Shown: positions 1 through 64,000 of the stretch, piece after piece | Layout: each line of letters begins with the position of its first letter | Numbering within the stretch: position 1 is the first letter of the stretch | Origin: Calonectria ilicicola | Taxonomy: Eukaryota; Ascomycota; Sordariomycetes; Hypocreales; Nectriaceae | Reading direction: 5' to 3' | NCBI GenBank assembly: GCA_020809705.1 | Contig: CP085825.1 | Coordinates: 4,402,001-4,466,000, forward strand | DNA: 64,000 nucleotides | The notes under the pieces: model-generated | What the model saw: only the letters and a program-made list of their open reading frames with translations | What the model was told of the DNA's origin: nothing | The model's database searches: none | Translations under genes and position numbers: made by a program

Positions 1-348
1 TTCTGAAGGCCACGCCAGCCTTCACCAGTCACTAGTTCCCCTCTCCACTGTCCAAACACATCTCGGCCCGAACCTTTAAGATGGGGCTTGTTGTGTTCAG
101 AATCGGAAATCCAGGCAAAGACCTGGTCTGAGAGTACTTCATCGCCCAATTCAGCAATCTCCTTTTCAACTTTTTGCGCTACGTCAGAAGGGAGAAAAAC
201 TTGAGTCTGGTGAGTAAAATGATTTTTAACAATGGGGTACAGGCCGCTCACGCTTAAAACATCTTTGAAAAGATAAATCATCGTAGACTTGGTTGTTCAG
301 GACAGGGGGTTTTTGGAAGAAGCCTTTGTCTGCACCCGAGGACTCCAT
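1..348 (-). CDS. AidB-like acyl-CoA dehydrogenase, N-terminal part (cut by window edge)
   Basis: This is the 5' end of a gene that runs off the left edge. Exons are 348-252 and 199-1, with a 52-nt intron (GTGAGC donor, AAG acceptor, TACTCAC branch-like site). The start is the ATG at 348. The visible product opens with a block containing GFFQKPPVLNNQ, then LFLPSDVAQKVEKEIAELG, and further on RGELVTGEGWRGLQ. This resembles the N-terminal region of fungal acyl-CoA dehydrogenases of the AidB type, which are FAD flavoproteins related to acyl-CoA dehydrogenases; bacterial AidB is linked to alkylation response. The FAD-binding and catalytic core lies outside the window, so the assignment rests on about 100 residues recognised from memory of the family. 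The GT/AG joint keeps the reading frame. Confidence 0.72.
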
Positions 349-2519
349 GGCGAGCTCCGGAAACTGTGGAAATTTTAAAAAATCACTGGCCCATCTCGAG
401 TCATTATTTCGCCCATTTTATGGAGGATATTTATTAGAGTGCCCGTCCCAAGAGCGGTTACATTCCCCCATCAGCGCACCTGACGTGGGGTAAGCTTGTG
501 CGAACCGAGGCTAGCGAGTGCTGAGTCTGGAAGGTTAGGCGGAAGTAATTCCGTGCAAAACGGCGCCTATACCAAAAGCAGACTGCGGAAATAGTGCAGC
601 GGAAATGAAACTGGGGAGGTCGTATTCAACAAGGATTAAAGTTGAGGGGTAGGTAACAAAATGGGTACAGCTGCTGCTCTGAATGCTACCAACTCGACAT
701 TGGTCTCCACTTAATGCCGAGCAGCTTAGGTTGACAAAGCTGGGGGCAGTCGAACCCATCAGCCAACTTACGCGTTTCTTTTCTTTCTTCTATAAAAAAT
801 GGCCATGAAGTACTATCAGGACGGATAAAGGTTGCCGCCGAGATGTACCGGCCAAAAAGTTGAAGACTGTGGTTCCACTGGTACAGATACTCCCTGGTCA
901 ATGTTATTACCCACTTGGTACCAAACAGCTCAAGTCTATACCCGAGAACAGTCAAGCCAGCTAGCCAGTCCAATTCATTCCTGTAGCTTTAATAACCATT
1001 ATTCAAAAATTTTAACCCTAGTATGACACGAAGCATCTCAAGAAAAGTGTGTTTTTGTTGTCAACCATGTTGGCTGAAGGATCAGATATAAATAAGCCAC
1101 AATAAAAGAAAGCTTCGCTGTCAGGTATTGAAGTCGTAAGACTCCAGCACCCAATGTTCCAGAAGCGATCCCTAAATAACCCGATCGTATAATATTCATC
1201 CCTTTAGCTCAGCCACTCAATGTATAAACCTCACATATTGCTAATCAAGTGATATTCTCCACTTCATCACTTTATTTCTCAGCAGCACGGAGGCTCCGAT
1301 GAAGCCCCTGTCAAGTCGTCACGGAAGTTTTTTTTACTCTCCAAGGTAGATCCGCAAACGCGATTTTTTTCAGAACCTTCCATATCCCTTCCCAGCTGAA
1401 AAAGCTCCAACTTAGGGCTCCTCGGCGGTGGCTCATTCGCGGCACAGTCCCCACGAGAATACGTATGCCGATAAAAAGCCACCCTAAAAGTGGAGATGCA
1501 GCCCTTGGCACGGCAGTTGTACGCTATAGCCACTTACACGGCAGCAACCGTCGGTAAAGTGAACCCGAAAACGCTTCATCGCGGTGTCGTTTTTCATGCG
1601 ACTTGGAGTCGTCAATGCGATTTATGTCAAGAGGGGGTCGTGTCTTGGTAAAAGGTGGCTATTGGTTATACCACTTTCAGAAGACTAGGTCATGTGTGTA
1701 GTGTTAGTCCATAAAATCGGCCATGTGGTGAGACTGCCCGGAAACACCATCACGCCATGGGAAGGGTAAGCAGCAAACATCCGTCATTGCAATCATCATG
1801 GAGTTTTTTGGTCAATCATATTCCGATGTCGCAAACCGTTTGAAGAGGATTCTGGCTCATCAATGCATCCGCCTTGAACCCACCTGGAACCAAAGACTTG
1901 TCCTGCGCCTAGCTAGTTTCGCGATGGGGCACCCTTGCTAAAAGTGGATTCCTTGGCGAAGGCGTGGCACCACGAGGCAAGGCTGAATGCGCGGTGTGAA
2001 AACTCTTGGAACGGTTGTAGCGGCACCCAGCAAGTACGGTTCCAAGCCTTGGGGCAATGGATGGCCCTGGTTTACTAGCCTCGCGACATCATCAATGTTT
2101 CAGGCCAGGTCTGGTAGCACACCATCACCAAGCGCACCCTGGCCCCGCATGACCTCATTACTGGTGACTTGGTTAAAGCCACCATCCTCAGAATCCAGGC
2201 CAAGTCAACGTGTCAACGTAGGGCTCCAAGCCATTGGGCTGTGAAAAAAAACCGGCTCTAGTGGTATCTGGCCCTAAAGGTATACTCGTCATCATCATGT
2301 GGTTGGGCTATTGGAGGGACCCGTGAGACAGATCGGACATTTTTTCAATGGAATACATAATGCATCATGTTTCCCTCCCACGAGGAGACTAACACATCCT
2401 TCCTATCCCCAAACAAACCATCTCAGACCCCCCTCCTAAGAAGTCTTTGGTCAAACGCCGACGTTGAGATCCAAGTCTCGCCCCAAGCTATCTCATTGCA
2501 ACCACTCACAACCATCACC
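349..2519. other. Intergenic region, no supportable gene
   Basis: About 2.2 kb between the divergently oriented AidB-like gene and the MARVEL gene. Short ORFs exist on both strands but none shows a recognisable domain, codon bias or convincing exon joints. The part next to 348 should hold the promoter of the AidB-like gene. The last 120 bases before 2520 are C-rich with several CCATCACC-like strings, consistent with a leader of the next gene. Confidence 0.6.
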
Positions 2520-3087
2520 ATGGCTCTCGATCGCCTTGTCAGTATGGTGCTTCGCGGCGCGGAGCTTGTCTTCGCCTGCATTGTCGCTGGTGTCACGGGC
2601 TGGTACCTACACCACTACAGCAGCGCGAGCAGCTGGGATCTCGGCCGCTTCATCTACACTGAAGTGGTTGCCGGTCTTTCTATACTATTTTCCCTTCTGT
2701 GGTTGATACCTTTCTCAAGCACATTCATTCACTGGCCCGCGGACCTCATCTTCAGTATCCTCTGGTGGGTCGTTTTCGGTCTCCTCGTTGACGTAAGTCT
2801 TGGCTGGCTGGTTTGCCAAGTTCAGCTTCGAATGTTTGCTAACAATGAATTCACAGCGTGTTGGCCACACTTGCGGCGCCATCTTCTGGTGGGGCAACGT
2901 TTCCCCTCGTGGTGACTTGTGCGGCAAGTTCAAGGCGGACATTGCATTTGCCTTCCTCTCAGCTCTTTTGTGGCTTGTTTCTGCTCTTGTTGGCTTCTTT
3001 TGGGTTCGCAAGCGTGAGGCCCGTGTTGCCCGAGCTGATGCTGCTTATTCTCGCCGCCACCCCTGGTACCGCCGCAGCCGAGTTTAA
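2520..3087 (+). CDS. MARVEL-domain four-pass membrane protein
   Basis: Two exons, 2520-2792 and 2857-3087, joined by a 64-nt intron (GTAAGT donor, TGCTAAC branch at about 2837, TTCACAG acceptor, phase 0) give 167 residues. The ATG sits in an ACCATCACCATGG context. Four hydrophobic segments are visible: about residues 8-30, 38-62, 70-90 and 115-140. A short loop containing HTCGAIFWWGN lies between TM3 and TM4, and the C-terminal tail is basic and cytosolic (RKREARVARADAAYSRRHPWYRRSRV in part). This layout is typical of fungal MARVEL-domain proteins at the plasma membrane or in vesicles, such as the Nce102 group. The exact role is not known from sequence. Gene structure is well supported; family assignment is by topology and overall resemblance. 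Confidence 0.82.
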
Positions 3088-4515
3088 GTCATGGAATAAA
3101 CAAACCGCCTATCTTGACAAATGCTACATGATACCCGAATTGATACCCTGAATCTATGGTGCACAGGAGGGGGGATGGAGAGTGGAGGTGGAGAATGCGT
3201 GCGGTTCTAGTATTTCCTTTAGTTGAGAGTTGGGCGCGGGATGTGAGGACGGGGCTCATTAGCTACGACGGAAACGAATTAATGGTACACAAAGGCACAC
3301 TTAATTACGGATAATATCCAAGTATTTCCCATTACCAGGTATTTTGCATGAAAATAAATTAAATTTGTATCGAATGTGTATAAGTCGTGGTCTTTGCAGA
3401 TATGGTTGACGTCATCACTCAAAAATACCCGCGCCATTTCCAGTACCGCATTGACCGATGCAGAGCGCTGCAAAGAAGACATGTGCGTTTTGATCGACAC
3501 ACCGAAACGACTAATGTAGAAATTCCCAGCATGGATGATCTCAACGTCTGGGGAAATATGGGGGGGTGGCAAAGACTGGAGGAATTGTCAACGGCCAAAA
3601 ACGGTCCATCACATCGAAGCAAAGCAAGTTCCTCTCAGCGAACGCCAGAGGGACCTTTCTGCGTCATCGAGATCTCTTCCTCTTTGGGAATCTGCGTCAC
3701 GATTTGCATGGACGGGATACGTTATCCATGACTGTATTGGGAAGCCATGTCCTGAAAACACACACACACTTGGCCATCGTCATTGTGACACGCCCACTGC
3801 CCGGATTTCCTTTCCAGGGTGCACGGCTCCGGATTCACCACTTCGTAAGGCGAATATTGCCATGCCCAGTTGCGGGGTTCTATTCCTGGGCCAAACACGG
3901 CAGCACCCGCATCATGACATCCACTCGCCACAAAATCTATGATGCAACCTCGCAAAAAGTGTCGCAACAATATGAGAAGGCGTCCGCCACCACAGCCACC
4001 TGTTCCATCAGGGGTGATCAGTGCATCACTAGCCGCTGCTTGAGCCTCCATACACATACACATCTTTGCTCTGTGCTCCACTACCTGGTCCCTTGGCGGA
4101 AACCGTATCCCAGTATCAATTAACCTGCATGTATCGTAAACGTCACGAACGAAAGTGATGACGCCGAGATATCTCTAGATTGAGCACGACATACGACAGT
4201 GCCAATCATGCCGGGGCAACGAACTGTTTCGGTGGAAATTGTGGAAAATTACAGGGCAGGTGTACATCTCGAATAAACCAATGACGCAGGATGAAGTGGC
4301 TCCCTAGGACGTATCCAGCTGCAAGGTCTGCACCACATTGATGTTATTCCAAGATCGGGAGTTGGTTGACTAGTGGTGAACAGACCTTCGGCATTGAGAA
4401 GTTTATCTATAAAAGTCGAGGCCATCTACCACTTGAACAACTTCTCATCTCACTCTTCTCCATCAATCAACACATCAAAGATACCCCACTAACCTGTCAC
4501 TAAACCAACTTCATA
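3088..4515. other. Intergenic region with core promoter of the next gene
   Basis: About 1.4 kb with no convincing coding sequence; overlapping ORFs at 3387-4123 on both strands lack any recognised motif. The final 120 bases hold a TATA box and a long C/T/A-rich leader ending at the ATG of the repeat protein. Confidence 0.55.
4408..4414 (+). promoter_or_regulatory. TATA box of the LEA-like repeat gene
   Basis: TATAAAA lies 102-108 bases upstream of the ATG at 4516, followed by a leader rich in CAACTTCTCATCTCACTCTTC-type pyrimidine/A sequence with no ATG. A canonical TATA box is a minority feature in fungal promoters and is typical of strongly inducible, stress or development genes, which fits the gene type. 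Confidence 0.6.
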
Positions 4516-5608
4516 ATGTCTTCCATCGTCAACAAGGTCAAGGACACAGTCCACTCAGACAACACATCCTCTCAACCCGAGGGAACTCACGGCCCTCATA
4601 ACAGCCGCATTGCCAACGCTGCTGACCCCCGCATCGACTCTGATCGAGACCACCGTGCTGCCCATAACCTCCAGGGCGCCGGTGAAACTTACACTGGTAC
4701 CGGAAACTACACCACCAGCACTAGCAGCTATGCTACCGATAGCCGACCCATTGGTACCACCGATGGTCCTGCTACCAAGACTGATGGCCCTCACAAGTCC
4801 AACCTCATGAACAAGGCCGACCCTCGTGTTGACTCAGACCGGGATCACAGCAAGAACATGGGAGCCAACCCCCATGGCACCTCTGGTACTGGCGCTTACA
4901 ACGTCAACGAGACAACCCGCACTGGAGGTCTCGGCGGTACCAACACCGGAGTCTTGGGTGGTACCAGCACAACCATGCATGGTGCTAATCCTGGAACTAC
5001 CACGCATACTGGTGTTTCTGAGGGCACATACGGACCTCATGGGAGCCGTACTGCCAACGCACTTGATCCTCGTATTGACTCGGATCTTGACAACAGTAAA
5101 ACCATGGGATCCGGTGCTGGGCACACTGCTGGTACTCACGGTACCACACACGGCACCACACATGGTACTACCCATGGTACTACTACCCACGGCACCACAA
5201 CCCACGGTCTTGGATCCTCCACTGGTGCACATGGCACAGGACAGGCTGTCGCATCCTCGACAGGCCCTGCTCCCAACACTGCCGGTCCTCACAAGTCGGA
5301 TATGTTGAACAAGCTCGATCCCCGAGTAGACAGCGACCTGGACGGCTCCAAGACTATCGGAGGCGACAAGACCTTCTCCCGATCGTAAGTCGGAGACAAG
5401 TCGACCTCGACAGTTTCACCCAACCTTTAACATGTTCCGCAGAAACAACTCAGCGCATACTCACAAGGATCCCACGGATGCAGCCCAGGTTCCTCCATCT
5501 GTTTTACAGAAACACATTGGCGAGCCAGTCATTGCTCACAATGATCACAGCCATAACCGGGCAAAGAGGAACAGTATCTCGCACCAAGACCAACACAGGG
5601 GCCTGTAA
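4516..5608 (+). CDS. LEA-like/stress repeat protein with four GPH..DPR.DSD motifs
   Basis: Exons 4516-5384 and 5443-5608 with a 58-nt intron (GTAAGT donor, TTTAACA branch-like site, CCGCAG acceptor, phase 2) give 344 residues. Without splicing, translation stops inside the donor after 290 residues, so exon 2 is easily missed. The protein is hydrophilic, rich in Gly, Thr, His and Asp, and has no signal peptide or membrane segment. A motif of the form GPHxSxxxNxxDPRxDSDxD starts at residues 26, 91, 173 and 257. A run of HGTT-type repeats spans about 208-230. Exon 2 encodes a second block with DAAQVPPSVLQKHIGEPVIA and an Asn/His/Lys/Arg-rich tail. Proteins of this make-up occur in many filamentous ascomycetes, are usually named cell-surface or LEA-like, and have no proven function. 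A protective role in conidia or under drying is inference. Confidence 0.82.
5138..5210 (+). repeat. In-gene HGTT-coding minisatellite
   Basis: A short tandem array of ACTCACGGTACC/ACACACGGCACC-like units encodes THGTTHGTTHGTTTHGTTTHG inside the LEA-like gene. Units differ at third codon positions, so the array is old or selected at protein level. Length polymorphism between strains is likely. Confidence 0.7.
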
Positions 5609-6131
5609 TGGTTTACAAGCATGGAGGGTGAAATTTTGTACTTGGTCATTTATGAATAATGCTTTTGTATCTTAATTTTGAATTTAAATACTTTTTTTTC
5701 AAATACCTTGAATTTGGCAAGTCTGCGTGATGATGTAAACCACTTGACGCGGTCTAATCGCCTTGTTCGCTTCTAACATAGTTAAAAATGGGGCCTCTTG
5801 ATTTATTACTACTGGAGCGCTGCACTACTTTTAATCCGCCAAGGTGAATGGTACATAGAAATAGTAAACCATACTAAAATAATTTAGCGATAAAGAACTT
5901 CTAATTCCTTGTCCGATATTTTCTATCCGGGCGGCATCAAGGAGTCTGCCTTGATCAGGCGCCCACCGAGTGGATGCCTTATCTAAGCCAACATTCAAAC
6001 CCCTCCATCAGGCTACCCTACACATTCAACACAAGACCTGAGGGATCACGCACTACTTCAACACCACCCACATCGCCTGTTGGGGGGGTTTATTGCGCTC
6101 TTCTTCACCTCCCGATAATGCGCCCGCCAAA
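5609..6131. other. Intergenic region between repeat gene and ATG5
   Basis: About 520 bases. The first part is AT-rich with a T-run near 5690, consistent with a 3' end. The last 150 bases are rich in C and A (ACACATTCAACACAAGACC-like), consistent with the ATG5 leader. No gene seen. Confidence 0.55.
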
Positions 6132-7042
6132 ATGTTGACGGTAATCCCCCAGGCCCTCTGGAATGCCCGCATCCCACTGTACATCACCCACCCCGCCTCA
6201 CCGACAACCCCATTCATCACCAGCATCCCACGGTTTAGCTACTTGGCGCTTCTTCTCCCCCGCTTATCCACCTTCTTTGATTCGCCATGCTCGAGTTTCC
6301 ATTTCGAAGATGTCCAGCTTAGGAACCTGGCTGTAGGCCTGCTCGTGGACCTTTATCAACCTTCTCTTCCTTGGAGACTAACGGTAAACGATGGCTTGGG
6401 CTGGGACATTGCCGATACCTTTCTCAACTGTGCCAAAGAGGTAAGGCTATGAAAGTCACATCATCATTTCGGATTTTTTTTTCTTCAGACAATCTCCCAA
6501 TAGTCATCGCCTGCGCGAAGGCGTGCCAACAATATCTCTCTACACAGGAGTTCTTTTGATTTACTGACGTGGCTGCCTAGGCCGACTTCGTCCGCAATGG
6601 CAACGCAAACCAAATCATGAAAATGTCTAAAGAAAATACCACGCAGCTATGGAATTCCGTCATCGACAACGACCATTCTGCCTTCAACCGTATCAACACG
6701 CGTCTCCTCAACGCACCCACTGCGTTAAAAAATGTCCCTATCCGCATTTACATCCCTTCAGCTTCATCAGGAACGGACTCAGCCTCAGCCCCGCCAGAAC
6801 CTGGGTCCTTCAAGGTTGTTCAGTCTCTTATTTCAGCCAGCACACCGGATAGAAAACCCAGACTCCTGGGACAAGCGCTCAAAAACGCCCTGCCTGGGCT
6901 CTTCCCCAGCAGCCGAGATCCAATTTTAGCAAAGGTCGTTATGCATGGCGCCGCGGTTCCTTTTAACGCGCCCCTCGAAGAACTAATGCGGGAAGCTTCT
7001 TATCCAGACGGCTGGCTCTGCCTCGTCGTCGTCGTTTTGTGA
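6132..7042 (+). CDS. ATG5: Autophagy protein 5 (Atg12 acceptor)
   Basis: Exons 6132-6440 and 6581-7042 with a 140-nt intron (GTAAGG donor, TACTGAC branch, CCTAG acceptor, phase 0) encode 256 residues. Atg5 is conjugated to Atg12 and, with Atg16, forms the E3-like complex that lipidates Atg8 on the growing autophagosome. The start region WNARIPLYITHP, the block SIPRFSYLALLLPRLS, VGLLVDLYQPSLPWRLTV, the Lys-containing FLNCAKEADF and the C-terminal LMREASYPDGWLCLVVV are all typical of filamentous fungal Atg5. The Lys aligned with the human Atg12 acceptor (K130, within CMKEAD) is K102, one codon before the intron. The ATG at 6132 is chosen because no upstream in-frame ATG exists and family members start just before the WNARIPL block. 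Length fits the family. No defects seen. Confidence 0.95.
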
Positions 7043-7178
7043 TGAGATCATGGAGATATAGACGGGATAGGGTCTAATGGCGTTAAACAGGACATGCAGG
7101 AGACTATGACATCTAGAATATGGAATTCTAGGAAATCGCATTTTTATTTAGATGGCTGAAGGAAATTTAGAGCATTCA

Positions 7179-8621
7179 TTACGTGAATGTGATTTTCTTT
7201 CCCATAAGGCTTTTATACGCATCATCAACGGCCTTTCGTTTCCTTCTTTTCGTCTCTTCATCCTCATCTATCTCCTCTTCCTCGTCAATATCGTCTGGTC
7301 CTGGAATTTGGGGCGTCCAGGCTCGAATCTGCCCGTCCATGTGAGAACTGTAGATGGCACCAACGGAATTCCCTCCTCCCATCACAGGCGCAACTTGTCG
7401 TCCACCACCACCAGCCCCGCGCCATACAATGCTAGTGATTCGGTTTCTTCCCATTTGCCCACCTCGTGACCCAACAGGGTTGGCAGCGCCCGGGCTGCGG
7501 AGACGGGTTATAATGTTTCCATCATGTAGATCAAGAATGAGAATTTCTTGGTCATTGGGCCAAACCAAGAGCTGATTACCAGTTGATAAGCCAGAAGGGG
7601 TCACTAGAAAGCTGACCGTTTTTGCATGCTGGTTTTGAATGAGAGAACCAAAGCTTGCCAGGGTGTTGGCACCAGTGGCCGCATCCCAAACTCGGATTTG
7701 GCGATCTAAACCGGCCGAGATTATGTACCTCCCGTCATCTGTCCATTGCAGGCCATTTACGGCATCATCGTGAGCTTGCGCAGAGGCTCTAAAATGTGGC
7801 ATCTGGTCCCAATCCATACCTGAGGCGATAGAATGGTTAAACTTATGTATAACACCAAGAGAATCCTCTTGATCTAGTTGCGCAATAACACCACCTGCTC
7901 TCCGAATGTCCCATATACGAACTTTCCCATCAGAATGTCCGCTTGCAAGAATATGGTCGTGCCGTGGACTCCATGAAGTCGTCAGGACAGGGCCACCATG
8001 AGCTACTAGAGCCTGGACGGCGGAGCCAGACTTTAGATCGACGAGTCGAACGTTGGAATGCTGGGTAGCAGCTGCGACGAGGAGGTGATCAGCAATAGGG
8101 CTGGTAGAGTGTGAATATATTGTCGCATTCAAATCGAAGTTGGCCGAGAGCGCGCATTGCTGGGTTGACCAGAGCTTCAATTTCTTGTCGTAGGAACTCG
8201 AGAGGAAGGCTTCGGGGTCGAATGGATAGAAGGCAATATGAGTAATCCCATGGGTGTGTCCGGACGCTTGTTGGTCTTGAGCCGATCGCGCAATCATGGC
8301 TACGGGCCGAAACGTATGCGTTTTGTGAGGGTTGCCAGAGGCCTCAAGGTCCCAGACCTTGATGGCGCCCTCGGCACCACCCGACAGCAAGATGCGCCCA
8401 TCGAATTTATCCAGAGCGACGCTGCTTACGCCTGCGCCATGCGCACGTATATTGTGCGCCCGTTCGTTTATGCCCGAGGGATCGGGACGCGCCGCAATAT
8501 CACCATTGAAGCGGTGTTGAGGCGCCGGCGCAAATGATTGGAGAAGTTGTGTCGCAAAAGTTCGAGCAAGGTCCCGGGGACCGAGGTCACCCGTCTCACG
8601 GGCGAGTATACGGGCCTGCAT
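7179..8621 (-). CDS. ERCC8: WD40 protein, CSA/ERCC8 (Ckn1)-like transcription-coupled repair factor
   Basis: A single uninterrupted exon of 480 residues starting at the ATG at 8621. The N-terminus (ARETGDLGPRDLARTFATQL) resembles the short lead helix region of CSA. WD repeats follow, with clear ends GAIKVWDLEA, KKLKLWSTQQ, GKVRIWDIRR, RQIRVWDAAT and GQIRAWTPQ. The C-terminus is acidic then basic (EEEEIDEDEETKRRKRK), probably including a nuclear localisation signal. In animals and fission yeast CSA is the WD40 substrate receptor of a CUL4-DDB1 ubiquitin ligase acting at stalled RNA polymerase II. A glycine-rich insert (RGAGGGG) near residue 405 looks like a loop expansion. The gene shares a 439-bp intergenic region with the divergent RRN10-like gene. 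WD40 identity is certain; the CSA assignment rests on the N-terminus and domain order. Confidence 0.85.
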   Translation of the reverse strand: MQARILARETGDLGPRDLARTFATQLLQSFAPAPQHRFNGDIAARPDPSGINERAHNIRAHGAGVSSVALDKFDGRILLSGGAEGAIKVWDLEASGNPHKTHTFRPVAMIARSAQDQQASGHTHGITHIAFYPFDPEAFLSSSYDKKLKLWSTQQCALSANFDLNATIYSHSTSPIADHLLVAAATQHSNVRLVDLKSGSAVQALVAHGGPVLTTSWSPRHDHILASGHSDGKVRIWDIRRAGGVIAQLDQEDSLGVIHKFNHSIASGMDWDQMPHFRASAQAHDDAVNGLQWTDDGRYIISAGLDRQIRVWDAATGANTLASFGSLIQNQHAKTVSFLVTPSGLSTGNQLLVWPNDQEILILDLHDGNIITRLRSPGAANPVGSRGGQMGRNRITSIVWRGAGGGGRQVAPVMGGGNSVGAIYSSHMDGQIRAWTPQIPGPDDIDEEEEIDEDEETKRRKRKAVDDAYKSLMGKKITFT

Positions 8622-9060
8622 TCATCTGTGCCAATAATTAGAGCGGTTGGTAGAGGATAACCAAACTCATAGAAGTGTGTTGCCAATTCGACATGAAGTT
8701 GAACATGGGAGTGTTAGAAATGTGTTGTGTTTCGATCAAGGCTACAGTGATGTCAGCCTGGAGAGTGGGTAGCTAGCTCCAAGCCCCGCAACCCCACATC
8801 GCCTGAACACGACTGGTCAAACTTTCATCGTTAACTTCATCTTTACAACAACTTCAAAAAAGTATTCATAGGCAGAGGCACCTTACTCTCTCGCAATGCC
8901 TGGATATTCCATCTGATATCTATATTCAAATGGCGTAATTGGCGCCAATATTGTCACATCTATCCAAAGCATGCTACAACCTCAAGCTCGAACAAAACAC
9001 ATCACCACCTGTTCACTGACGGCTTCGTTGGATAAAAAGTCGTTATTTCAGAAATAGGCG
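8622..9060. other. Shared divergent promoter region, CSA-like / RRN10-like
   Basis: 439 bases between two divergent start codons. No TATA box is obvious. The right half holds CATC/ACAAC-rich leader sequence (CTTCATCTTTACAACAACTTC at about 8836). Both promoters must fit here, so co-regulation is possible but not shown. Confidence 0.55.
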
Positions 9061-9829
9061 ATGGCCAGCCGCGTAAAATTAGATATGGACGAGAAAAAAA
9101 CCAACCACCTCGTTGTTCCTATCAGCGAGCTCACCGAGGCAGGGCCCTCGCAGATTACTGATCATGATCAACCCCCAACCCAAGACTCGAGACGTCGGCA
9201 CGCAACTGTGTACGATGCAGTGGCTGGTTAGTTAATTTCTTCTTCTATCTTTCAACTGCACAGGATTCTCATTGAATGCAGGCAAAGTATCATATAGTCA
9301 AGGCCCAGGGTCCGAAGAAACCAAATCCCAGGCACAGCACCCAAGGGTGATCAAGTATTCTACGAAAGAAACACCATTAGCACCCGATGAGGTTCTTTTT
9401 CGTCGCAAGTATGCTCCAGAGCGTTATTATGAGCACGATGTTTACTACGCCCATGAACGGGACCTCCCAAATGCTAGACAGGGTATTTTGCCTGAAAGCG
9501 ATTTGCTCAAGGCCATCCACAGTTATGCAAGCACATTCTACAATTCCAAGGGTCGCGATGACGATAATGTCACCAATCCGAAAATAGCCGAGCGAAGTAT
9601 GGACGAGACGGCGCTCTTGGCATTCGGCATCCTCCTTGAAGAGGCGGGCAAAGAAATCTTGGGCCGACATGGTGATCTTGTCTTCACTGAGGGAGCCGAT
9701 GACGCTCTTAGCTCAGATAGAGGTGGAGATGAGGTGGCGCGGGATAATGCTCCAGTTGTTGGCCATGACAATATTGCTGCGCAGAAGAGGCGCAAGCGGA
9801 GGAAAGTCGCCACTCCCAACGACGAGTAG
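9061..9829 (+). CDS. RRN10: RRN10-like subunit of the RNA polymerase I upstream activating factor
   Basis: Exons 9061-9226 and 9282-9829 (55-nt intron, GTTAGT donor, AATGCAG acceptor, phase 1) give 237 residues. The core has the form LPESDLLKAIHSYASTFY, a variable spacer, then MDETALLAFGILLEEAGKEI. This matches the budding yeast Rrn10 pattern of an Asp-Leu-x-x-x-(I/V)-H-x-Y-A segment followed by (F/M)DET-(S/A)-L-x-x-x-G-(I/L)-L-(I/L)-E. Rrn10 is part of the UAF complex that binds the rDNA upstream element and commits it to Pol I. The N-terminal 100 residues are poorly conserved and the tail is strongly basic (QKRRKRRK), a likely nuclear localisation signal. The protein is longer than yeast Rrn10 (145 residues), mainly through these ends. 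The assignment is by motif resemblance, not alignment. Confidence 0.7.
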
Positions 9830-12800
9830 TGTTGGGCCACGGTAATGCGGCAAAAGAACGAGATGGCCCAAAGCCATAGACAACGGCAGGGCGGGACGAT
9901 GTTTGCGCGATGTTGCCTCTCTCTTGGCAAACACTGGCGTAGGGGGGCGTGTGTGTGATCGACACGCTCCAGCAACGCGCCATCTGAGGGGCCTCCGAAG
10001 TTCGGGCACAATCCTGTGCCGAGGTCAATCTTGGGCAGTTCCCAAGCAAACGGCGATTTGGGAGTGTTTGATATTCCACACTAACATGGGTTCATTGCAA
10101 CAATTTGATGTCACCGACTCCAAGGCGCGAGCACCGCCTTGAGGCGGCGATCTTGACTCCGGAGAAATAACCTGCCGCCCTGTTGACTCGGACCCCTAAA
10201 CTCCGAACGCCATGAAGAGAACTAACGGAGAGGCTCAGCAGAAACACCTATTATCATTCATCAACTGAGACTGCGGAGGCCCTAGAATAGTGTGCGATCA
10301 ATGCGTATGCCGAAGCTCTGAGTTGACACTGAACAATTCAACAAATGGAACCTGCGCAGTAGTCTCTCCCAGCCCCGCTGGGCCAGACTAACTGCCGTCT
10401 TTGAGACACGGATACCTCGCTTGTTATTACGTGGAGAACATTATTTGCCACAAGGGAACTTGCTCCAATCTTCGAAGATGAAGCCTCGGCCCTTTTCATC
10501 ACGCCCCTGTTAGGTCGAAGTCTAAGATGCGCTCTAGAAAGATTCTAGTCCTCCACCAAATGCCAAGGGACTCATTGGGTCGATCTGAACTAATGTTTTC
10601 TTTTGGGGACAAGATGGAAATGTGGAGATGGATGAGGCTGCTAGCGAGATGAGCGTTTGGATTGACTCGTATTATTGACTTCGCCATCGCTCTCAACTCG
10701 TTATACAATCTAGAATCAGGACATTGGACGATCAACCTGGATCAGGGTTAGAAAGAGTGGATGTCCGTGAGAACAACTGGGAACTAAAAAGGGATAGCAG
10801 AGAAAAATTTTCTCACCACGTGGCGAGAACAAGAATTGATTCGGAGTTGAGTCAGGGACTATGTTGCTATGGCATTGACTCTCACCAGTTAACGCCAGTA
10901 CCAACCCACCAAGCTTATGGCCCAAGCACTACAATGCTGGTTTAGATTAGCCTTGACTTACAGTGACATACCAATTAACCACGAAGGGAACTGGGTTTTT
11001 CGCTTGGCCATTCAAGAGGGTGCGGGTGTTTCATGGCCCAAAATTCAACCTCGGAGCAAACGGCCGACTTTCAAGTTGTCACGTCAGACAAACCATCTAT
11101 AGCATATGACAACGGTCGTGATGCGACATGTCTCGCATCTCACAATATCAATTTGCCAATCCGAAATAGGACCTAAGATGCTAGTTGCGAGCTATCAAAA
11201 AATTTGAGAGACAACATACCAAAATGGTGTCAACTTGAAACACTGCATCCAAGACATTCTGAGTAATTCTCCGCAGTCAATGTCTTAAACTAGACGCGAT
11301 AGCTTGACGTCGTCCTTGATCAGCGCAAGCCACTCTGCAACTAGATACCCAGCCTCAGCTGTTGTGCTGGACGCCACGGCTTTGCAAGTGCCGTGGGCAA
11401 GGGTCTGGAACCGCAATGGGGAGTGAATGCTACAAAGCATGTGGTAAGCTGTAACGGCTCCGTGGGAGGACTTGGCAGCGCAAGACAAGCGAGCATTCTC
11501 TGTCGATGCTTGCGTGGCCTGGGAGCCAACTCCACTGCGCCTCACCACACACGCCCAGCCTCCCATTTCACTAAGGCCGTTGTCGTTTTGACCAGGATGG
11601 TGCGAGACGAGAGCGGCCCTGGTACGTGCATTCTACCAGAAGGGAGGGAGCCGAAAGACTCGGCACTTGGCAAGGGTCAGGTTACGGCAAGCCACAGGCG
11701 TACCCCAAGTTTCTTCGCGCATGGCACGGTCCGGTCACGATCGTCAGCTGGCCAACTATTCCTGGTAACAAGCAATGGAAACTCATGTCAGGTGGGGACT
11801 ACCGAAAGTCACGAGAGGCTATTGATTGCCTGGCAAAGCAATAGTCTCCATCGGTTACCCAGAACCACGATACGGCGCTGACGGGTGTCCGTTTGCAACG
11901 TGTCGCACCGCAAAAACCAGGCTTAACCAAGTAATGCCTCATATCACATCACATGGGCTCCAATCTCGGTCGTGGGAGCCAGCATGGTCAGAGGAATGGA
12001 GCCATGGCCTCATGTTGAGCCTTGGAAAATGGGGAAAACGGCCGCGGGCTGCACTGCAAACCCCTGTCCCTACATATGTACACGGCATGCACACAAGGCT
12101 TTGTGCACCAGTCCTCAGCGCTCTAACCGCCTGCTCGTCTCCACATCTCCGAGCATCGAGGCTCAGCTCTGGCCCATGGTTGAGATGTACGGTACATCAC
12201 GGTGTGACGGATGCTACGACAAGCTCACCGCCAGCGACACCCAATGTTGCTTTTACGCCGCTTTGTGGCGCATCGATTTTGTATTTTTCGCTGCCGTCAT
12301 GAGGCGCTGGCAGCAAGAAGATGTGATCAAAGAAACCCAAAGGAGATGACAGGCAGAAGCATCCACTTTCAACGGCATCCTCGAGTATGGAAGCCTAGGA
12401 GGTGTGAGCCATGCGTGTCTCATGTACCCTCTTGCGGACCTGCACAAGTACTACTTCAAAGGAGGAGGAAAAAAAAAAGGATACACACTGTGGCACATCT
12501 CCGATCAAGTACATGACGCTTCTCATTCACCGGTCAGCAACGCCGTTGTTTGATCACGCGTCTGGTTGGTCTATGAAAACAACATCCCTGCGGGGATTTG
12601 CCTATTGGACAAAAAACGGGATGACGGAAACTCAGGACACTGCACACCTATTTGCTGGCAAGGTTTCGCGAGCATCACATTTTTTCTTGGTCGACCGGGT
12701 GGGACATGAAACAGAGAAAGAAGAGGAAGAAAAAAGAAGAAGAAAAAAAAAGCCTCTGGTCCTCATCTCGGTAGCGGGGGTGTGCTGTAGTGAAGATTCT

Positions 12801-14210
12801 GTTTTCGTTGGGGCCGTGAGATTTGACATGGATTCGAGATCGGACATCAAGGATATGCCAGCTGGGAGGGTGCGCACGCGGCTCGAGTTTGAAAAGAGGG
12901 ATACGGATGTCATGGCTGTCAATGCAACTGTTTTGGAGTATTGTTTACAAGGCGCACGAGACCATATGACGTGAGCACCATGTCTGCATTAATCTGAACT
13001 CTGCGAAGCCTATCTCCCCGATATACCGAGCTTCGAGACCCATTTTGCTTTGCATATGAGCCCAAAAGGCGGAAACTAGTAAGCGGAGGGGCTGATCCGA
13101 ACTCGGGGTCGACCCAGGGATCAGGACGGTGCCCCTGGCATAGAATCAGCGATGCAGCACCTACTATGTGATTCGGGCTTCTAGGCGCTTGGGACCCAAA
13201 TCATACGATGATCTGATATTTCGAGTACAACTACGGAATATCCCAAAGCGCAAAAAGCACTAGTTTGAGCTGTTGACAAGGAGTCCAGGTTTTAGCCGGA
13301 AATGGGAGTCTGCCTCAACGGCCGTGTCCAACCTGACAGGTCACATATGAGGTAATGTTTAGCTATCAATCACCCTGCTTGCCGAATTGGTAACCTTGCA
13401 CACCGAGAGTCTGCCTTCCCACCCTTGGGGGGTGTCCTCTGGAGAGGGGCAACCCAAGAAACAGGAAGAAAAAAAAGAAACCTTGGTAACGAAGGAATCC
13501 CTGCGCCGAGAGCGTACTATTGATCAAATGCTATTGACTCACTACGCCAGGCCTTGGGTCCTCGGCACAAATTTTTGCCGGAACTGAGAGCAAAAGGTAG
13601 AGGTGCCCGGCAAAAAATATCCAGAGTGTGGAGTGAGACGAAATGGAAAAAGCAATATAGTCCCAAGACTACCCAGAGGCTTGAATGATGATCTCGCCTT
13701 GGGCTAGCTCGAGGAGAAAAGCATGGCATCTGAACCGACCTCATGGGCCCTTCCCAATCGTATGGAACGTCCACTGACTGGAGCGGCGTATGAACCTGGC
13801 CAGCAGGGGAGCCATCTTGGGTCATGGGATTTTCGAGTCATCCTTCCCAGCTACCTTATCCCCCTTGTCGCAGCAGGGAGGGGGGGGAAGCCATTTGGCC
13901 CTTTGCCGCGCCAAGCTACTGCAGTCTGCGAGGAAACAAGCCTCGCCACGAGGTTGTTTCCCGCAATGGCAGATGGGTGCAGGCAGTGTGTCCAAGCTAG
14001 CTTGCGAAGACCTAGTGGCAGCGGATGAAGCCCTCAAGAAACCAAGCTGAGATAAGAGCGACCCCTCACATCCCCTCCCTGCGTTTGGATGGGACCCGTC
14101 ACAAAGCAACTACTTGTGCACCCCTTGAAAGATTGTCCGTCCCACTGTGACTTGATCACTTTGGTTACCACCACATAACCCAGTCACTCCAAATATCGGT
14201 CTGATCGCCA
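9830..14210. other. Gene desert, left part
   Basis: First 4.4 kb of a 13.9 kb gene-free block. Only short overlapping ORFs on both strands occur, with no recognised domains and no credible exon chains. A hairpin CCGCCT-tg-AGGCGG lies near 10,133. Purine tracts such as AGAAAGAAGAGGAAGAAAA occur at 12,715-12,755 and near 13,465. Confidence 0.55.
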
Positions 14211-14366
14211 AGGAAAAATAAATACATACATAAATAACTATAAAAACTTTATATCCAAGTTATCTTAGTTGTGTATTTGCAATATTTATATTATTTATCA
14301 GGTCGCCGGGAGATGGCGGGAAAAAAAGTAGAGGGGGGTGCATCCTCCAAAGGTTGTATTGTACTG
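14211..14366 (-). repeat. Dispersed SINE-like repeat, copy A (5'-truncated)
   Basis: Related to a second copy at 48,641-48,800. Both contain, on the + strand, an (A)AAAATAAATA AT-rich end, then CGGGAAAAAAAGTAGAG (here) or CAGGAAAAAAGTAGAG (other copy), a GGGG stretch, a CTCC/CTCT-CAAGG element and GGTTGTATTGTA. Read on the minus strand the AT-rich (TAAA)n part is the 3' tail. This copy lacks the tRNA-like head seen in the other copy. No ORF. Differences are largely C/T and A/G changes, as expected of RIP or ordinary decay. Family identity is unknown to me. Confidence 0.5.
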
Positions 14367-17300
14367 TACGTCGGCAAAGCGATGGAAGGCAAGGGTTTGA
14401 AACCCTAGAGACTAGTCACATTCACGCCCCTCCAGTTGCCGCCTCGATTGAGACAAGAGAGAAAAAAAGCACATACGGTGCGTGTCATCAGTTTCGGATC
14501 CTAGATTCTAGGGGGAGAAGGAATTTAAGGTTGAGGGGCACCTTTGAAAACGGCCATAAAAAAAAAGGGAGCACAAGGAACGTGTGGGGAGCGGGAGAAA
14601 AAAAAACGGCAGCCTACCCGGGAGGCCCGGATGTGGGAAGCCGGCCGCAAAAAGAGGAGACGGAGGAGACAACAGCGCGGAATATACATGTCGTCACATG
14701 CCTGCCAAGCGGAACACAGCGCAATGCAGATACGAAGGCTATCTCGAAGTAGTTGGTGATGGTGATACCAGGTGAAATCTTGGATGTTGAAGCGTTGATT
14801 GGGCACGGTGTGTTCCGCCTTTCATGGATAGCATCCATAAAAAAAAACCCAAACATGTCCATGCGTCAAGGGTTTAGCAAGACAGCGCGCGCAATGTATA
14901 CCAAAAACTGCCAAGCCGGGCATAAGGGACCTCTTTTTTTTTTTTTTTTCCTTTCTTTTTTTAAACTTGTCACCCCCAGGATGCAGCCATGCATTAGACC
15001 ATTCCAAATATTGGAGAAACCCCACAGGGAGTTTTTTTTTTGTACCCATTGTCTTGAGATCGCCAAAAACGGTCAAGCGATCACTGCCTTCTGGAACGTG
15101 TGGCTGCGCGACCAAGGAGGGATGTCAACACTGTCTGCATGAACGGATCGAGTGAGGTGGGAATTGCGTGCATGGGGTGTGGTAGGCATGACTTGAACCT
15201 TTTTTTTTTTTTCCTGCTCTTTGCCCAAATAGACGGACTGCCCTGGTTGGCTTTTGCTAGTCCCGGAGGCGCTGGGTGAGCTGGAGGCTCCATCGAGTCA
15301 AGCCGCACCTGGGAGAAGCAAGGTGGCGAGCGGCGAGTCGTAGACTGCGACATGCAGGTCCCGGGGTCAGTAGGGGCTTTAGGATCGTCACCGACGACAT
15401 GGACTCGGTTCCTCTGGCGTCTCAGGGGGCCGAGCGAGGTTTACAGGGCCCTGCAACGCCTCGTTTGGTTGCCAGTTTATTTGTTACCCTGCGACAATAA
15501 TAATGCCATGTGTCGGCGGCGTGTAGCCCAGTCAGTGCTGGGGCAAGCAAGGGACGGAGGGATTGAGGTAAAGGGTTAAGGCTGGGACGTCGGACACCAG
15601 TGGCGTCCGCTACCCACGTTCCGCTTACCCACTCGAGTCGGTTGGCCGACAGCTTGAGTGCTACGAGTTGTCATATTCGTATATTGCTGGCGACGGCCTT
15701 GCGGTGTCCCCTGATGAGGCGGCCCGCGAAAAGTCAAACTAATTGCACCTTGTCCGAGTAGCTCAGGGCCACGCTCCCGCCACGTTTTGGCGGCTTCAGC
15801 TGTCCTGTCTTAGCCTATGGTAAGCGCCTCCAACAGAGCCAGGGGCATGTCATTCCATGACAATTTAGCAAGCACGTAGAAGGATGGCCGAAAAACGCTA
15901 GGAAAGACATTGATTCAGCCCCGGGACTTGGCTTCAGCCCGCCAACGGAACCGTTTTTTTCCCTTTTCAGTCTTGTTCCGGGTTGCGGCCATAACCAAGG
16001 CTACTACGTATGAGCAATCATGACGGTTTGTTCGCTAATAGAGTTTCCCAACGCCCAATACCTTGTAGTGAGAGACTCCGCGCCGCGCCGGCCCGTGAGT
16101 GGCTTGGCGAATGAGAACTTGGGAGTGCAGGATTTTGACTTGTCAATTTTTTCTTCTTTTTTATTCCCTTTCGACATGGTTCCTTTTCCAGGAATCCGGC
16201 GAGCCGGTGCGCTACACCGCGCCGGTACGAGGATGTTGATGGAATCTCCGGGGTTGAGTGGTTCTGAGAGCCTGTCAGGATTGCCGTCGTTGACCCCGTT
16301 ACGGGCGTCGTAGCGGGGCTTGGAACTGAGCCGGGTTGCTCTTGTTCGGAACTGGACTTTTTCCTGTGAGACAAGCCGGCCCAATCTGGGTTTTGGATGA
16401 CAGCGTTGCGAATCCTTAATGGCTGCCATGCCGTCGGGAGAAACAAGGCAACCATATGGGTGTCTCCTTATTACTGGTACATGCTGATCTGTCGCACCCG
16501 CACTTAACTTGGCCACCGGAGGCGGATTGCAAGCCCGTCCGGCCGGAAACATGGCAGCCAATCTATTTTCCCTAGCCCGTCGTCTCCCTTGCTCTCGCCG
16601 CTTCCAGGCCCAAAACTTTGATGGAGTCGTCCTCGTCCCACTCATCCACAAGGCCGGTCAGCTAGACAGCCGTCCTGTCAACTAGCGGCGTCCCAGCGAT
16701 CTGGGAACCGCAGGAGCTGATGTAGGCCGTTGCCAGGGGTGTTCAGATGGGTGGTTGGACCAAATTGCAAGCAATCAAAGCAAATGATTGCGTCGTTGAG
16801 GTGTAAGGGAACTGAATGGTGAGTCAACCGTGGTACTGAATACATGGCCGCAATGTGCTACTTTAGGTCCACCCCTCCAACCTTGCGCGCGCGGGCGCAT
16901 CTATTACCCGGTTTGAGGCTAGAAAATTGTCTGGAAGCATCCAGGGCTGCGTCTGTAGCCGAGTTCTTTGACCGATGATGAGGGGTTGGTCATTCTACGA
17001 AACTCATCAGACCGAGAGCTGATGAAGGGCTCTTAGCAGAGTGGCCTTAACGACAGCCTCGCATTTTCTGCCTTGACGACTGTATCCCCAAGCACGGCGA
17101 AATCCAAGCCTCACTTTGGCCTGTCTCATGATCCTGCACGCACTATTGTGACGTTGTCAGCCCCGCGATGTGATCTGCGTCTACCATCTAGCCGTCCAAC
17201 TCGCCCTATGTGATCGCGCCAACTCTAAAAGAAAAAAAAAAAACAATTAAAAAGAAAAAAAAAAAGAGACACAGCCACTGAATTCATTGATGACCATGGA

Positions 17301-20300
17301 TTAAACAAACTTTACCTGTTTACATTTGGAACCCCTCCCACGATCTTCGGCATCATCCCTCGGCAACTTGCATTCTCGCACGGCTGTCAGAGTTTTGCGA
17401 CTGCGACGAATTCTCTAGCGTGATCCATGCAAATAGCCGCTTGTTAGCAATAGAGATGAGATGGAGGGTTGCCTACGTAGCCATGAGGGGTTGGCTACCA
17501 GCAGCGTTGACTGCTATTTGGTCGGTGCGCGGAAAATCATTTCGATATTGCGCCCGGGTCAAATTCCATGCCATGACCTTGTGTCAACGTCAGGAAAGGC
17601 ATCCTACTTTTTTGCGTGCCTGTGCCATCCCATTCTGCGGGGGTGGAGGCGATCCCATGAATTTGGGCTCAGACTCGAAGAGAGTTGGGCACAAAAGCGC
17701 CACTATTGATAACCGAGCCGAGAGCGATGTGCAGTAAATCCTCTCAGAATCCGGGTGAATAAAATTTGCTCAGTGTCACAAATAAGCGATGTTGCAGCTC
17801 TATAACCAGGTTGGGAATGGGCATTGCGAGGTCCATGTTTGTCACGGATGGTTGGATGTGTCTGTACTGTAGGCCCGAAGAGGCGATGTCAGGGACCTTG
17901 TCTGACTAGCAGAGTCGTCATAAAGCGAGTGGTTGACTCGGCCGATTTGGAACATGCAGCCCAGGATGGGGTTGGGTCATATGGCCAGTCTGATCGAGCG
18001 CAGGTTTGAGGCCGTCGGAGTGCACGATGGTCTTGGGACCCATCCACGCTTCTAGGCTGGATTAACTTTTGCAAACATGGCATGCGAAGCGTTTATGCGC
18101 CGTTGTGGGAGGGGACACGGACAGAGGGTTGGCATCTCACGATATGCACGCAATGGCGCTGAGGGACCTAGAATCCGGATGTGCTTTCTCAGACCGACAT
18201 TCTGTGGCTGGGAGTGTTATACTGTTTTTTTTCTTTCTCTTCCGCCCGTGCGAACAGTCAGAAAACGGGAAACTAAAGCCAATGGCGGGTGGATTTGGTC
18301 GGAGATGAGGTCATGTTCCAGAAGTCTTCAGCGCAGGGGCGGTGGTTACATGGTGACTTGGCGGTTGTACTGAATGGCCATTGGCGCCACCATTTGCTGG
18401 GTCCCCTGGAATCGCTTCAGACCTTGGGGTAGCAGACGAAGACTGCGGGTGGATCTTGGGCGAAGGGTCGCGAAACCACATGGAAGCTCAATCAAATGTT
18501 CCTGGCTGTCTTAGACCAACGAAACGACGACCAACAACGGGCAGGCACTCGGAGGGCGCAGTTTGCCATCGATGCACTACGTACCGCTCAAGATCGACTG
18601 GGGAGACCGTGGTCCTGATGGCCGTCACCGTAATTAATGCTGTAAAAGGACGGTACGGACTAATGGAAGAGGGACCCACTGGCAAAGTGAAGATCCATGG
18701 TTGGAGCCGAGAATAGATCCGAGCATGATGACAGTGAATGTCAAAACGCGACTGGATCCAAGGGAGAGGAAAAAAAAAACGAGAAGAGGCGGTGACGACA
18801 CAATGCGTATGCTTGAGAGATGGCCCTCCGCATTCTGACCGTTTAGTTTATCAAGCGTTGGTGGTGACGGCAAGAGGCAGCTAAGCGGCACTGCTCCCCA
18901 GTCGGGCAGTCGGCTTTAATTGAGGGTCAGCAGGTTGTTTCCCGAGTGGGCAGGTATGACCGCCGTGGCGTACACGCTGCCTACATGTAGTACCTATCTA
19001 CCTCCCAACCAACACGGCGAATGCGAGGTACCTCGATGTATGTATCTTGTCCCAGCATCACGCTTGGCCGCTAGGTTGGTTGGTTCTTGGGAACAGGCTA
19101 GAGCCGAGACATACGTAACCGCGTGAGCACTCTTTGATCTTTCGCAGCCTCTAAGATGGCTTCCAGGATGGTACTCTGGGATGGCCCTCTAAGATGGCCT
19201 CTGTGGCTGGTGGTTGGAGTTGGTTGGGGTAATCCTCATTTCAGTGCGGCCAAGACAGGCAAACTGCAAGTGGCACCCCTACCCCGACAATGCCAGTCAT
19301 CGATGAATTTATCGGTCATCTATGCAACATATGTTAGTTTCACGAGTGTACCGCTCGGAGGCGCATGCGTCCTTGGAATAGGCTGTTTGAATGGGAGTGA
19401 CACCCATGGTGCTGACACAATGTGCGCACTGACATCACTCAAGAGTAATGAGCTACGCGGCACCTGGCCCAGTAACCTGTCGGCCTTGTACTAGGTGTCA
19501 TGGATAACTCGACTTCCGATGGATGATTTTCTGCGGTCTAGACCCTTAGATCCATTTTGCTGCATCTGCCTGCACAATGCTCTGCACAGCTCCGCAGTTT
19601 GGTCCTGCGCCTGCCTATACCCTGCAATGAGTTGTGGTTGGAAGAGGGCCAGATGCTCGTCATCTAGGCCCGTGTTGCGCCTATTGGAAGCCCCACCTAA
19701 ATCTCCAGGTTCTTCTCGCTTCATCGTACCAGCAGACACGCAGGCTTGCACGCAGCCTTTCGGGGTTCTTCGTTGCTGGTAACAACATTACTTGTTTCCT
19801 ACTCAGGCTAGGTGCTATTCTTGGGAGCCTAGATATTGCGAGATTCATCAGGGTTGTGGCACAGACCTCTCGGGCATATCTTGTGCCAGCAAACTTTTTC
19901 ACACCAAGGTGGCGGTCAACATCACGATAACACAAGCACCTCGTCATGCAAAGTGGATGCGCCGCGCCGTTGAGCTGGTGCGCTCTAGCTTAGGTTTGCG
20001 GCCATGGCAAAGCCGATCCGAACATACACCGCACCGCATGGTAACGTCAACGGCGACGTGAATTAAAGTGCTTGCCTCCCATCATCTGATCGGGATGTCC
20101 AAAAGCAGCCTTGCCGCAATACTGCCGGTTCCATAGTTTGAAGGTTTCGGGATGCAACTGTAGTATATGTGCCCATTGGACAATGAGGCTCACGGCTGGG
20201 CTGCATTGGGAATGCGTCGGCCTTGCAGAGACGTCGGCCTTTGCTCTCTATCCCAGAACGTATGTGTATGTCATTGTACCTACTTTATGTACATATCCTC

Positions 20301-20800
20301 TTAGCGGGAGGGATCGACGCTGCCCGTTTCCTGGGTCGGAGCTGGTTGGTCTTTTCCGAACTTGGGCTGCGGCTTGCGGCCAAGTGATGTTCATCTGTTG
20401 GCCAAGGCCGCTAAGCCTCCTGGTGTGCTCTGGTTGGTCAGGTTTGTTCTGTTCCTCTCAAACGTCTTTCTTCGCCATGTAATTCCCTACGCCGCCGGTT
20501 CGGCGCTCTGCGAGATTAATGATTGATTAATGGATGGTTCATTGTGACATTTTTCTTGACCGGTCAGCTGGGTGATGTTCCAAAATGTGGACTAGCGGAT
20601 GGCTCTGACCACTTGTTGGCCAGCGAGGCTATGCGTGACGACCTTTATGTCGAGGCTACGGGACCGATGAAGAATTTGCCCGTCTTGACTTTATTCTTTG
20701 TGTCTTTATGGGCTCCCAATGCGATCAAAGCTTACTGTCGCAGGCAGCTTGTGGAGGCGGCTGTTGAGTGGAGCAGAGATGTGTGGTAATTGGCGGTGGT
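14367..20800. other. Gene desert, central part
   Basis: 6.4 kb without a supportable gene. The longest ORF, 16004-16651 (-), has no recognised domain and overlaps other ORFs in the same region. Notable are repeated A- or T-runs (about 14,570; 14,933-14,968; 15,200; 17,227-17,265; 18,223; 18,768), an imperfect direct repeat TAAGATGGC near 19,153 and 19,191, and scattered TACCTACC/AGGTACCT strings near 18,990-19,035. These are compatible with nucleosome-poor regulatory DNA or non-coding transcripts, but nothing specific can be called. Confidence 0.55.
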
Positions 20801-23762
20801 GTGGACTAGTAAAAGCAAAGCCAAAAAAGACGGTACACACAACTTGTTGAACGGGACGCCCGAGAACTAACACAATGAACGGGTACCTGGATCTCAGCTC
20901 GAATGGGATAAGCACTGTGCAAGCGGTGGCCCGAGGCAAGAGGCAAAACCTGCCTGCCGCCACACCAGTCGTATCGCAGGCGTAGGCGCAGGCGCAGGCC
21001 ACGCAGCGCAACAGTGCAAGCAGCTTCCTGCCGGAGCCATGGACGAAGCTTTACTGGACAGGTGAAATACGATGACAAAGCTGTGGTAGTAGCAGGGCGG
21101 TTTCTCACTCGTAACTCGTTGCTGGTTCTGATCGGGCATTTTGCCCGGCTGAGCCCTTTGTTCCGCTCCGCCCCGCTTCCCGTCCATCGTTTGCCGCCAG
21201 TTCGGCGCACATGGGAATGTGCAAACCAGGCGGCCCCTCACGTGGCTCTCGGCAGCTCCCTCCCATCCCACATCATCTCACAACCTCGTGCGCCCCAAGC
21301 CCAAGTCCAAGCCCAAGTCCAGGCTCGGAGCGGACCACCAAACTCAACATAGCCCGCATCCGGCATCTTTGTGGGGGGGAACAATGTAGCGTATGGGAAC
21401 ACACAATCGGTTCGCTTTCGGGGTGGGCTGTGGGTTGCGCGATGGGAGGGACAAGGTCGCTTTCGCTGATGTTATTGCATCTGCCGGCCAGTGGCAGCCA
21501 AGTGCCCCGTATTCCTTCAGTGGTCCAATTCCACCAGCCTCCACTTAACCCTCACATGGTACTGTCAAGCATGGTGCTCGACATCGCAACTCCCGTCGGG
21601 CCAGGCGTCGAGGCCCTGGGATTTTCGTACGATGATCTACGTCAAACCTGGAAATACGCCCTTTGCACCGCAACTTCTGTGCGCGACTGGCTGGACCCCG
21701 GGCCCCCGGATTCGAAAGAAAGAAAAAAAAAAGTCTGGGATCAGCATGGGCTTGCAGGCGATTGCTTGTCTGCTTGGTTGGATATACTGCACCAGTTTAG
21801 TTTCGCACACCCCCGTCTGTGGACGTGCATTTTTTTCAGCCATCGATTGCCGAAGAATTGCCATCGCAAATCATCCAAGCCGATACATGCGAGATCACAC
21901 TTCAGACGCACCTCGCTCACTCGCGTTCCGCCAAAATCACTTGTATCCACTGCACGTAGTTTCGAAATGACTGTACGTACATATTCCGTCGGTAGACGAG
22001 CACGCGGTGGAGCATGTCTTTCGAGGCCGTCGCGCGCTACTCGACGCCCATGTCCTGCGCGCCTCCACGCGCCACTTCGACCGCAATGCTACGTACCACA
22101 CGATTCACCAGTGGATGATGGCCCACCATCATCATGCTCCATGCTGCACGCTCCTCTCCACCCTCTCCCGTTCCCTGGGGGCGCCTCTCTGACTAGTGCG
22201 TGCGGCACCAACTATGTACCTACTGCTGATGGTGTATCGACCGCCGCGCAGCTCCGGCCCAAGCCCAACCCAGCTGGCTGGCCCTCTGCTTTGCTTCCTT
22301 GGCCTTGCCTTGCCTGGTCTGGTCTGGCCTGGCCTTGCTTCACTCGCTCTTGCGGGCTCTCCCATCCATCTGCCTCGTCCCCAAGTTGCGGTGTTGAGCT
22401 GGCGTGCGTCGCATCTCGCGCTTGCTTGCTTGCTTTTTCTGACCTGCTTTTTTTTCCTTTTTCCGAGGTTCCCTTCACTTCCCCAATTTGTTCCAAGGGA
22501 CCGCAAACCGCTGAATGTATCCTCGGGTCCGGTCTCATACGACGACACCCCCCCAAGTTTCTCGAAAAAATTTCTCCCATCTGACCTGACCTAGCCAGCC
22601 TGGCCTCGTGCGGGAGTAACTTGTACGGCCGACAAAACTCTTTTTTTTTTTTTTTTTTTACTTGTCGCTCATCAATCATCTAAGCTCCAATTCCGAGTCT
22701 GTGTCCGACCTAATATCCACCCCCGCCGCGTCCTTTACCTCTTGCCCAGCCTTCCTATCAAGCCCGGCCTGTCACAGCCGAAGCGCACGACATTGCCATT
22801 GCCCGTCTCTTACGTACCTGACGGACCTGAATCGCCCGAACCCTCCGAGTACCTGACGGCCGGAGCCAAGGCGGTTCCAGGTACAGACTTTCGCCCACTC
22901 CCCCCATCTCCAACGGCAGGCGTGTGGGTGGCAGAAAAAAACGGGCTCGCAGGGGACCTCGCCGACATCATCCCCCGTCGCCGCCAAGCGACCAGGTTAC
23001 TCGACACCCCTAGGCCCTGCTAGCTTCTCGGACTGTCAAAGTCGGCAGGGTCGGTTCCTCAATTGGCTCCCCAGTAGCCTCTGGTCCTTCGCACACCCTT
23101 GCTCAGACCGTCTTTTTGTTCTCTGGGTCTTGAGGCTGTTGTTGCTCCAGTCCCCCCCAGTCGCCAGTGCGCCAGTGCTTTGCGCTCGTTCTCAATTTCG
23201 ACGTCGACATCATACTGTCCCGCGTCCGACTTGCGCTTCTCCCACTCCCACTCACACCTCATCCCAATCTTTGCTTTACCTTTCACCTCGCCCTCTCGGT
23301 TCCTTGTGGTTTCGCGCCCAGCCCCACTGCATTCAATCCCCCGGAGCAAGCAAGAGCTTGTCAAGTACCATTTCTGCCCAACTGCTGATCCCACCGCGTC
23401 GCCGGGGGCGTCTGGGGTGTTTGCTTGTACTTGACTGGACTTGTCGTTTACTCTGACATCCTCTCTGCCTTCTCTTGACCATACGGTACTTGTCCCGTAT
23501 ATGTCATCAATCCCCAGTCGTTCCGGACACGCCCGCCCCCATGCCCACCCGGTCTCTTAACTGCCATTGCTGAAGGGTCCAATTATCATCGCCCCTCCAG
23601 CTCTGACTACCAGGAAGCTCGTCTTCCCCGGGACCCTCGCGCCTCGCCTCTGTCAAAGCTGTCCCATGGCCACCGCCTCTCTGTGGTCCCTGCTCTCGTC
23701 TTCGTCTCACTCCTGATTATGTGTGTAGTGTAGTACTTCTATACATATATAGCACACCAAGC
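20801..23762. other. Gene desert, right part: long leader/promoter of the Zn2Cys6 regulator
   Basis: About 3 kb directly upstream of the regulator's ATG. It is C/T-rich on the + strand from about 22,250 on (CCTTGCCTTGCCTGGTCTGG, a T-run of about 20 at 22,641-22,660, TCTCCCACTCCCACTCACACC). That pattern is typical of long fungal 5' leaders. A 457-codon open frame at 21211-22584 has no recognised domain and is rich in Pro, Ser and Arg; I treat it as non-coding or upstream-ORF-like. A short tandem repeat of CCAAGTCCAAGC type lies at about 21,296-21,325. Confidence 0.5.
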
Positions 23763-26700
23763 ATGGATCCAGCACCTCCCGACAGTAAACGCCCTCGCCT
23801 TTCTTCTTGGCCGGCTGGCGCACCTCAACCGGGAGTATCACTTCCTCATCCTCATCCTCATCACCCTCAGTCGAACCAGCTGCCGCCTCCGCCGCCGCCG
23901 CCTCACGGCGCCCTTCACCATCCCGGCGCGAACCCGTATCAACAGCATTACCCGCCTCGATCAGTCGAACATACATCCGCGCCACCTACGCCTGCTCCCG
24001 CCTCAGCTCCCCCGCCGCCGCATCCCGAATCTGATCGTCGCCATCATGAGCCTGAGCCTTACGCTCCCATGCAAGACCACTACAGGCAGCACCAGCCGCC
24101 TCAGCAGCAGCAACAGCCACACCCGCAGCAGCACCCGCAACAGCATCCGCAACAGCACCCGCAGCAGCACCCACAACACCAACACCAGCCTCCACCTTCC
24201 CCGGCGCGTCCACCATACCACCAACCGTATCCCTCTCGGGATCCGCCCATAAAGCGCGATCCCGCAGAAGACCAGCGCCGGCCGAACTCGACGGGCCATG
24301 CGCCCGCGCCTGAGGGCCTGCCGTCAACACCACACCTTAATCATCCTCCTCCCCCGAGCCCGTACCCGGAGGCTCAACCGCGACACATGAATTACGAAAA
24401 CCCACAGTCCTTGCCCCCGACACCGGGTGGCTACCGAGCTCCTAGCTTCCCTCCACCAACACCAGTATCGCACCAACCGCCAGCCTACGAACAACATGGC
24501 GGGTATGCGCAGAGCCATGGAGAGCAGCAAGGGTTCTATAATGTTGCCTACTCGACGACTTTGCCAGCAAAGAAGAAGAATACTCGAGCCTCACAGGTTG
24601 GAAATGATGAAAAATTTTCCGTCATGCAAGAACATGAAGCGCTGACAAAATTTGCAGGCGTGTGATAGTTGTAGACAACTAAAGGCAAAATGCGACGAGA
24701 CAAAACCGTGTAAAACGTGCAAAGAAAAGGGCGTGGAATGCAAATACCGCGACCCTGTTCCCAAAGCGTAAGCTCCTCGGTTCCATTGTGTTTAACACCG
24801 ACTGACAGTATCAAACCAGTACCGATAAGGCTCAAGCTGATATACTGGACGGTCTGACGGCTGTCCAGTCGACATTGAGCACCATCTTGAATCAGATTGG
24901 ACGATTTGACCAACGCCTGGTTAAAATGGAGAACCTGTTGCCCAAGACGGCTTCACCCATAGAGATGAAGCCTGAACCTATCGTGGAGGAGGAGTACAAG
25001 CGCCCTGCATCTCCCTATGTCCCTAATGGTAATTCGGTCGCTGAGACTTACTATTCTAACGAAGCGCCTCGAGACCATCCAACTTCCTCGGATCACATCC
25101 CATTGCGGATGATGCCAGAGGACGAGATGGAAGCCGAGCCTGGCCCTCCAGTTCCTCCTGGAGAGCCAGCTATTCCTATTAACCACACAACCCTCGCTGG
25201 TCTGCTATTGGAGTGGCCTTCAATTCGCGATTTGACCAAGCACCTTCTCGAAAAGGAAGGGATTCGATATATTAGTGAATATCCCATTAGCCAGGAACAG
25301 AACAGAGGCGTTTTGATCGTATACGGTCGCGGCGAGGACTCCCACCCATCGCGGCACCTTAAGGAACCGACAGACCACGGAAATATCGACATGGCCGACG
25401 ATTCATCCGATATGGCATCTCCTTCACCTGCCGCCGATTGGGGACAGCTGGGTGGTCTCAGCCCACCTGATCAAGTCGAGTACAAGGGTGGTGTTTTGGC
25501 TGTTGATGGTAACCCTGACTTTTCCGAAACGAAAGTGTGGTCGTACGTGGAAAGCTTCAAGGAGAACATTTTGAATATGCACCCTATTCTTCAGCCAAAG
25601 ATGCTGGATTATTGGGTGCGCCATTTCCTCGATACCCTGCCAACTTCGCATCCTCGATCAGCCAAGCCGCAACCCAGGGGACCGACCTTTGCCGTTGGTG
25701 GAGGTTCGCAGACACCGACAGAGGTTACGGGTGCCAAGCGAAAGAGATCACCGGGCCCTGATGGATCTGAACCTCCCACTCCAGCACCCCCCCGAGCTGG
25801 CCGACCGGACCGCTCGATCCACAGTGCCTTGGTCCTTACAGTTCTTGCTCTCGGAAAGATTTGCATGTGGCGGGATAATGTGCCAGACGTTGTGCACCAA
25901 AGCGAATCCGTTCCTCACGGAAGCCCAGTCACTCGCAATGGAGGGGTTCCCCCATCTCCTACCCAAGGATCTCCACCAGGTTTCTCCGCTCACTCACACT
26001 CGTCTGGGTTGCCTTCTCCAAAGGAACAGGACCGGAATGTGCATAGCCGACGGTCTTCCATCCATGGTGTAGGAGGATTGCGCTCTGGATACAACCTGAA
26101 GAAGAACTACGAAGTGATTCCCGGTTTGGAATATTTTGCGTATGCCACCGATATTTTGGGCAACCATACTGGTGCATACAATAATATGAAGAATGTCTAC
26201 GCCAACATCTTTGCCGGTTTGTATCATGGCCAGTTGGGACGACCCATGGAGAGCTTTGCCTTCATTCACAAGGCCAGCCACAAACTGCAAGTCATTATGA
26301 GACCGTACGTATTAACCAGCGCAAGTTGAAAATTTTTTAAGAGCATTTTTATTGACTTTTAACTATAGGAGCTTGGATAAGTTACGAAGGATCAAGAGAA
26401 ATTCCGAGTTCATTCATGATACCAAGTACAACCAGTTGGCTTTGGCTTTCTGGACTTGCCTGCAACTTGAAAGGTTCGTAAATAAGCTATCGAGCTGGAT
26501 GGAGAACCGTGTGCTAACTAGAACAGTGATCTTATTGCAGAGCTCCCGCTCCCACCGTCAGGCCTTCTCTCATATGAGGATGACATGCCTCACCCCAACA
26601 TGAGTCTTCTTGAGGGTTACAACCAACGCATTCTGGACAGCTACCCGGGACAGCTCTATCTCCGAACTCATCTCAACAGTATTCACCGAATGTTTTACGC

Positions 26701-27586
26701 TCCCGAAGACCCCGGCAACAGTGGAAGTGGGAAGGAGAAGTTCAGAAATGTTGGGGTTGTATCCGATGCCGTTTCTGGGATGAACTGGGTAGCTCCAAGC
26801 TTTGCTTTCCGGGAGGACGATCCTCCTGCTGACGACATCCTCTCGGCAAGACTGCGGGCCAAGTACTGGGGAGCCCAGGTTATTACCTACCGACCCTTCA
26901 TCCGCCAAATTTTGCTCTTTTCGCACTCGATGAAAGCCCATCCTTCCAGTCCTAATTTCCAGGGGCTAATTAGCTCTGAGTTCCGTCAGGATATCATTGC
27001 TCCAGTAATCCACCCCAAGACGAGGAACCACGGCGAAATCGACCCGCAAGTTGTGGAATTGGCCAAGAAGGGAATCAAGGCACTTGTTGAAAGTACTCGA
27101 GCTTTCCACCTGCTCGGTGATAAGCGGCCTATCATTACCAATGTCTTTGGCACAGCCCATGCGTAAGTGAACTTGCTAGTACCAGTGGTGGTCACGGCTA
27201 ACATGATATTTAGTCAATGGGGAAATCTTCTAGTTCTTTCAGCGGCCTACAAGGACCCAGTTCTCCACTCATACGTCGACAGCGAGTTGTTGAAGACTCT
27301 CTTCCACAGGACGATTCTCTTCTTGCGACAATCGGCTACCGGAACTAGCTCGCTCAAGATCGACCAGCACATCCTCGAGGGCCTTCACGACGATCTCTTC
27401 CGCGAGGAACGATGGGCTGACCCCCGGGCAAACTCGAGCTTCTCAAGTACCAGCGCCCCGGGATACCACACCCCAAGGCCTACAACAATGGCTGCACCTC
27501 CACAGGTGCATCACCAAATGAATGATCAGATGTTACCACGACCACCGATGCCCCATGCCATGCCAGTGGCTCCGCATGGGCAGTGA
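23763..27586 (+). CDS. Zn(II)2Cys6 fungal-specific transcription factor
   Basis: Six exons: 23763-24596, 24658-24767, 24820-26304, 26369-26473, 26527-27162 and 27214-27586. All introns are 51-64 nt with GT/AG ends, and the frame is kept throughout, giving 1,180 residues. The first 278 residues are low-complexity Pro/His/Gln-rich (HPQQ repeats at about residues 124-141). Exon 2 encodes the zinc cluster CDSCRQLKAKC..CKTCKEKGVEC, a perfect CX2CX6CX5CX2CX6C, preceded by the basic stretch AKKKNTRASQ. A probable coiled-coil/linker follows (DILDGLTAVQSTLSTILNQI). The long middle region (about 530-1,000) has the features of the fungal-specific middle homology domain, including SALVLTVLALGKICMWRD and LAFWTCLQLES. 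It should be a nuclear DNA-binding regulator; target and pathway cannot be read from the sequence. It is the only gene next to the 13.9 kb desert. I do not recognise a named orthologue. Confidence 0.9.
24110..24185 (+). repeat. In-gene CAGCAxCCxCAA repeat coding (HPQQ)n
   Basis: Imperfect tandem 12-15-nt units encode QQQQQPHPQQHPQQHPQQHP inside the first exon of the transcription factor. Length variation between isolates would be expected. Confidence 0.7.
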
Positions 27587-29837
27587 TGGACCCGGTTTTA
27601 TCAGACTCAACATGTAAATCGACTAAACGGGCGTTGAGGAATTTTCTAACTATTTCATTATCATGATAACGGCGTTTGGATAAATGGTTCAGCTTGGTTG
27701 GACCTGATATCATTATACACTTCTTCCTTTTATACTTCATTTGCGGCAAGAGTACGAAGAATGGCGTGGCTCTCGAGAAGACATTGTTTTGCAAAGCGAA
27801 AAAAAAAATTTAACAAGCACGCTCTCGAGGATAGAGCAAATACCCCTAGCGCGCATTCAATTTCGTTTCCCTACGGTGCGCAGCAGCAACCCGCATTGGC
27901 ACCTGAAGGATGGGTTGTGACGATTTGGTTTCAGCCGATCGGACTTAAAAACCCAGTCGACTCTTGTATCATCAGCGGCGGCGCGTGGCAGAAGATGGTT
28001 CCCTCCTGGGTGCGAGCCCAACACTTGGTTAACTATCCTGGTGCATGTACATAAGTTTACGGCTATTAGAGGGATGCCAGCTCCTTGTGTTTCATATGTT
28101 TGGCTTGCATTGGTTGGCTTTTTTGTTGTTGGAATTTTTTTTTATTTTGGGAACCTCGCTATTCTCAAAGTGTTCAGGGGAGTCATGCGGGAGATGTAGA
28201 TTACGTATCAATCAATCCCTTACTGGTGGTGGGCCAACATCGGATGTCATATATTGGAGGATTTTTGGAAAGTCTGGCAATAAGGGTACACTGGACTTGT
28301 GTGTGTCTGTGTGTATGTGGGAGGGGGGCGTGGCGATGGTCAATGGCTGGGCCAAATACGTAAAAAAAAATTAAGGAAACTATGTAACTTGCTTAAACTT
28401 TTGGATGTTGATGTTACTTTGGCGCGCATATGCATGTGATGTGATGTGATGTGTGATGCGATTCCGAACCCAGCCTCTTTGGTGTTGGACATGTGTGTGT
28501 ACGTTTTGGATAGTGGTATCGCATCAGTTTGGCGGATTAATTGCCTCAATTAACCCAGCTGGCTAGCTAACGACCAACGAGCCAGCCAGCCAGCCAGCCA
28601 ACCAACCAATCAACCGCTGGCTGCCTGGTTAGATGATGGGACGGGACGTACGGACGGAGATGGGTGTCCGGCTATTACCGATGGTGATGATGATGGAATG
28701 ACGGTCAACAAGAGATGAAGATCAGATGGAAATGAAATCCAAAAAACGGCCGCGTAATCCCTACCCAGATACGGCAGCCGTTGCACGCGTACCGGCCTCA
28801 TTTACTCGTCCTGGCCTGCCACGCGCTGCTGCTGGCGTTAAGCGAGCATCAATGCCCGATGCAATGGCGCTCTAGTTTGATGATGACAGAGCCCTCTGCT
28901 CACTCGGTGTGTGCAGTTAAATTGTTCGGCGTGCGAGCCCGCGCAGGAAGGGTCTTTTTGTCAGCCAAGGGTCTATTCTCCCCTCCTTCCCTGGCCCCTG
29001 ACGCCTATCAATCAGGCCACTTTTTCCCTTTAATTCTTATCCTGCCTCGTCTCGTCTAATGGCAGAACCAATGCAGGGCTGGGTTGGGTTGGGCTGGCCC
29101 CCTCCCCTCCCCTTCGAGGTCAGTGCTCTCTGTCGTGCAGCATCGCCGATGAGGGCGAGCACGACATAGGCCAGGACCGGGCTGTCGCTGTGGTCGCTTA
29201 AACGCGGTCACCCCACATGATTCCAGAAGGATGTGAGGCGGGCAGCCGACACGACGGGGGGCTGGCTGGGGGACCCCTTCGGCCGTTTCTATCGGCCCTT
29301 GCTGCATGCTGTGCCGAAGTGCAGTAGCTCAGCAGGGCTAGCAGCCTTCCCCCGGCCTGGGGTGCGTCGTTAGGCTCGAATCCGATCTTCTGCGCAGACG
29401 CCGGGAGTTGCGCGTGGATGTCGGCGGTAAGAGCGGGCGGGACTCGGTGAACGAGCGATCGACGAGCCTGAGCATTTTCGTGGTTAGTTTGCTTGGTCGG
29501 TTGGGTTATATGATACCCTGTGAAGCTATCATGCATAATCTTGCTTCCTTGGCGTCTGAGTAAACTCGGACCGGCTCTAGTTTAGTCGGCTGTTTCGTGA
29601 AAGAGGAAGAGAGAGGGGGAGGGGGAGAGAAATAGACGAAGTGCAAGAGAAAAAAAAAGAAAACATTGGTTCAGAATACTCAGCCTGCTGGCTGCAGCAT
29701 CAATAAATCCTAACAAGCCTGACCGGCATATAACTGACAATCAGTATCAAATAACCAACCAGTGACCTGTCCATCATCATCCCATCCAACACTCATCACA
29801 CCTTAGTTAAACAAAAAAACTCCAAAACACAAACACA
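27587..29837. other. Intergenic region, convergent 3' ends
   Basis: 2.25 kb between two converging genes. No supportable ORF. It contains a (GTGAT)n microsatellite near 28,436-28,458, a CCAG/CCAA tetranucleotide tract at about 28,581-28,615 and an A-run near 28,360. The GC-rich part at 29,080-29,450 has several overlapping ORFs on the minus strand without recognised motifs. Confidence 0.55.
28581..28615. repeat. (CCAG)n/(CCAA)n microsatellite
   Basis: Five CCAG units pass into CCAA units (AGCCAGCCAGCCAGCCAACC). Simple tetranucleotide repeat in non-coding DNA. Confidence 0.75.
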
Positions 29838-32800
29838 TTAAGCCCAAACCTTTCGGAATTTGCTCTCAAAGGTCTCATCAAGTATGACAAAAGCTTTGAG
29901 AACCGTTTCCAACCTTCCCTCTTTCTTAGTTGAACAAGCCGGTGTAGGAATAGTACCTGGGGAACCTGACGGAGCCGTCTCTTCTCCCGACTCTGAATCT
30001 CCATCATCTTCCCAGCTGTCAAGAACTTTAGGACTTGTCTTCTCCAGCTTCTTCATCGCCACATTTGTAGGCTTGACCTGTGATGGGCTTTGGTTTTCCG
30101 GAGTGTTGCTGTCGGTTTCCTCATTTTGCTCCCACTCATCATTCTCGAAATCAAACGGATCCGCCCCCGCACCAGTCAGGCTCTTTAGACTAGTTACAAT
30201 TGTTTTGAGAACGAGAGAAAAGTCTTTGAGGAAAAACCACACATCACCTCCCTTGATCTGGTTATTCTTCTTTAGATCTTCTATGCTGCCGTGCTTGTAG
30301 AAGTCCAAGAGGTAAGCGTTCAACTCCGTGTCCGTATCATGCGGCCAAATCGGAATGTAGGGAATTGCGGACTCTTCTAAAAAGACGCCTCCTCGTACAG
30401 TTGAGCAGAGTTCCTGAATTGTCTCGAATTCGTCCCCAAACCCAGACAACGCTACAAATGGGGACCGGATGGTTGTCGGTGCACACCCAAGGAACCCAGA
30501 GTTAGAAGAATCCAAAGGCCCAACAGTGGTTTGTGAAAATGGCATAGTACGGTCCGGAGTATCCGTGAGGTGCTGGCTGATGTAGGAATAAACGTATTTC
30601 TTAAAGATTGAAAGTGTTTCCTGGTTATGCTGTATAAGCATTTTCTCAGCCTCAGATGGCAGCCGTGGGAGAAAGACAATTGAAGACGCCCGGTGTGCCT
30701 TCTCTTCCAGCTTCTTGGAGCGCTGAACCGGTATCCTGTTGAACAAATGACTGAGTACAAGCATGAGTTCAAGAAGAATATTGTCTGGTGACTTATCCAT
30801 GTCGGCGCACAGGTTGTGAAAGTAGCCTCCCCGAAGCAGAGAATGAAACGCGAATACCGCATTCTCGGTGAAGTACAAGTGCCCTACAAGCCCAGCAAAA
30901 TTCAATGGTGTACCGTCGGCTGCAATGAGATTCTGTCTTCGCAAGTACTCGATAGAGAATCGTAGATGGTGCTTGACAGACATTTCTGCCTCTGGCCCGC
31001 CCAGATACAATCGTGTCTGAGATGTCAGGGCACGAACTGCATTCATTGCGAATTCCGAATTGTACGTCCCATGAAGAAGGCTAAATAATCGGAGTATCAA
31101 AGTGGTTGAGATAGGAAACTGTCCCTTCAGATCGGGAAGCCGCGAGGACATGATTTCATACACGCGGCTTTGCGAAATGCCGTTAAAAACGACGTTTCCG
31201 AGAAGATCGAATCCACGTCGCCCAGCACGACCCGACGCCTGGCGATAGTTCTGGGCTGTGAGAAACACCGAGTCTCCGCTGAACACGACGGTCTTGCAGG
31301 GCATGTTGATTCCCAGAGCAAGCGTCCCAGTGGCAACGACCACTCGAAGATATCCATTGCGAAACATCATTTCAACACTGTCTTGTTTTTAGTCTTTCGA
31401 ACCGGGAGATCATCAGGTCAACTTACATTTGACGATAACGCCGATTCATTCCTGCATGATGCACTCCTAGGCCTCGTTGTAGGGCTTGTATCAAAATTGG
31501 CTTGACTTTGTCCTGGTGCAGCTTGTTGATCATGTCCTCAAATTCTGACTGGGCTAATTTCGTAGTGTCGGCAAAACTGAACTGTGGAAGGGGAGCGTTG
31601 GGATCGAAGCTTTCCCAAGGACTGATTTCGACGCTGGCGGCCTCTCGTGCCAAGTCTAGTTTGCTCATCTTCGGATCGCCGTCCTTGCCAGCTTTGTCTT
31701 GGGCTTGTGGCTTGATTTCCCGAGCATTCAGTTTCTCCTTCTTCCACTGCTCGTAGTTTGAAAGCTTTTTGAGCCAACCAGGATCGGAGTTTTTCCACTC
31801 TCCTTCACTTGATTCCAATTTCTTAAAAATGCGCTCAACCGCTCTCTCGCATTCTTGGCGATCATAGTTGAACACAAGTGCTGGAAGTGCATTTTGGGAG
31901 TGAAGCTCGCACACTAAAAAGAATAGGCTTTTGATTGGGTCCTGTGTCTCGTTGTCTTTGATACTTAAATCTTTCCCTTCTGAAACTTGCGAAAATGGGT
32001 CAAGATTGGCCTGAAGGGTCTTTAGCGATGACTCAGATGTTCTCATTACCTTTTGGAGAACCGTCTTGAGGTCACTCTCCCATTTTACAATGTCCGACTT
32101 GGAGATGGTTTCCGGCAAAACAGATTTCGGGTCCAAATGTGCGACTTCCTTTTGAACCTCTGGACCCAGCCTTTCATTCATGCATTTCCATAAAGTGAAG
32201 CAATCTCGAGACTCTAGGCTTAGATCGTCCAACGTTTCGCGATGACTGGCATTTATTAGCGTCTGTTGTGAGCGTGTCTCTCCTGGAAGCTTACCGGTTG
32301 TCGAGCGCAAGAATAGGATGAATAAACTTGAAATTCGAACTTGGAAGCTCTCCCTCATCCAAACCAGGCACAGGCAACTGGAGTGGTTTTGAGAGCTGTT
32401 TGAATCCCTGATCACGGCGAGGTGGGTGATAAATAAACTTGCGAAGGTCAGAGTACCGTACCCCGTGAACAATCATAGTCATCTTGAAACCCTTCTGGGC
32501 CTGCGACACTTCTAGCCAATGCCGAAACTCTTCGGGGTTCCCCACAGTTGCCGAGAGGGCGATGATAGGACACGGAGCCATGAGCAGAAGCTGCTCCCAA
32601 ACGACGCCATCATCGGATTGCCCAATACAGTGAACTTCATCAAAAATTATTCTCTTGACGCGTCTTGACCAATTACTAGCATGATTCGCGTTTGCGGGCG
32701 ATAGCAGCATGATCTGAAGAATGTGCGGTACCGTTACCAAGATTTGACATTGGCTGGGATTGTTGATGCGATAGTCTCTGGTATGAATCGCCCAAACCGA

Positions 32801-35333
32801 CTTTCCAGGTTTCCCATTATAATTCTTTGAGAATCTAGCTTCGACTTCGGCGGCAATCTGATTTACAAGGGCCTTTGTCGGAGCTACGTATACCAGCACA
32901 CCATCATCACTCTCCTCGAGGACCTTCTTCATGGCGTAGAATGAAATGAATGTTTTACCTGCTGAAGTAGGTGCAACAACCAAAAGACTCTCTTCGGCAT
33001 CAACAGAATCCAGAACCTTCCTCTGCCAAGCATCTGGCTCGAAAGGCACACGAGGATCTGGCTTCGAGTCAAACCGCCGTTCCATGTAAGGACCACCATG
33101 TTCGAGTTGAAGAAGGCGGTGGTTTGGCAAAACACCGGCGGTAGTCTTTAAAGACTCAATATTGAGGCGGAATGGTAGTGGTCTTGATGGTTCCATAATT
33201 GAAATGTCGAGAAGAGGCATGCCGAGATTAGTTGTGATGTCCAAAAGTCCCTTGGCGATTTCCGGCGTAGATGATTCTGATTTCGCAATACACTGAATCA
33301 TGTTCCACATCATCGAGATAAGATAAATACCTGGAAACTTAGTGCAGCCCTCGTTTTATAATATAGAAGACTTGACTAACCTCGTGGAGATCTCTCATCC
33401 ACATTCTTGCGAGTTGCAGCCCAAATTTTACCGAGAACGTGGCACAAGTAAAGTCGGATCTCTGGCTCAAGATACTTGTAGTCATCTTTGGATCGAGTGA
33501 ACAGAAAATCTTCAGCTTTCGAGTACTGCTCAGCCAGGGTCGAGCTGCCTTGAAACTTGGCACATTGCTTGACCCAGAATCGCACAGCGTCACTACGCTT
33601 GGCTAGAACCTTGTGATTTTGTAATTCCAGGGCCGCTTGAATAGCGCTATCTTTCCCCCCTTTCTTGTTTCTGTTCTTTGCACTGTGATTCTGCGTATTA
33701 GTTTTCCCTGTCACTTTTCTTACGCTCAAGGCTGGGCGCTGCTCGTTTCGAGGGCCAACAACGACAGTTTCCCGCTCAAAGATCTTGCCGCGTGAACCTT
33801 GCAGACTTTCTGCATATCGCAAAACTTCTGTCATCAGGTTTTGTTTGAATCTCATTGCCCAAAAACCAGGCTTTGGAGGAATTTTCAAGGAATTGACGGG
33901 CTTGACGTTGTGCCAGTGCCGTATCTCTTGGAACACAACGCTAAGGGCGGAATCCGATGTTTCTTGGACCTCATTGACCTTGACATTTCCCAAAAACTTA
34001 TCAAACACGGGATGACTGAAACTTAGAAGTTCTGGGTTAGGTTCAGTATTCGGCTTGCTTGATCGTGAATGCTGCTGAGAGATGGTGTCAAAGTCTCTCT
34101 CAGAGTGTGCACCATCTCCTTGGACAATATCACACCATAAGCCACGAGCAACTTCAAATATGTCGTTGGGAACTGAGCTCTTGGTGCGGACCTTGTCCAG
34201 GAAAAAGGAGAAGATACGCCCGTCGACTAGGTCGAAAAGATCCCAGTCAAGTCCTTCCTCGGTCTGTCCGTTCTCAACCAAAGCTTGAGACAATTCGGAG
34301 AATTTCTGAAGGAATGAGTTATCTTCGAGAGAGAGATACTTAGATTCGCATCTCCTTTCTTGTACGCTGTATGTTCTCAAAGCCGCCATGTGCAAAAGCA
34401 GAGCAAATACCTGCAACAATGTAGTCTCGTCAGGCTTGTCCGCAGGGTGTTGCTGAAAGATCCCGCGACAAAAAATGACAGCAATCCACTCTCTCATAGA
34501 CACAACCGATGAATCGCTTCTATGGGGTGGTATGCTTTTTAGTATCGCCTTTGACGCAACGGAAAGAGCATGCGGTGGGCAGCGGTCCTGTTGTACACCA
34601 AGGCGATTTGCCGACACCCCAGTTCCGCTCAACAAGTTAACAAACACCTAATCCATATTAGCATCGACTGTATCACACGATGCTCCCTCTAAAAGCCATA
34701 CTTTGGAGGAGTGAATAGCAATGTCATTTATGAGTGCAACATGCTTCCCGCTAGAGACGAATTTCGACATCAGTTGCCTCAAGGGGATCAGACCCTCATC
34801 ATTGGACTCAGATCCAACATGGATCAGAATGAAATGAATAACATGGCTTGCCAGATATTCTTGACAGTCATCACTTTCAAATGAAACAAACTCCAAGATT
34901 CTTGAGGTTATATCAGACTTCGACAGATGTCGAATAAGGACGGCTCTAGCAAGGTGGTATTTGTAGGCGGCGTCACACTTCTCTGGGGGAATACAGACAT
35001 GTTGTATGTCCCGAAAGAAGATGATGTCAAAATTGCACCCTCTCTTCTGAAGCTCATGGAGAAAGCTCTCCACGGCATACACAGCGTGAAGGAGTTGGAA
35101 GCCCTCTGCCCCTTAGTTAGCACCTCTAGATACATACACTGGACTGGATAGCGCAGAAATGTACCTTCAAAATCAACCCGAGACTGCTCAATACAATGCC
35201 GAATGAGCGACTCTCCATGAATAGCAAAAAGCTCACCGCCAGCGAAATCGCCCACGATGTCGATTTTGGTGGTGCGTCGAGAAGCAAACCACTCGAGCAG
35301 CTCTTCCTCTGGAGTCATGTGCTGTTCTGACAT
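29838..35333 (-). CDS. DDX60-like DExD/H-box RNA helicase
   Basis: Six exons, 5' to 3': 35333-35165, 35105-34702, 34647-33381, 33330-32295, 32245-31427 and 31377-29838, summing to 1,745 codons (1,744 residues) in one frame. Intron 2 (34701-34648, GTATGG..TGCTAAT..TTAG) is needed to remove an in-frame TAG. The N-terminal 600 residues lack helicase motifs but resemble the DDX60 N-terminal region ([20 protein letters not shown], then [20 protein letters not shown]). Helicase motifs are complete: APTSAGKT at about 733-740, DEVH at about 844, SAT at about 873, [13 protein letters not shown] before the exon 6 joint, [15 protein letters not shown] and [12 protein letters not shown] at about 1,278-1,289. 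The C-terminal 150 residues are acidic and Ser/Thr-rich. This is superfamily 2, Ski2-related. Mammalian DDX60 is linked to antiviral RNA sensing and decay; the fungal role is unknown. The start is the first ATG of the conserved N-terminus. Confidence 0.9.
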
Positions 35334-36362
35334 CTGGTCTGACTTTTCAACACTGGTAACGACTGTATGATGATATCCGATGACGATTTTATAGGTGTCA
35401 AAACAAGAAATAAGCAAAGGTAAGAGGGAAAAGAAGGAAAAGTTATGGAGCAGAAAGGGAAACAAGGCTGCAACCAACGCACCGCGGCCACTGTAGGAGG
35501 CCTACCAATTTAAAGGGCCTCCAAGGCACCTAGGCACGAATCTAGGACAGCAAACAATCCAATCATGTTTACCTTTTTTATGCACAAACACGTTTTTTTA
35601 TTTGCCTGCCTTGTTGAAAAGAGCAAACATCGAGCACCACAAACAAGATCCACTGAAGCTTGCTTTGGCTGTGATGCCCTCCAAAGGGCGCGAGGTTGCA
35701 CCCACAACTCATACTTCTTCTTCACTAGAAAATAGTATGATAGCTCGCGGTAATTCCGCGCGGTAAATATTTAAAATTATGCTGTGTTCTCTAGGCTCAG
35801 GTTCTTGTCGACTATTTGCTTCACTGATTCACGGTTTAGCTTGCTTCTTTGTGCGCATCAACGTTTGTCATTTTCTGTCTGCACCCCTTGCCTACCTACA
35901 CGCTCATTTTTGTTCGCATAAGGCCCGCTTGTCCATTTCTAAAAATGAAAATTGTTAACAAAACATATACATTTCTAGATGCAGACCGCATCGTAGCTGG
36001 CCTCGAAAATGGCCTCGCTTGGTCACACAGCCACCATTCACTCGAAAAAGCTGATCAAGAACAGCGGCCAATTGAAGCATTTATACACTTTCAGGCCAAG
36101 AAAAACGCAAAATATCACGCAAACTGGGATTCTATGCATGTGGACAAATTCTTACTGTGTTGGTTTCTAGTTCCGTCTATCTCACACGGCCATACTCAGC
36201 ATTCACTAGCCTGGAAGCCACACTGCCAGTGTGATACAACACGCGTCCACGTCCACGGCCCGAGACTCCCTATTTTAAGATCCGCCTAAACGCCACCGCA
36301 ATGAAAAACAGCCCAGATCCGTGGGAATATACAATTCGACATTGCCATTATCCACCATTTCC
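35334..36362. other. Intergenic region between helicase and UTP15
   Basis: 1.0 kb holding the promoter of the helicase and the 3' flank of UTP15 (both on the minus strand). A 146-codon ORF at 35849-36289 (+) shows no recognised motif and is probably chance. AT-rich around 35,750-35,790. Confidence 0.55.
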
Positions 36363-37949
36363 TCACAGGGTTCCAACCATCAAGCTTTCAAGCATACCCC
36401 CAGTCTGACATGCCACTTGGGCCCTTTCCACCTCGACCCTGACTCTGCGGTGCAGAGTCCTGAATCCTTCATTCAGCTCTGCTGAGCCACCAACAAGCTC
36501 AGCATAGAGGTCAAGCAGGTGGAGGCCAACCTCGACGCAGACGCTGACATATCGAGGGTCGCAAATGTGGCTGCAGACCCACTTGAGGATGGGCTGGATG
36601 CCAATCTCATCGCGCGATTCGAGGGCGTCTCGCAAGGCACTTCGGTGTCGGAGGGCGAGAAGGAGAGTGAGGACATTAAGAGGAGAGTGTTCGGGAGAGT
36701 ACTTGTCAAGAACTTGGTCCAGAGCACGCGCATAACGAGCATGGCGCAGGTCGCTCTGCCACGGCCGCTCCTTTTTCTTGAAGGTGCGGGCCTCATTCGC
36801 AATGACGACGTCAGCCCCTTCGCCGGCCATGTCGAGGCGCTTGGCAGCAGCGACCCTGCGCTTGCGCTTCTTCTTCTTGGCATCATGCGATTCGATTGTG
36901 CCGGCCACAAGCGCGGCCATCTCCTTCTCGCGCTCAGTCTCCCGGTGCGCTTCGAGGCCGGTGAGGCGAGTGCGAACACTAAGGACACCAGACTGCATAC
37001 CGACAGCAAGATGGCGGTCATTGGCATCAATGTCATCGTTTGTAGGAATGACTTTGACACAAAGAACAGGCGATTGATACTTGGTGCTTGAAACTACGTT
37101 CCAGCCAGTTGTCTCAAAAACCTTGACATGACCTTCCAGGCCACCGCTGACAAGTCTTCGCCCATTGGAAGCCAGGCTGAGTGAGGTAACAGTCTTTTGA
37201 TGATTGGTGATCATATGCAGAGGTCGTGCAGCTACCAAATCCAGAACGCTAATAGAGTTCTCTGCGGCAGCCAAAACAGTCGTTCCCGAAGGCATGGACA
37301 GGACATCCTCAATGGGCGCAGCATGTTTGAAAGTCATGACAGCGCTATTGCTTCCTGTCCTAGGGTCCCAGAGCTTCACTGTAGAATCGTAACTTCCAGA
37401 GATAATCATGTTTGACATGGTGCCAGGCATGAAGTTTGCACATCGGACGTAATCGTTGTGGCCAACAAAGGTCGTAGCAGGGTCGTTGCTGGTAAGATCC
37501 CAGAGGCGAACGGTCTTGTCGTCGCTTGCGCTCAGTAGAGTGGTCATCTCAGTGGGTGAGAACTTAGTCGTCCAGACGGGCTGCTTGTGGGTGGTCCAAG
37601 TCTTGAGGATAGCTCTCGAATTCACATCGAAAACTTGCATCCTTCCAGTGTCCTCACCAGCCACCAGGACACGGCCATCCTTCCTGATTTCTCCGCTGCG
37701 CGCAACATCGCCGAAGCGCGTTATGGTCTTGAGCAGCTTGCGGGTCCGGTTCGAGTAGATCTGAATTCGGGTTCCCGTCGTGACAGCAAAGGAGTCGCTG
37801 TTGGAGGAGATGTGGACAATGGGATACGAGGTCGGGGACGTAATGAGCAACTGGTTCTTGAACGTCTTCCAGTAGCGCTGCTCTGCGGTGACGGGCGACG
37901 GTCCCGAGGGCAGCTTGAGCTGTGGGAGAGGGCCCACCTGAGCTGCCAT
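36363..37949 (-). CDS. UTP15: U3 snoRNP-associated WD40 protein Utp15
   Basis: Single exon, 528 residues, start at the ATG at 37949 (MAAQVGPLPQLKL). The order is diagnostic: a short N-terminus with YWKTFKNQLLITSPTSYPI, seven WD-type blades (for example DKTVRLWDLTS, DSTVKLWDPRT, GHVKVFETTG), a basic linker (DAKKKKRKRRVAAAKR), and a C-terminal helical UTP15 domain with YARALDQVLDKYSPEHSPLN followed by LRHRSALRDALESRDE. Utp15 belongs to the t-UTP/UtpA subcomplex of the small-subunit processome in the nucleolus. It is needed for early 18S pre-rRNA processing and for optimal rDNA transcription. Length matches the yeast protein (about 513). No introns or defects seen. Confidence 0.95.
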   Translation of the reverse strand: MAAQVGPLPQLKLPSGPSPVTAEQRYWKTFKNQLLITSPTSYPIVHISSNSDSFAVTTGTRIQIYSNRTRKLLKTITRFGDVARSGEIRKDGRVLVAGEDTGRMQVFDVNSRAILKTWTTHKQPVWTTKFSPTEMTTLLSASDDKTVRLWDLTSNDPATTFVGHNDYVRCANFMPGTMSNMIISGSYDSTVKLWDPRTGSNSAVMTFKHAAPIEDVLSMPSGTTVLAAAENSISVLDLVAARPLHMITNHQKTVTSLSLASNGRRLVSGGLEGHVKVFETTGWNVVSSTKYQSPVLCVKVIPTNDDIDANDRHLAVGMQSGVLSVRTRLTGLEAHRETEREKEMAALVAGTIESHDAKKKKRKRRVAAAKRLDMAGEGADVVIANEARTFKKKERPWQSDLRHARYARALDQVLDKYSPEHSPLNVLTLLLALRHRSALRDALESRDEIGIQPILKWVCSHICDPRYVSVCVEVGLHLLDLYAELVGGSAELNEGFRTLHRRVRVEVERAQVACQTGGMLESLMVGTL

Positions 37950-38414
37950 TGTTGGTGATGGTAATGTGTGATGCTTGTTTGGCTCTCGGTTTGAGGTCAA
38001 CGAGGCTGCTGTAATATTTTTTTTTCTGCGATAAGATTAGGATAGGATGGCTGGCAGCGGAAGTCCACCGCGGGGAACCCATTTTACCCGCTAGTCTATT
38101 TTGGGTTAGTGGGTCATGTACCTATCCTCCAACATACATTCCATCTTCACCTTACATAGGTCGGTACCAAGACTCGGTACAATATTAAATCACCAATTTC
38201 ATCGCATCACATCTTATAAGGAGAGCAAAGAACATCAAATTTAGACAACGACGGATGATTGATTAATCCAGGTTACAAGTAGCCTACCTATTTGTATGCG
38301 ATATGCCCTCCTTCCAATAATGCACTTTCCTATAATCTTGAACGCCAATAAAAACAAGGGCCTTCCATCTAATATACATTTCCACTTCTCTCGTTGATTC
38401 ATTTGTCCATTTCT
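37950..38414. other. Intergenic region, UTP15 promoter and 3' flank of C2 gene
   Basis: 465 bases. The part near 37950 is the UTP15 leader. The rest is AT-rich (ATATTAAATCACC, TTATAAGGAG) with no ORF, consistent with the 3' untranslated region of the neighbouring minus-strand gene. Confidence 0.55.
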
Positions 38415-41400
38415 TCAATAACCTCCTCTACGTCGTGATCTTCCCGTTCCAATATCAATACGTTGCATTTCTTCCATGAGTGCCAGCTCGTTTCCACCCC
38501 CGTTCGCTCCACTCATCAGCGGAAGTGGCACCTTAGCTGGGATGGGAGGTCCAGAGCCATAATAAGGAGCCCGGTTCTCATTTTGGCTATCCCACGTGTT
38601 TGAACGTGGCAAGCCTCGGGTTGGGCTAGTATAAGGATCCTGCCTCCCTTGATAGTTATCCGACGAAATCGGCGCCAGAGGACTGACTCCACCTGGCGAG
38701 TTGCCAGCAGACACCGGGTTTCGCTTCTGAAGGCGAGCCCGCATCCGTGGCTCTTCTGGGGTATAATAAGAATTGACTGCAGATATCGAGTGACGCCCGG
38801 AACGAGGAGTTCTGCGTGTGCTGGGTGGCATAGGTTGAGCTCCGGTGAGAGCCGGCCGAGACCTTGGCTCAGGGGAGGCATCTCTCGCCTTAGGTTCTGG
38901 TTCCGGTGCCCAGGACTCGATAGGCAGGTGATCAGACGGGTCAATTTCCCGTCCATCATAAGTGATGATCTTGTTTGATTCGTTCACAACATCTGGAGAT
39001 GCGCCGGTCCCTTCGTTAGAGACTAAACTGGGATTGAGTGCATCGTAAGAGTCAGGCCCGAATGGAACAGCAGACAATCTTCTAGGCTCCTGTGGGGGCG
39101 GTGCCGGGCTCACAGACTTCCGACGCAGTCTGCGAGTCTCTTGTGGAGGCGGTGCTGGGCTAACGGACTTGCGCCGAATGGTGTGCTGAGGATTGGGGCT
39201 GGTCCGAGGGTTAGGAGATATATCCCCAGACCTAACCAGAGCTTGCTGCTCTGCTCCACCACCATAAGTGAGTGCTCGCCGGTCATAAGGCTGAATGGCG
39301 TAGCTTTGAGAATTATCAGGCGTTTCAGGATAGCCGTGATACGATTCAGTCCGTGGACGTCCTCGTGGGGGCGTCTGAACGCTCTGTGAGCGATGTCGCC
39401 TATCATGGCGACGATCCTCATAAATACGATCTGTTACCTCTTGGGATAGAGCAGGATCAAGTCCAGGAACTAATGCCGCAGGCATGTTGGGCATTCCGTG
39501 ACTAGAAGAGCTCTGAATCTGTCTTGTTTCCAGGTCTGTTCGATGGTTCGAATGGTGGCTCTGGCTGCTGTGAGAGTGATAAGAACCCTGACCTGGGCTG
39601 CGAGAATAGTCGCGGCCATGCGAATTGGAGACAGGGACAATTTGATACGGGTTTGGCTCATGTCCTGGACTACGCGAGTAATCCCGCGAACGAGACGACG
39701 CTTGGACGATTTGATAGGCATTGGGATCATAACCGCCAGGGCTTCGAGAATAGTCCCTACCGTGCGAGTTGTAATCATCCACAGGGCTTCTTGAATAATC
39801 TCGACCACGGGCCTGAGATATCGGAACAATTTGATACTGGTTCGGATCCTGGTAGTCCTGCTGTGGCTGTGATACAGAGTACTCCTCTCGGAATGGAGAC
39901 CCGCCAGGAGATCGGCTCAGGTTGAGAGGAGCTGGGCTGGGGTTGTCAAAGCACATCTCGTCCTGTTGCTGAAGTCTTGATACGCTGTGTCTGTAGTTAT
40001 TCTGGTACCCACTGGGTGCTTCCGGCGCATCCTCCACAGTAGGCTGCATTGAGCGGTAGTGGGGGTCATAGTTGGCATCGTAAGAACTATGTCTTGGAGC
40101 AGAGTCATACTTTTGTATAGCAGTAGAAGAAGTCGTATCGTATTCTCGGAAAGTCGGTCGCCCAGGGTATGTTGGCGTCGAGTGCCTGTGAGCCTCATTC
40201 CTCAAGACGTCGTGTCTCATAGGTTGCGATGACTTTGGTGGTGAGCCATCATAACCGCTTCTAAGCACAAGCTCCTGGCCTCCGCTGTTATGTCTGGATC
40301 GATGCGCCGGTGGTAGGGGAGGACGCTCAGGTTCACGGGAATACTGCCTTGGGTCTTCCAGAGGCGGGGCGTCATACGCATCTTGTGGAGGAGCGTGATG
40401 GCCCCGGTGATCAATCAGCTGTTCCTGGGATTGCGAGTATGCGGGGTTGTAGTCACGCTCGTCATGATGTCTTGGAGACTGCTCAATGGCAAGGGGCATC
40501 GACTGTCGGTAATCACGTTCTTCCTGGTGCCTTGGAGAGGACTCAATGGCAGGAGCGTGCATTGACTGTCGGTATTCACGGTCGTCATGATGTCGTGGGG
40601 ATGGCTCAATAGCAGGGGGAATTGACTGCCGGTATTCACGCTCTTCATGGTGTCGCGGAGATGGCTCAATGGCAGGGGGAGGAGGGGGGTTCGTCGCCTG
40701 CCGAGCTCCCCGCGGGCGCTCACCTCGGGTTGGAGTTGTGTATTCTTGTGGAGCACCGCCATGTGGTGAAGGGGAGGGGTGGTCTGAATGACGGGTTCGA
40801 CGTGAGGGTGGCGTGCTAAACTCAACGGCATGCAATGGCGATTGATTGGAAGAGAAATTTCCCTGTGAAGCCTTTTGGGCATGTGTTCGTGGGGGTGGGG
40901 TGTTTTGCTCAGCTGGAGGGGCCGGAGGAGCACTTGTTGGTGCAGCTGGTACTGCAGCTGGTGGTGCTGGGGCTTCGCCCGTGACTGGGTCAGATGGAAG
41001 AGGACGTCGTTTTACGGGCGTTCGTTGCTTGATGGAGCCATGCTCCTGCTCAGAGACCGGCTGCTTGGGCTTGGGGGCAGCGGGCTTCTCGGGCTTTGGG
41101 CGTGTATCGTAGTATGTGATTTCTATCCTGATCTCGCCGGCATACTTGCCTTTGCAGTTCAGTGTCTGCCAAACATCGTTCTGACCACCACCGGGGATAA
41201 CGATGCTTCGGAGATCAATCCACGACTCGCCAATCAAGTCTGTCTTCTTATCGTCGGTAAAAACGGAGATTTTGAGCTGAAAGTAATCGGGAGAGTCGTG
41301 GACTGTGAATCGCAGTTCCTGGTCCCTATATATCGTCAGCCCGCACTCCAACCAAAGCTCTCGGAGCTCAAGGACAACTCACCATTTTGGTGTCTGTCCA

Positions 41401-41618
41401 CCGCGGATGTCTGTCCTTGTCTTCTTGGCCTCTTTGCCCAGCCTGGCAGCACAGTAGGGATCCTGCTTTCCTATGGTCTTGCGGTTGGGCAAATTCTTTG
41501 CACGGTCGACAATGGCAACCAAAGTTCCGATAATCGGACCGTCGACGGTCATGTCGGCAAAGATGCCTGCTGTGTGCGCGGCATTGTGAGGGTTCGACTT
41601 TTGCAGTTTGGCCGCCAT
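38415..41618 (-). CDS. FIC1: C2-domain ingression protein, Inn1/Fic1-like
   Basis: Exons 41618-41383 and 41325-38415 (57-nt intron, GTGAGT donor, ATATAG acceptor, phase 2) give 1,048 residues. Residues about 25-145 form a C2 domain: GTLVAIVDRAKNLPNRKTIG, KQDPYCAARLG, then WDQELRFTVHDSPDYFQLKI and a strand ending GEIRIEITYYDTRP. The remaining 900 residues are disordered and rich in Pro, Ser, Arg and Tyr, with many PxxP motifs. Repeats are visible: four copies of a unit like AIEPSPRHHEEREYRQS, five of GRDYSRSP and two of RRKSVSPAPPPQE. A single C2 domain followed by a long PxxP tail is the layout of yeast Inn1 and fission yeast Fic1, which bind SH3 proteins at the contractile ring and couple it to septum formation. 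Here the tail is much longer than in yeast. The septation role is inferred from family. Confidence 0.82.
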
Positions 41619-43970
41619 GTTGGGTTCGCAGGAAGCACCGGAGATTGGGGTTGCAATGTCGAGGGAATAGAGGGGAAAAGGCTGTTTACATCGGCAGAAC
41701 CCGTCTGTCTCCGGTAAGAGTGCTTGTTATTGTAAAGGAACGACAATAAAAAGGTGTGGGCGAGGATCGGGGAAAGGAAGCAGCAAAAGAGAAAATACAG
41801 CAAATAATAATAAGAAAAACTAAGAACGAAGGGATCAAGGAAGGATCGCAAACGGTAAGACAAAGAGTGCAAGTTGATGTATGCGGGAGGAAAGCAGAAA
41901 TGGATGCAGGAAAGACAAGACAAGACAAATTCAAGACAATCAGGTGGCGTGGGCGGCCGGGGGGTGAATGAGCTGCAGAAGTTAGCGAGCTCCTAGTCCG
42001 TACCGATAATCAATGGTCAGACCTGAACCAAACCCGGGCGAAGAAAAGAAGAGTGTTTGTTGAGCAAATCGAGAAGGGATTGGATGTGAGGGATGGAGGG
42101 GCCTTGTTTCGCACAGCGCGTATGACGGGATTGCATGTGGTTGGGGCCCAAAAGCGGTATAGACAATGCTAGGCGCTCCCCCCAAGCTGTGGGCCTGCGC
42201 GGGAGGCTGGGGCTGAAAACGGGGAGGCTGGTGTGGTGCTGCTGCACCAGTGCAGGGATTGTGTTGACCTGACGGGTGCTCGCCACCCACTGAGCTCCAG
42301 GGGAGCAGGTACGGGAAGCTCCACTGCCAAGTTAGTTCCAGGGGCGCTGCCAGGGCTTATCGTTTATGGGTTGAGGACTTTATTCAGCGGTCCTTTGGTG
42401 GCTGTAACACACGCCGTCGTCATCAAGGGATCAGCGATCTGAAAAATAACGGATGGGCTGGGGGTTAGCGGGAGCAGAGGCAACTTCAATGGCAATAGCA
42501 CCGATAGGTATAGTTTAGTAAAATTGCACCAACAACCAGCTCGGAATCACATCAAATAACAATACCAACCTGTCAAGGGCAACGGCCGAGGGCACGCACC
42601 AAGGGCCAGACCAAGGGCACACCATTGATTACACAAAGTACACCAAGGGCAACTTACTCCGTACACCAGCCGTATCCATCCATCAATAGCATCCATGCCA
42701 TCGGGTTCGCCTGATTCGCCCGCTCTTCAGGAGTCGGCACTTCCAAGCCAAGAGACAAGGGTGTCAAACTCGGAAGCAGACGAGGCGAGAACAGGTGCAC
42801 CGCCATCCTGCATTCGCAACCCGAATGCGCGTACGCTCGGAGATCGGGAGGCCAATATGCAGTTCTATGTCGGTGCCTATTCTAATTAATGGCTGTCCCC
42901 GTCCCAGGCCACCTTACACTTTTCACCGCCACAGCGAAACGCGAGAGGTGCAAATAAAAAAATCCGAGCCGGTCAGTGAGACTTTTTGGCGACGAGGCCA
43001 TGGGCTGACGACGCCCAGGGTCTTCCGGTACAGTACACGTACCTTTCGGGGCTATACTGTACTCTTTTTTTTTTTTTTTGCTTTCACACCTCATTCCTCC
43101 GCATCCCTTCGGCCTTGATTTCACCGTCCGTGGGCCATGATATCCGCCAAGGGCTAAGACTGAGCGCCGTCAACCCCCCTAAAAACTAAACCCGCCCAGG
43201 CCGCGTAGCCTAGGAAACCCAGAGGCCCGTCTCCTCCGTAACGATCTCGATGTTGTGGGGAGAGTGGATGGGAGGCAGCGTCTGGACACACGCGCGCACA
43301 GGTGCCGGGGATCAGGGATCCACTGCCACAGTTTTGGGGCAGTTTGTTGGTCCCAAGATTTGGGCCACCGACAGTTACGGTCAGTCCCAATGCTGCAGGC
43401 TGGCCCGCTCGCCTCATCTGCCGGGCCACTGTCTCTGATGATGCTGAGGGATCGATGCGGCTGCAAGGGGCTTCAGGGCATATTAGGCGCGAGCACAGTC
43501 CGTGATCATCCGCAACATCAGGGCAAATCCCAGCAGAAATGTCTTCAAATTTCGGTGACAGCAGGTGGACAAGACGGTGACGTCTTGTTGCTATGGGAGA
43601 CAGGGCCCCCAATCTACATTGGCGGCAATTGTTTGAAGTTGAGGGCGGCTAAGCTGCAGAGCCCCATCAACGACTTCGGTGAGTCGTCTCACACTCTGGC
43701 CATATCGTCTGGGGCACATATACGGGTTTCACCTCTCACTGTTTTGAGAGCTAGCTATAGTGGGACACCTGCAGCTTAACGCAAGCAGCAAGGTTTGGTC
43801 CTGCGATGACCTCATTTCAGCGCTGCTGTTTTCATGCTCCGAACGTCGCGTGATGTCTTAGCACAGCATTCTAATGGGCCGAATAATATTTGCTCTATAA
43901 CCAACACTATGACATGTGAGAGGCCGCATTTTCGGCCTAGAGGTGAACCCAATTGTTAAAACTGTTTCAA
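41619..43970. other. Intergenic region, C2 gene promoter and fRMsr 3' flank
   Basis: 2.35 kb. The stretch 41,750-41,950 is purine-rich on the + strand (leader of the minus-strand C2 gene). A short degenerate repeat of CCAAGGGC type lies at about 42,570-42,650 (GGGCAACGGCCGAGGGC, CCAAGGGCCAGACCAAGGGC, CCAAGGGCAAC). A T-run of about 16 lies at 43,064-43,079. ORFs at 43,154-43,779 on both strands overlap each other and show no motif. Confidence 0.5.
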
Positions 43971-44780
43971 TTACCAATCACAGCTCTTTGCAAGCAGCTC
44001 TGCAAGAGCTTCCAGGTTCTTCTGATCGACCTCATCAAACCCGTCCAGTACAGCACAGTCAATGTCGATAATCGCCACCACCTTTTTCTCTCCGGCCTGT
44101 TCCGCAACAATGGGCACTACAATCTCACTCTTGCTGTCTCCATCACAAGCAATGTGACCTGGGAAACTGTCGACGTCCCTGATAAGCTGGGTTGTCCCTG
44201 TCTGTGCGGCTGTCCCGCACACTCCACGCCCAAATTGGATAGTCTGACAGGCGACCTTTCCCTGAAAGGGCCCAAGGATGAGCTGGGGCTTCTCAGATGA
44301 CTTGTCCAAAACGTAGAACCCTATAACGTTGAGTGGTTGTCCATGGTTACCAATCTCTCCAAACCCCATGCGGCTGATCACTAACCTGCCCAATTGACAT
44401 CCTTGCTGGGTGCACCCAGCGACTTATAGGCATGCCACAATAGAGAAGCGGAGTTTGCAAGGTTGCTGTTGTTTGGTCAGATTGTTTTTCTTCGGTTTGT
44501 TCAAACCTTGGTTCTTTCTCACCAAACCTGTGCAGAAAGCAATGGCCAATTAGCGAATCAATGGTGCACCATAAAGGGAAAGGGTTCGAACCCAGTTGCG
44601 TTGCCCGTAAAAAAGGCCCTCTGCCTGCATCAAGACCTGCTCGTACGCATCTTCCTTCGTGACGCCGTCGGCGAAGTTGGATGCATCAGCGTGAACCTAT
44701 CTTGCTGTAAGTTTTTTGCTTGAGGCTTGGGTTGACGGCCAAGTCTCATGCGATAACAGCCCCAAGATGATACGTACCAT
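43971..44780 (-). CDS. Free methionine-R-sulfoxide reductase (GAF-domain fRMsr)
   Basis: Five exons: 44780-44778 (only the ATG), 44696-44592, 44527-44523 (5 nt, GTTTG), 44465-44386 and 44320-43971. They total 543 nt, or 180 residues, the same length I recall for yeast fRMsr. The enzyme reduces free Met-R-sulfoxide to methionine with thioredoxin. The GAF domain covers almost the whole protein. Visible are VNWAGFYVLD, LILGPFQGKVACQTIQFGRG, VCGTAA and HIACDGDSKSEIVVPI; the three redox Cys of the family (in VAC, VCG and IAC) are all present. The 5-nt exon is deduced: joining W-codon TGG, GTTTG and C AAC CTT restores the conserved N-W-V-C-N-L block, and both its flanks are good splice sites (GCACAG / GTGAGA). 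No other splice choice I could find keeps the frame. It is divergent from the LETM1-like gene. Confidence 0.88.
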
Positions 44781-45619
44781 CGTTTTCGATTTTTAAAATC
44801 CGATAAACTCTCTAGGCAATGAACACCGATGCTATACAGGTATTGAAGTGGCGCCTGAATATTGTTGTTGATAATTCTAGCTATCAAAGTGTCTAATTTT
44901 TTTTTCTGGTCCCAGATACACTTGCTACCCCATTACTAACAGATATTTCTGCCCCCGCAAAACGGCAGTCCACTATGCCATTTTAGCGGTATTGATGCCA
45001 GCACGCAGAGCGATGCTATGGAAAACCGTCCAGCGAATGACAAGCCCCAGCTGCTTGGCTGAGGAACCTGTCAGCTCGGAGGACAATCCTTGCCCACCTT
45101 GCTGACTGGCGAGCGGGTGGCAGGATTAAATACTCAAGACAAACCAAGGGTTAGCCCAAAATAAAACAGGACAACTGCATCTAGGATCCAGAATAATATT
45201 AGAATAATATTTTAGCACCGTATCTCATTTGTGGATTTGGTCGGATTTTGAGTTTGCTCATCCTAAAACGAGGCATCCTTCATTTAAAGGATCCGAAGCC
45301 CATATTTACTAACCAATAATGCCTGCAAAAATCTCCACGTTTCAAGGTTCTAGACTATTCCTACTGCCAAATTGATTGTCGAGATAGGAAGGAGAGATCA
45401 GTCTCATACGCCCGGCCAATCACCCATTGGACAATTCGCTTGTCGTAGCGGCTGAAGATTGGCCTTGAAAAGATCGGGGTGATCTCCAATCTTAGACACC
45501 ACTCTGGCCATCTCACCTGTCCGAAGTCCGGAGCCACTAATACGACGTGCTGGCAGGAACATCGGCCCCTAACCAGCACTTCACCTCTACCACCAACATC
45601 AACCACACCCACCGATACA
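44781..45619. other. Divergent promoter region, fRMsr / LETM1-like
   Basis: 839 bases between divergent start codons. AT-rich patches with AATAATATTAGAATAATATT at about 45,192-45,211 (a small direct repeat of AGAATAATATT). The last 60 bases are C/A-rich leader. No ORF with support. Confidence 0.55.
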
Positions 45620-46731
45620 ATGAGTTTCCGAATGCCATGGAGATATTGCGCCAACGCGCCGCGTCGACAACTTTATAATCTTAGCAATTGGCCCACGAGC
45701 CTCAGGGTCACCGCCTCGGGCTCGTCACAGCTCTCCGCCATTGGCACACTGCAATCGCGAACCATCCACAATGACGGCCCCAAGACATCAAACCCTCTCG
45801 TTAACCCGCCCGCCGTGTCCCGACCACCTCCCCTGACGCTTCCACGCCGCAAAGACTTCGAATCGACGCCCAAATACTACTTTGAGCTAGGAAAGGGCTA
45901 TGCGAGGTTCTACAAGGATGGAATCAAGGGCGTGTTGGCGAGCGCCAGGCTCCTCCGCGAAAAGCTCAAGAAAACTCCCCGCAACGACCGCCCATCCATT
46001 TTCCGACCCTACCACGTGCCCCAGACCTTTTCTCGAGCCGATTGGGTTCTTCTCTGGCGAGTACGCCACGACTTGATTCGACTGCCGGTGTTTGGAGTGA
46101 TGGCCGTGGTTGCTGGCGAATTTACAGTCCTTCTCGTCGCTTTCGTCGACCACCTAGTGCCCTACCCATGCAGAATACCAAAACAGATATTTTCAGCCTT
46201 GGAGAAGGCTGAGCAGCGTCGAAAGGCGGCGTTTGAGGAGCTAGATGCCAAGCACCCCCACGGCGTGCTCAGCCCCCGCATCACTCAGAAGGTTGCCCGT
46301 TCGCATGCCCTCAAGAGCCTTCATATCAGCGGGGCAATGTGGGATCGACTCGGTTTCACGCCCCCGGGCATGTGGGCAGTCAAGGGCAATCTGCGCATGG
46401 CGTATCTGGAGGGTGACGACAAGAACTTTGTCGAGGATGGAGGTCTGACGGGACTCGAGTACAGCGAGCTGCAGACAGCTTGTACTGAGCGCGGCATCGA
46501 TACCCTCGGAAAGAGCGAGACGGAATTGAGGGCTCGACTGGGCGACTGGCTGCGACTGACGGCGGCTGAGGACATTGTTGAGAGGCGGCGAAGAATGGCG
46601 GTGTTGCTCCTTACCAGGTACGTGCCATGCAACGGCCGGCGTTTGATTGTGGCGCGAAGCTAACCATTGGATCCAGACCCGAAAACTGGCCTCAGAATCG
46701 AGACTTTGGCGTGCCCGAGTGGCATCTGTGA
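45620..46731 (+). CDS. LETM1-like (ribosome-binding domain) mitochondrial inner-membrane protein
   Basis: Exons 45620-46617 and 46677-46731 (59-nt intron, GTACGT donor, GCTAACC branch, TCCAG acceptor, phase 2) give 350 residues. The N-terminus is basic and lacks acidic residues (MSFRMPWRYCANAPRRQL), as expected of a mitochondrial presequence. The LETM1 pattern follows: YFELGKGYARFYKDGIKGV, a conserved block with HDLIRLPVFGVMAVVAGEF leading into one hydrophobic segment and a Pro-rich turn (VPYPCRIPKQ), then a C-terminal SAP/RBD-like helical region with LTGLEYSELQTACTERGIDT and LGDWL. Mdm38/LETM1 proteins act in K+/H+ exchange and bind mitochondrial ribosomes. This member is shorter than Mdm38 and lacks its long coiled-coil tail, so it is a LETM1-like paralogue. 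The tiny last exon ends NRDFGVPEWHL. Confidence 0.82.
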
Positions 46732-47617
46732 TGAGATAAGGAGAAGATTGACGACTGGATGATCAAGACAGTCACGAGGCTACAAAAAAGAAAAAGGTGT
46801 ATAACCATACAGCATTCCTCTGCCAATTTTCTTATGTAATAAATCGCATTGTATACAATAGATAGACACATCTAGACAAGACGCTTTTCTTTCTGTTCAC
46901 TTTCCAGCCAGCTGTTTTCATATAAATGAGGTGTGAAAAAAAGGCGGTCATGACGTCTGAGTAGCTGCTTACTATTTACTGCGCCCGACTCAGATTATCC
47001 GAGGTCGGCACTGCTGGTTCTAGAGCGTTGTTAGCCGCACGTGGCGACGCCGAAATGCAGTCCCGGCCATGTTGGGTTTTCAGATGCTTTGGGCGATGTC
47101 AATCTGCGTGGGAGTGTGTGTGTACGTACAGTGAGCTGTTGGTCTTGAGCTGGCCAAAGAGGTGACGGAAAAATTAGCTGGCCGTGGCCGTGACTATTCC
47201 GGCAGTACGATAGGGTCATGTGTTCTTGTATATGATAATTCAATCCAGTTCTATTTTATTCATCAGGTTAAACATTTGCACTGGCGCACGACCAGTGCCT
47301 CTTTTTGCAGATCCGAGATCCAGATTCGGCTTCTGCCATGGTTTGTGGGGAAACGGCCGCTGCACATGATGTCAGGCTCAGCGCCGAGGCTCGCATCACA
47401 TGCAACGCCCCATGCCTTGCATCGGCGAACCCCAGGAAATCAACGCGGCTCTCACATTTAAACACGACCAATTCCCCCACACATTGACCTCTTCCGCCTT
47501 CATACCCATCCCACACATCTCCGCGTCTCATAGATTTCCCCCTCTGTCCAGATCTCTCCTCGTTTATCTCTCCCATCTGCACACCGTTGCGCGACACTCC
47601 TCCCCCCCATCACAAAC
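46732..47617. other. Intergenic region between LETM1-like and SCP2 genes
   Basis: 886 bases. The left part holds a 3' flank with AATAAAT-like signals (TTATGTAATAAATCGC at about 46,834). The right 150 bases are strongly C/T/A-rich (CCCACACATCTCCGCGTC) and form the leader of the SCP2 gene. Short ORFs only. Confidence 0.55.
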
Positions 47618-48236
47618 ATGACTTTGAAGAACGGTTCGTACCGACATGCGTCACGGCTCGGCGCAAACTCAAACTGAGACATGGCCGTTGCGCGCAGAAT
47701 CCGGCTTGCTAACGTTCCCTTCTTCCAGACGCCTTCCCCGCCTCGGCCGCTTTCGACGAGATCCAGGCTGCATTTGAAGCCGACCCCGATGCCCGCCAGA
47801 CGGCCATCAAAGAAGGCGATGGCGTCTACGCCTTCAAGCTAAAGAACAAGGCTGGTGACGAAGAGAGCTGGCATATTGATCTCAAGACTACTGGGAAAGT
47901 CGGTGCTGGTCCTGGCGAGAAGCCTACTGGTACGTAGAGAAGCAACAACACATTCATTCTGCCGGATCTTTCGGCAACGCCCGTTTTTGTGGCGCTCCAT
48001 TCTTAATGCGCCCAACGTCGCATCCCTCGCCAACGATTCCAAGCTAATATTTGCGCGTCTACACAGTGACCATCAGCCTTAACGAGCAAGACTTTGGCAA
48101 GCTCTTTGAGGGCAAATCCAACGCCCAACGACTCTTCATGATGGGCAAGGTGAAGGTCAAGGGCAACATGATGAAGGCTACCAAGCTGGACGGTGTTTTC
48201 CAGGGTATTCGCGATAAGCCCAAGGCTAAGCTGTAA
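47618..48236 (+). CDS. SCP2 sterol/lipid carrier protein with PTS1
   Basis: Three exons, 47618-47633, 47729-47929 and 48067-48236, with introns of 95 and 137 nt, both phase 1 with GT/AG ends (GCTAAC branch in intron 1), give 128 residues. The first exon encodes only MTLKN plus one base. The SCP2 fold is recognised by AFDEIQAAFEADPDARQTAI, GVYAFKLKNKAG, ESWHIDLKT, VTISLNEQDFGKLFEGK and the C-terminal FMMGKVKVKGNMMKATKLDG. The protein ends KPKAKL; the tripeptide AKL is an accepted PTS1 variant, so peroxisomal import is likely. Related small yeast proteins (Pox18 type) bind fatty acyl chains in peroxisomes. Length matches stand-alone SCP2 proteins. No defects seen. Confidence 0.93.
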
Positions 48237-48640
48237 AAAGGAGGCATTTCCCAACATGTTGCTGCTTGTATGAATACCACAATTTTTTCACCTGTCTTCT
48301 AGACTGTTGCTAGGAGGTGACGATATATAGACGAATGTAATGTCTGTCAATTCAAGTCTACTTATTATTTAAAGCTGTGTTATTCTCGATTATCCCTTAG
48401 CTTTGAGCGTTTCCAACGCAATAATGGTTATGCGGCCAGGTTTACGTGATATCCTAAAAGGTTCCGGAATTTGGGCATCCGAGTTCAACCTTTGGGGAAT
48501 CCCCCCCTGACCACTATTGCCCTGGTCCAACAGGCGGGAACGTCTTTGAAACAAAAGCATCAACCTGTAAGATTGTGCCTCAGTAACATTTTCCAATTAG
48601 GCACCACAGAACCTAACAGCCCAAAATATCAAGTCGACAC
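48237..48640. other. Intergenic region downstream of SCP2
   Basis: About 400 bases of 3' flank with no supportable ORF. It leads into the SINE-like repeat. Confidence 0.5.
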
Positions 48641-48800
48641 CGAAAAATAAATAAGTAATGGCAATTAGATCTTATTTATTTATTATTTATATTTTCTTTT
48701 CTCGCTAGGAAATCAAGAAATAGCAGGAAAAAAGTAGAGAGGGGACAATCTCTCAAGGGTTGTATTGTAGATCTCCTACTGAGCTATCAGCACTACTCAT
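48641..48800 (-). repeat. Dispersed SINE-like repeat, copy B with tRNA-like head
   Basis: Second copy of the element at 14,211-14,366. On the minus strand it starts with GATAGCTCAGTAGGAGATC, which fits the RNA polymerase III A box of a tRNA (TAGCTCAGTAGG). It continues through TACAATACAACC and CTCTACTTTTTTCC and ends in a (TAAA)n-like tail (ATAATAAATAAATAAG). A clear B box (GGTTCGANTCC) is not present; the best positioned stretch, GAGATTGTCCC, is degenerate. The layout of head, body and A/T tail suggests a tRNA-derived SINE, decayed. A perfect 7-bp hairpin ACATACT-atg-AGTATGT lies just outside at 48,822-48,838. Confidence 0.5.
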
Positions 48801-49118
48801 CAGGCAAAACAAAGAGTAATAACATACTATGAGTATGTCTCATGCTCCCTACACGACAAAACAGATCGCGATAATGGTAAGTAGGTGTTAGAACCTGACC
48901 CACACACACATAACAACCACAGGCTCGCCTAGGTAGATGAAAATTAAGCAAGATTCATACACCCTAGAGTCCAAGCTTTAGTAAAATGTAATCTCCCTCC
49001 TTCTCTCTGAATCAAACAGTCGGTTCTACCACCGGGCGTAAAACGATTTCGACGCTTCTTCTTCAGCAATAATTTGCTTATTGAGCTCGTAGCTTTTTTT
49101 CATACGAGCGTAATCTTG
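48801..49118. other. Intergenic region, 3' flank of the small minus-strand ORF
   Basis: About 320 bases. Its right end (49,036-49,118) is the open continuation of the small ORF beyond its stop codon, described in that entry. The rest has no supportable feature. Confidence 0.5.
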
Positions 49119-49307
49119 TTAATAGTTGATTTTCTTGATGCGTTGGATTATTTCACTTGGAGTATCTGGATCGATACAATCATGTCCAGGTACTTGCGAT
49201 TGTTCAAATGAAGAGAAGGATCGCGGAATTCCAATGAAACGGGCAGGACCTCGATGAGAAAGAACTACCGGACGTGCTGCAATGTTTCGGAGTAGTATGC
49301 GAATCAT
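49119..49307 (-). CDS. Small putative mitochondrial protein, possibly interrupted by an in-frame stop
   Basis: An ATG-started ORF of 62 residues. The N-terminus (MIRILLRNIAARPVVLSHRG) is basic, hydrophobic and free of acids, as in mitochondrial presequences. The C-terminal part (SEIIQRIKKINY) is helical and charged. After the TAA at 49,119-49,121 the same frame stays open for 27 more codons, to a TAG at about 49,035-49,037. That extension reads QDYARMKKSYELNKQIIAEE and onward, which looks like a charged helix continuing the protein. Three readings are possible: a recent CAA-to-TAA nonsense change, a short intron across the stop (I found no convincing splice pair), or readthrough. I do not recognise the family. 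If the extension belongs, the full protein would be about 89 codons long. Confidence 0.45.
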   Translation of the reverse strand: MIRILLRNIAARPVVLSHRGPARFIGIPRSFSSFEQSQVPGHDCIDPDTPSEIIQRIKKINY

Positions 49308-49619
49308 TGTGTGTGGGAGTATTTTCTGAAACCAATTTTGACAGTTTGAAGAAACAGGAAATTGGGGGGATGTAGAAGGAAGAAAAAGAAAGGAGAGTTC
49401 TCTGATGCGAATACTCCTTTTATTTTAGCTGCACTGGGTCATCTGCCAGGCAAACTTTGACAATAACATTCATCTGGCGGTATTGGTTGGCTAACCAAGT
49501 CACAAAGGTATTATTTTAAGTTTGGCATTTGCCTACCAGAAGAAAGTGGTTGACAATATTCGTCATCATTTGTTTATGTATTTATCTATTTTTATTGTTT
49601 TTTTAAGGCAGGAAACCTA
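49308..49619. other. Intergenic region between small ORF and aldo-keto reductase
   Basis: 312 bases. The left end should carry the promoter of the small minus-strand ORF. The right end is the AT-rich 3' flank of the aldo-keto reductase (TTTATGTATTTATCTATTTTTATTG). No gene seen. Confidence 0.55.
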
Positions 49620-50802
49620 TTAGTATCGGTCAGTCAGAACCGGGGGCTTGTTGTTGAGAATATCGTCAATCTCCTTGAGAATTTCAGGTGTCAACTTGTC
49701 GACAATGGCAACAGCCTGGATGTTCTCATACACCTGCTCGGGGCTGCTGGCACCGGTAATGGCGCAGCTGACGTTCTGGTTGCTCAGGACCCAGGCGAGG
49801 GCGAGCTGGCTCTGCTTGACGCCAAGCTTCTGGGCAATAGGCTCCAGCTTGTTGACAGTCTGGACAATGCCATCCCACTTCTCCTTGCCGTTGGTCTGCC
49901 ACCAGCCATTGATGTACTCGACAGTGGTCTGGGCGAAGCGCGAGTCGTCGGGAATGCCAGCCTTGTACTTGCCCGAGAGGATACCCTGCTTCATGGGGGA
50001 GAAAACAGTCAGGCCGAGACCGACCTCGCGGTACAAGTTTGCAAACTCCGACTCAACCTTGACTCGGTCAAGCATGTTGTAAGCTGGCTGCTCCATCAGG
50101 GGGCCGATCAGGCCAAGACGATCGGCCACACGCCAAGCCTGGGCGATCTCATCGGCGTTCCATTCTGATGTACCCCAGTAAAAGGCCTTGCCGGTGTCGA
50201 TGATGTGGTTGAACGCGCGAACAATCTCCTCCATGGGAGTCTTGCGGTCAGGTCGGTGGGCGTAGATGAGGTCGACGTACTCGAGACCCAGGCGCTTGAG
50301 GGCAGCGTTAGTACCCTCGACGATGTGCTTTCGCGAAAGACCCTTGTTGTTGACGGGGTTCTTGCCAAAGGCACCACCCCAGTAAATCTATTCAGGCGCG
50401 ATTGTTAACTCATGTTACATGTTAGATCCTGGCCAACACCATTTCTCACCTTGGTGGAGATGACGAGATCGTTGCGGTTCCAGCCAAACTCTCGAATAGC
50501 TTCACCCATGACTACCTCGGACTGGCCCTTGCCGTAGACCTCGGCGCAATCGAAGAAGTTGACACCGCAGTCGTAGGCGGCCTTCATGCACCTGAAGGTG
50601 GCCTCTGTCGGCCATTGTTAGTATGCGCATACAAGTCAATGCCGGCCGCGTGCCGTGCTGGCATCACTCCAGGGAAAAACTTACCCTTATCGACATGGCC
50701 ACCGTATGTGAGCCATCCACCCAAAGCAATGGACGAGACCTGGAGACCAGACTGGCCCAGGAATCGGTAGGTCATCTCGGGGGTACCTTCGGGCTTGGAC
50801 AT
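49620..50802 (-). CDS. AKR6-family aldo-keto reductase (voltage-gated K+ channel beta subunit-like)
   Basis: Exons 50802-50685, 50604-50450 and 50387-49620 (introns of 80 and 62 nt, GT/AG) give 346 residues, the usual length for this family. The TIM-barrel oxidoreductase motifs are intact: MTYRFLGQSGLQVSSIALGG at the start, NFFDCAEVYGKGQSEVVMGE (catalytic Asp and Tyr), LVISTKIYWGG (catalytic Lys at the exon 2/3 joint), YVDLIYAHRPD (catalytic His) and GTSEWNADEIAQAW. NADPH-binding residues are expected in the C-terminal block with CAITGASSPEQVYENI. Such proteins reduce aldehydes and ketones with NADPH; animal relatives serve as Kv-channel beta subunits. In fungi they are soluble reductases of uncertain substrate. 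Neighbours give no pathway hint. Confidence 0.92.
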
Positions 50803-53800
50803 TGTGGCGGTGGTTTTCGTGGACAGGCCAAACTACTGCAATTGCTTTGGGAGGGTTGGGGACGGAGCTTGAGCTTGAGCAGAGCGAATTCCGAGTGTCC
50901 CCCACCGATGCTTTATACCTCCTCCTCCTCCTCCACCTTGTCTCTCACGTAGAGTTGCGTCAATGGGGAAGCTCATGCGGGGCAGAGTGTGCCCCTCCCC
51001 CACTCACGCCCGACGCTCACCGGTGACTAAACGCCGGCAACTGGCAGAATCTCGTATGTAGGTGTCATGATTTGCGGGTATCTGGCAACAGCCGTCGGAG
51101 CTCATCCGAATTTTAGATAAGCCTTCAATTGCTTCTGGTAGACGCTAGCCTTGATCCAAGCTCTCTGATTCCATGGTGCGCTTCCAAAACCCCAGTATGC
51201 TCTCAGCCCAGATAGACGTCGTGGCGGGGGGGGGGGTGGTTTGACCCATAATATATGCGACACTGCGTCGGTAGAATTAACCCGGCTTTGGATTTGTAAT
51301 GATATTCCGAGTTTCGAGCCGTGTTCCTGGTTAGGCTACTAGGAAATGCTGGCAGAGCCTCTGTTTCATCCCCGAAGTCGGCGTTCAAGGCAGCCAAAAT
51401 ACGCCATTGTGGGATGTTATTGCCTATATCTTTACGGCTACTCGGCTGCCACTGCCCGCTCTCTCCACTTCGTCTTATCAATCAGGCTAGTTTCTGAATT
51501 GAACGTGGGATGGTTTACATGTACTTTTGCAAGCCGGCAGAGTGAGCTACCCTACATCCAGATATCAGCCGATGATGAATACGAAAAAAAAATCCATGGC
51601 TTGCCATCAAGCAATCAGCGTCTAAAATATTTTCACGTGGTGATTTCTTTCCATATGCTAGTATTTAGTTTTTGGGGAGTTTTGTTTTTCGGTCAGTGGC
51701 CGATTGTGCGCATATTAAAATGGTGAGATCAAGCCTTCTGGTGCTAACAATTATCGCTCAAAAGTTTAGGTGTTTTCGCTGACTCGCCAAAAACAAGAGG
51801 AGCGCAAACAGCCGTCAAGGAAAGAAAAACAGGGCCGCCCATAATCAACCCACCAACAATGACAACACCATGAGTAATTCATTCAATGCACTACATTTAC
51901 AGTGATTGGTTAGAATAATCTCACTACTAGAGTGATGATCCCACGTCTGAGACCACACGTCATCAATGCTACACCCATTTCTAGTCGCAATTACCTACGC
52001 AATCTCGTCGGCAACAGCCACCTGATCCAGTCTTGACGCCATTTCGAGACACATGAAGCTGAGGCTTGAGCGTTGCTTTTATTGTCTCCCTGTCCCGGCC
52101 TTCGATCACACTGGCGCACTTGCGCTCGGTGAATTGCCGATCCAGGGCGAACAAGCTCCATGCGAAAGTCTCATATTGAGATCTTAAAGATGGGATCAAT
52201 CTCTGGGAGCCGCATAGGAGAGTACAGCAACGAACACTATGAATAGTAATACATTTTCCCGTACCATCTTTTCCCATTTATGGATCAATGCTACAATAAC
52301 CAACACCCTTGTCAGTGCCAACATCGGGGGAGGGGAAGGGTAAAAAAAGCTCAACAGAGCCCACGCAGCTTTCAGCCTTTGCAGCAACCTCTAAAGAGAT
52401 ATGTGATTAATTGCCAATCAATTGATGGCGCGTACTTTGAGAGATGGCACTTGCAATCGGACAACTGTGCTAATAAAGTTGAATGAGATGGAAGATATAG
52501 GCACTTGATTGGTTGGCCGTGTTTATGCATGTACAGTGAAACAACGAACCGGCGCACGGGACGGGTATTGGGAAGAGAGAACGGGGCGCAAATCTCCGAA
52601 CCCGAGCACATAACTTGGTTCATCCCTTGAACCTAGCGGACGATGATGAGTAGATTGGACATGGTATTGAGGTACCAGAGATTTGGATCAGAGGCACATC
52701 ACTCGTTTCCTTTTACAGACTTGACAGTTTATTTGAATTCATTGAGTTCATTGGTTTTTCATTTTCATTTTCATTTTCTTTTTTCTCTATAATTTTTTCT
52801 CCTTAGCCTTGGTAAAGTGTGTTTTGAATGACCGTTGGCTGGGCAGGTGACTTAGATAAGTCTTCGGGCCCTCCGTCCGATCCCTGCATTGGTTGGGCGG
52901 ATCCCGGTGGACGATGTGACCGTCAAAAAAAAAAAAAAAGCTCTGGGGGGAAATCACGAGAGTGGTAATATCAACACGGGGCTTTTTTCATTCGCGATGC
53001 AGACCAGAGGAGCCCACTGTCGCGAGAAATTTGGTCCAGTCAGCTACGGAAACGAGTCAATGCGTTTCCCCCTTCCCCGGCTGACAATAGTGGACCATCT
53101 CGATTATTCTTGAATAGTGGCATGCAAGCTGCAGGCGATGGAGCTTAAGGGAACATCACCATGCATCAGTAATTGGTTCGAGGAAATGAGACATTCAGGC
53201 GACAGCAGAATGGTAGGTGAAACCCGTCGTCTATGAGCTACCAACCATTTTGTCGGAGCGCCACACAGAAATACCAAGAATCAGGCCAGAGCTTGCCCGA
53301 TTGAGATGGCATTGGGCCAAGGACGATCATTGGAATTGACACCCAGAGGATTTGACTCGTTAATCAAGCACCGCTTGGTGCGTGTTGTGCGCATGTGCAA
53401 TGCCTGAGAGATTTATTGATTTGTTGGTTCATCTGTCGTTGGTTGGATTGGAACTAGGGACAGTGCTCTCCAAAAGAGGTCCGAGGGAGGGACGGGAGCT
53501 CCAAGGAGGAGGTGGATACAGCTGTACCCTGTAAATGCTTTCAGCACAACAGCCTCTGATTATTGGGTGCGCTTGAGGTTGAGTTCAGGGGTACAAAGGA
53601 GAGTGGCGCCGGACCCTGGCAGGAGAACATCTAGACTTGACCGGTTGCGGCTGGGCCGAGGAGACGGTTGAGGAACGCGGTGCACCCGTGCCAGAAGAGG
53701 GCCTGATGGTAGACGGCGCATCAGGCGACGATTGTTGAAGCGTTTGAGAGATGTGTTGGAGGTAGGACATGAAACTTGGATGGATGGCATTGGCCGTGCC

Positions 53801-55898
53801 ATTCTGGAAGAATATGAATGATGCGGGCGCATATTCGATAATTTGAAGGGAGCAGGCAAGCGGCAATTGGAGGCCGGAATGCAATCGACGGGCGGGCGCT
53901 AGCAACGTCTTTGATTTTCTGGCGCGGCTTGTAGCGCTTGTCGTGGTCGCTCGCTCGCTTGCTTGGCCGGACTCTGGCCGTCCGCCACCTGCATGAGGTG
54001 GTAGCGTAGCGTCGTAGACGGGGTAAGGAGTACATGGTGGACGGAGGCGACATATCACAGAAGGATGCGATGCATTACATAATGCTGTGCCACAGCGCAG
54101 CTGTCTTGAGCCTCATAGTGCAGTGCATGGTGTAGTCTGTGGTGCAGTGCTGGATTGAAAAGTGGCAATCGCTTCTCCCATGTGCGCTTTGTTTACCATG
54201 GGGAACCCCGTCGACAAAAGCAAGACTCTCAGCTCGCAAATACGAAATCTTCAAGGCTCTGCCTGGGCTCGACGCACCATGCAGCCCAACGCGTATGTCG
54301 TCGATCCATCTGACTTTGCCAGGAGATTGAATGCGCTGGCTAGACCTTGGTTCTGCAGGAAGCGTCCGGGACACCCCTACGAGCGATGTTGGGCCAACAA
54401 CGACAGAGGTTTTACCCTGCTGCCCTGCCCCTCAGGAGCCCATCGGCATGTGTGATAGGTATCCATCACCCGGCCCTGAGGCGCCTGCCAGAGTGGTATA
54501 GCGATGTGCTAGACTCAAACACTGGCGCCTCTGTCCCCCTCCTCGCCCTCTGACCGACCTTCTGACAGTTGACCGTCCGGCCGCAGGTACCTAAGGGGAA
54601 ACAGGAGATTGGCCCATCACCGAGGTACTTCGACCTACCGTAGGACTCCACCAATAACCGCCTCACTGCCCAGCCCCCCGAGTCAAGCGGCCGATGAGCA
54701 GTAACCTTAGTTATTGGAAGCCAAACGGAGCGACAACCAGAACGGCGAGGAGGGCTCTAGCGACATGAGGACGGTGCCATAATTAGCGGACAGTCCCAGT
54801 CCACTGCACCTCCCATTCTTCCATCCACCTATCAAGGCACTCGATCCTGTCCAGTCCCAGTCTGGCAAGAAGAGTAGTAACCAGGACTCGCCGTCTGCTG
54901 GTGGTCCGTGGCCTATCGCACATCTCGGCTCGGGCTGTTGACCCATGTAATTTCTCATGCGACTCAACGCTTTCCTCAGTGAGTGGCTAACCGAGTGAGA
55001 AATGGAGATTGGCATCGGACGGAAGAGGCAGGCAGGCGGGTGCCTGTGTTGATTGCTTTTGGCAAGTAAAGCACTGTCTGAGGACAGGCAATTTGCTGCT
55101 TGTCCATATTTGAGCTGCAGGCTAAGACCATTGACTCGTAGGGGGGGCTCCATCGACAATAAGTCGACCTCCTAATCGATGTATCCGTCGCTGCGAGGTA
55201 CACGATGGACGTGTATCGCGGCCCTTCTTGGCACCAGCATGTCAACGAGCCGTTGCCACTGTGCACACTGTAGACGCCGGCCACGCCGTCGACATCATTA
55301 CTAGTGCTTGGTGCCCCTTTGTGCAAGCTGCTTTTTGTGCCCAATCAGCGCTTAGGCGGTCCAAGTCAGCCAGAGCCCAGCAATCAGGCGCCGCCACCAA
55401 GCTAGAAGCACAGTGCGCGGCAACGCGACCCCGTGCTGGATTCGTGGCCCATGAAGCCCCAGCCTCTGCACGCGGAGGTACATGGGCGCAGGTACCTACT
55501 AGCTCGCTGCAACCGGCTGCTCTGGTGCTGGGCTGGCCCTGGGGGAGGCAGGCTGGCCAGGGCGCTTGGGGCCGGGCTTCTGGTTACCTTAGGTAGGGGT
55601 GGTCACTGCGCTGGGGGCTCTCCACAGCTCATGCCCACTGTCCACCCAGTACGGGCCCGGGCTACTGTACTTGTCCCGGTGCCAGGCCATAACACCTTCG
55701 CTAAGTACCTACCTTGCACCGGCGGATGCTCCCCCGACTTGTCGCCTCTGCGCTGCTCAACTTTCCTCTCTTCCCCTTTCCTCCATCTCATCTTCTCGTC
55801 CGCCATCGACACCAACGCTCACATCGCCATCACGACGACCTCTTCGAAGTCATTCCGACTCGATTCGACCCGGTCGTCTGCCTGCTGATCGGCTGCAG
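50803..55898. other. Long intergenic region, AKR promoter and upstream part of casein kinase leader
   Basis: 5.1 kb without a supportable gene. Simple repeats: a G-run at 51,226-51,236, (TTTTCA)n-like sequence at about 52,754-52,780, an A-run at 52,925-52,939. ORFs at 53,560-54,058 (three minus frames) and 55,228-56,051 have no recognised domain. From about 55,650 the + strand turns C/T-rich, as expected for the leader of the kinase gene. Confidence 0.5.
52754..52780. repeat. (TTTTCA)n microsatellite
   Basis: Four near-perfect hexamer units (TTTTCATTTTCATTTTCATT) within an AT-rich tract. Non-coding. Confidence 0.7.
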
Positions 55899-56435
55899 GT
55901 GAGTACTCGATTGAACAAGCTTCCCGTCACAGCCCATCCGAACTCCGGCGTTTCCCTTTTGGACGAGGTTACTGGCGTCGGGGGTCAGATTGGCTACGCG
56001 TGTTGGGAGGACTGGATGCTACACCTGTCAGCCTATGGCTGCCGCTGCTGATCCGTCTATTCCTGGCATCTTCCTGTGCCTCGACGTTGCCCTTGACGCC
56101 CTGCTACTTCTGCCCGTCTCATCCACAGTTGTCCTTCCCCAACACTGGCCTATAGGGGCATTTGCTGTGCCTAGTCTGCATCGGCGTTGTGCATCAGCTT
56201 CCTGCGCCTGCGGCTGGGTCTGCAACTCTTTTTGCCGCGCCCCCAATCCGATCCCACCCAACGCCCTGTCAAACCTGACAAGCCTGCCCTCGCCTCGTCT
56301 TCCTCTTTAGCCCAGCCGGACGCCACACCTCACTTCCTGTTTTCCTTTCCCCCCTTTCCGGTTTTCATCATCGTCTTATTATCACAAACTTTATCCATTT
56401 CATCACTGACCGCGCTATCTTCGATTTTGCTACAG
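55899..56435 (+). other. Probable 5'UTR intron of the casein kinase gene
   Basis: GGCTGCAG/GTGAGTACTC at 55,899 is a near-consensus donor. The best matching acceptor is TTTTGCTACAG at 56,435, about 125 bases before the start codon. The 537-nt span is C/T-rich and has no conserved coding signal. Large 5'UTR introns are common in fungal genes with long leaders. Not proven without transcript data. Confidence 0.45.
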
Positions 56436-56559
56436 GCATCGAATTTCCTTTCCGCATTCCGGAATCCCGTTCCTTCACACACCGCGCCCCGACCGACTCA
56501 CCCGCTTACTTGCCTACGCGTCTTCAAAGGTGGTCCTCGGGTGACCGCCCCTCGCCGCC

Positions 56560-58042
56560 ATGGCTTCAAGCTCGTCCAACGTCGTCGGCGTCCACTACAG
56601 GGTCGGCAAGAAGATCGGAGAGGGTTCCTTTGGTGTTATTTTCGAGGGTACCAATCTGTTGAACAATCAGCAGGTGGCCATCAAATTCGTAAGTAACCTT
56701 GGGCGGTTTCAGTCGGTTAATCATCCAGAAGTTTACCTAACCATGACAACAGGAACCTCGAAAGAGCGATGCACCTCAACTTCGAGATGAGTACCGAACC
56801 TACAAGATTCTCGTCGGCTGCCGTAAGGACTCATTGATACGAATCCGAACCGTCTTGTGACTAACATGTGCTTTAGCCGGTATCCCCAATGTATACTACT
56901 TCGGACAGGAAGGTCTGCACAACATCCTCGTCATCGACCTGCTCGGCCCTTCTCTCGAGGATCTCTTTGACCACTGCGGCCGAAGGTTCACCATTAAGAC
57001 TGTCGTGATGGTCGCGAAGCAAATGCTCTCAAGGGTTCAAACAATTCACGAGAAGAATCTCATTTACCGTGACATCAAGCCCGACAACTTCCTTATTGGC
57101 CGACCCGGCACCAAGGCCTCTAGCGTCATTCACGTCGTCGATTTCGGAATGGCCAAGCAATATCGTGATCCTAAGACGAAGCAACATATTCCCTATCGTG
57201 AGCGAAAATCGCTGTCCGGAACTGCTCGATACATGAGTATCAACACCCATCTTGGTCGTGAGCAATCTCGACGAGATGATCTTGAGGCTCTCGGTCACGT
57301 CTTCCTGTATTTCCTCCGAGGCGGCCTCCCTTGGCAGGGATTGAAGGCTGCTACCAACAAGCAGAAGTACGAGAAGATTGGTGAGAAGAAGCAGACCACT
57401 GCTATCAAGGACCTTTGCGAGGGCTTCCCCGAGGAGTTCTCCAAATACCTCACTTACGTCCGAAACCTGGGATTCGAAGATACCCCCGACTACGATTACC
57501 TGCGCGAGCTGTTCACCCAGGCCCTCAAGAACACTGGCGAGGTCGAGGATGGCGAGTACGATTGGATGAAGATCTCGAAGGATTCGGGAAAGGGGTGGGA
57601 CTCGATGAAGAACCACAACGCGTATCTTCACAACCCAAATGTGCGACCCGGCCCTTCGCAGATGGAGCTGCACAGCGGCCACCGCCAAGGGAATACCACC
57701 TCTCACCAACAAGCACAAAACCTCACTGTGGGCCGTTTAAACGCCGCACAACCCCCTCCACCATCTCCGATCAAGCAGATGGGCAAGCAGAGAGATCGGC
57801 CAAGCGCCCCAGGCGCCTTGGCGGCGCAGAGGGGGAACGGAGCTGGGGGTCTCCGCGATATGGCTACCCCAACTGGCTCGACTCAAGCCCAGTTCCAGAA
57901 CAGCGCCCAGAACTTGCCAAACCAGCCGACAACCGCCCAACCGAACCCGGCGACCCAAGCAGCAGCTCAACCCAACGGCCGACCCGCTGAGGCCCAGCCT
58001 AGCGGCTTCCAGAAGCTGATGAAGACGCTTTGCTGTGGTTAG
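56560..58042 (+). CDS. Casein kinase 1, plasma-membrane Yck/CK1-gamma-like type
   Basis: Exons 56560-56688, 56753-56822 and 56877-58042 (introns of 64 and 54 nt, GT/AG) give 454 residues. The kinase domain covers about 12-300: [15 protein letters not shown] glycine loop, VAIKF (Lys42), the catalytic loop with [22 protein letters not shown] and the CK1-specific substitution for the APE motif, [20 protein letters not shown]. The tail (about 300-454) is rich in Gln, Asn, Pro and Ala. It ends [11 protein letters not shown]; the vicinal Cys pair resembles the palmitoylated C-terminus that anchors Yck1/2 at the plasma membrane, here followed by one Gly. Yck-type kinases act in endocytosis, nutrient signalling and polarity. 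The ATG is in a strong GCCGCCATGG context. There is a long upstream leader with a probable 5'UTR intron. Confidence 0.94.
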
Positions 58043-59074
58043 TTGCATCCCGCCAGCTGTCGGGACTGTTTGTGTATCTATTGCTGTGGCATTTTGCCAG
58101 AGGATTTGGACGTGAATGGCAGCCCGATACCAAGGAGGATCCCGTACCCTGGAGGAAAGATTGGGGTCGAGAGCCTACATTAAGCATGTTTGTCCTTGAA
58201 CAGACGCATGATTTTCTGCAGAGAGGAATAACATCCTCGTTGGGTAACAGGAGCTTGAAGGGCCTGGAGTTGGAGGGGAACCTCCAACGATCGCATGGGT
58301 CACGGAAATCTCCTCATCGAAGTCAGCATACATTTGCGTCCTATAGAACCCCACCTGGGACAGGAGGGTGACCATATCCATATACGGTCTTTTCAATCGG
58401 AAACAACACTACCTTGTGGATATAGGTCTTGGAGTCGGGAAGGTTTTCCTTTTTTATCTTATTTTCTTGTCTGGCATTCCATCACGAAATTATACTAAAA
58501 CAAGTTTAATCTTCCAGCGCAGCACGGCGCAAGGAGAGGGAGTAGGGCAGCGTTGGGTTTGGTTTGGTGTTATTTCCTCTCTTTCGCATGATGCTGTCTA
58601 TAATTCTTCTCCTTGATTTTCTGCCGAGACGAAGTTACTGCGGCATGGCCGGAAGTTGGCATGAGGATTAGGCGAAGTGAAGAGTGTGTTGTGTCGGGTG
58701 TGTAAGTAGTTGTGGGGATGGATTCGCGGTTGGAAGACGAAGCTTGGTGATTTGTTTGTTGAGATGAGATAGAGCAGCATAGGGAGTTCTTGTCGGTAAA
58801 GCTTATAATGGGAAAACAAAAAGGCGTTGTCCAATATCTTCGCATTGAATAATGAATGTTGCTTTTTTCACTTTTAAAATCGCCACACTAGCAAGTATCA
58901 TGACACTTAATAACATTACACGCATCCCACCTGAGAGATGCTATAAACCAGAGAATCCCATACCATCCATCCCTGACATTTCCTGCAGGACCACTCCCTC
59001 AACACCAAAAAGGCCAGCAACAATGTTCAACATGAAGCTTGGGTCCTAAGAAACCCACCCCCTTATGTAACCAC
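58043..59074. other. Intergenic region, convergent 3' ends
   Basis: 1.0 kb between the kinase and the p24 gene, which converge. No ORF with support. Typical AT-rich 3' flanks. Confidence 0.55.
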
Positions 59075-59969
59075 TTAAGTGAGCTTCTGCTTGATGAAGA
59101 AAGATCGGAGATGCGACAGCTGCCAGGTGCAAGTGATGCCAAGAACAACAAGCTGGATGACGATCCAACGAACAACACGGCCGTTGGTGGACTCAGACTG
59201 ATCTCGGAACTCGGCTTCTCGTTCCTGTTGGGTAAGTACTCGTTAGCATATTTCCTCTTGTATGATAAATCTCGTTTGCGGTTTGTCTCATGAACACTGG
59301 AGACACCCGAGGATTCATAATTTCAAATGCAAGATGTGTTTGCGGGTATAAACTTACACGCTGGAAGACCTGCTCTCGTCGGATATCGTTCAATCGGGCA
59401 TTGAGATCCTTGACACGTGTCGTGATATCCTGAATCTTGGTCTTGTCGCTGCTCTCAATCTCGTTGGTTTCACCGATAACCAAATCCAGCGTCAGCTTGA
59501 TTCCACCGTTGTGGTTCTTTGACGACAACCAGCCAGAATTGCCCGAGCTCGACGAGGGGGTGAAGCAGATCTTGTGGTCGCCGGACTCAGCAGAGGAGAA
59601 GGTAAAGCGACCAGATGAAGCACCACGCTGAGAGACAACACGGTGATCGTTGTCGAAGATTTCCTGAAAGAATAAATCGTTAGTAAATATTCTCATCAAT
59701 GTAGCAAATCGCAAGAGAGTTTATTGGGCTCGATGCGAAAGTGGTGGTGGGCGCTGTGTACATACATCGACAGAGATGTAGATGCTGATACCATCGTGCT
59801 TCTGCCATCCTCCAACTCGCTCGTCATACTCCTCGGCAGTGTAGTGTCCTACAACGAGCGTATCCTTGGGCAGCTCCTCGTAAAAACACTTGGGAGTTAC
59901 TCCATCAATGTAGAAGTAAAGCGCATTTGCGACAGCGCTGAGCGATAGAAGGGGGAGGAGGGCCCTCAT
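59075..59969 (-). CDS. p24/emp24 family cargo receptor (Erp1-like, p24 alpha type)
   Basis: Exons 59969-59766, 59663-59358 and 59224-59075 (introns of 102 and 133 nt, GT/AG, all phase 0) give 219 residues. A signal peptide is visible ([20 protein letters not shown], cleavage near Ala16). The luminal GOLD domain has Cys pairs in [12 protein letters not shown] and [12 protein letters not shown] coiled-coil follows ([20 protein letters not shown]), then one TM segment ([20 protein letters not shown]) and a short cytosolic tail beginning [10 protein letters not shown]. The tail carries the di-phenylalanine COPII signal and a basic end. p24 proteins cycle between ER and Golgi and sort cargo such as GPI-anchored proteins. 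The [17 protein letters not shown] start is typical of the alpha subfamily (Erp1/5/6). It shares a 438-bp divergent promoter with SWC4. Confidence 0.92.
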
Positions 59970-60407
59970 TGTGACGGTTCGGGATGAAGGGGTTGGCTTG
60001 CGGTAGGATACCGGGCAGTTTTGCGCAATTGAAGTCCTGGCCGATGTCGAGCTTCGTCCTGCAAAGGTGTGCCGAGAGTGTCGTGTGCGAAGTTGCGAAG
60101 CCGTGCTACAAGCTCCCTGGCATTGGCGGCGACGAAGCTGCCACGTTCTAAAAGCGACCTGTCAGGGGGGCGGGGTCACGTGGCGATAAGACTCGCTCGA
60201 TTCAACCTCTGCGCGTCAACCTAGATGACCTCAAATTTTCGCGTTGAGCAAGCCAACCCGCCGCGACCAAGCGCACCCAACCCGTTAATACCCTGATACC
60301 GTGTCCGAAAAGCTCCATAGACGAACCCTGCGATAATTCTTGATGCCAAATGAGATGAAAGCCGCCATCTAGGCACACCCATCGATAGCAACCCACCGGC
60401 GGCCACC
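59970..60407. other. Shared divergent promoter region, p24 / SWC4
   Basis: 438 bases between divergent start codons. No TATA box seen. A G-run with GGGGGGCGGGGTCACGTGGC at about 60,162 includes the palindromic E-box CACGTG, a possible bHLH site. Confidence 0.55.
60176..60181. promoter_or_regulatory. CACGTG E-box in the p24/SWC4 divergent promoter
   Basis: The palindrome CACGTG lies about midway between the two start codons, next to a GC-rich box. In fungi this is the core site for bHLH factors of the Cbf1/SREBP-like kind. Position is suggestive, function unproven. Confidence 0.4.
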
Positions 60408-62276
60408 ATGACATCCTCTGACGTTCGCGACGTGCTCAACCTCCCAGATGGAGCCTCTGGGCCCCGACCGGCGAAGAAGCAGAAAATTGCAGCACCTCGG
60501 CCAAACCTCAAGGGACTCGCCCGTGAAGTGCACAATCTCGGAGGCGATAACCCGATCGCGATTGTTCCCGAAGTTTCACATTTCAAAAAGCGGCGCTTTG
60601 CAAGCCGGAAACCAGCAGCCCGATGGGAACTACGACCATTCAAAAATTCCGCGCGTGACGACCAAAGTTTGAACCTACAACATTGGCGAAGGAAGGGAGA
60701 CAAGCCGGAGGGCGATTCACAAGATCAAGTATCTGCGACAGACGAGAATGCTCAGCCCAAGAAAGATGCAGAGCTGGAGGACTCTGCTTTTGCCAAATAC
60801 AACGTCCAGGTGTCAGTACCGCAGTATAGCGATACTCAATATCAGCAATCGCTTCAGAACCCCGACTGGACGAAGGGAGAGACGGATTATTTGCTGGAGC
60901 TAGCCAAGGACTTCGACTTGCGGTGGCCGCTCATTTGGGACAGATACGAATGGAATCCGCCGGCCACAAACGGCGAAGCGAATGCTGACGGCAATGAGAG
61001 TAAGGCAATTGTACCGGCAGCGCGGGCTCGCTCAATGGAGGATTTGAAGGCGCGGTACTACGAGGTGGCATCTAAAATGATGGCTCTGCAAAAGCCAGCG
61101 CAGTACATGACACAACCGGAATTCTCACTTCACGAGTTGATGGCGCACTTCAACCCTCAACAAGAACGGTTACGCAAAGAGTTTGCCCTCAATGCATTGA
61201 CTAGGTCACGCGAGGAAGCACGAGAGGAGGAGTCGTTACTACTGGAAATCAAGAGGATCTTGGCCCGCAGCGAACGATTCAACGATGAACGCCGGGAGCT
61301 TTACAACCGCCTTGACTATCCCCGTGCGGATACGGACATCAACGCTTTCAAGTCCTCTGCCGGTCTTCAAAATCTGTTGCAGAACTTAATGAGTGCAGAC
61401 AAGACAAAGAAGCGCAAGTCGTTGATGGCCGCCGAAGGAGCCAGTCCTGCGAACCCTCCAGGTCCCCAAGCAGCAGCAGCGGCAGCAGCCGCCGCCGCTG
61501 CTGCCGCCACTCAGGAGTCTGTCAGTCGGCGGGAGAGCACTGCAGCCTCTACTGGCCATCGCGAACCTCCAACAGCCGCACCAACACCTACTTCCACCAG
61601 CAAGAAGGGCCAACAGGACAAGCCCGAGCGACGGAAACTTACTACACAAGAGGAGCAGGTGTATGGTGTCACACATCACGACCGCCTCGGTTCTGGACCT
61701 ACATTCCGAACTGAAAAGATCAACAAGCTCTTCTCCCACAAGTCAAATCAACAACAGTTGCGCATCACCAATGCACTCAATGAATTGGATGTGCCTAGTA
61801 AGCTAGCCATGCCGACCGCGGCAACGACTCATCAATACGAACTACTTCTTGGTGCGGTGAACAGTCTTCTCGATGCTCGCAAGGTGTCTGACAAGATTGA
61901 CGCCGAGATCAAGGTGGAGCAAGCCAAGAAGGCGGAACGAGAAAAATCACAGGCGCCACCAGAAGCAGAACCCGAAGCAGAAAAGACTGAGGAGAAGAAG
62001 GATGGCGAGGAGAAGGCAACAGCTGATGAGCCAGAGGCAGAGGGGAAGAATGCTGTAGCCGCGTCGACCGCTAAGCCTGCCGGTGAGGAGGCCGCCAAAG
62101 ACTCTACAAAAGATGTCGTTTCCACAACTGAGGCGGTCGAAACACCGGCCAAGGCTGAGGAAGAGGACGGCGGGGCTGATAATGACCGCCCCGGCAGTAG
62201 TGGGAATCCCCATAAGCGCAGCGCAAGTGTTTTAAGCGGCGGAAGCGACAAGAGTGCCAAGCGTCAGAAGAAATAA
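60408..62276 (+). CDS. SWC4: SWR1/NuA4 complex subunit Swc4 (DMAP1 homologue)
   Basis: Single exon, 622 residues; ATG in ACCATG context. Early conserved block: MTSSDVRDVLNLPDGASGPR followed by PAKKQKIAAPRPNLKGLARE. The SANT/Myb-like region includes WTKGETDYLLELAKDFDLRW and PLIWDRYEW, and the DMAP1 region includes MEDLKARYYEVASKMM. A charged helix follows (SREEAREEESLLLEIKRILA). The middle has a run of about 13 Ala (61,470-61,509). A second conserved block has GVTHHDRLGSGPTFRTEKI and ends in KIDAEIKVEQAKKAEREK. The tail is Glu/Ala/Lys-rich with a final basic KRQKK. Swc4 is shared by SWR1 (H2A.Z exchange) and NuA4 (H4 acetylation) and is usually essential. Longer than yeast Swc4 (476) owing to the Ala-rich and acidic parts. 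Confidence 0.94.
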   Translation: MTSSDVRDVLNLPDGASGPRPAKKQKIAAPRPNLKGLAREVHNLGGDNPIAIVPEVSHFKKRRFASRKPAARWELRPFKNSARDDQSLNLQHWRRKGDKPEGDSQDQVSATDENAQPKKDAELEDSAFAKYNVQVSVPQYSDTQYQQSLQNPDWTKGETDYLLELAKDFDLRWPLIWDRYEWNPPATNGEANADGNESKAIVPAARARSMEDLKARYYEVASKMMALQKPAQYMTQPEFSLHELMAHFNPQQERLRKEFALNALTRSREEAREEESLLLEIKRILARSERFNDERRELYNRLDYPRADTDINAFKSSAGLQNLLQNLMSADKTKKRKSLMAAEGASPANPPGPQAAAAAAAAAAAAATQESVSRRESTAASTGHREPPTAAPTPTSTSKKGQQDKPERRKLTTQEEQVYGVTHHDRLGSGPTFRTEKINKLFSHKSNQQQLRITNALNELDVPSKLAMPTAATTHQYELLLGAVNSLLDARKVSDKIDAEIKVEQAKKAEREKSQAPPEAEPEAEKTEEKKDGEEKATADEPEAEGKNAVAASTAKPAGEEAAKDSTKDVVSTTEAVETPAKAEEEDGGADNDRPGSSGNPHKRSASVLSGGSDKSAKRQKK

Positions 62277-64000
62277 TACCATGTATCTCCAAGTACCACT
62301 CTACTCAACTCTACAAACCGGTACCTGTGTCATATGCGGAGCGACAGGCATGTTGCTAGGATGCAGGGTCCTCAGCACGATGACGAAAGGGGCGCCTCGT
62401 CAATAATTAATGGTTTCTATCTTTGGCATACAAACCCCAGCAAAGAAACCAGGCCTCAGACCGTTGGTCCCTTGTGTTAGTTCTATGTCGGCGGGGAACG
62501 ACGAACGGCAAGACGCACGGAGATGAACATGGCTGCGATCATGCACCCACCTCTAATCTCACCTCGGGCGATGGAAGCAACGCGGTTGGTGATCACCGGG
62601 GCGTTCGCAGTTGCCAGAAGCCCGGTGGTCTGAGCTTGCATGCGCATGGCGGACAAGCTCTCATCCTCATCACGTCGAAATGGATGGATGAATGGAATGT
62701 GTCGTTGGATCACGAAACAATAGGCGCTTGCGTTTCCACTAGGAAGGGAAAGGGGGAGGCGGAGCAAGCGGGTGGGTAGCAAGCGCCAACGCGGCTCTAT
62801 GAAGGTGGCAAATTATTACACATAGCTTTGGATGGCGTTGTAGGAGTTCTCGTTTCAAGTACAAGGATATCCGATCAGATGTGGTGGACAGTTGTCATCT
62901 GTCGAGAAGGAATTAGTTGCCGATGGACGTCAAGACATGGTGTCTTAATAAAGGCTCTGCAGCTCATCAGCGGCTGCAGCAAGGCTATGCCTTAATATAG
63001 TAACAGGCTCCTAAAAATACCCAATCACCCCTTGCACACTTGCAGCCAGCCCGACTTCTTGATAAGCGTAGATCGAAACTAAGCAAACATGCACGTGGTT
63101 AAAAGCGCACATGGAACGCGTCGCCCATATGCCGCTTCCAACATCTTGGATTGGGGAGATACCGAGTGTTACTATACTTAGGGGGTGTGTAGATATATAG
63201 CGGAACAATTAGGCTTGACCGCAAATGTCCTGGGATGCACATGGATGAGGTCTGGCGGCTGCCAGGTTGTGATATCCTTGATGAAGCCACAGGAGAGGCA
63301 TGCAGGTTCGCGATGTGGTTGCTGGAGTCCCTTGCATCTCCGAGATCTTGGGGGCCAATTCACATGTTCTCAATAGAGTAGGAGGGGGCGTGTGCAGGTA
63401 GACAGAGTCACAAGGTTCCAAGATGAGGCTGAAATCTTGACATGAGATGGAGCGATGCGCGTGGATGACCCCGGTTTTGAGCCTCTAACCCAATACCCAA
63501 TGGCAGATAGACGCCCGGCATTGTTGTAGAACAAGTGGATCACACAAATGTAAATATATAAACGGAGGTGGAGAATAGGGGTTCAATTGGAGGCGTATGC
63601 ATGTATGTGGTCGCAAACGCCCATCGCCGTGCTATCTCGGTGATGTAGCTTGTGCCTTGCAGAATCTCACCCAAGGGAACGAACAAGAATGCTGGATGAC
63701 CCGCGGGACAAGTTATCACTTGCATAGGAAGGCTTGAGAGGGACAAAAATAGCATTGCCATGCGTCAGATTCCTGGGGGATCGGAGGACGTGCTCTAAAA
63801 AACCAGGGATGGAACTGAGCAAGATCAGGGCGCTTAGCGGGCGGTTAGACGCAGGAGGATGCGTCATGGGCGGTTAGCTGTGATGAGTAGTGCGTTACCG
63901 AGAAAAGGTTGTCATAATTTGAAGGATGAAGCGGCGGAAAATAGGACACAACAACGATTGGCGGTGAAGACAGGAACTGGTTCTAGGATTGCTTATGCAT
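62277..64000. other. Intergenic region at right edge
   Basis: 1.7 kb downstream of SWC4 with only short ORFs on both strands, none with a recognisable motif. Nothing specific seen. Confidence 0.55.

Follow-up and report, generated by a model that had tools for sequence, protein, structure and literature searches.

A five-nucleotide coding micro-exon predicted in a fungal free methionine-R-sulfoxide reductase gene and apparently shared with related fungi

How is a conserved block of a protein encoded where the exons on either side of it cannot be joined in frame? A preliminary description of the window (the whole 64,000-nucleotide stretch of Calonectria ilicicola DNA analysed here, which sits in a 69.9-Mb genome of 12 contigs) had identified a gene for free methionine-R-sulfoxide reductase (fRMsr) and had proposed that its NWVCNL block requires an exon of five nucleotides, GTTTG, between two short introns of 64 and 57 nt. 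The gene lies on the minus strand, and the micro-exon (44523–44527; CAAAC on the plus strand) and the introns beside it have the lengths and position claimed. Judged from the gene model and from the proteins of other fungi, GTTTG is very probably an internal coding micro-exon, constitutive and essential to the frame of a housekeeping gene, that for fRMsr; that its use is constitutive, we infer.

The gene model comprises five exons and four introns (81, 64, 57 and 65 nt), all of the latter GT-AG, and specifies 180 amino acids before a terminal TAA. Of exon 1, no more than the start codon ATG is coding (44778–44780), a placement based on the model and on the lone M of homologues, and directly after this sole coding content lies the 81-nt intron 1 (44697–44777, GTACGT...GATAG, phase 0). 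Exon 2 (44592–44696, 105 nt), placed by the model and by enumeration of splice forms, closes in phase 0 with the residues GQRNW. Intron 2 (44528–44591, 64 nt) opens with the donor GTTCGA, carries a branch-like CTAAT (44549–44553) whose A lies 22 nt from the intron end, and closes with the acceptor TGCACAG. The micro-exon, third of the five and placed by the model, the enumeration and the shuffles described below, supplies the whole codon for Val37 and bases one and two of that for Cys38. Following it is intron 3 (44466–44522, 57 nt, phase 2), with the donor GTGAGA, a branch-like CTGAC (44476–44480) and the acceptor ACAACAG. Exon 4 (44386–44465, 80 nt) begins C/AAC, the third base of the Cys38 codon followed by Asn39, and ends with the first base of the Gly65 codon. 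At the junction made by intron 4 (44321–44385, 65 nt, GTTAGT...TATAG, phase 1) is an NWxGFY block, used here as a comparison block, and exon 5 (43971–44320) encodes most of the GAF domain, the conserved Cys89, Cys99 and Cys123, and the stop codon TAA (43971–43973).

The splice signals originally named for the micro-exon, the acceptor TGCACAG, a branch-like GCTAAT and the donor GTGAGA, are all present. A point absent from that account is the weakness of the intron 2 donor, which has T at +3 and C at +4; Aspergillus fumigatus donors, by figures quoted in the available text of PMC12940212, have A at +3 in 60% and A at +4 in 69%. No donor profile of the species itself emerged from an intron set selected by codon usage in 264 kb (the window and 20 10-kb stretches of contig C1): with the margin set at 0, GT-AG ends did no better than control dinucleotides, giving 9 introns against 7 and 7 for two control pairs.

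The assignment of the gene has held up: its product aligns end to end both with fungal fRMsr and with the yeast protein YKL069W. With protein P0001 of Mariannaea sp. PMI_226, a genus placed by taxonomy look-up in the Nectriaceae, Hypocreales, the 180-residue product is 88% identical with 100% of the query covered, and the closest relatives among the best 120 proteins listed are this Mariannaea (88%) and Thelonectria olida (86%). YKL069W (PDB 1f5m) aligned over residues 3–178 with an E-value of 4.6e-66, and the GAF_2 domain matched with 36.3 bits against a cut-off of 28.6; no NCBIfam model matched the 180-residue protein at E 0.001. Full-length similarity to yeast fRMsr together with a GAF domain supports a predicted free methionine-R-sulfoxide reductase. 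Cys89, Cys99 and Cys123 align with the yeast cysteines counted as 91, 101 and 125, which we take to be the conserved cysteines with a catalytic role; Cys38, completed by the micro-exon, is not among these three. A genome search with P0001 reported, among the best candidates scored, only three pieces of this same locus, and the only other GAF_2 match reported among the best candidates scored lies in an open frame of 1,536 amino acids on contig C9.

Neighbouring genes were assigned by Pfam, for which 18 of 23 open frames of at least 200 codons were searched. On the minus strand are a WD40 protein (7182–8621), a DEAD-box helicase (32294–33355), UTP15 (36366–38036) and an aldo/keto reductase (49623–50387), and on the plus strand a LETM1-like protein (45449–46660), a protein kinase (56861–58039) and a DAMP1-like SANT protein (60354–62273); a minus-strand open frame of 987 codons (38418–41378) had no Pfam match at E 0.001. 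The same 264 kb (contig C1 stretches and window) hold only 29 non-overlapping open frames of at least 1,200 nt, and this paucity of long frames may reflect intron-rich or gene-poor sequence in the 70-Mb genome.

The enumeration of splice forms between exons 2 and 4 admitted donors at 44636 or downstream of it and acceptors as far as 12 nt inside exon 4; single introns had to be 30 nt or longer and paired introns 40 nt or longer, the pairs having GT or GC donors and AG acceptors. Fourteen two-intron forms keep the frame, four of them through GTTTG, and one of these (44592/44527–44523/44465) yields NWVCNL; it is the sole form enumerated that rebuilds the block, as had been claimed. The other three GTTTG-using forms have different first donors and leave the block damaged. 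With any boundary allowed, 734 single-intron forms in the range keep the frame without a stop, nine with GC-AG (two) or AT-AC (seven) ends and none with GT-AG; the claim that no phase-2 donor joins the preceding exon to the next is right for GT-AG introns in the range enumerated. NW(V/I/A)CNL appears in none of the 734, and the two GC-AG introns hold the frame while removing conserved residues. The longer versions tested do run into a stop, after 49 amino acids with intron 2 retained, 38 with intron 3 retained and 49 with both. Skipping the micro-exon shifts the frame and stops the protein at 49 amino acids, and the skipped form is therefore no second useful isoform. GTTTG is accordingly internal, within a 30-nt limit for micro-exons at 5 nt, and flanked on both sides by GT-AG introns, and the reading frame and the conserved protein depend on it.

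The frequency with which such an arrangement arises by chance was estimated from dinucleotide shuffles of the 126-nt gap with its ends fixed. It proved rare: a V-C-encoding AG/GTNTG/GT flanked on both sides by 40 nt or more arose in 4 of 20,000 shuffles, and the count was 30 of 20,000 for a looser version and zero for one with better splice signals. Of 4,000 shuffles of the gap, 7 produced some block-restoring micro-exon no longer than 30 nt. Random 126-nt pieces of the window contained a V-C-encoding AG/GTNTG/GT with the same flanks in 21 of 20,000 cases.

Homologues were drawn from three protein searches, one with the reconstructed protein and two with probes composed to reach other fungi; the best 120 of nearly 8,000 matches in each gave 237 distinct proteins. 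All were parsed but P0013, which lacks the NW and is itself abnormal at the site. Two residues are expected between W36 and N39, and among the matches listed 181/236 have two and 55/236 another number. Wrong lengths occur in 55/211 of the annotated listed proteins (ncbi, nr or uniref sources) versus 0/25 of the unannotated ones (lgn, jgi or ena only; Fisher p = 0.0018). It had been predicted that gene finders would miss the micro-exon, and many public models of relatives indeed fail at this very place. The comparison block at the intron 4 junction, at which relatives may or may not have an intron, is intact in 237/237 listed homologues. The remaining 156/211 annotated listed models, of the right length, either include the micro-exon or lack one or both introns.

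At the site, the 25 unannotated listed homologues, from other fungi, have V-C or I-C in 24 cases and V-A in one; V-C stands in 155/236 of all the listed homologues parsed. For the 25 unannotated homologues the longest contig measures between 0.9 and 5.0 kb in all but one case, in which it is 17.5 kb, and their proteins cross all four junctions, from which we infer that many are probably cDNA; some may come from genes without these introns. Scans for orthologous fungal DNA added nothing, a protein-guided scan of viral contigs giving 20 pattern stretches with none confirmed, and a scan of bacterial and archaeal genomes giving eight loci, all bacterial by title. An earlier criterion for a normal site, V, I or A followed by C (75/237 outside), was replaced by the length criterion because the seven listed Exophiala and Capronia models all have V-A, which may be genuine; the length criterion in turn scores as right six two-residue forms (VS in four, SS in one, VF in one) that may also be wrong. 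The seven (P0193, P0195, P0198, P0210, P0220, P0234 and P0236) read NW-VA-NT where most listed fungi have VC, so that the cysteine of the micro-exon may be replaceable.

The residues found in place of the expected two resemble the translation of splice sites, with a phase-0 donor following W and a phase-2 acceptor preceding N. Reading past the NW into a phase-0 donor GTNNGN would give V and then an NGN-coded residue, and in the window the donor GTT CGA corresponds to V-R and the acceptor AG/C to S. Among the matches listed, 31 of the 55 anomalies start with V and have at least three residues, four consist of V alone and 20 do not start with V. After the V of those 31 comes R, S, G, C or W in 29, the exceptions being P0018 (V-T) and P0021 (V-Y); with V-C set aside, since there C may be genuine, the next residue is R, S, G or W in 24/26 (p = 2e-15) and, taking the first record per genus, in 14/16 genera (p = 1e-8). 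The 20 without V offer no test of the donor, although they are compatible with a joining of the donor after NW to an incorrect acceptor. At the other end, an AG/C read through into AAC would place S before N. The last residue is S in 24/51 listed anomalies of at least three residues (first record per genus, 9/25, p = 2e-5) and not S in 27/51, and none of the 51 ends in a residue incompatible with NNC (M, W, Q, K or E; p = 2e-5, by genus p = 0.005). All p-values given here assume independence among proteins or genera, an assumption that related organisms violate.

A single intron cannot start in phase 0 and end in phase 2, and the two signatures together would thus imply two introns with 5 nt, or 5 nt plus a multiple of three, between them; the two residues in most listed relatives point to 5 nt. 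Counted by genus, both signatures occur in Fusarium, Metarhizium, Trichoderma and Clonostachys, all of which we take to be Hypocreales. Closely similar records disagree at the same place. The contig-derived P0030 has NWVCNL where the Trichoderma harzianum model P0077 has NWAASNL, the two being identical at 169/178 columns. Two models of Ascochyta lentis differ at 1/175 positions, C versus S at the micro-exon site, and two of Lasiodiplodia theobromae differ, besides the start, only by eight extra residues inserted there. The pairs from Nemania serpens and Purpureocillium lilacinum also disagree at the site, with some differences elsewhere.

By listed names, the anomalous models among the matches listed span 28 genera. 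Taxonomy look-ups place Xylona in the Xylonomycetes, Diplodia in the Dothideomycetes and Cadophora in the Leotiomycetes; the class placement of the remaining anomalous genera is our assumption. The occurrence of anomalies across genera of several classes suggests a micro-exon older than these classes, and the same tiny exon appears to be present in related fungi, where gene finders often err. Apart from Fusarium, Metarhizium, Trichoderma and Clonostachys, the models show just one of the two ends, and some lineage may possibly have a single intron at the site; P0156 of Colletotrichum tofieldiae, for example, has 29 extra residues followed by VCNL.

The micro-exon site is not the sole troubled place in the gene. 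The VHADA-like motif was found in 231 of the 237 homologues among the matches listed, and in 193 of the 231 it follows a lone M; in the other 38/231 something else precedes VHADA or PHADA, in several of them an extended start in which the M is retained. Gene models of fRMsr may commonly go wrong at this second place as well, the junction that follows the initiating ATG. In several listed homologues Q stands just before VHADA or PHADA, as expected from a CAG acceptor read through.

How might an exon of this size be spliced? The short introns are likely to be recognised across themselves (intron definition), in which case a 5-nt exon would need no recognition as an exon and its length would be irrelevant. 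The acceptor TGCACAG of intron 2 and the donor GTGAGA of intron 3 are only five bases apart, a distance at which the factors on them would collide, and for that reason the two introns are probably removed one at a time. Inclusion would be all or nothing, with skipping or retention leading to a premature stop and presumably to mRNA decay. Removal of intron 2 leaves the junction TGG/GTTTGG, at which a new GT is available; this second GT, if used as a donor, would skip the micro-exon.

That junction invites a broader proposal, that the common ancestor of several Pezizomycotina classes already had the micro-exon and that its descendants have retained it as a splicing switch. Retention of the Val codon would make the exon start with GT, removal of intron 2 would then regenerate a donor, and use of the regenerated or the true donor would give either an early-stop transcript or a working redox enzyme. 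We regard this proposal as doubtful. Very unlikely, in our judgement, is the replacement of the two introns by a single intron with unusual boundaries, leaving the species with a protein in which V-C is missing or altered. The frame-keeping forms with free boundaries, including the nine with GC-AG or AT-AC ends, give it room, and some annotated relatives are modelled in this way; yet none of those forms restores the block, the GC-AG ones delete conserved residues, and two residues stand at the site in 25/25 unannotated listed homologues, from other fungi.

Hardly credible is a reading of the 126 nt as a spliceosomal twin intron (stwintron), in which one intron lies inside a splice signal of another, the nested introns are excised in turn and the 5 nt are a removed remnant. 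Stwintrons are reported in Hypoxylaceae and Aspergillus in the portions of the literature available, and those described in the available text of PMC6616335 resemble the present case in having adjacent short introns whose ordered removal is perhaps needed; the GT left at the junction after intron 2 removal could serve as the donor for the second step. Nested introns of that kind, in contrast, leave no coding remnant or other exon sequence between them, whereas here the 5 nt are needed for V-C and for the frame, their loss would bring the stop at 49 amino acids, and V-C is the form found in most of the parsed listed relatives. Just as hard to credit is gene decay, with the odd structure as its lesion. 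The weak donor of intron 2 would fit it, but all five exons are intact and their 180-residue product is 88% identical to the Mariannaea protein, the P0001 search found only this locus among the best candidates scored, and a private lesion leaves unexplained why trouble recurs at the same place in annotated models of 28 genera.

Read as a constitutive coding exon, the fRMsr micro-exon joins a known class of ultra-short coding exons, in which it stands out for how widely it seems to occur and how it affects annotation. The titles and abstract openings listed from the open-licence literature contained no report of a micro-exon in fungal fRMsr, and nothing combining fRMsr, fungi and introns was found in that literature. 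The following comparisons apply to the available portions of the sources named. Closest is the 1-nt exon of Fusarium CYP621A P450 genes (PMC12940212), deduced by out-of-phase logic and supported by SRA reads. In both cases the phases of the neighbouring exons cannot be joined, the gap is more than twice the usual intron (the source quotes a median of 56 nt for F. graminearum, and the gap here, at 126 nt, is over twice that), and an ultra-short exon restores a conserved motif; nearly all public models of CYP621A are wrong at its exon, and the host fungi are probably of the same family, Nectriaceae. The cases differ in exon length (1 nt versus 5 nt) and in evidence, SRA reads there and sequence here. 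They differ also in the gene concerned, CYP621A being a P450 reported from Fusarium, whereas fRMsr is a redox enzyme of housekeeping type whose micro-exon has left signs across several classes.

Plants have conserved, misannotated micro-exons of up to 15 nt, including 5-nt and 1-nt examples (PMC8831610), which are likewise ultra-short, coding and often missed by annotation, and old, as the fRMsr exon appears to be, but which were demonstrated by RNA-seq and in plants, as opposed to a fungus with short introns. The 20-nt micro-exon of the Trichoderma transcription factor Xlr2 (PMC11121469) shares with the present one a filamentous ascomycete host, omission from gene models and a length that is not a multiple of three, but acts as a glucose-regulated switch. 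Exons down to 6 bp in P450 genes of Phanerochaete chrysosporium (PMC1184071) are similarly very short coding exons between small fungal introns; they belong to a basidiomycete and are spread across a multigene family, whereas the fRMsr site is one position, compared over many genera.

If this account is true, about a quarter of the annotated listed models (55/211, from the best matches of three lists) are wrong at one site, which gives gene finders and read mappers a concrete case to be tested on. That wrong models carry what resemble translated splice sites suggests a cheap hunt for hidden micro-exons from protein databases alone. The locus would also offer a natural system in which the spliceosome of a short-intron organism meets two splice sites five bases apart, and one ultra-short exon would have persisted in a housekeeping gene across distant fungi.
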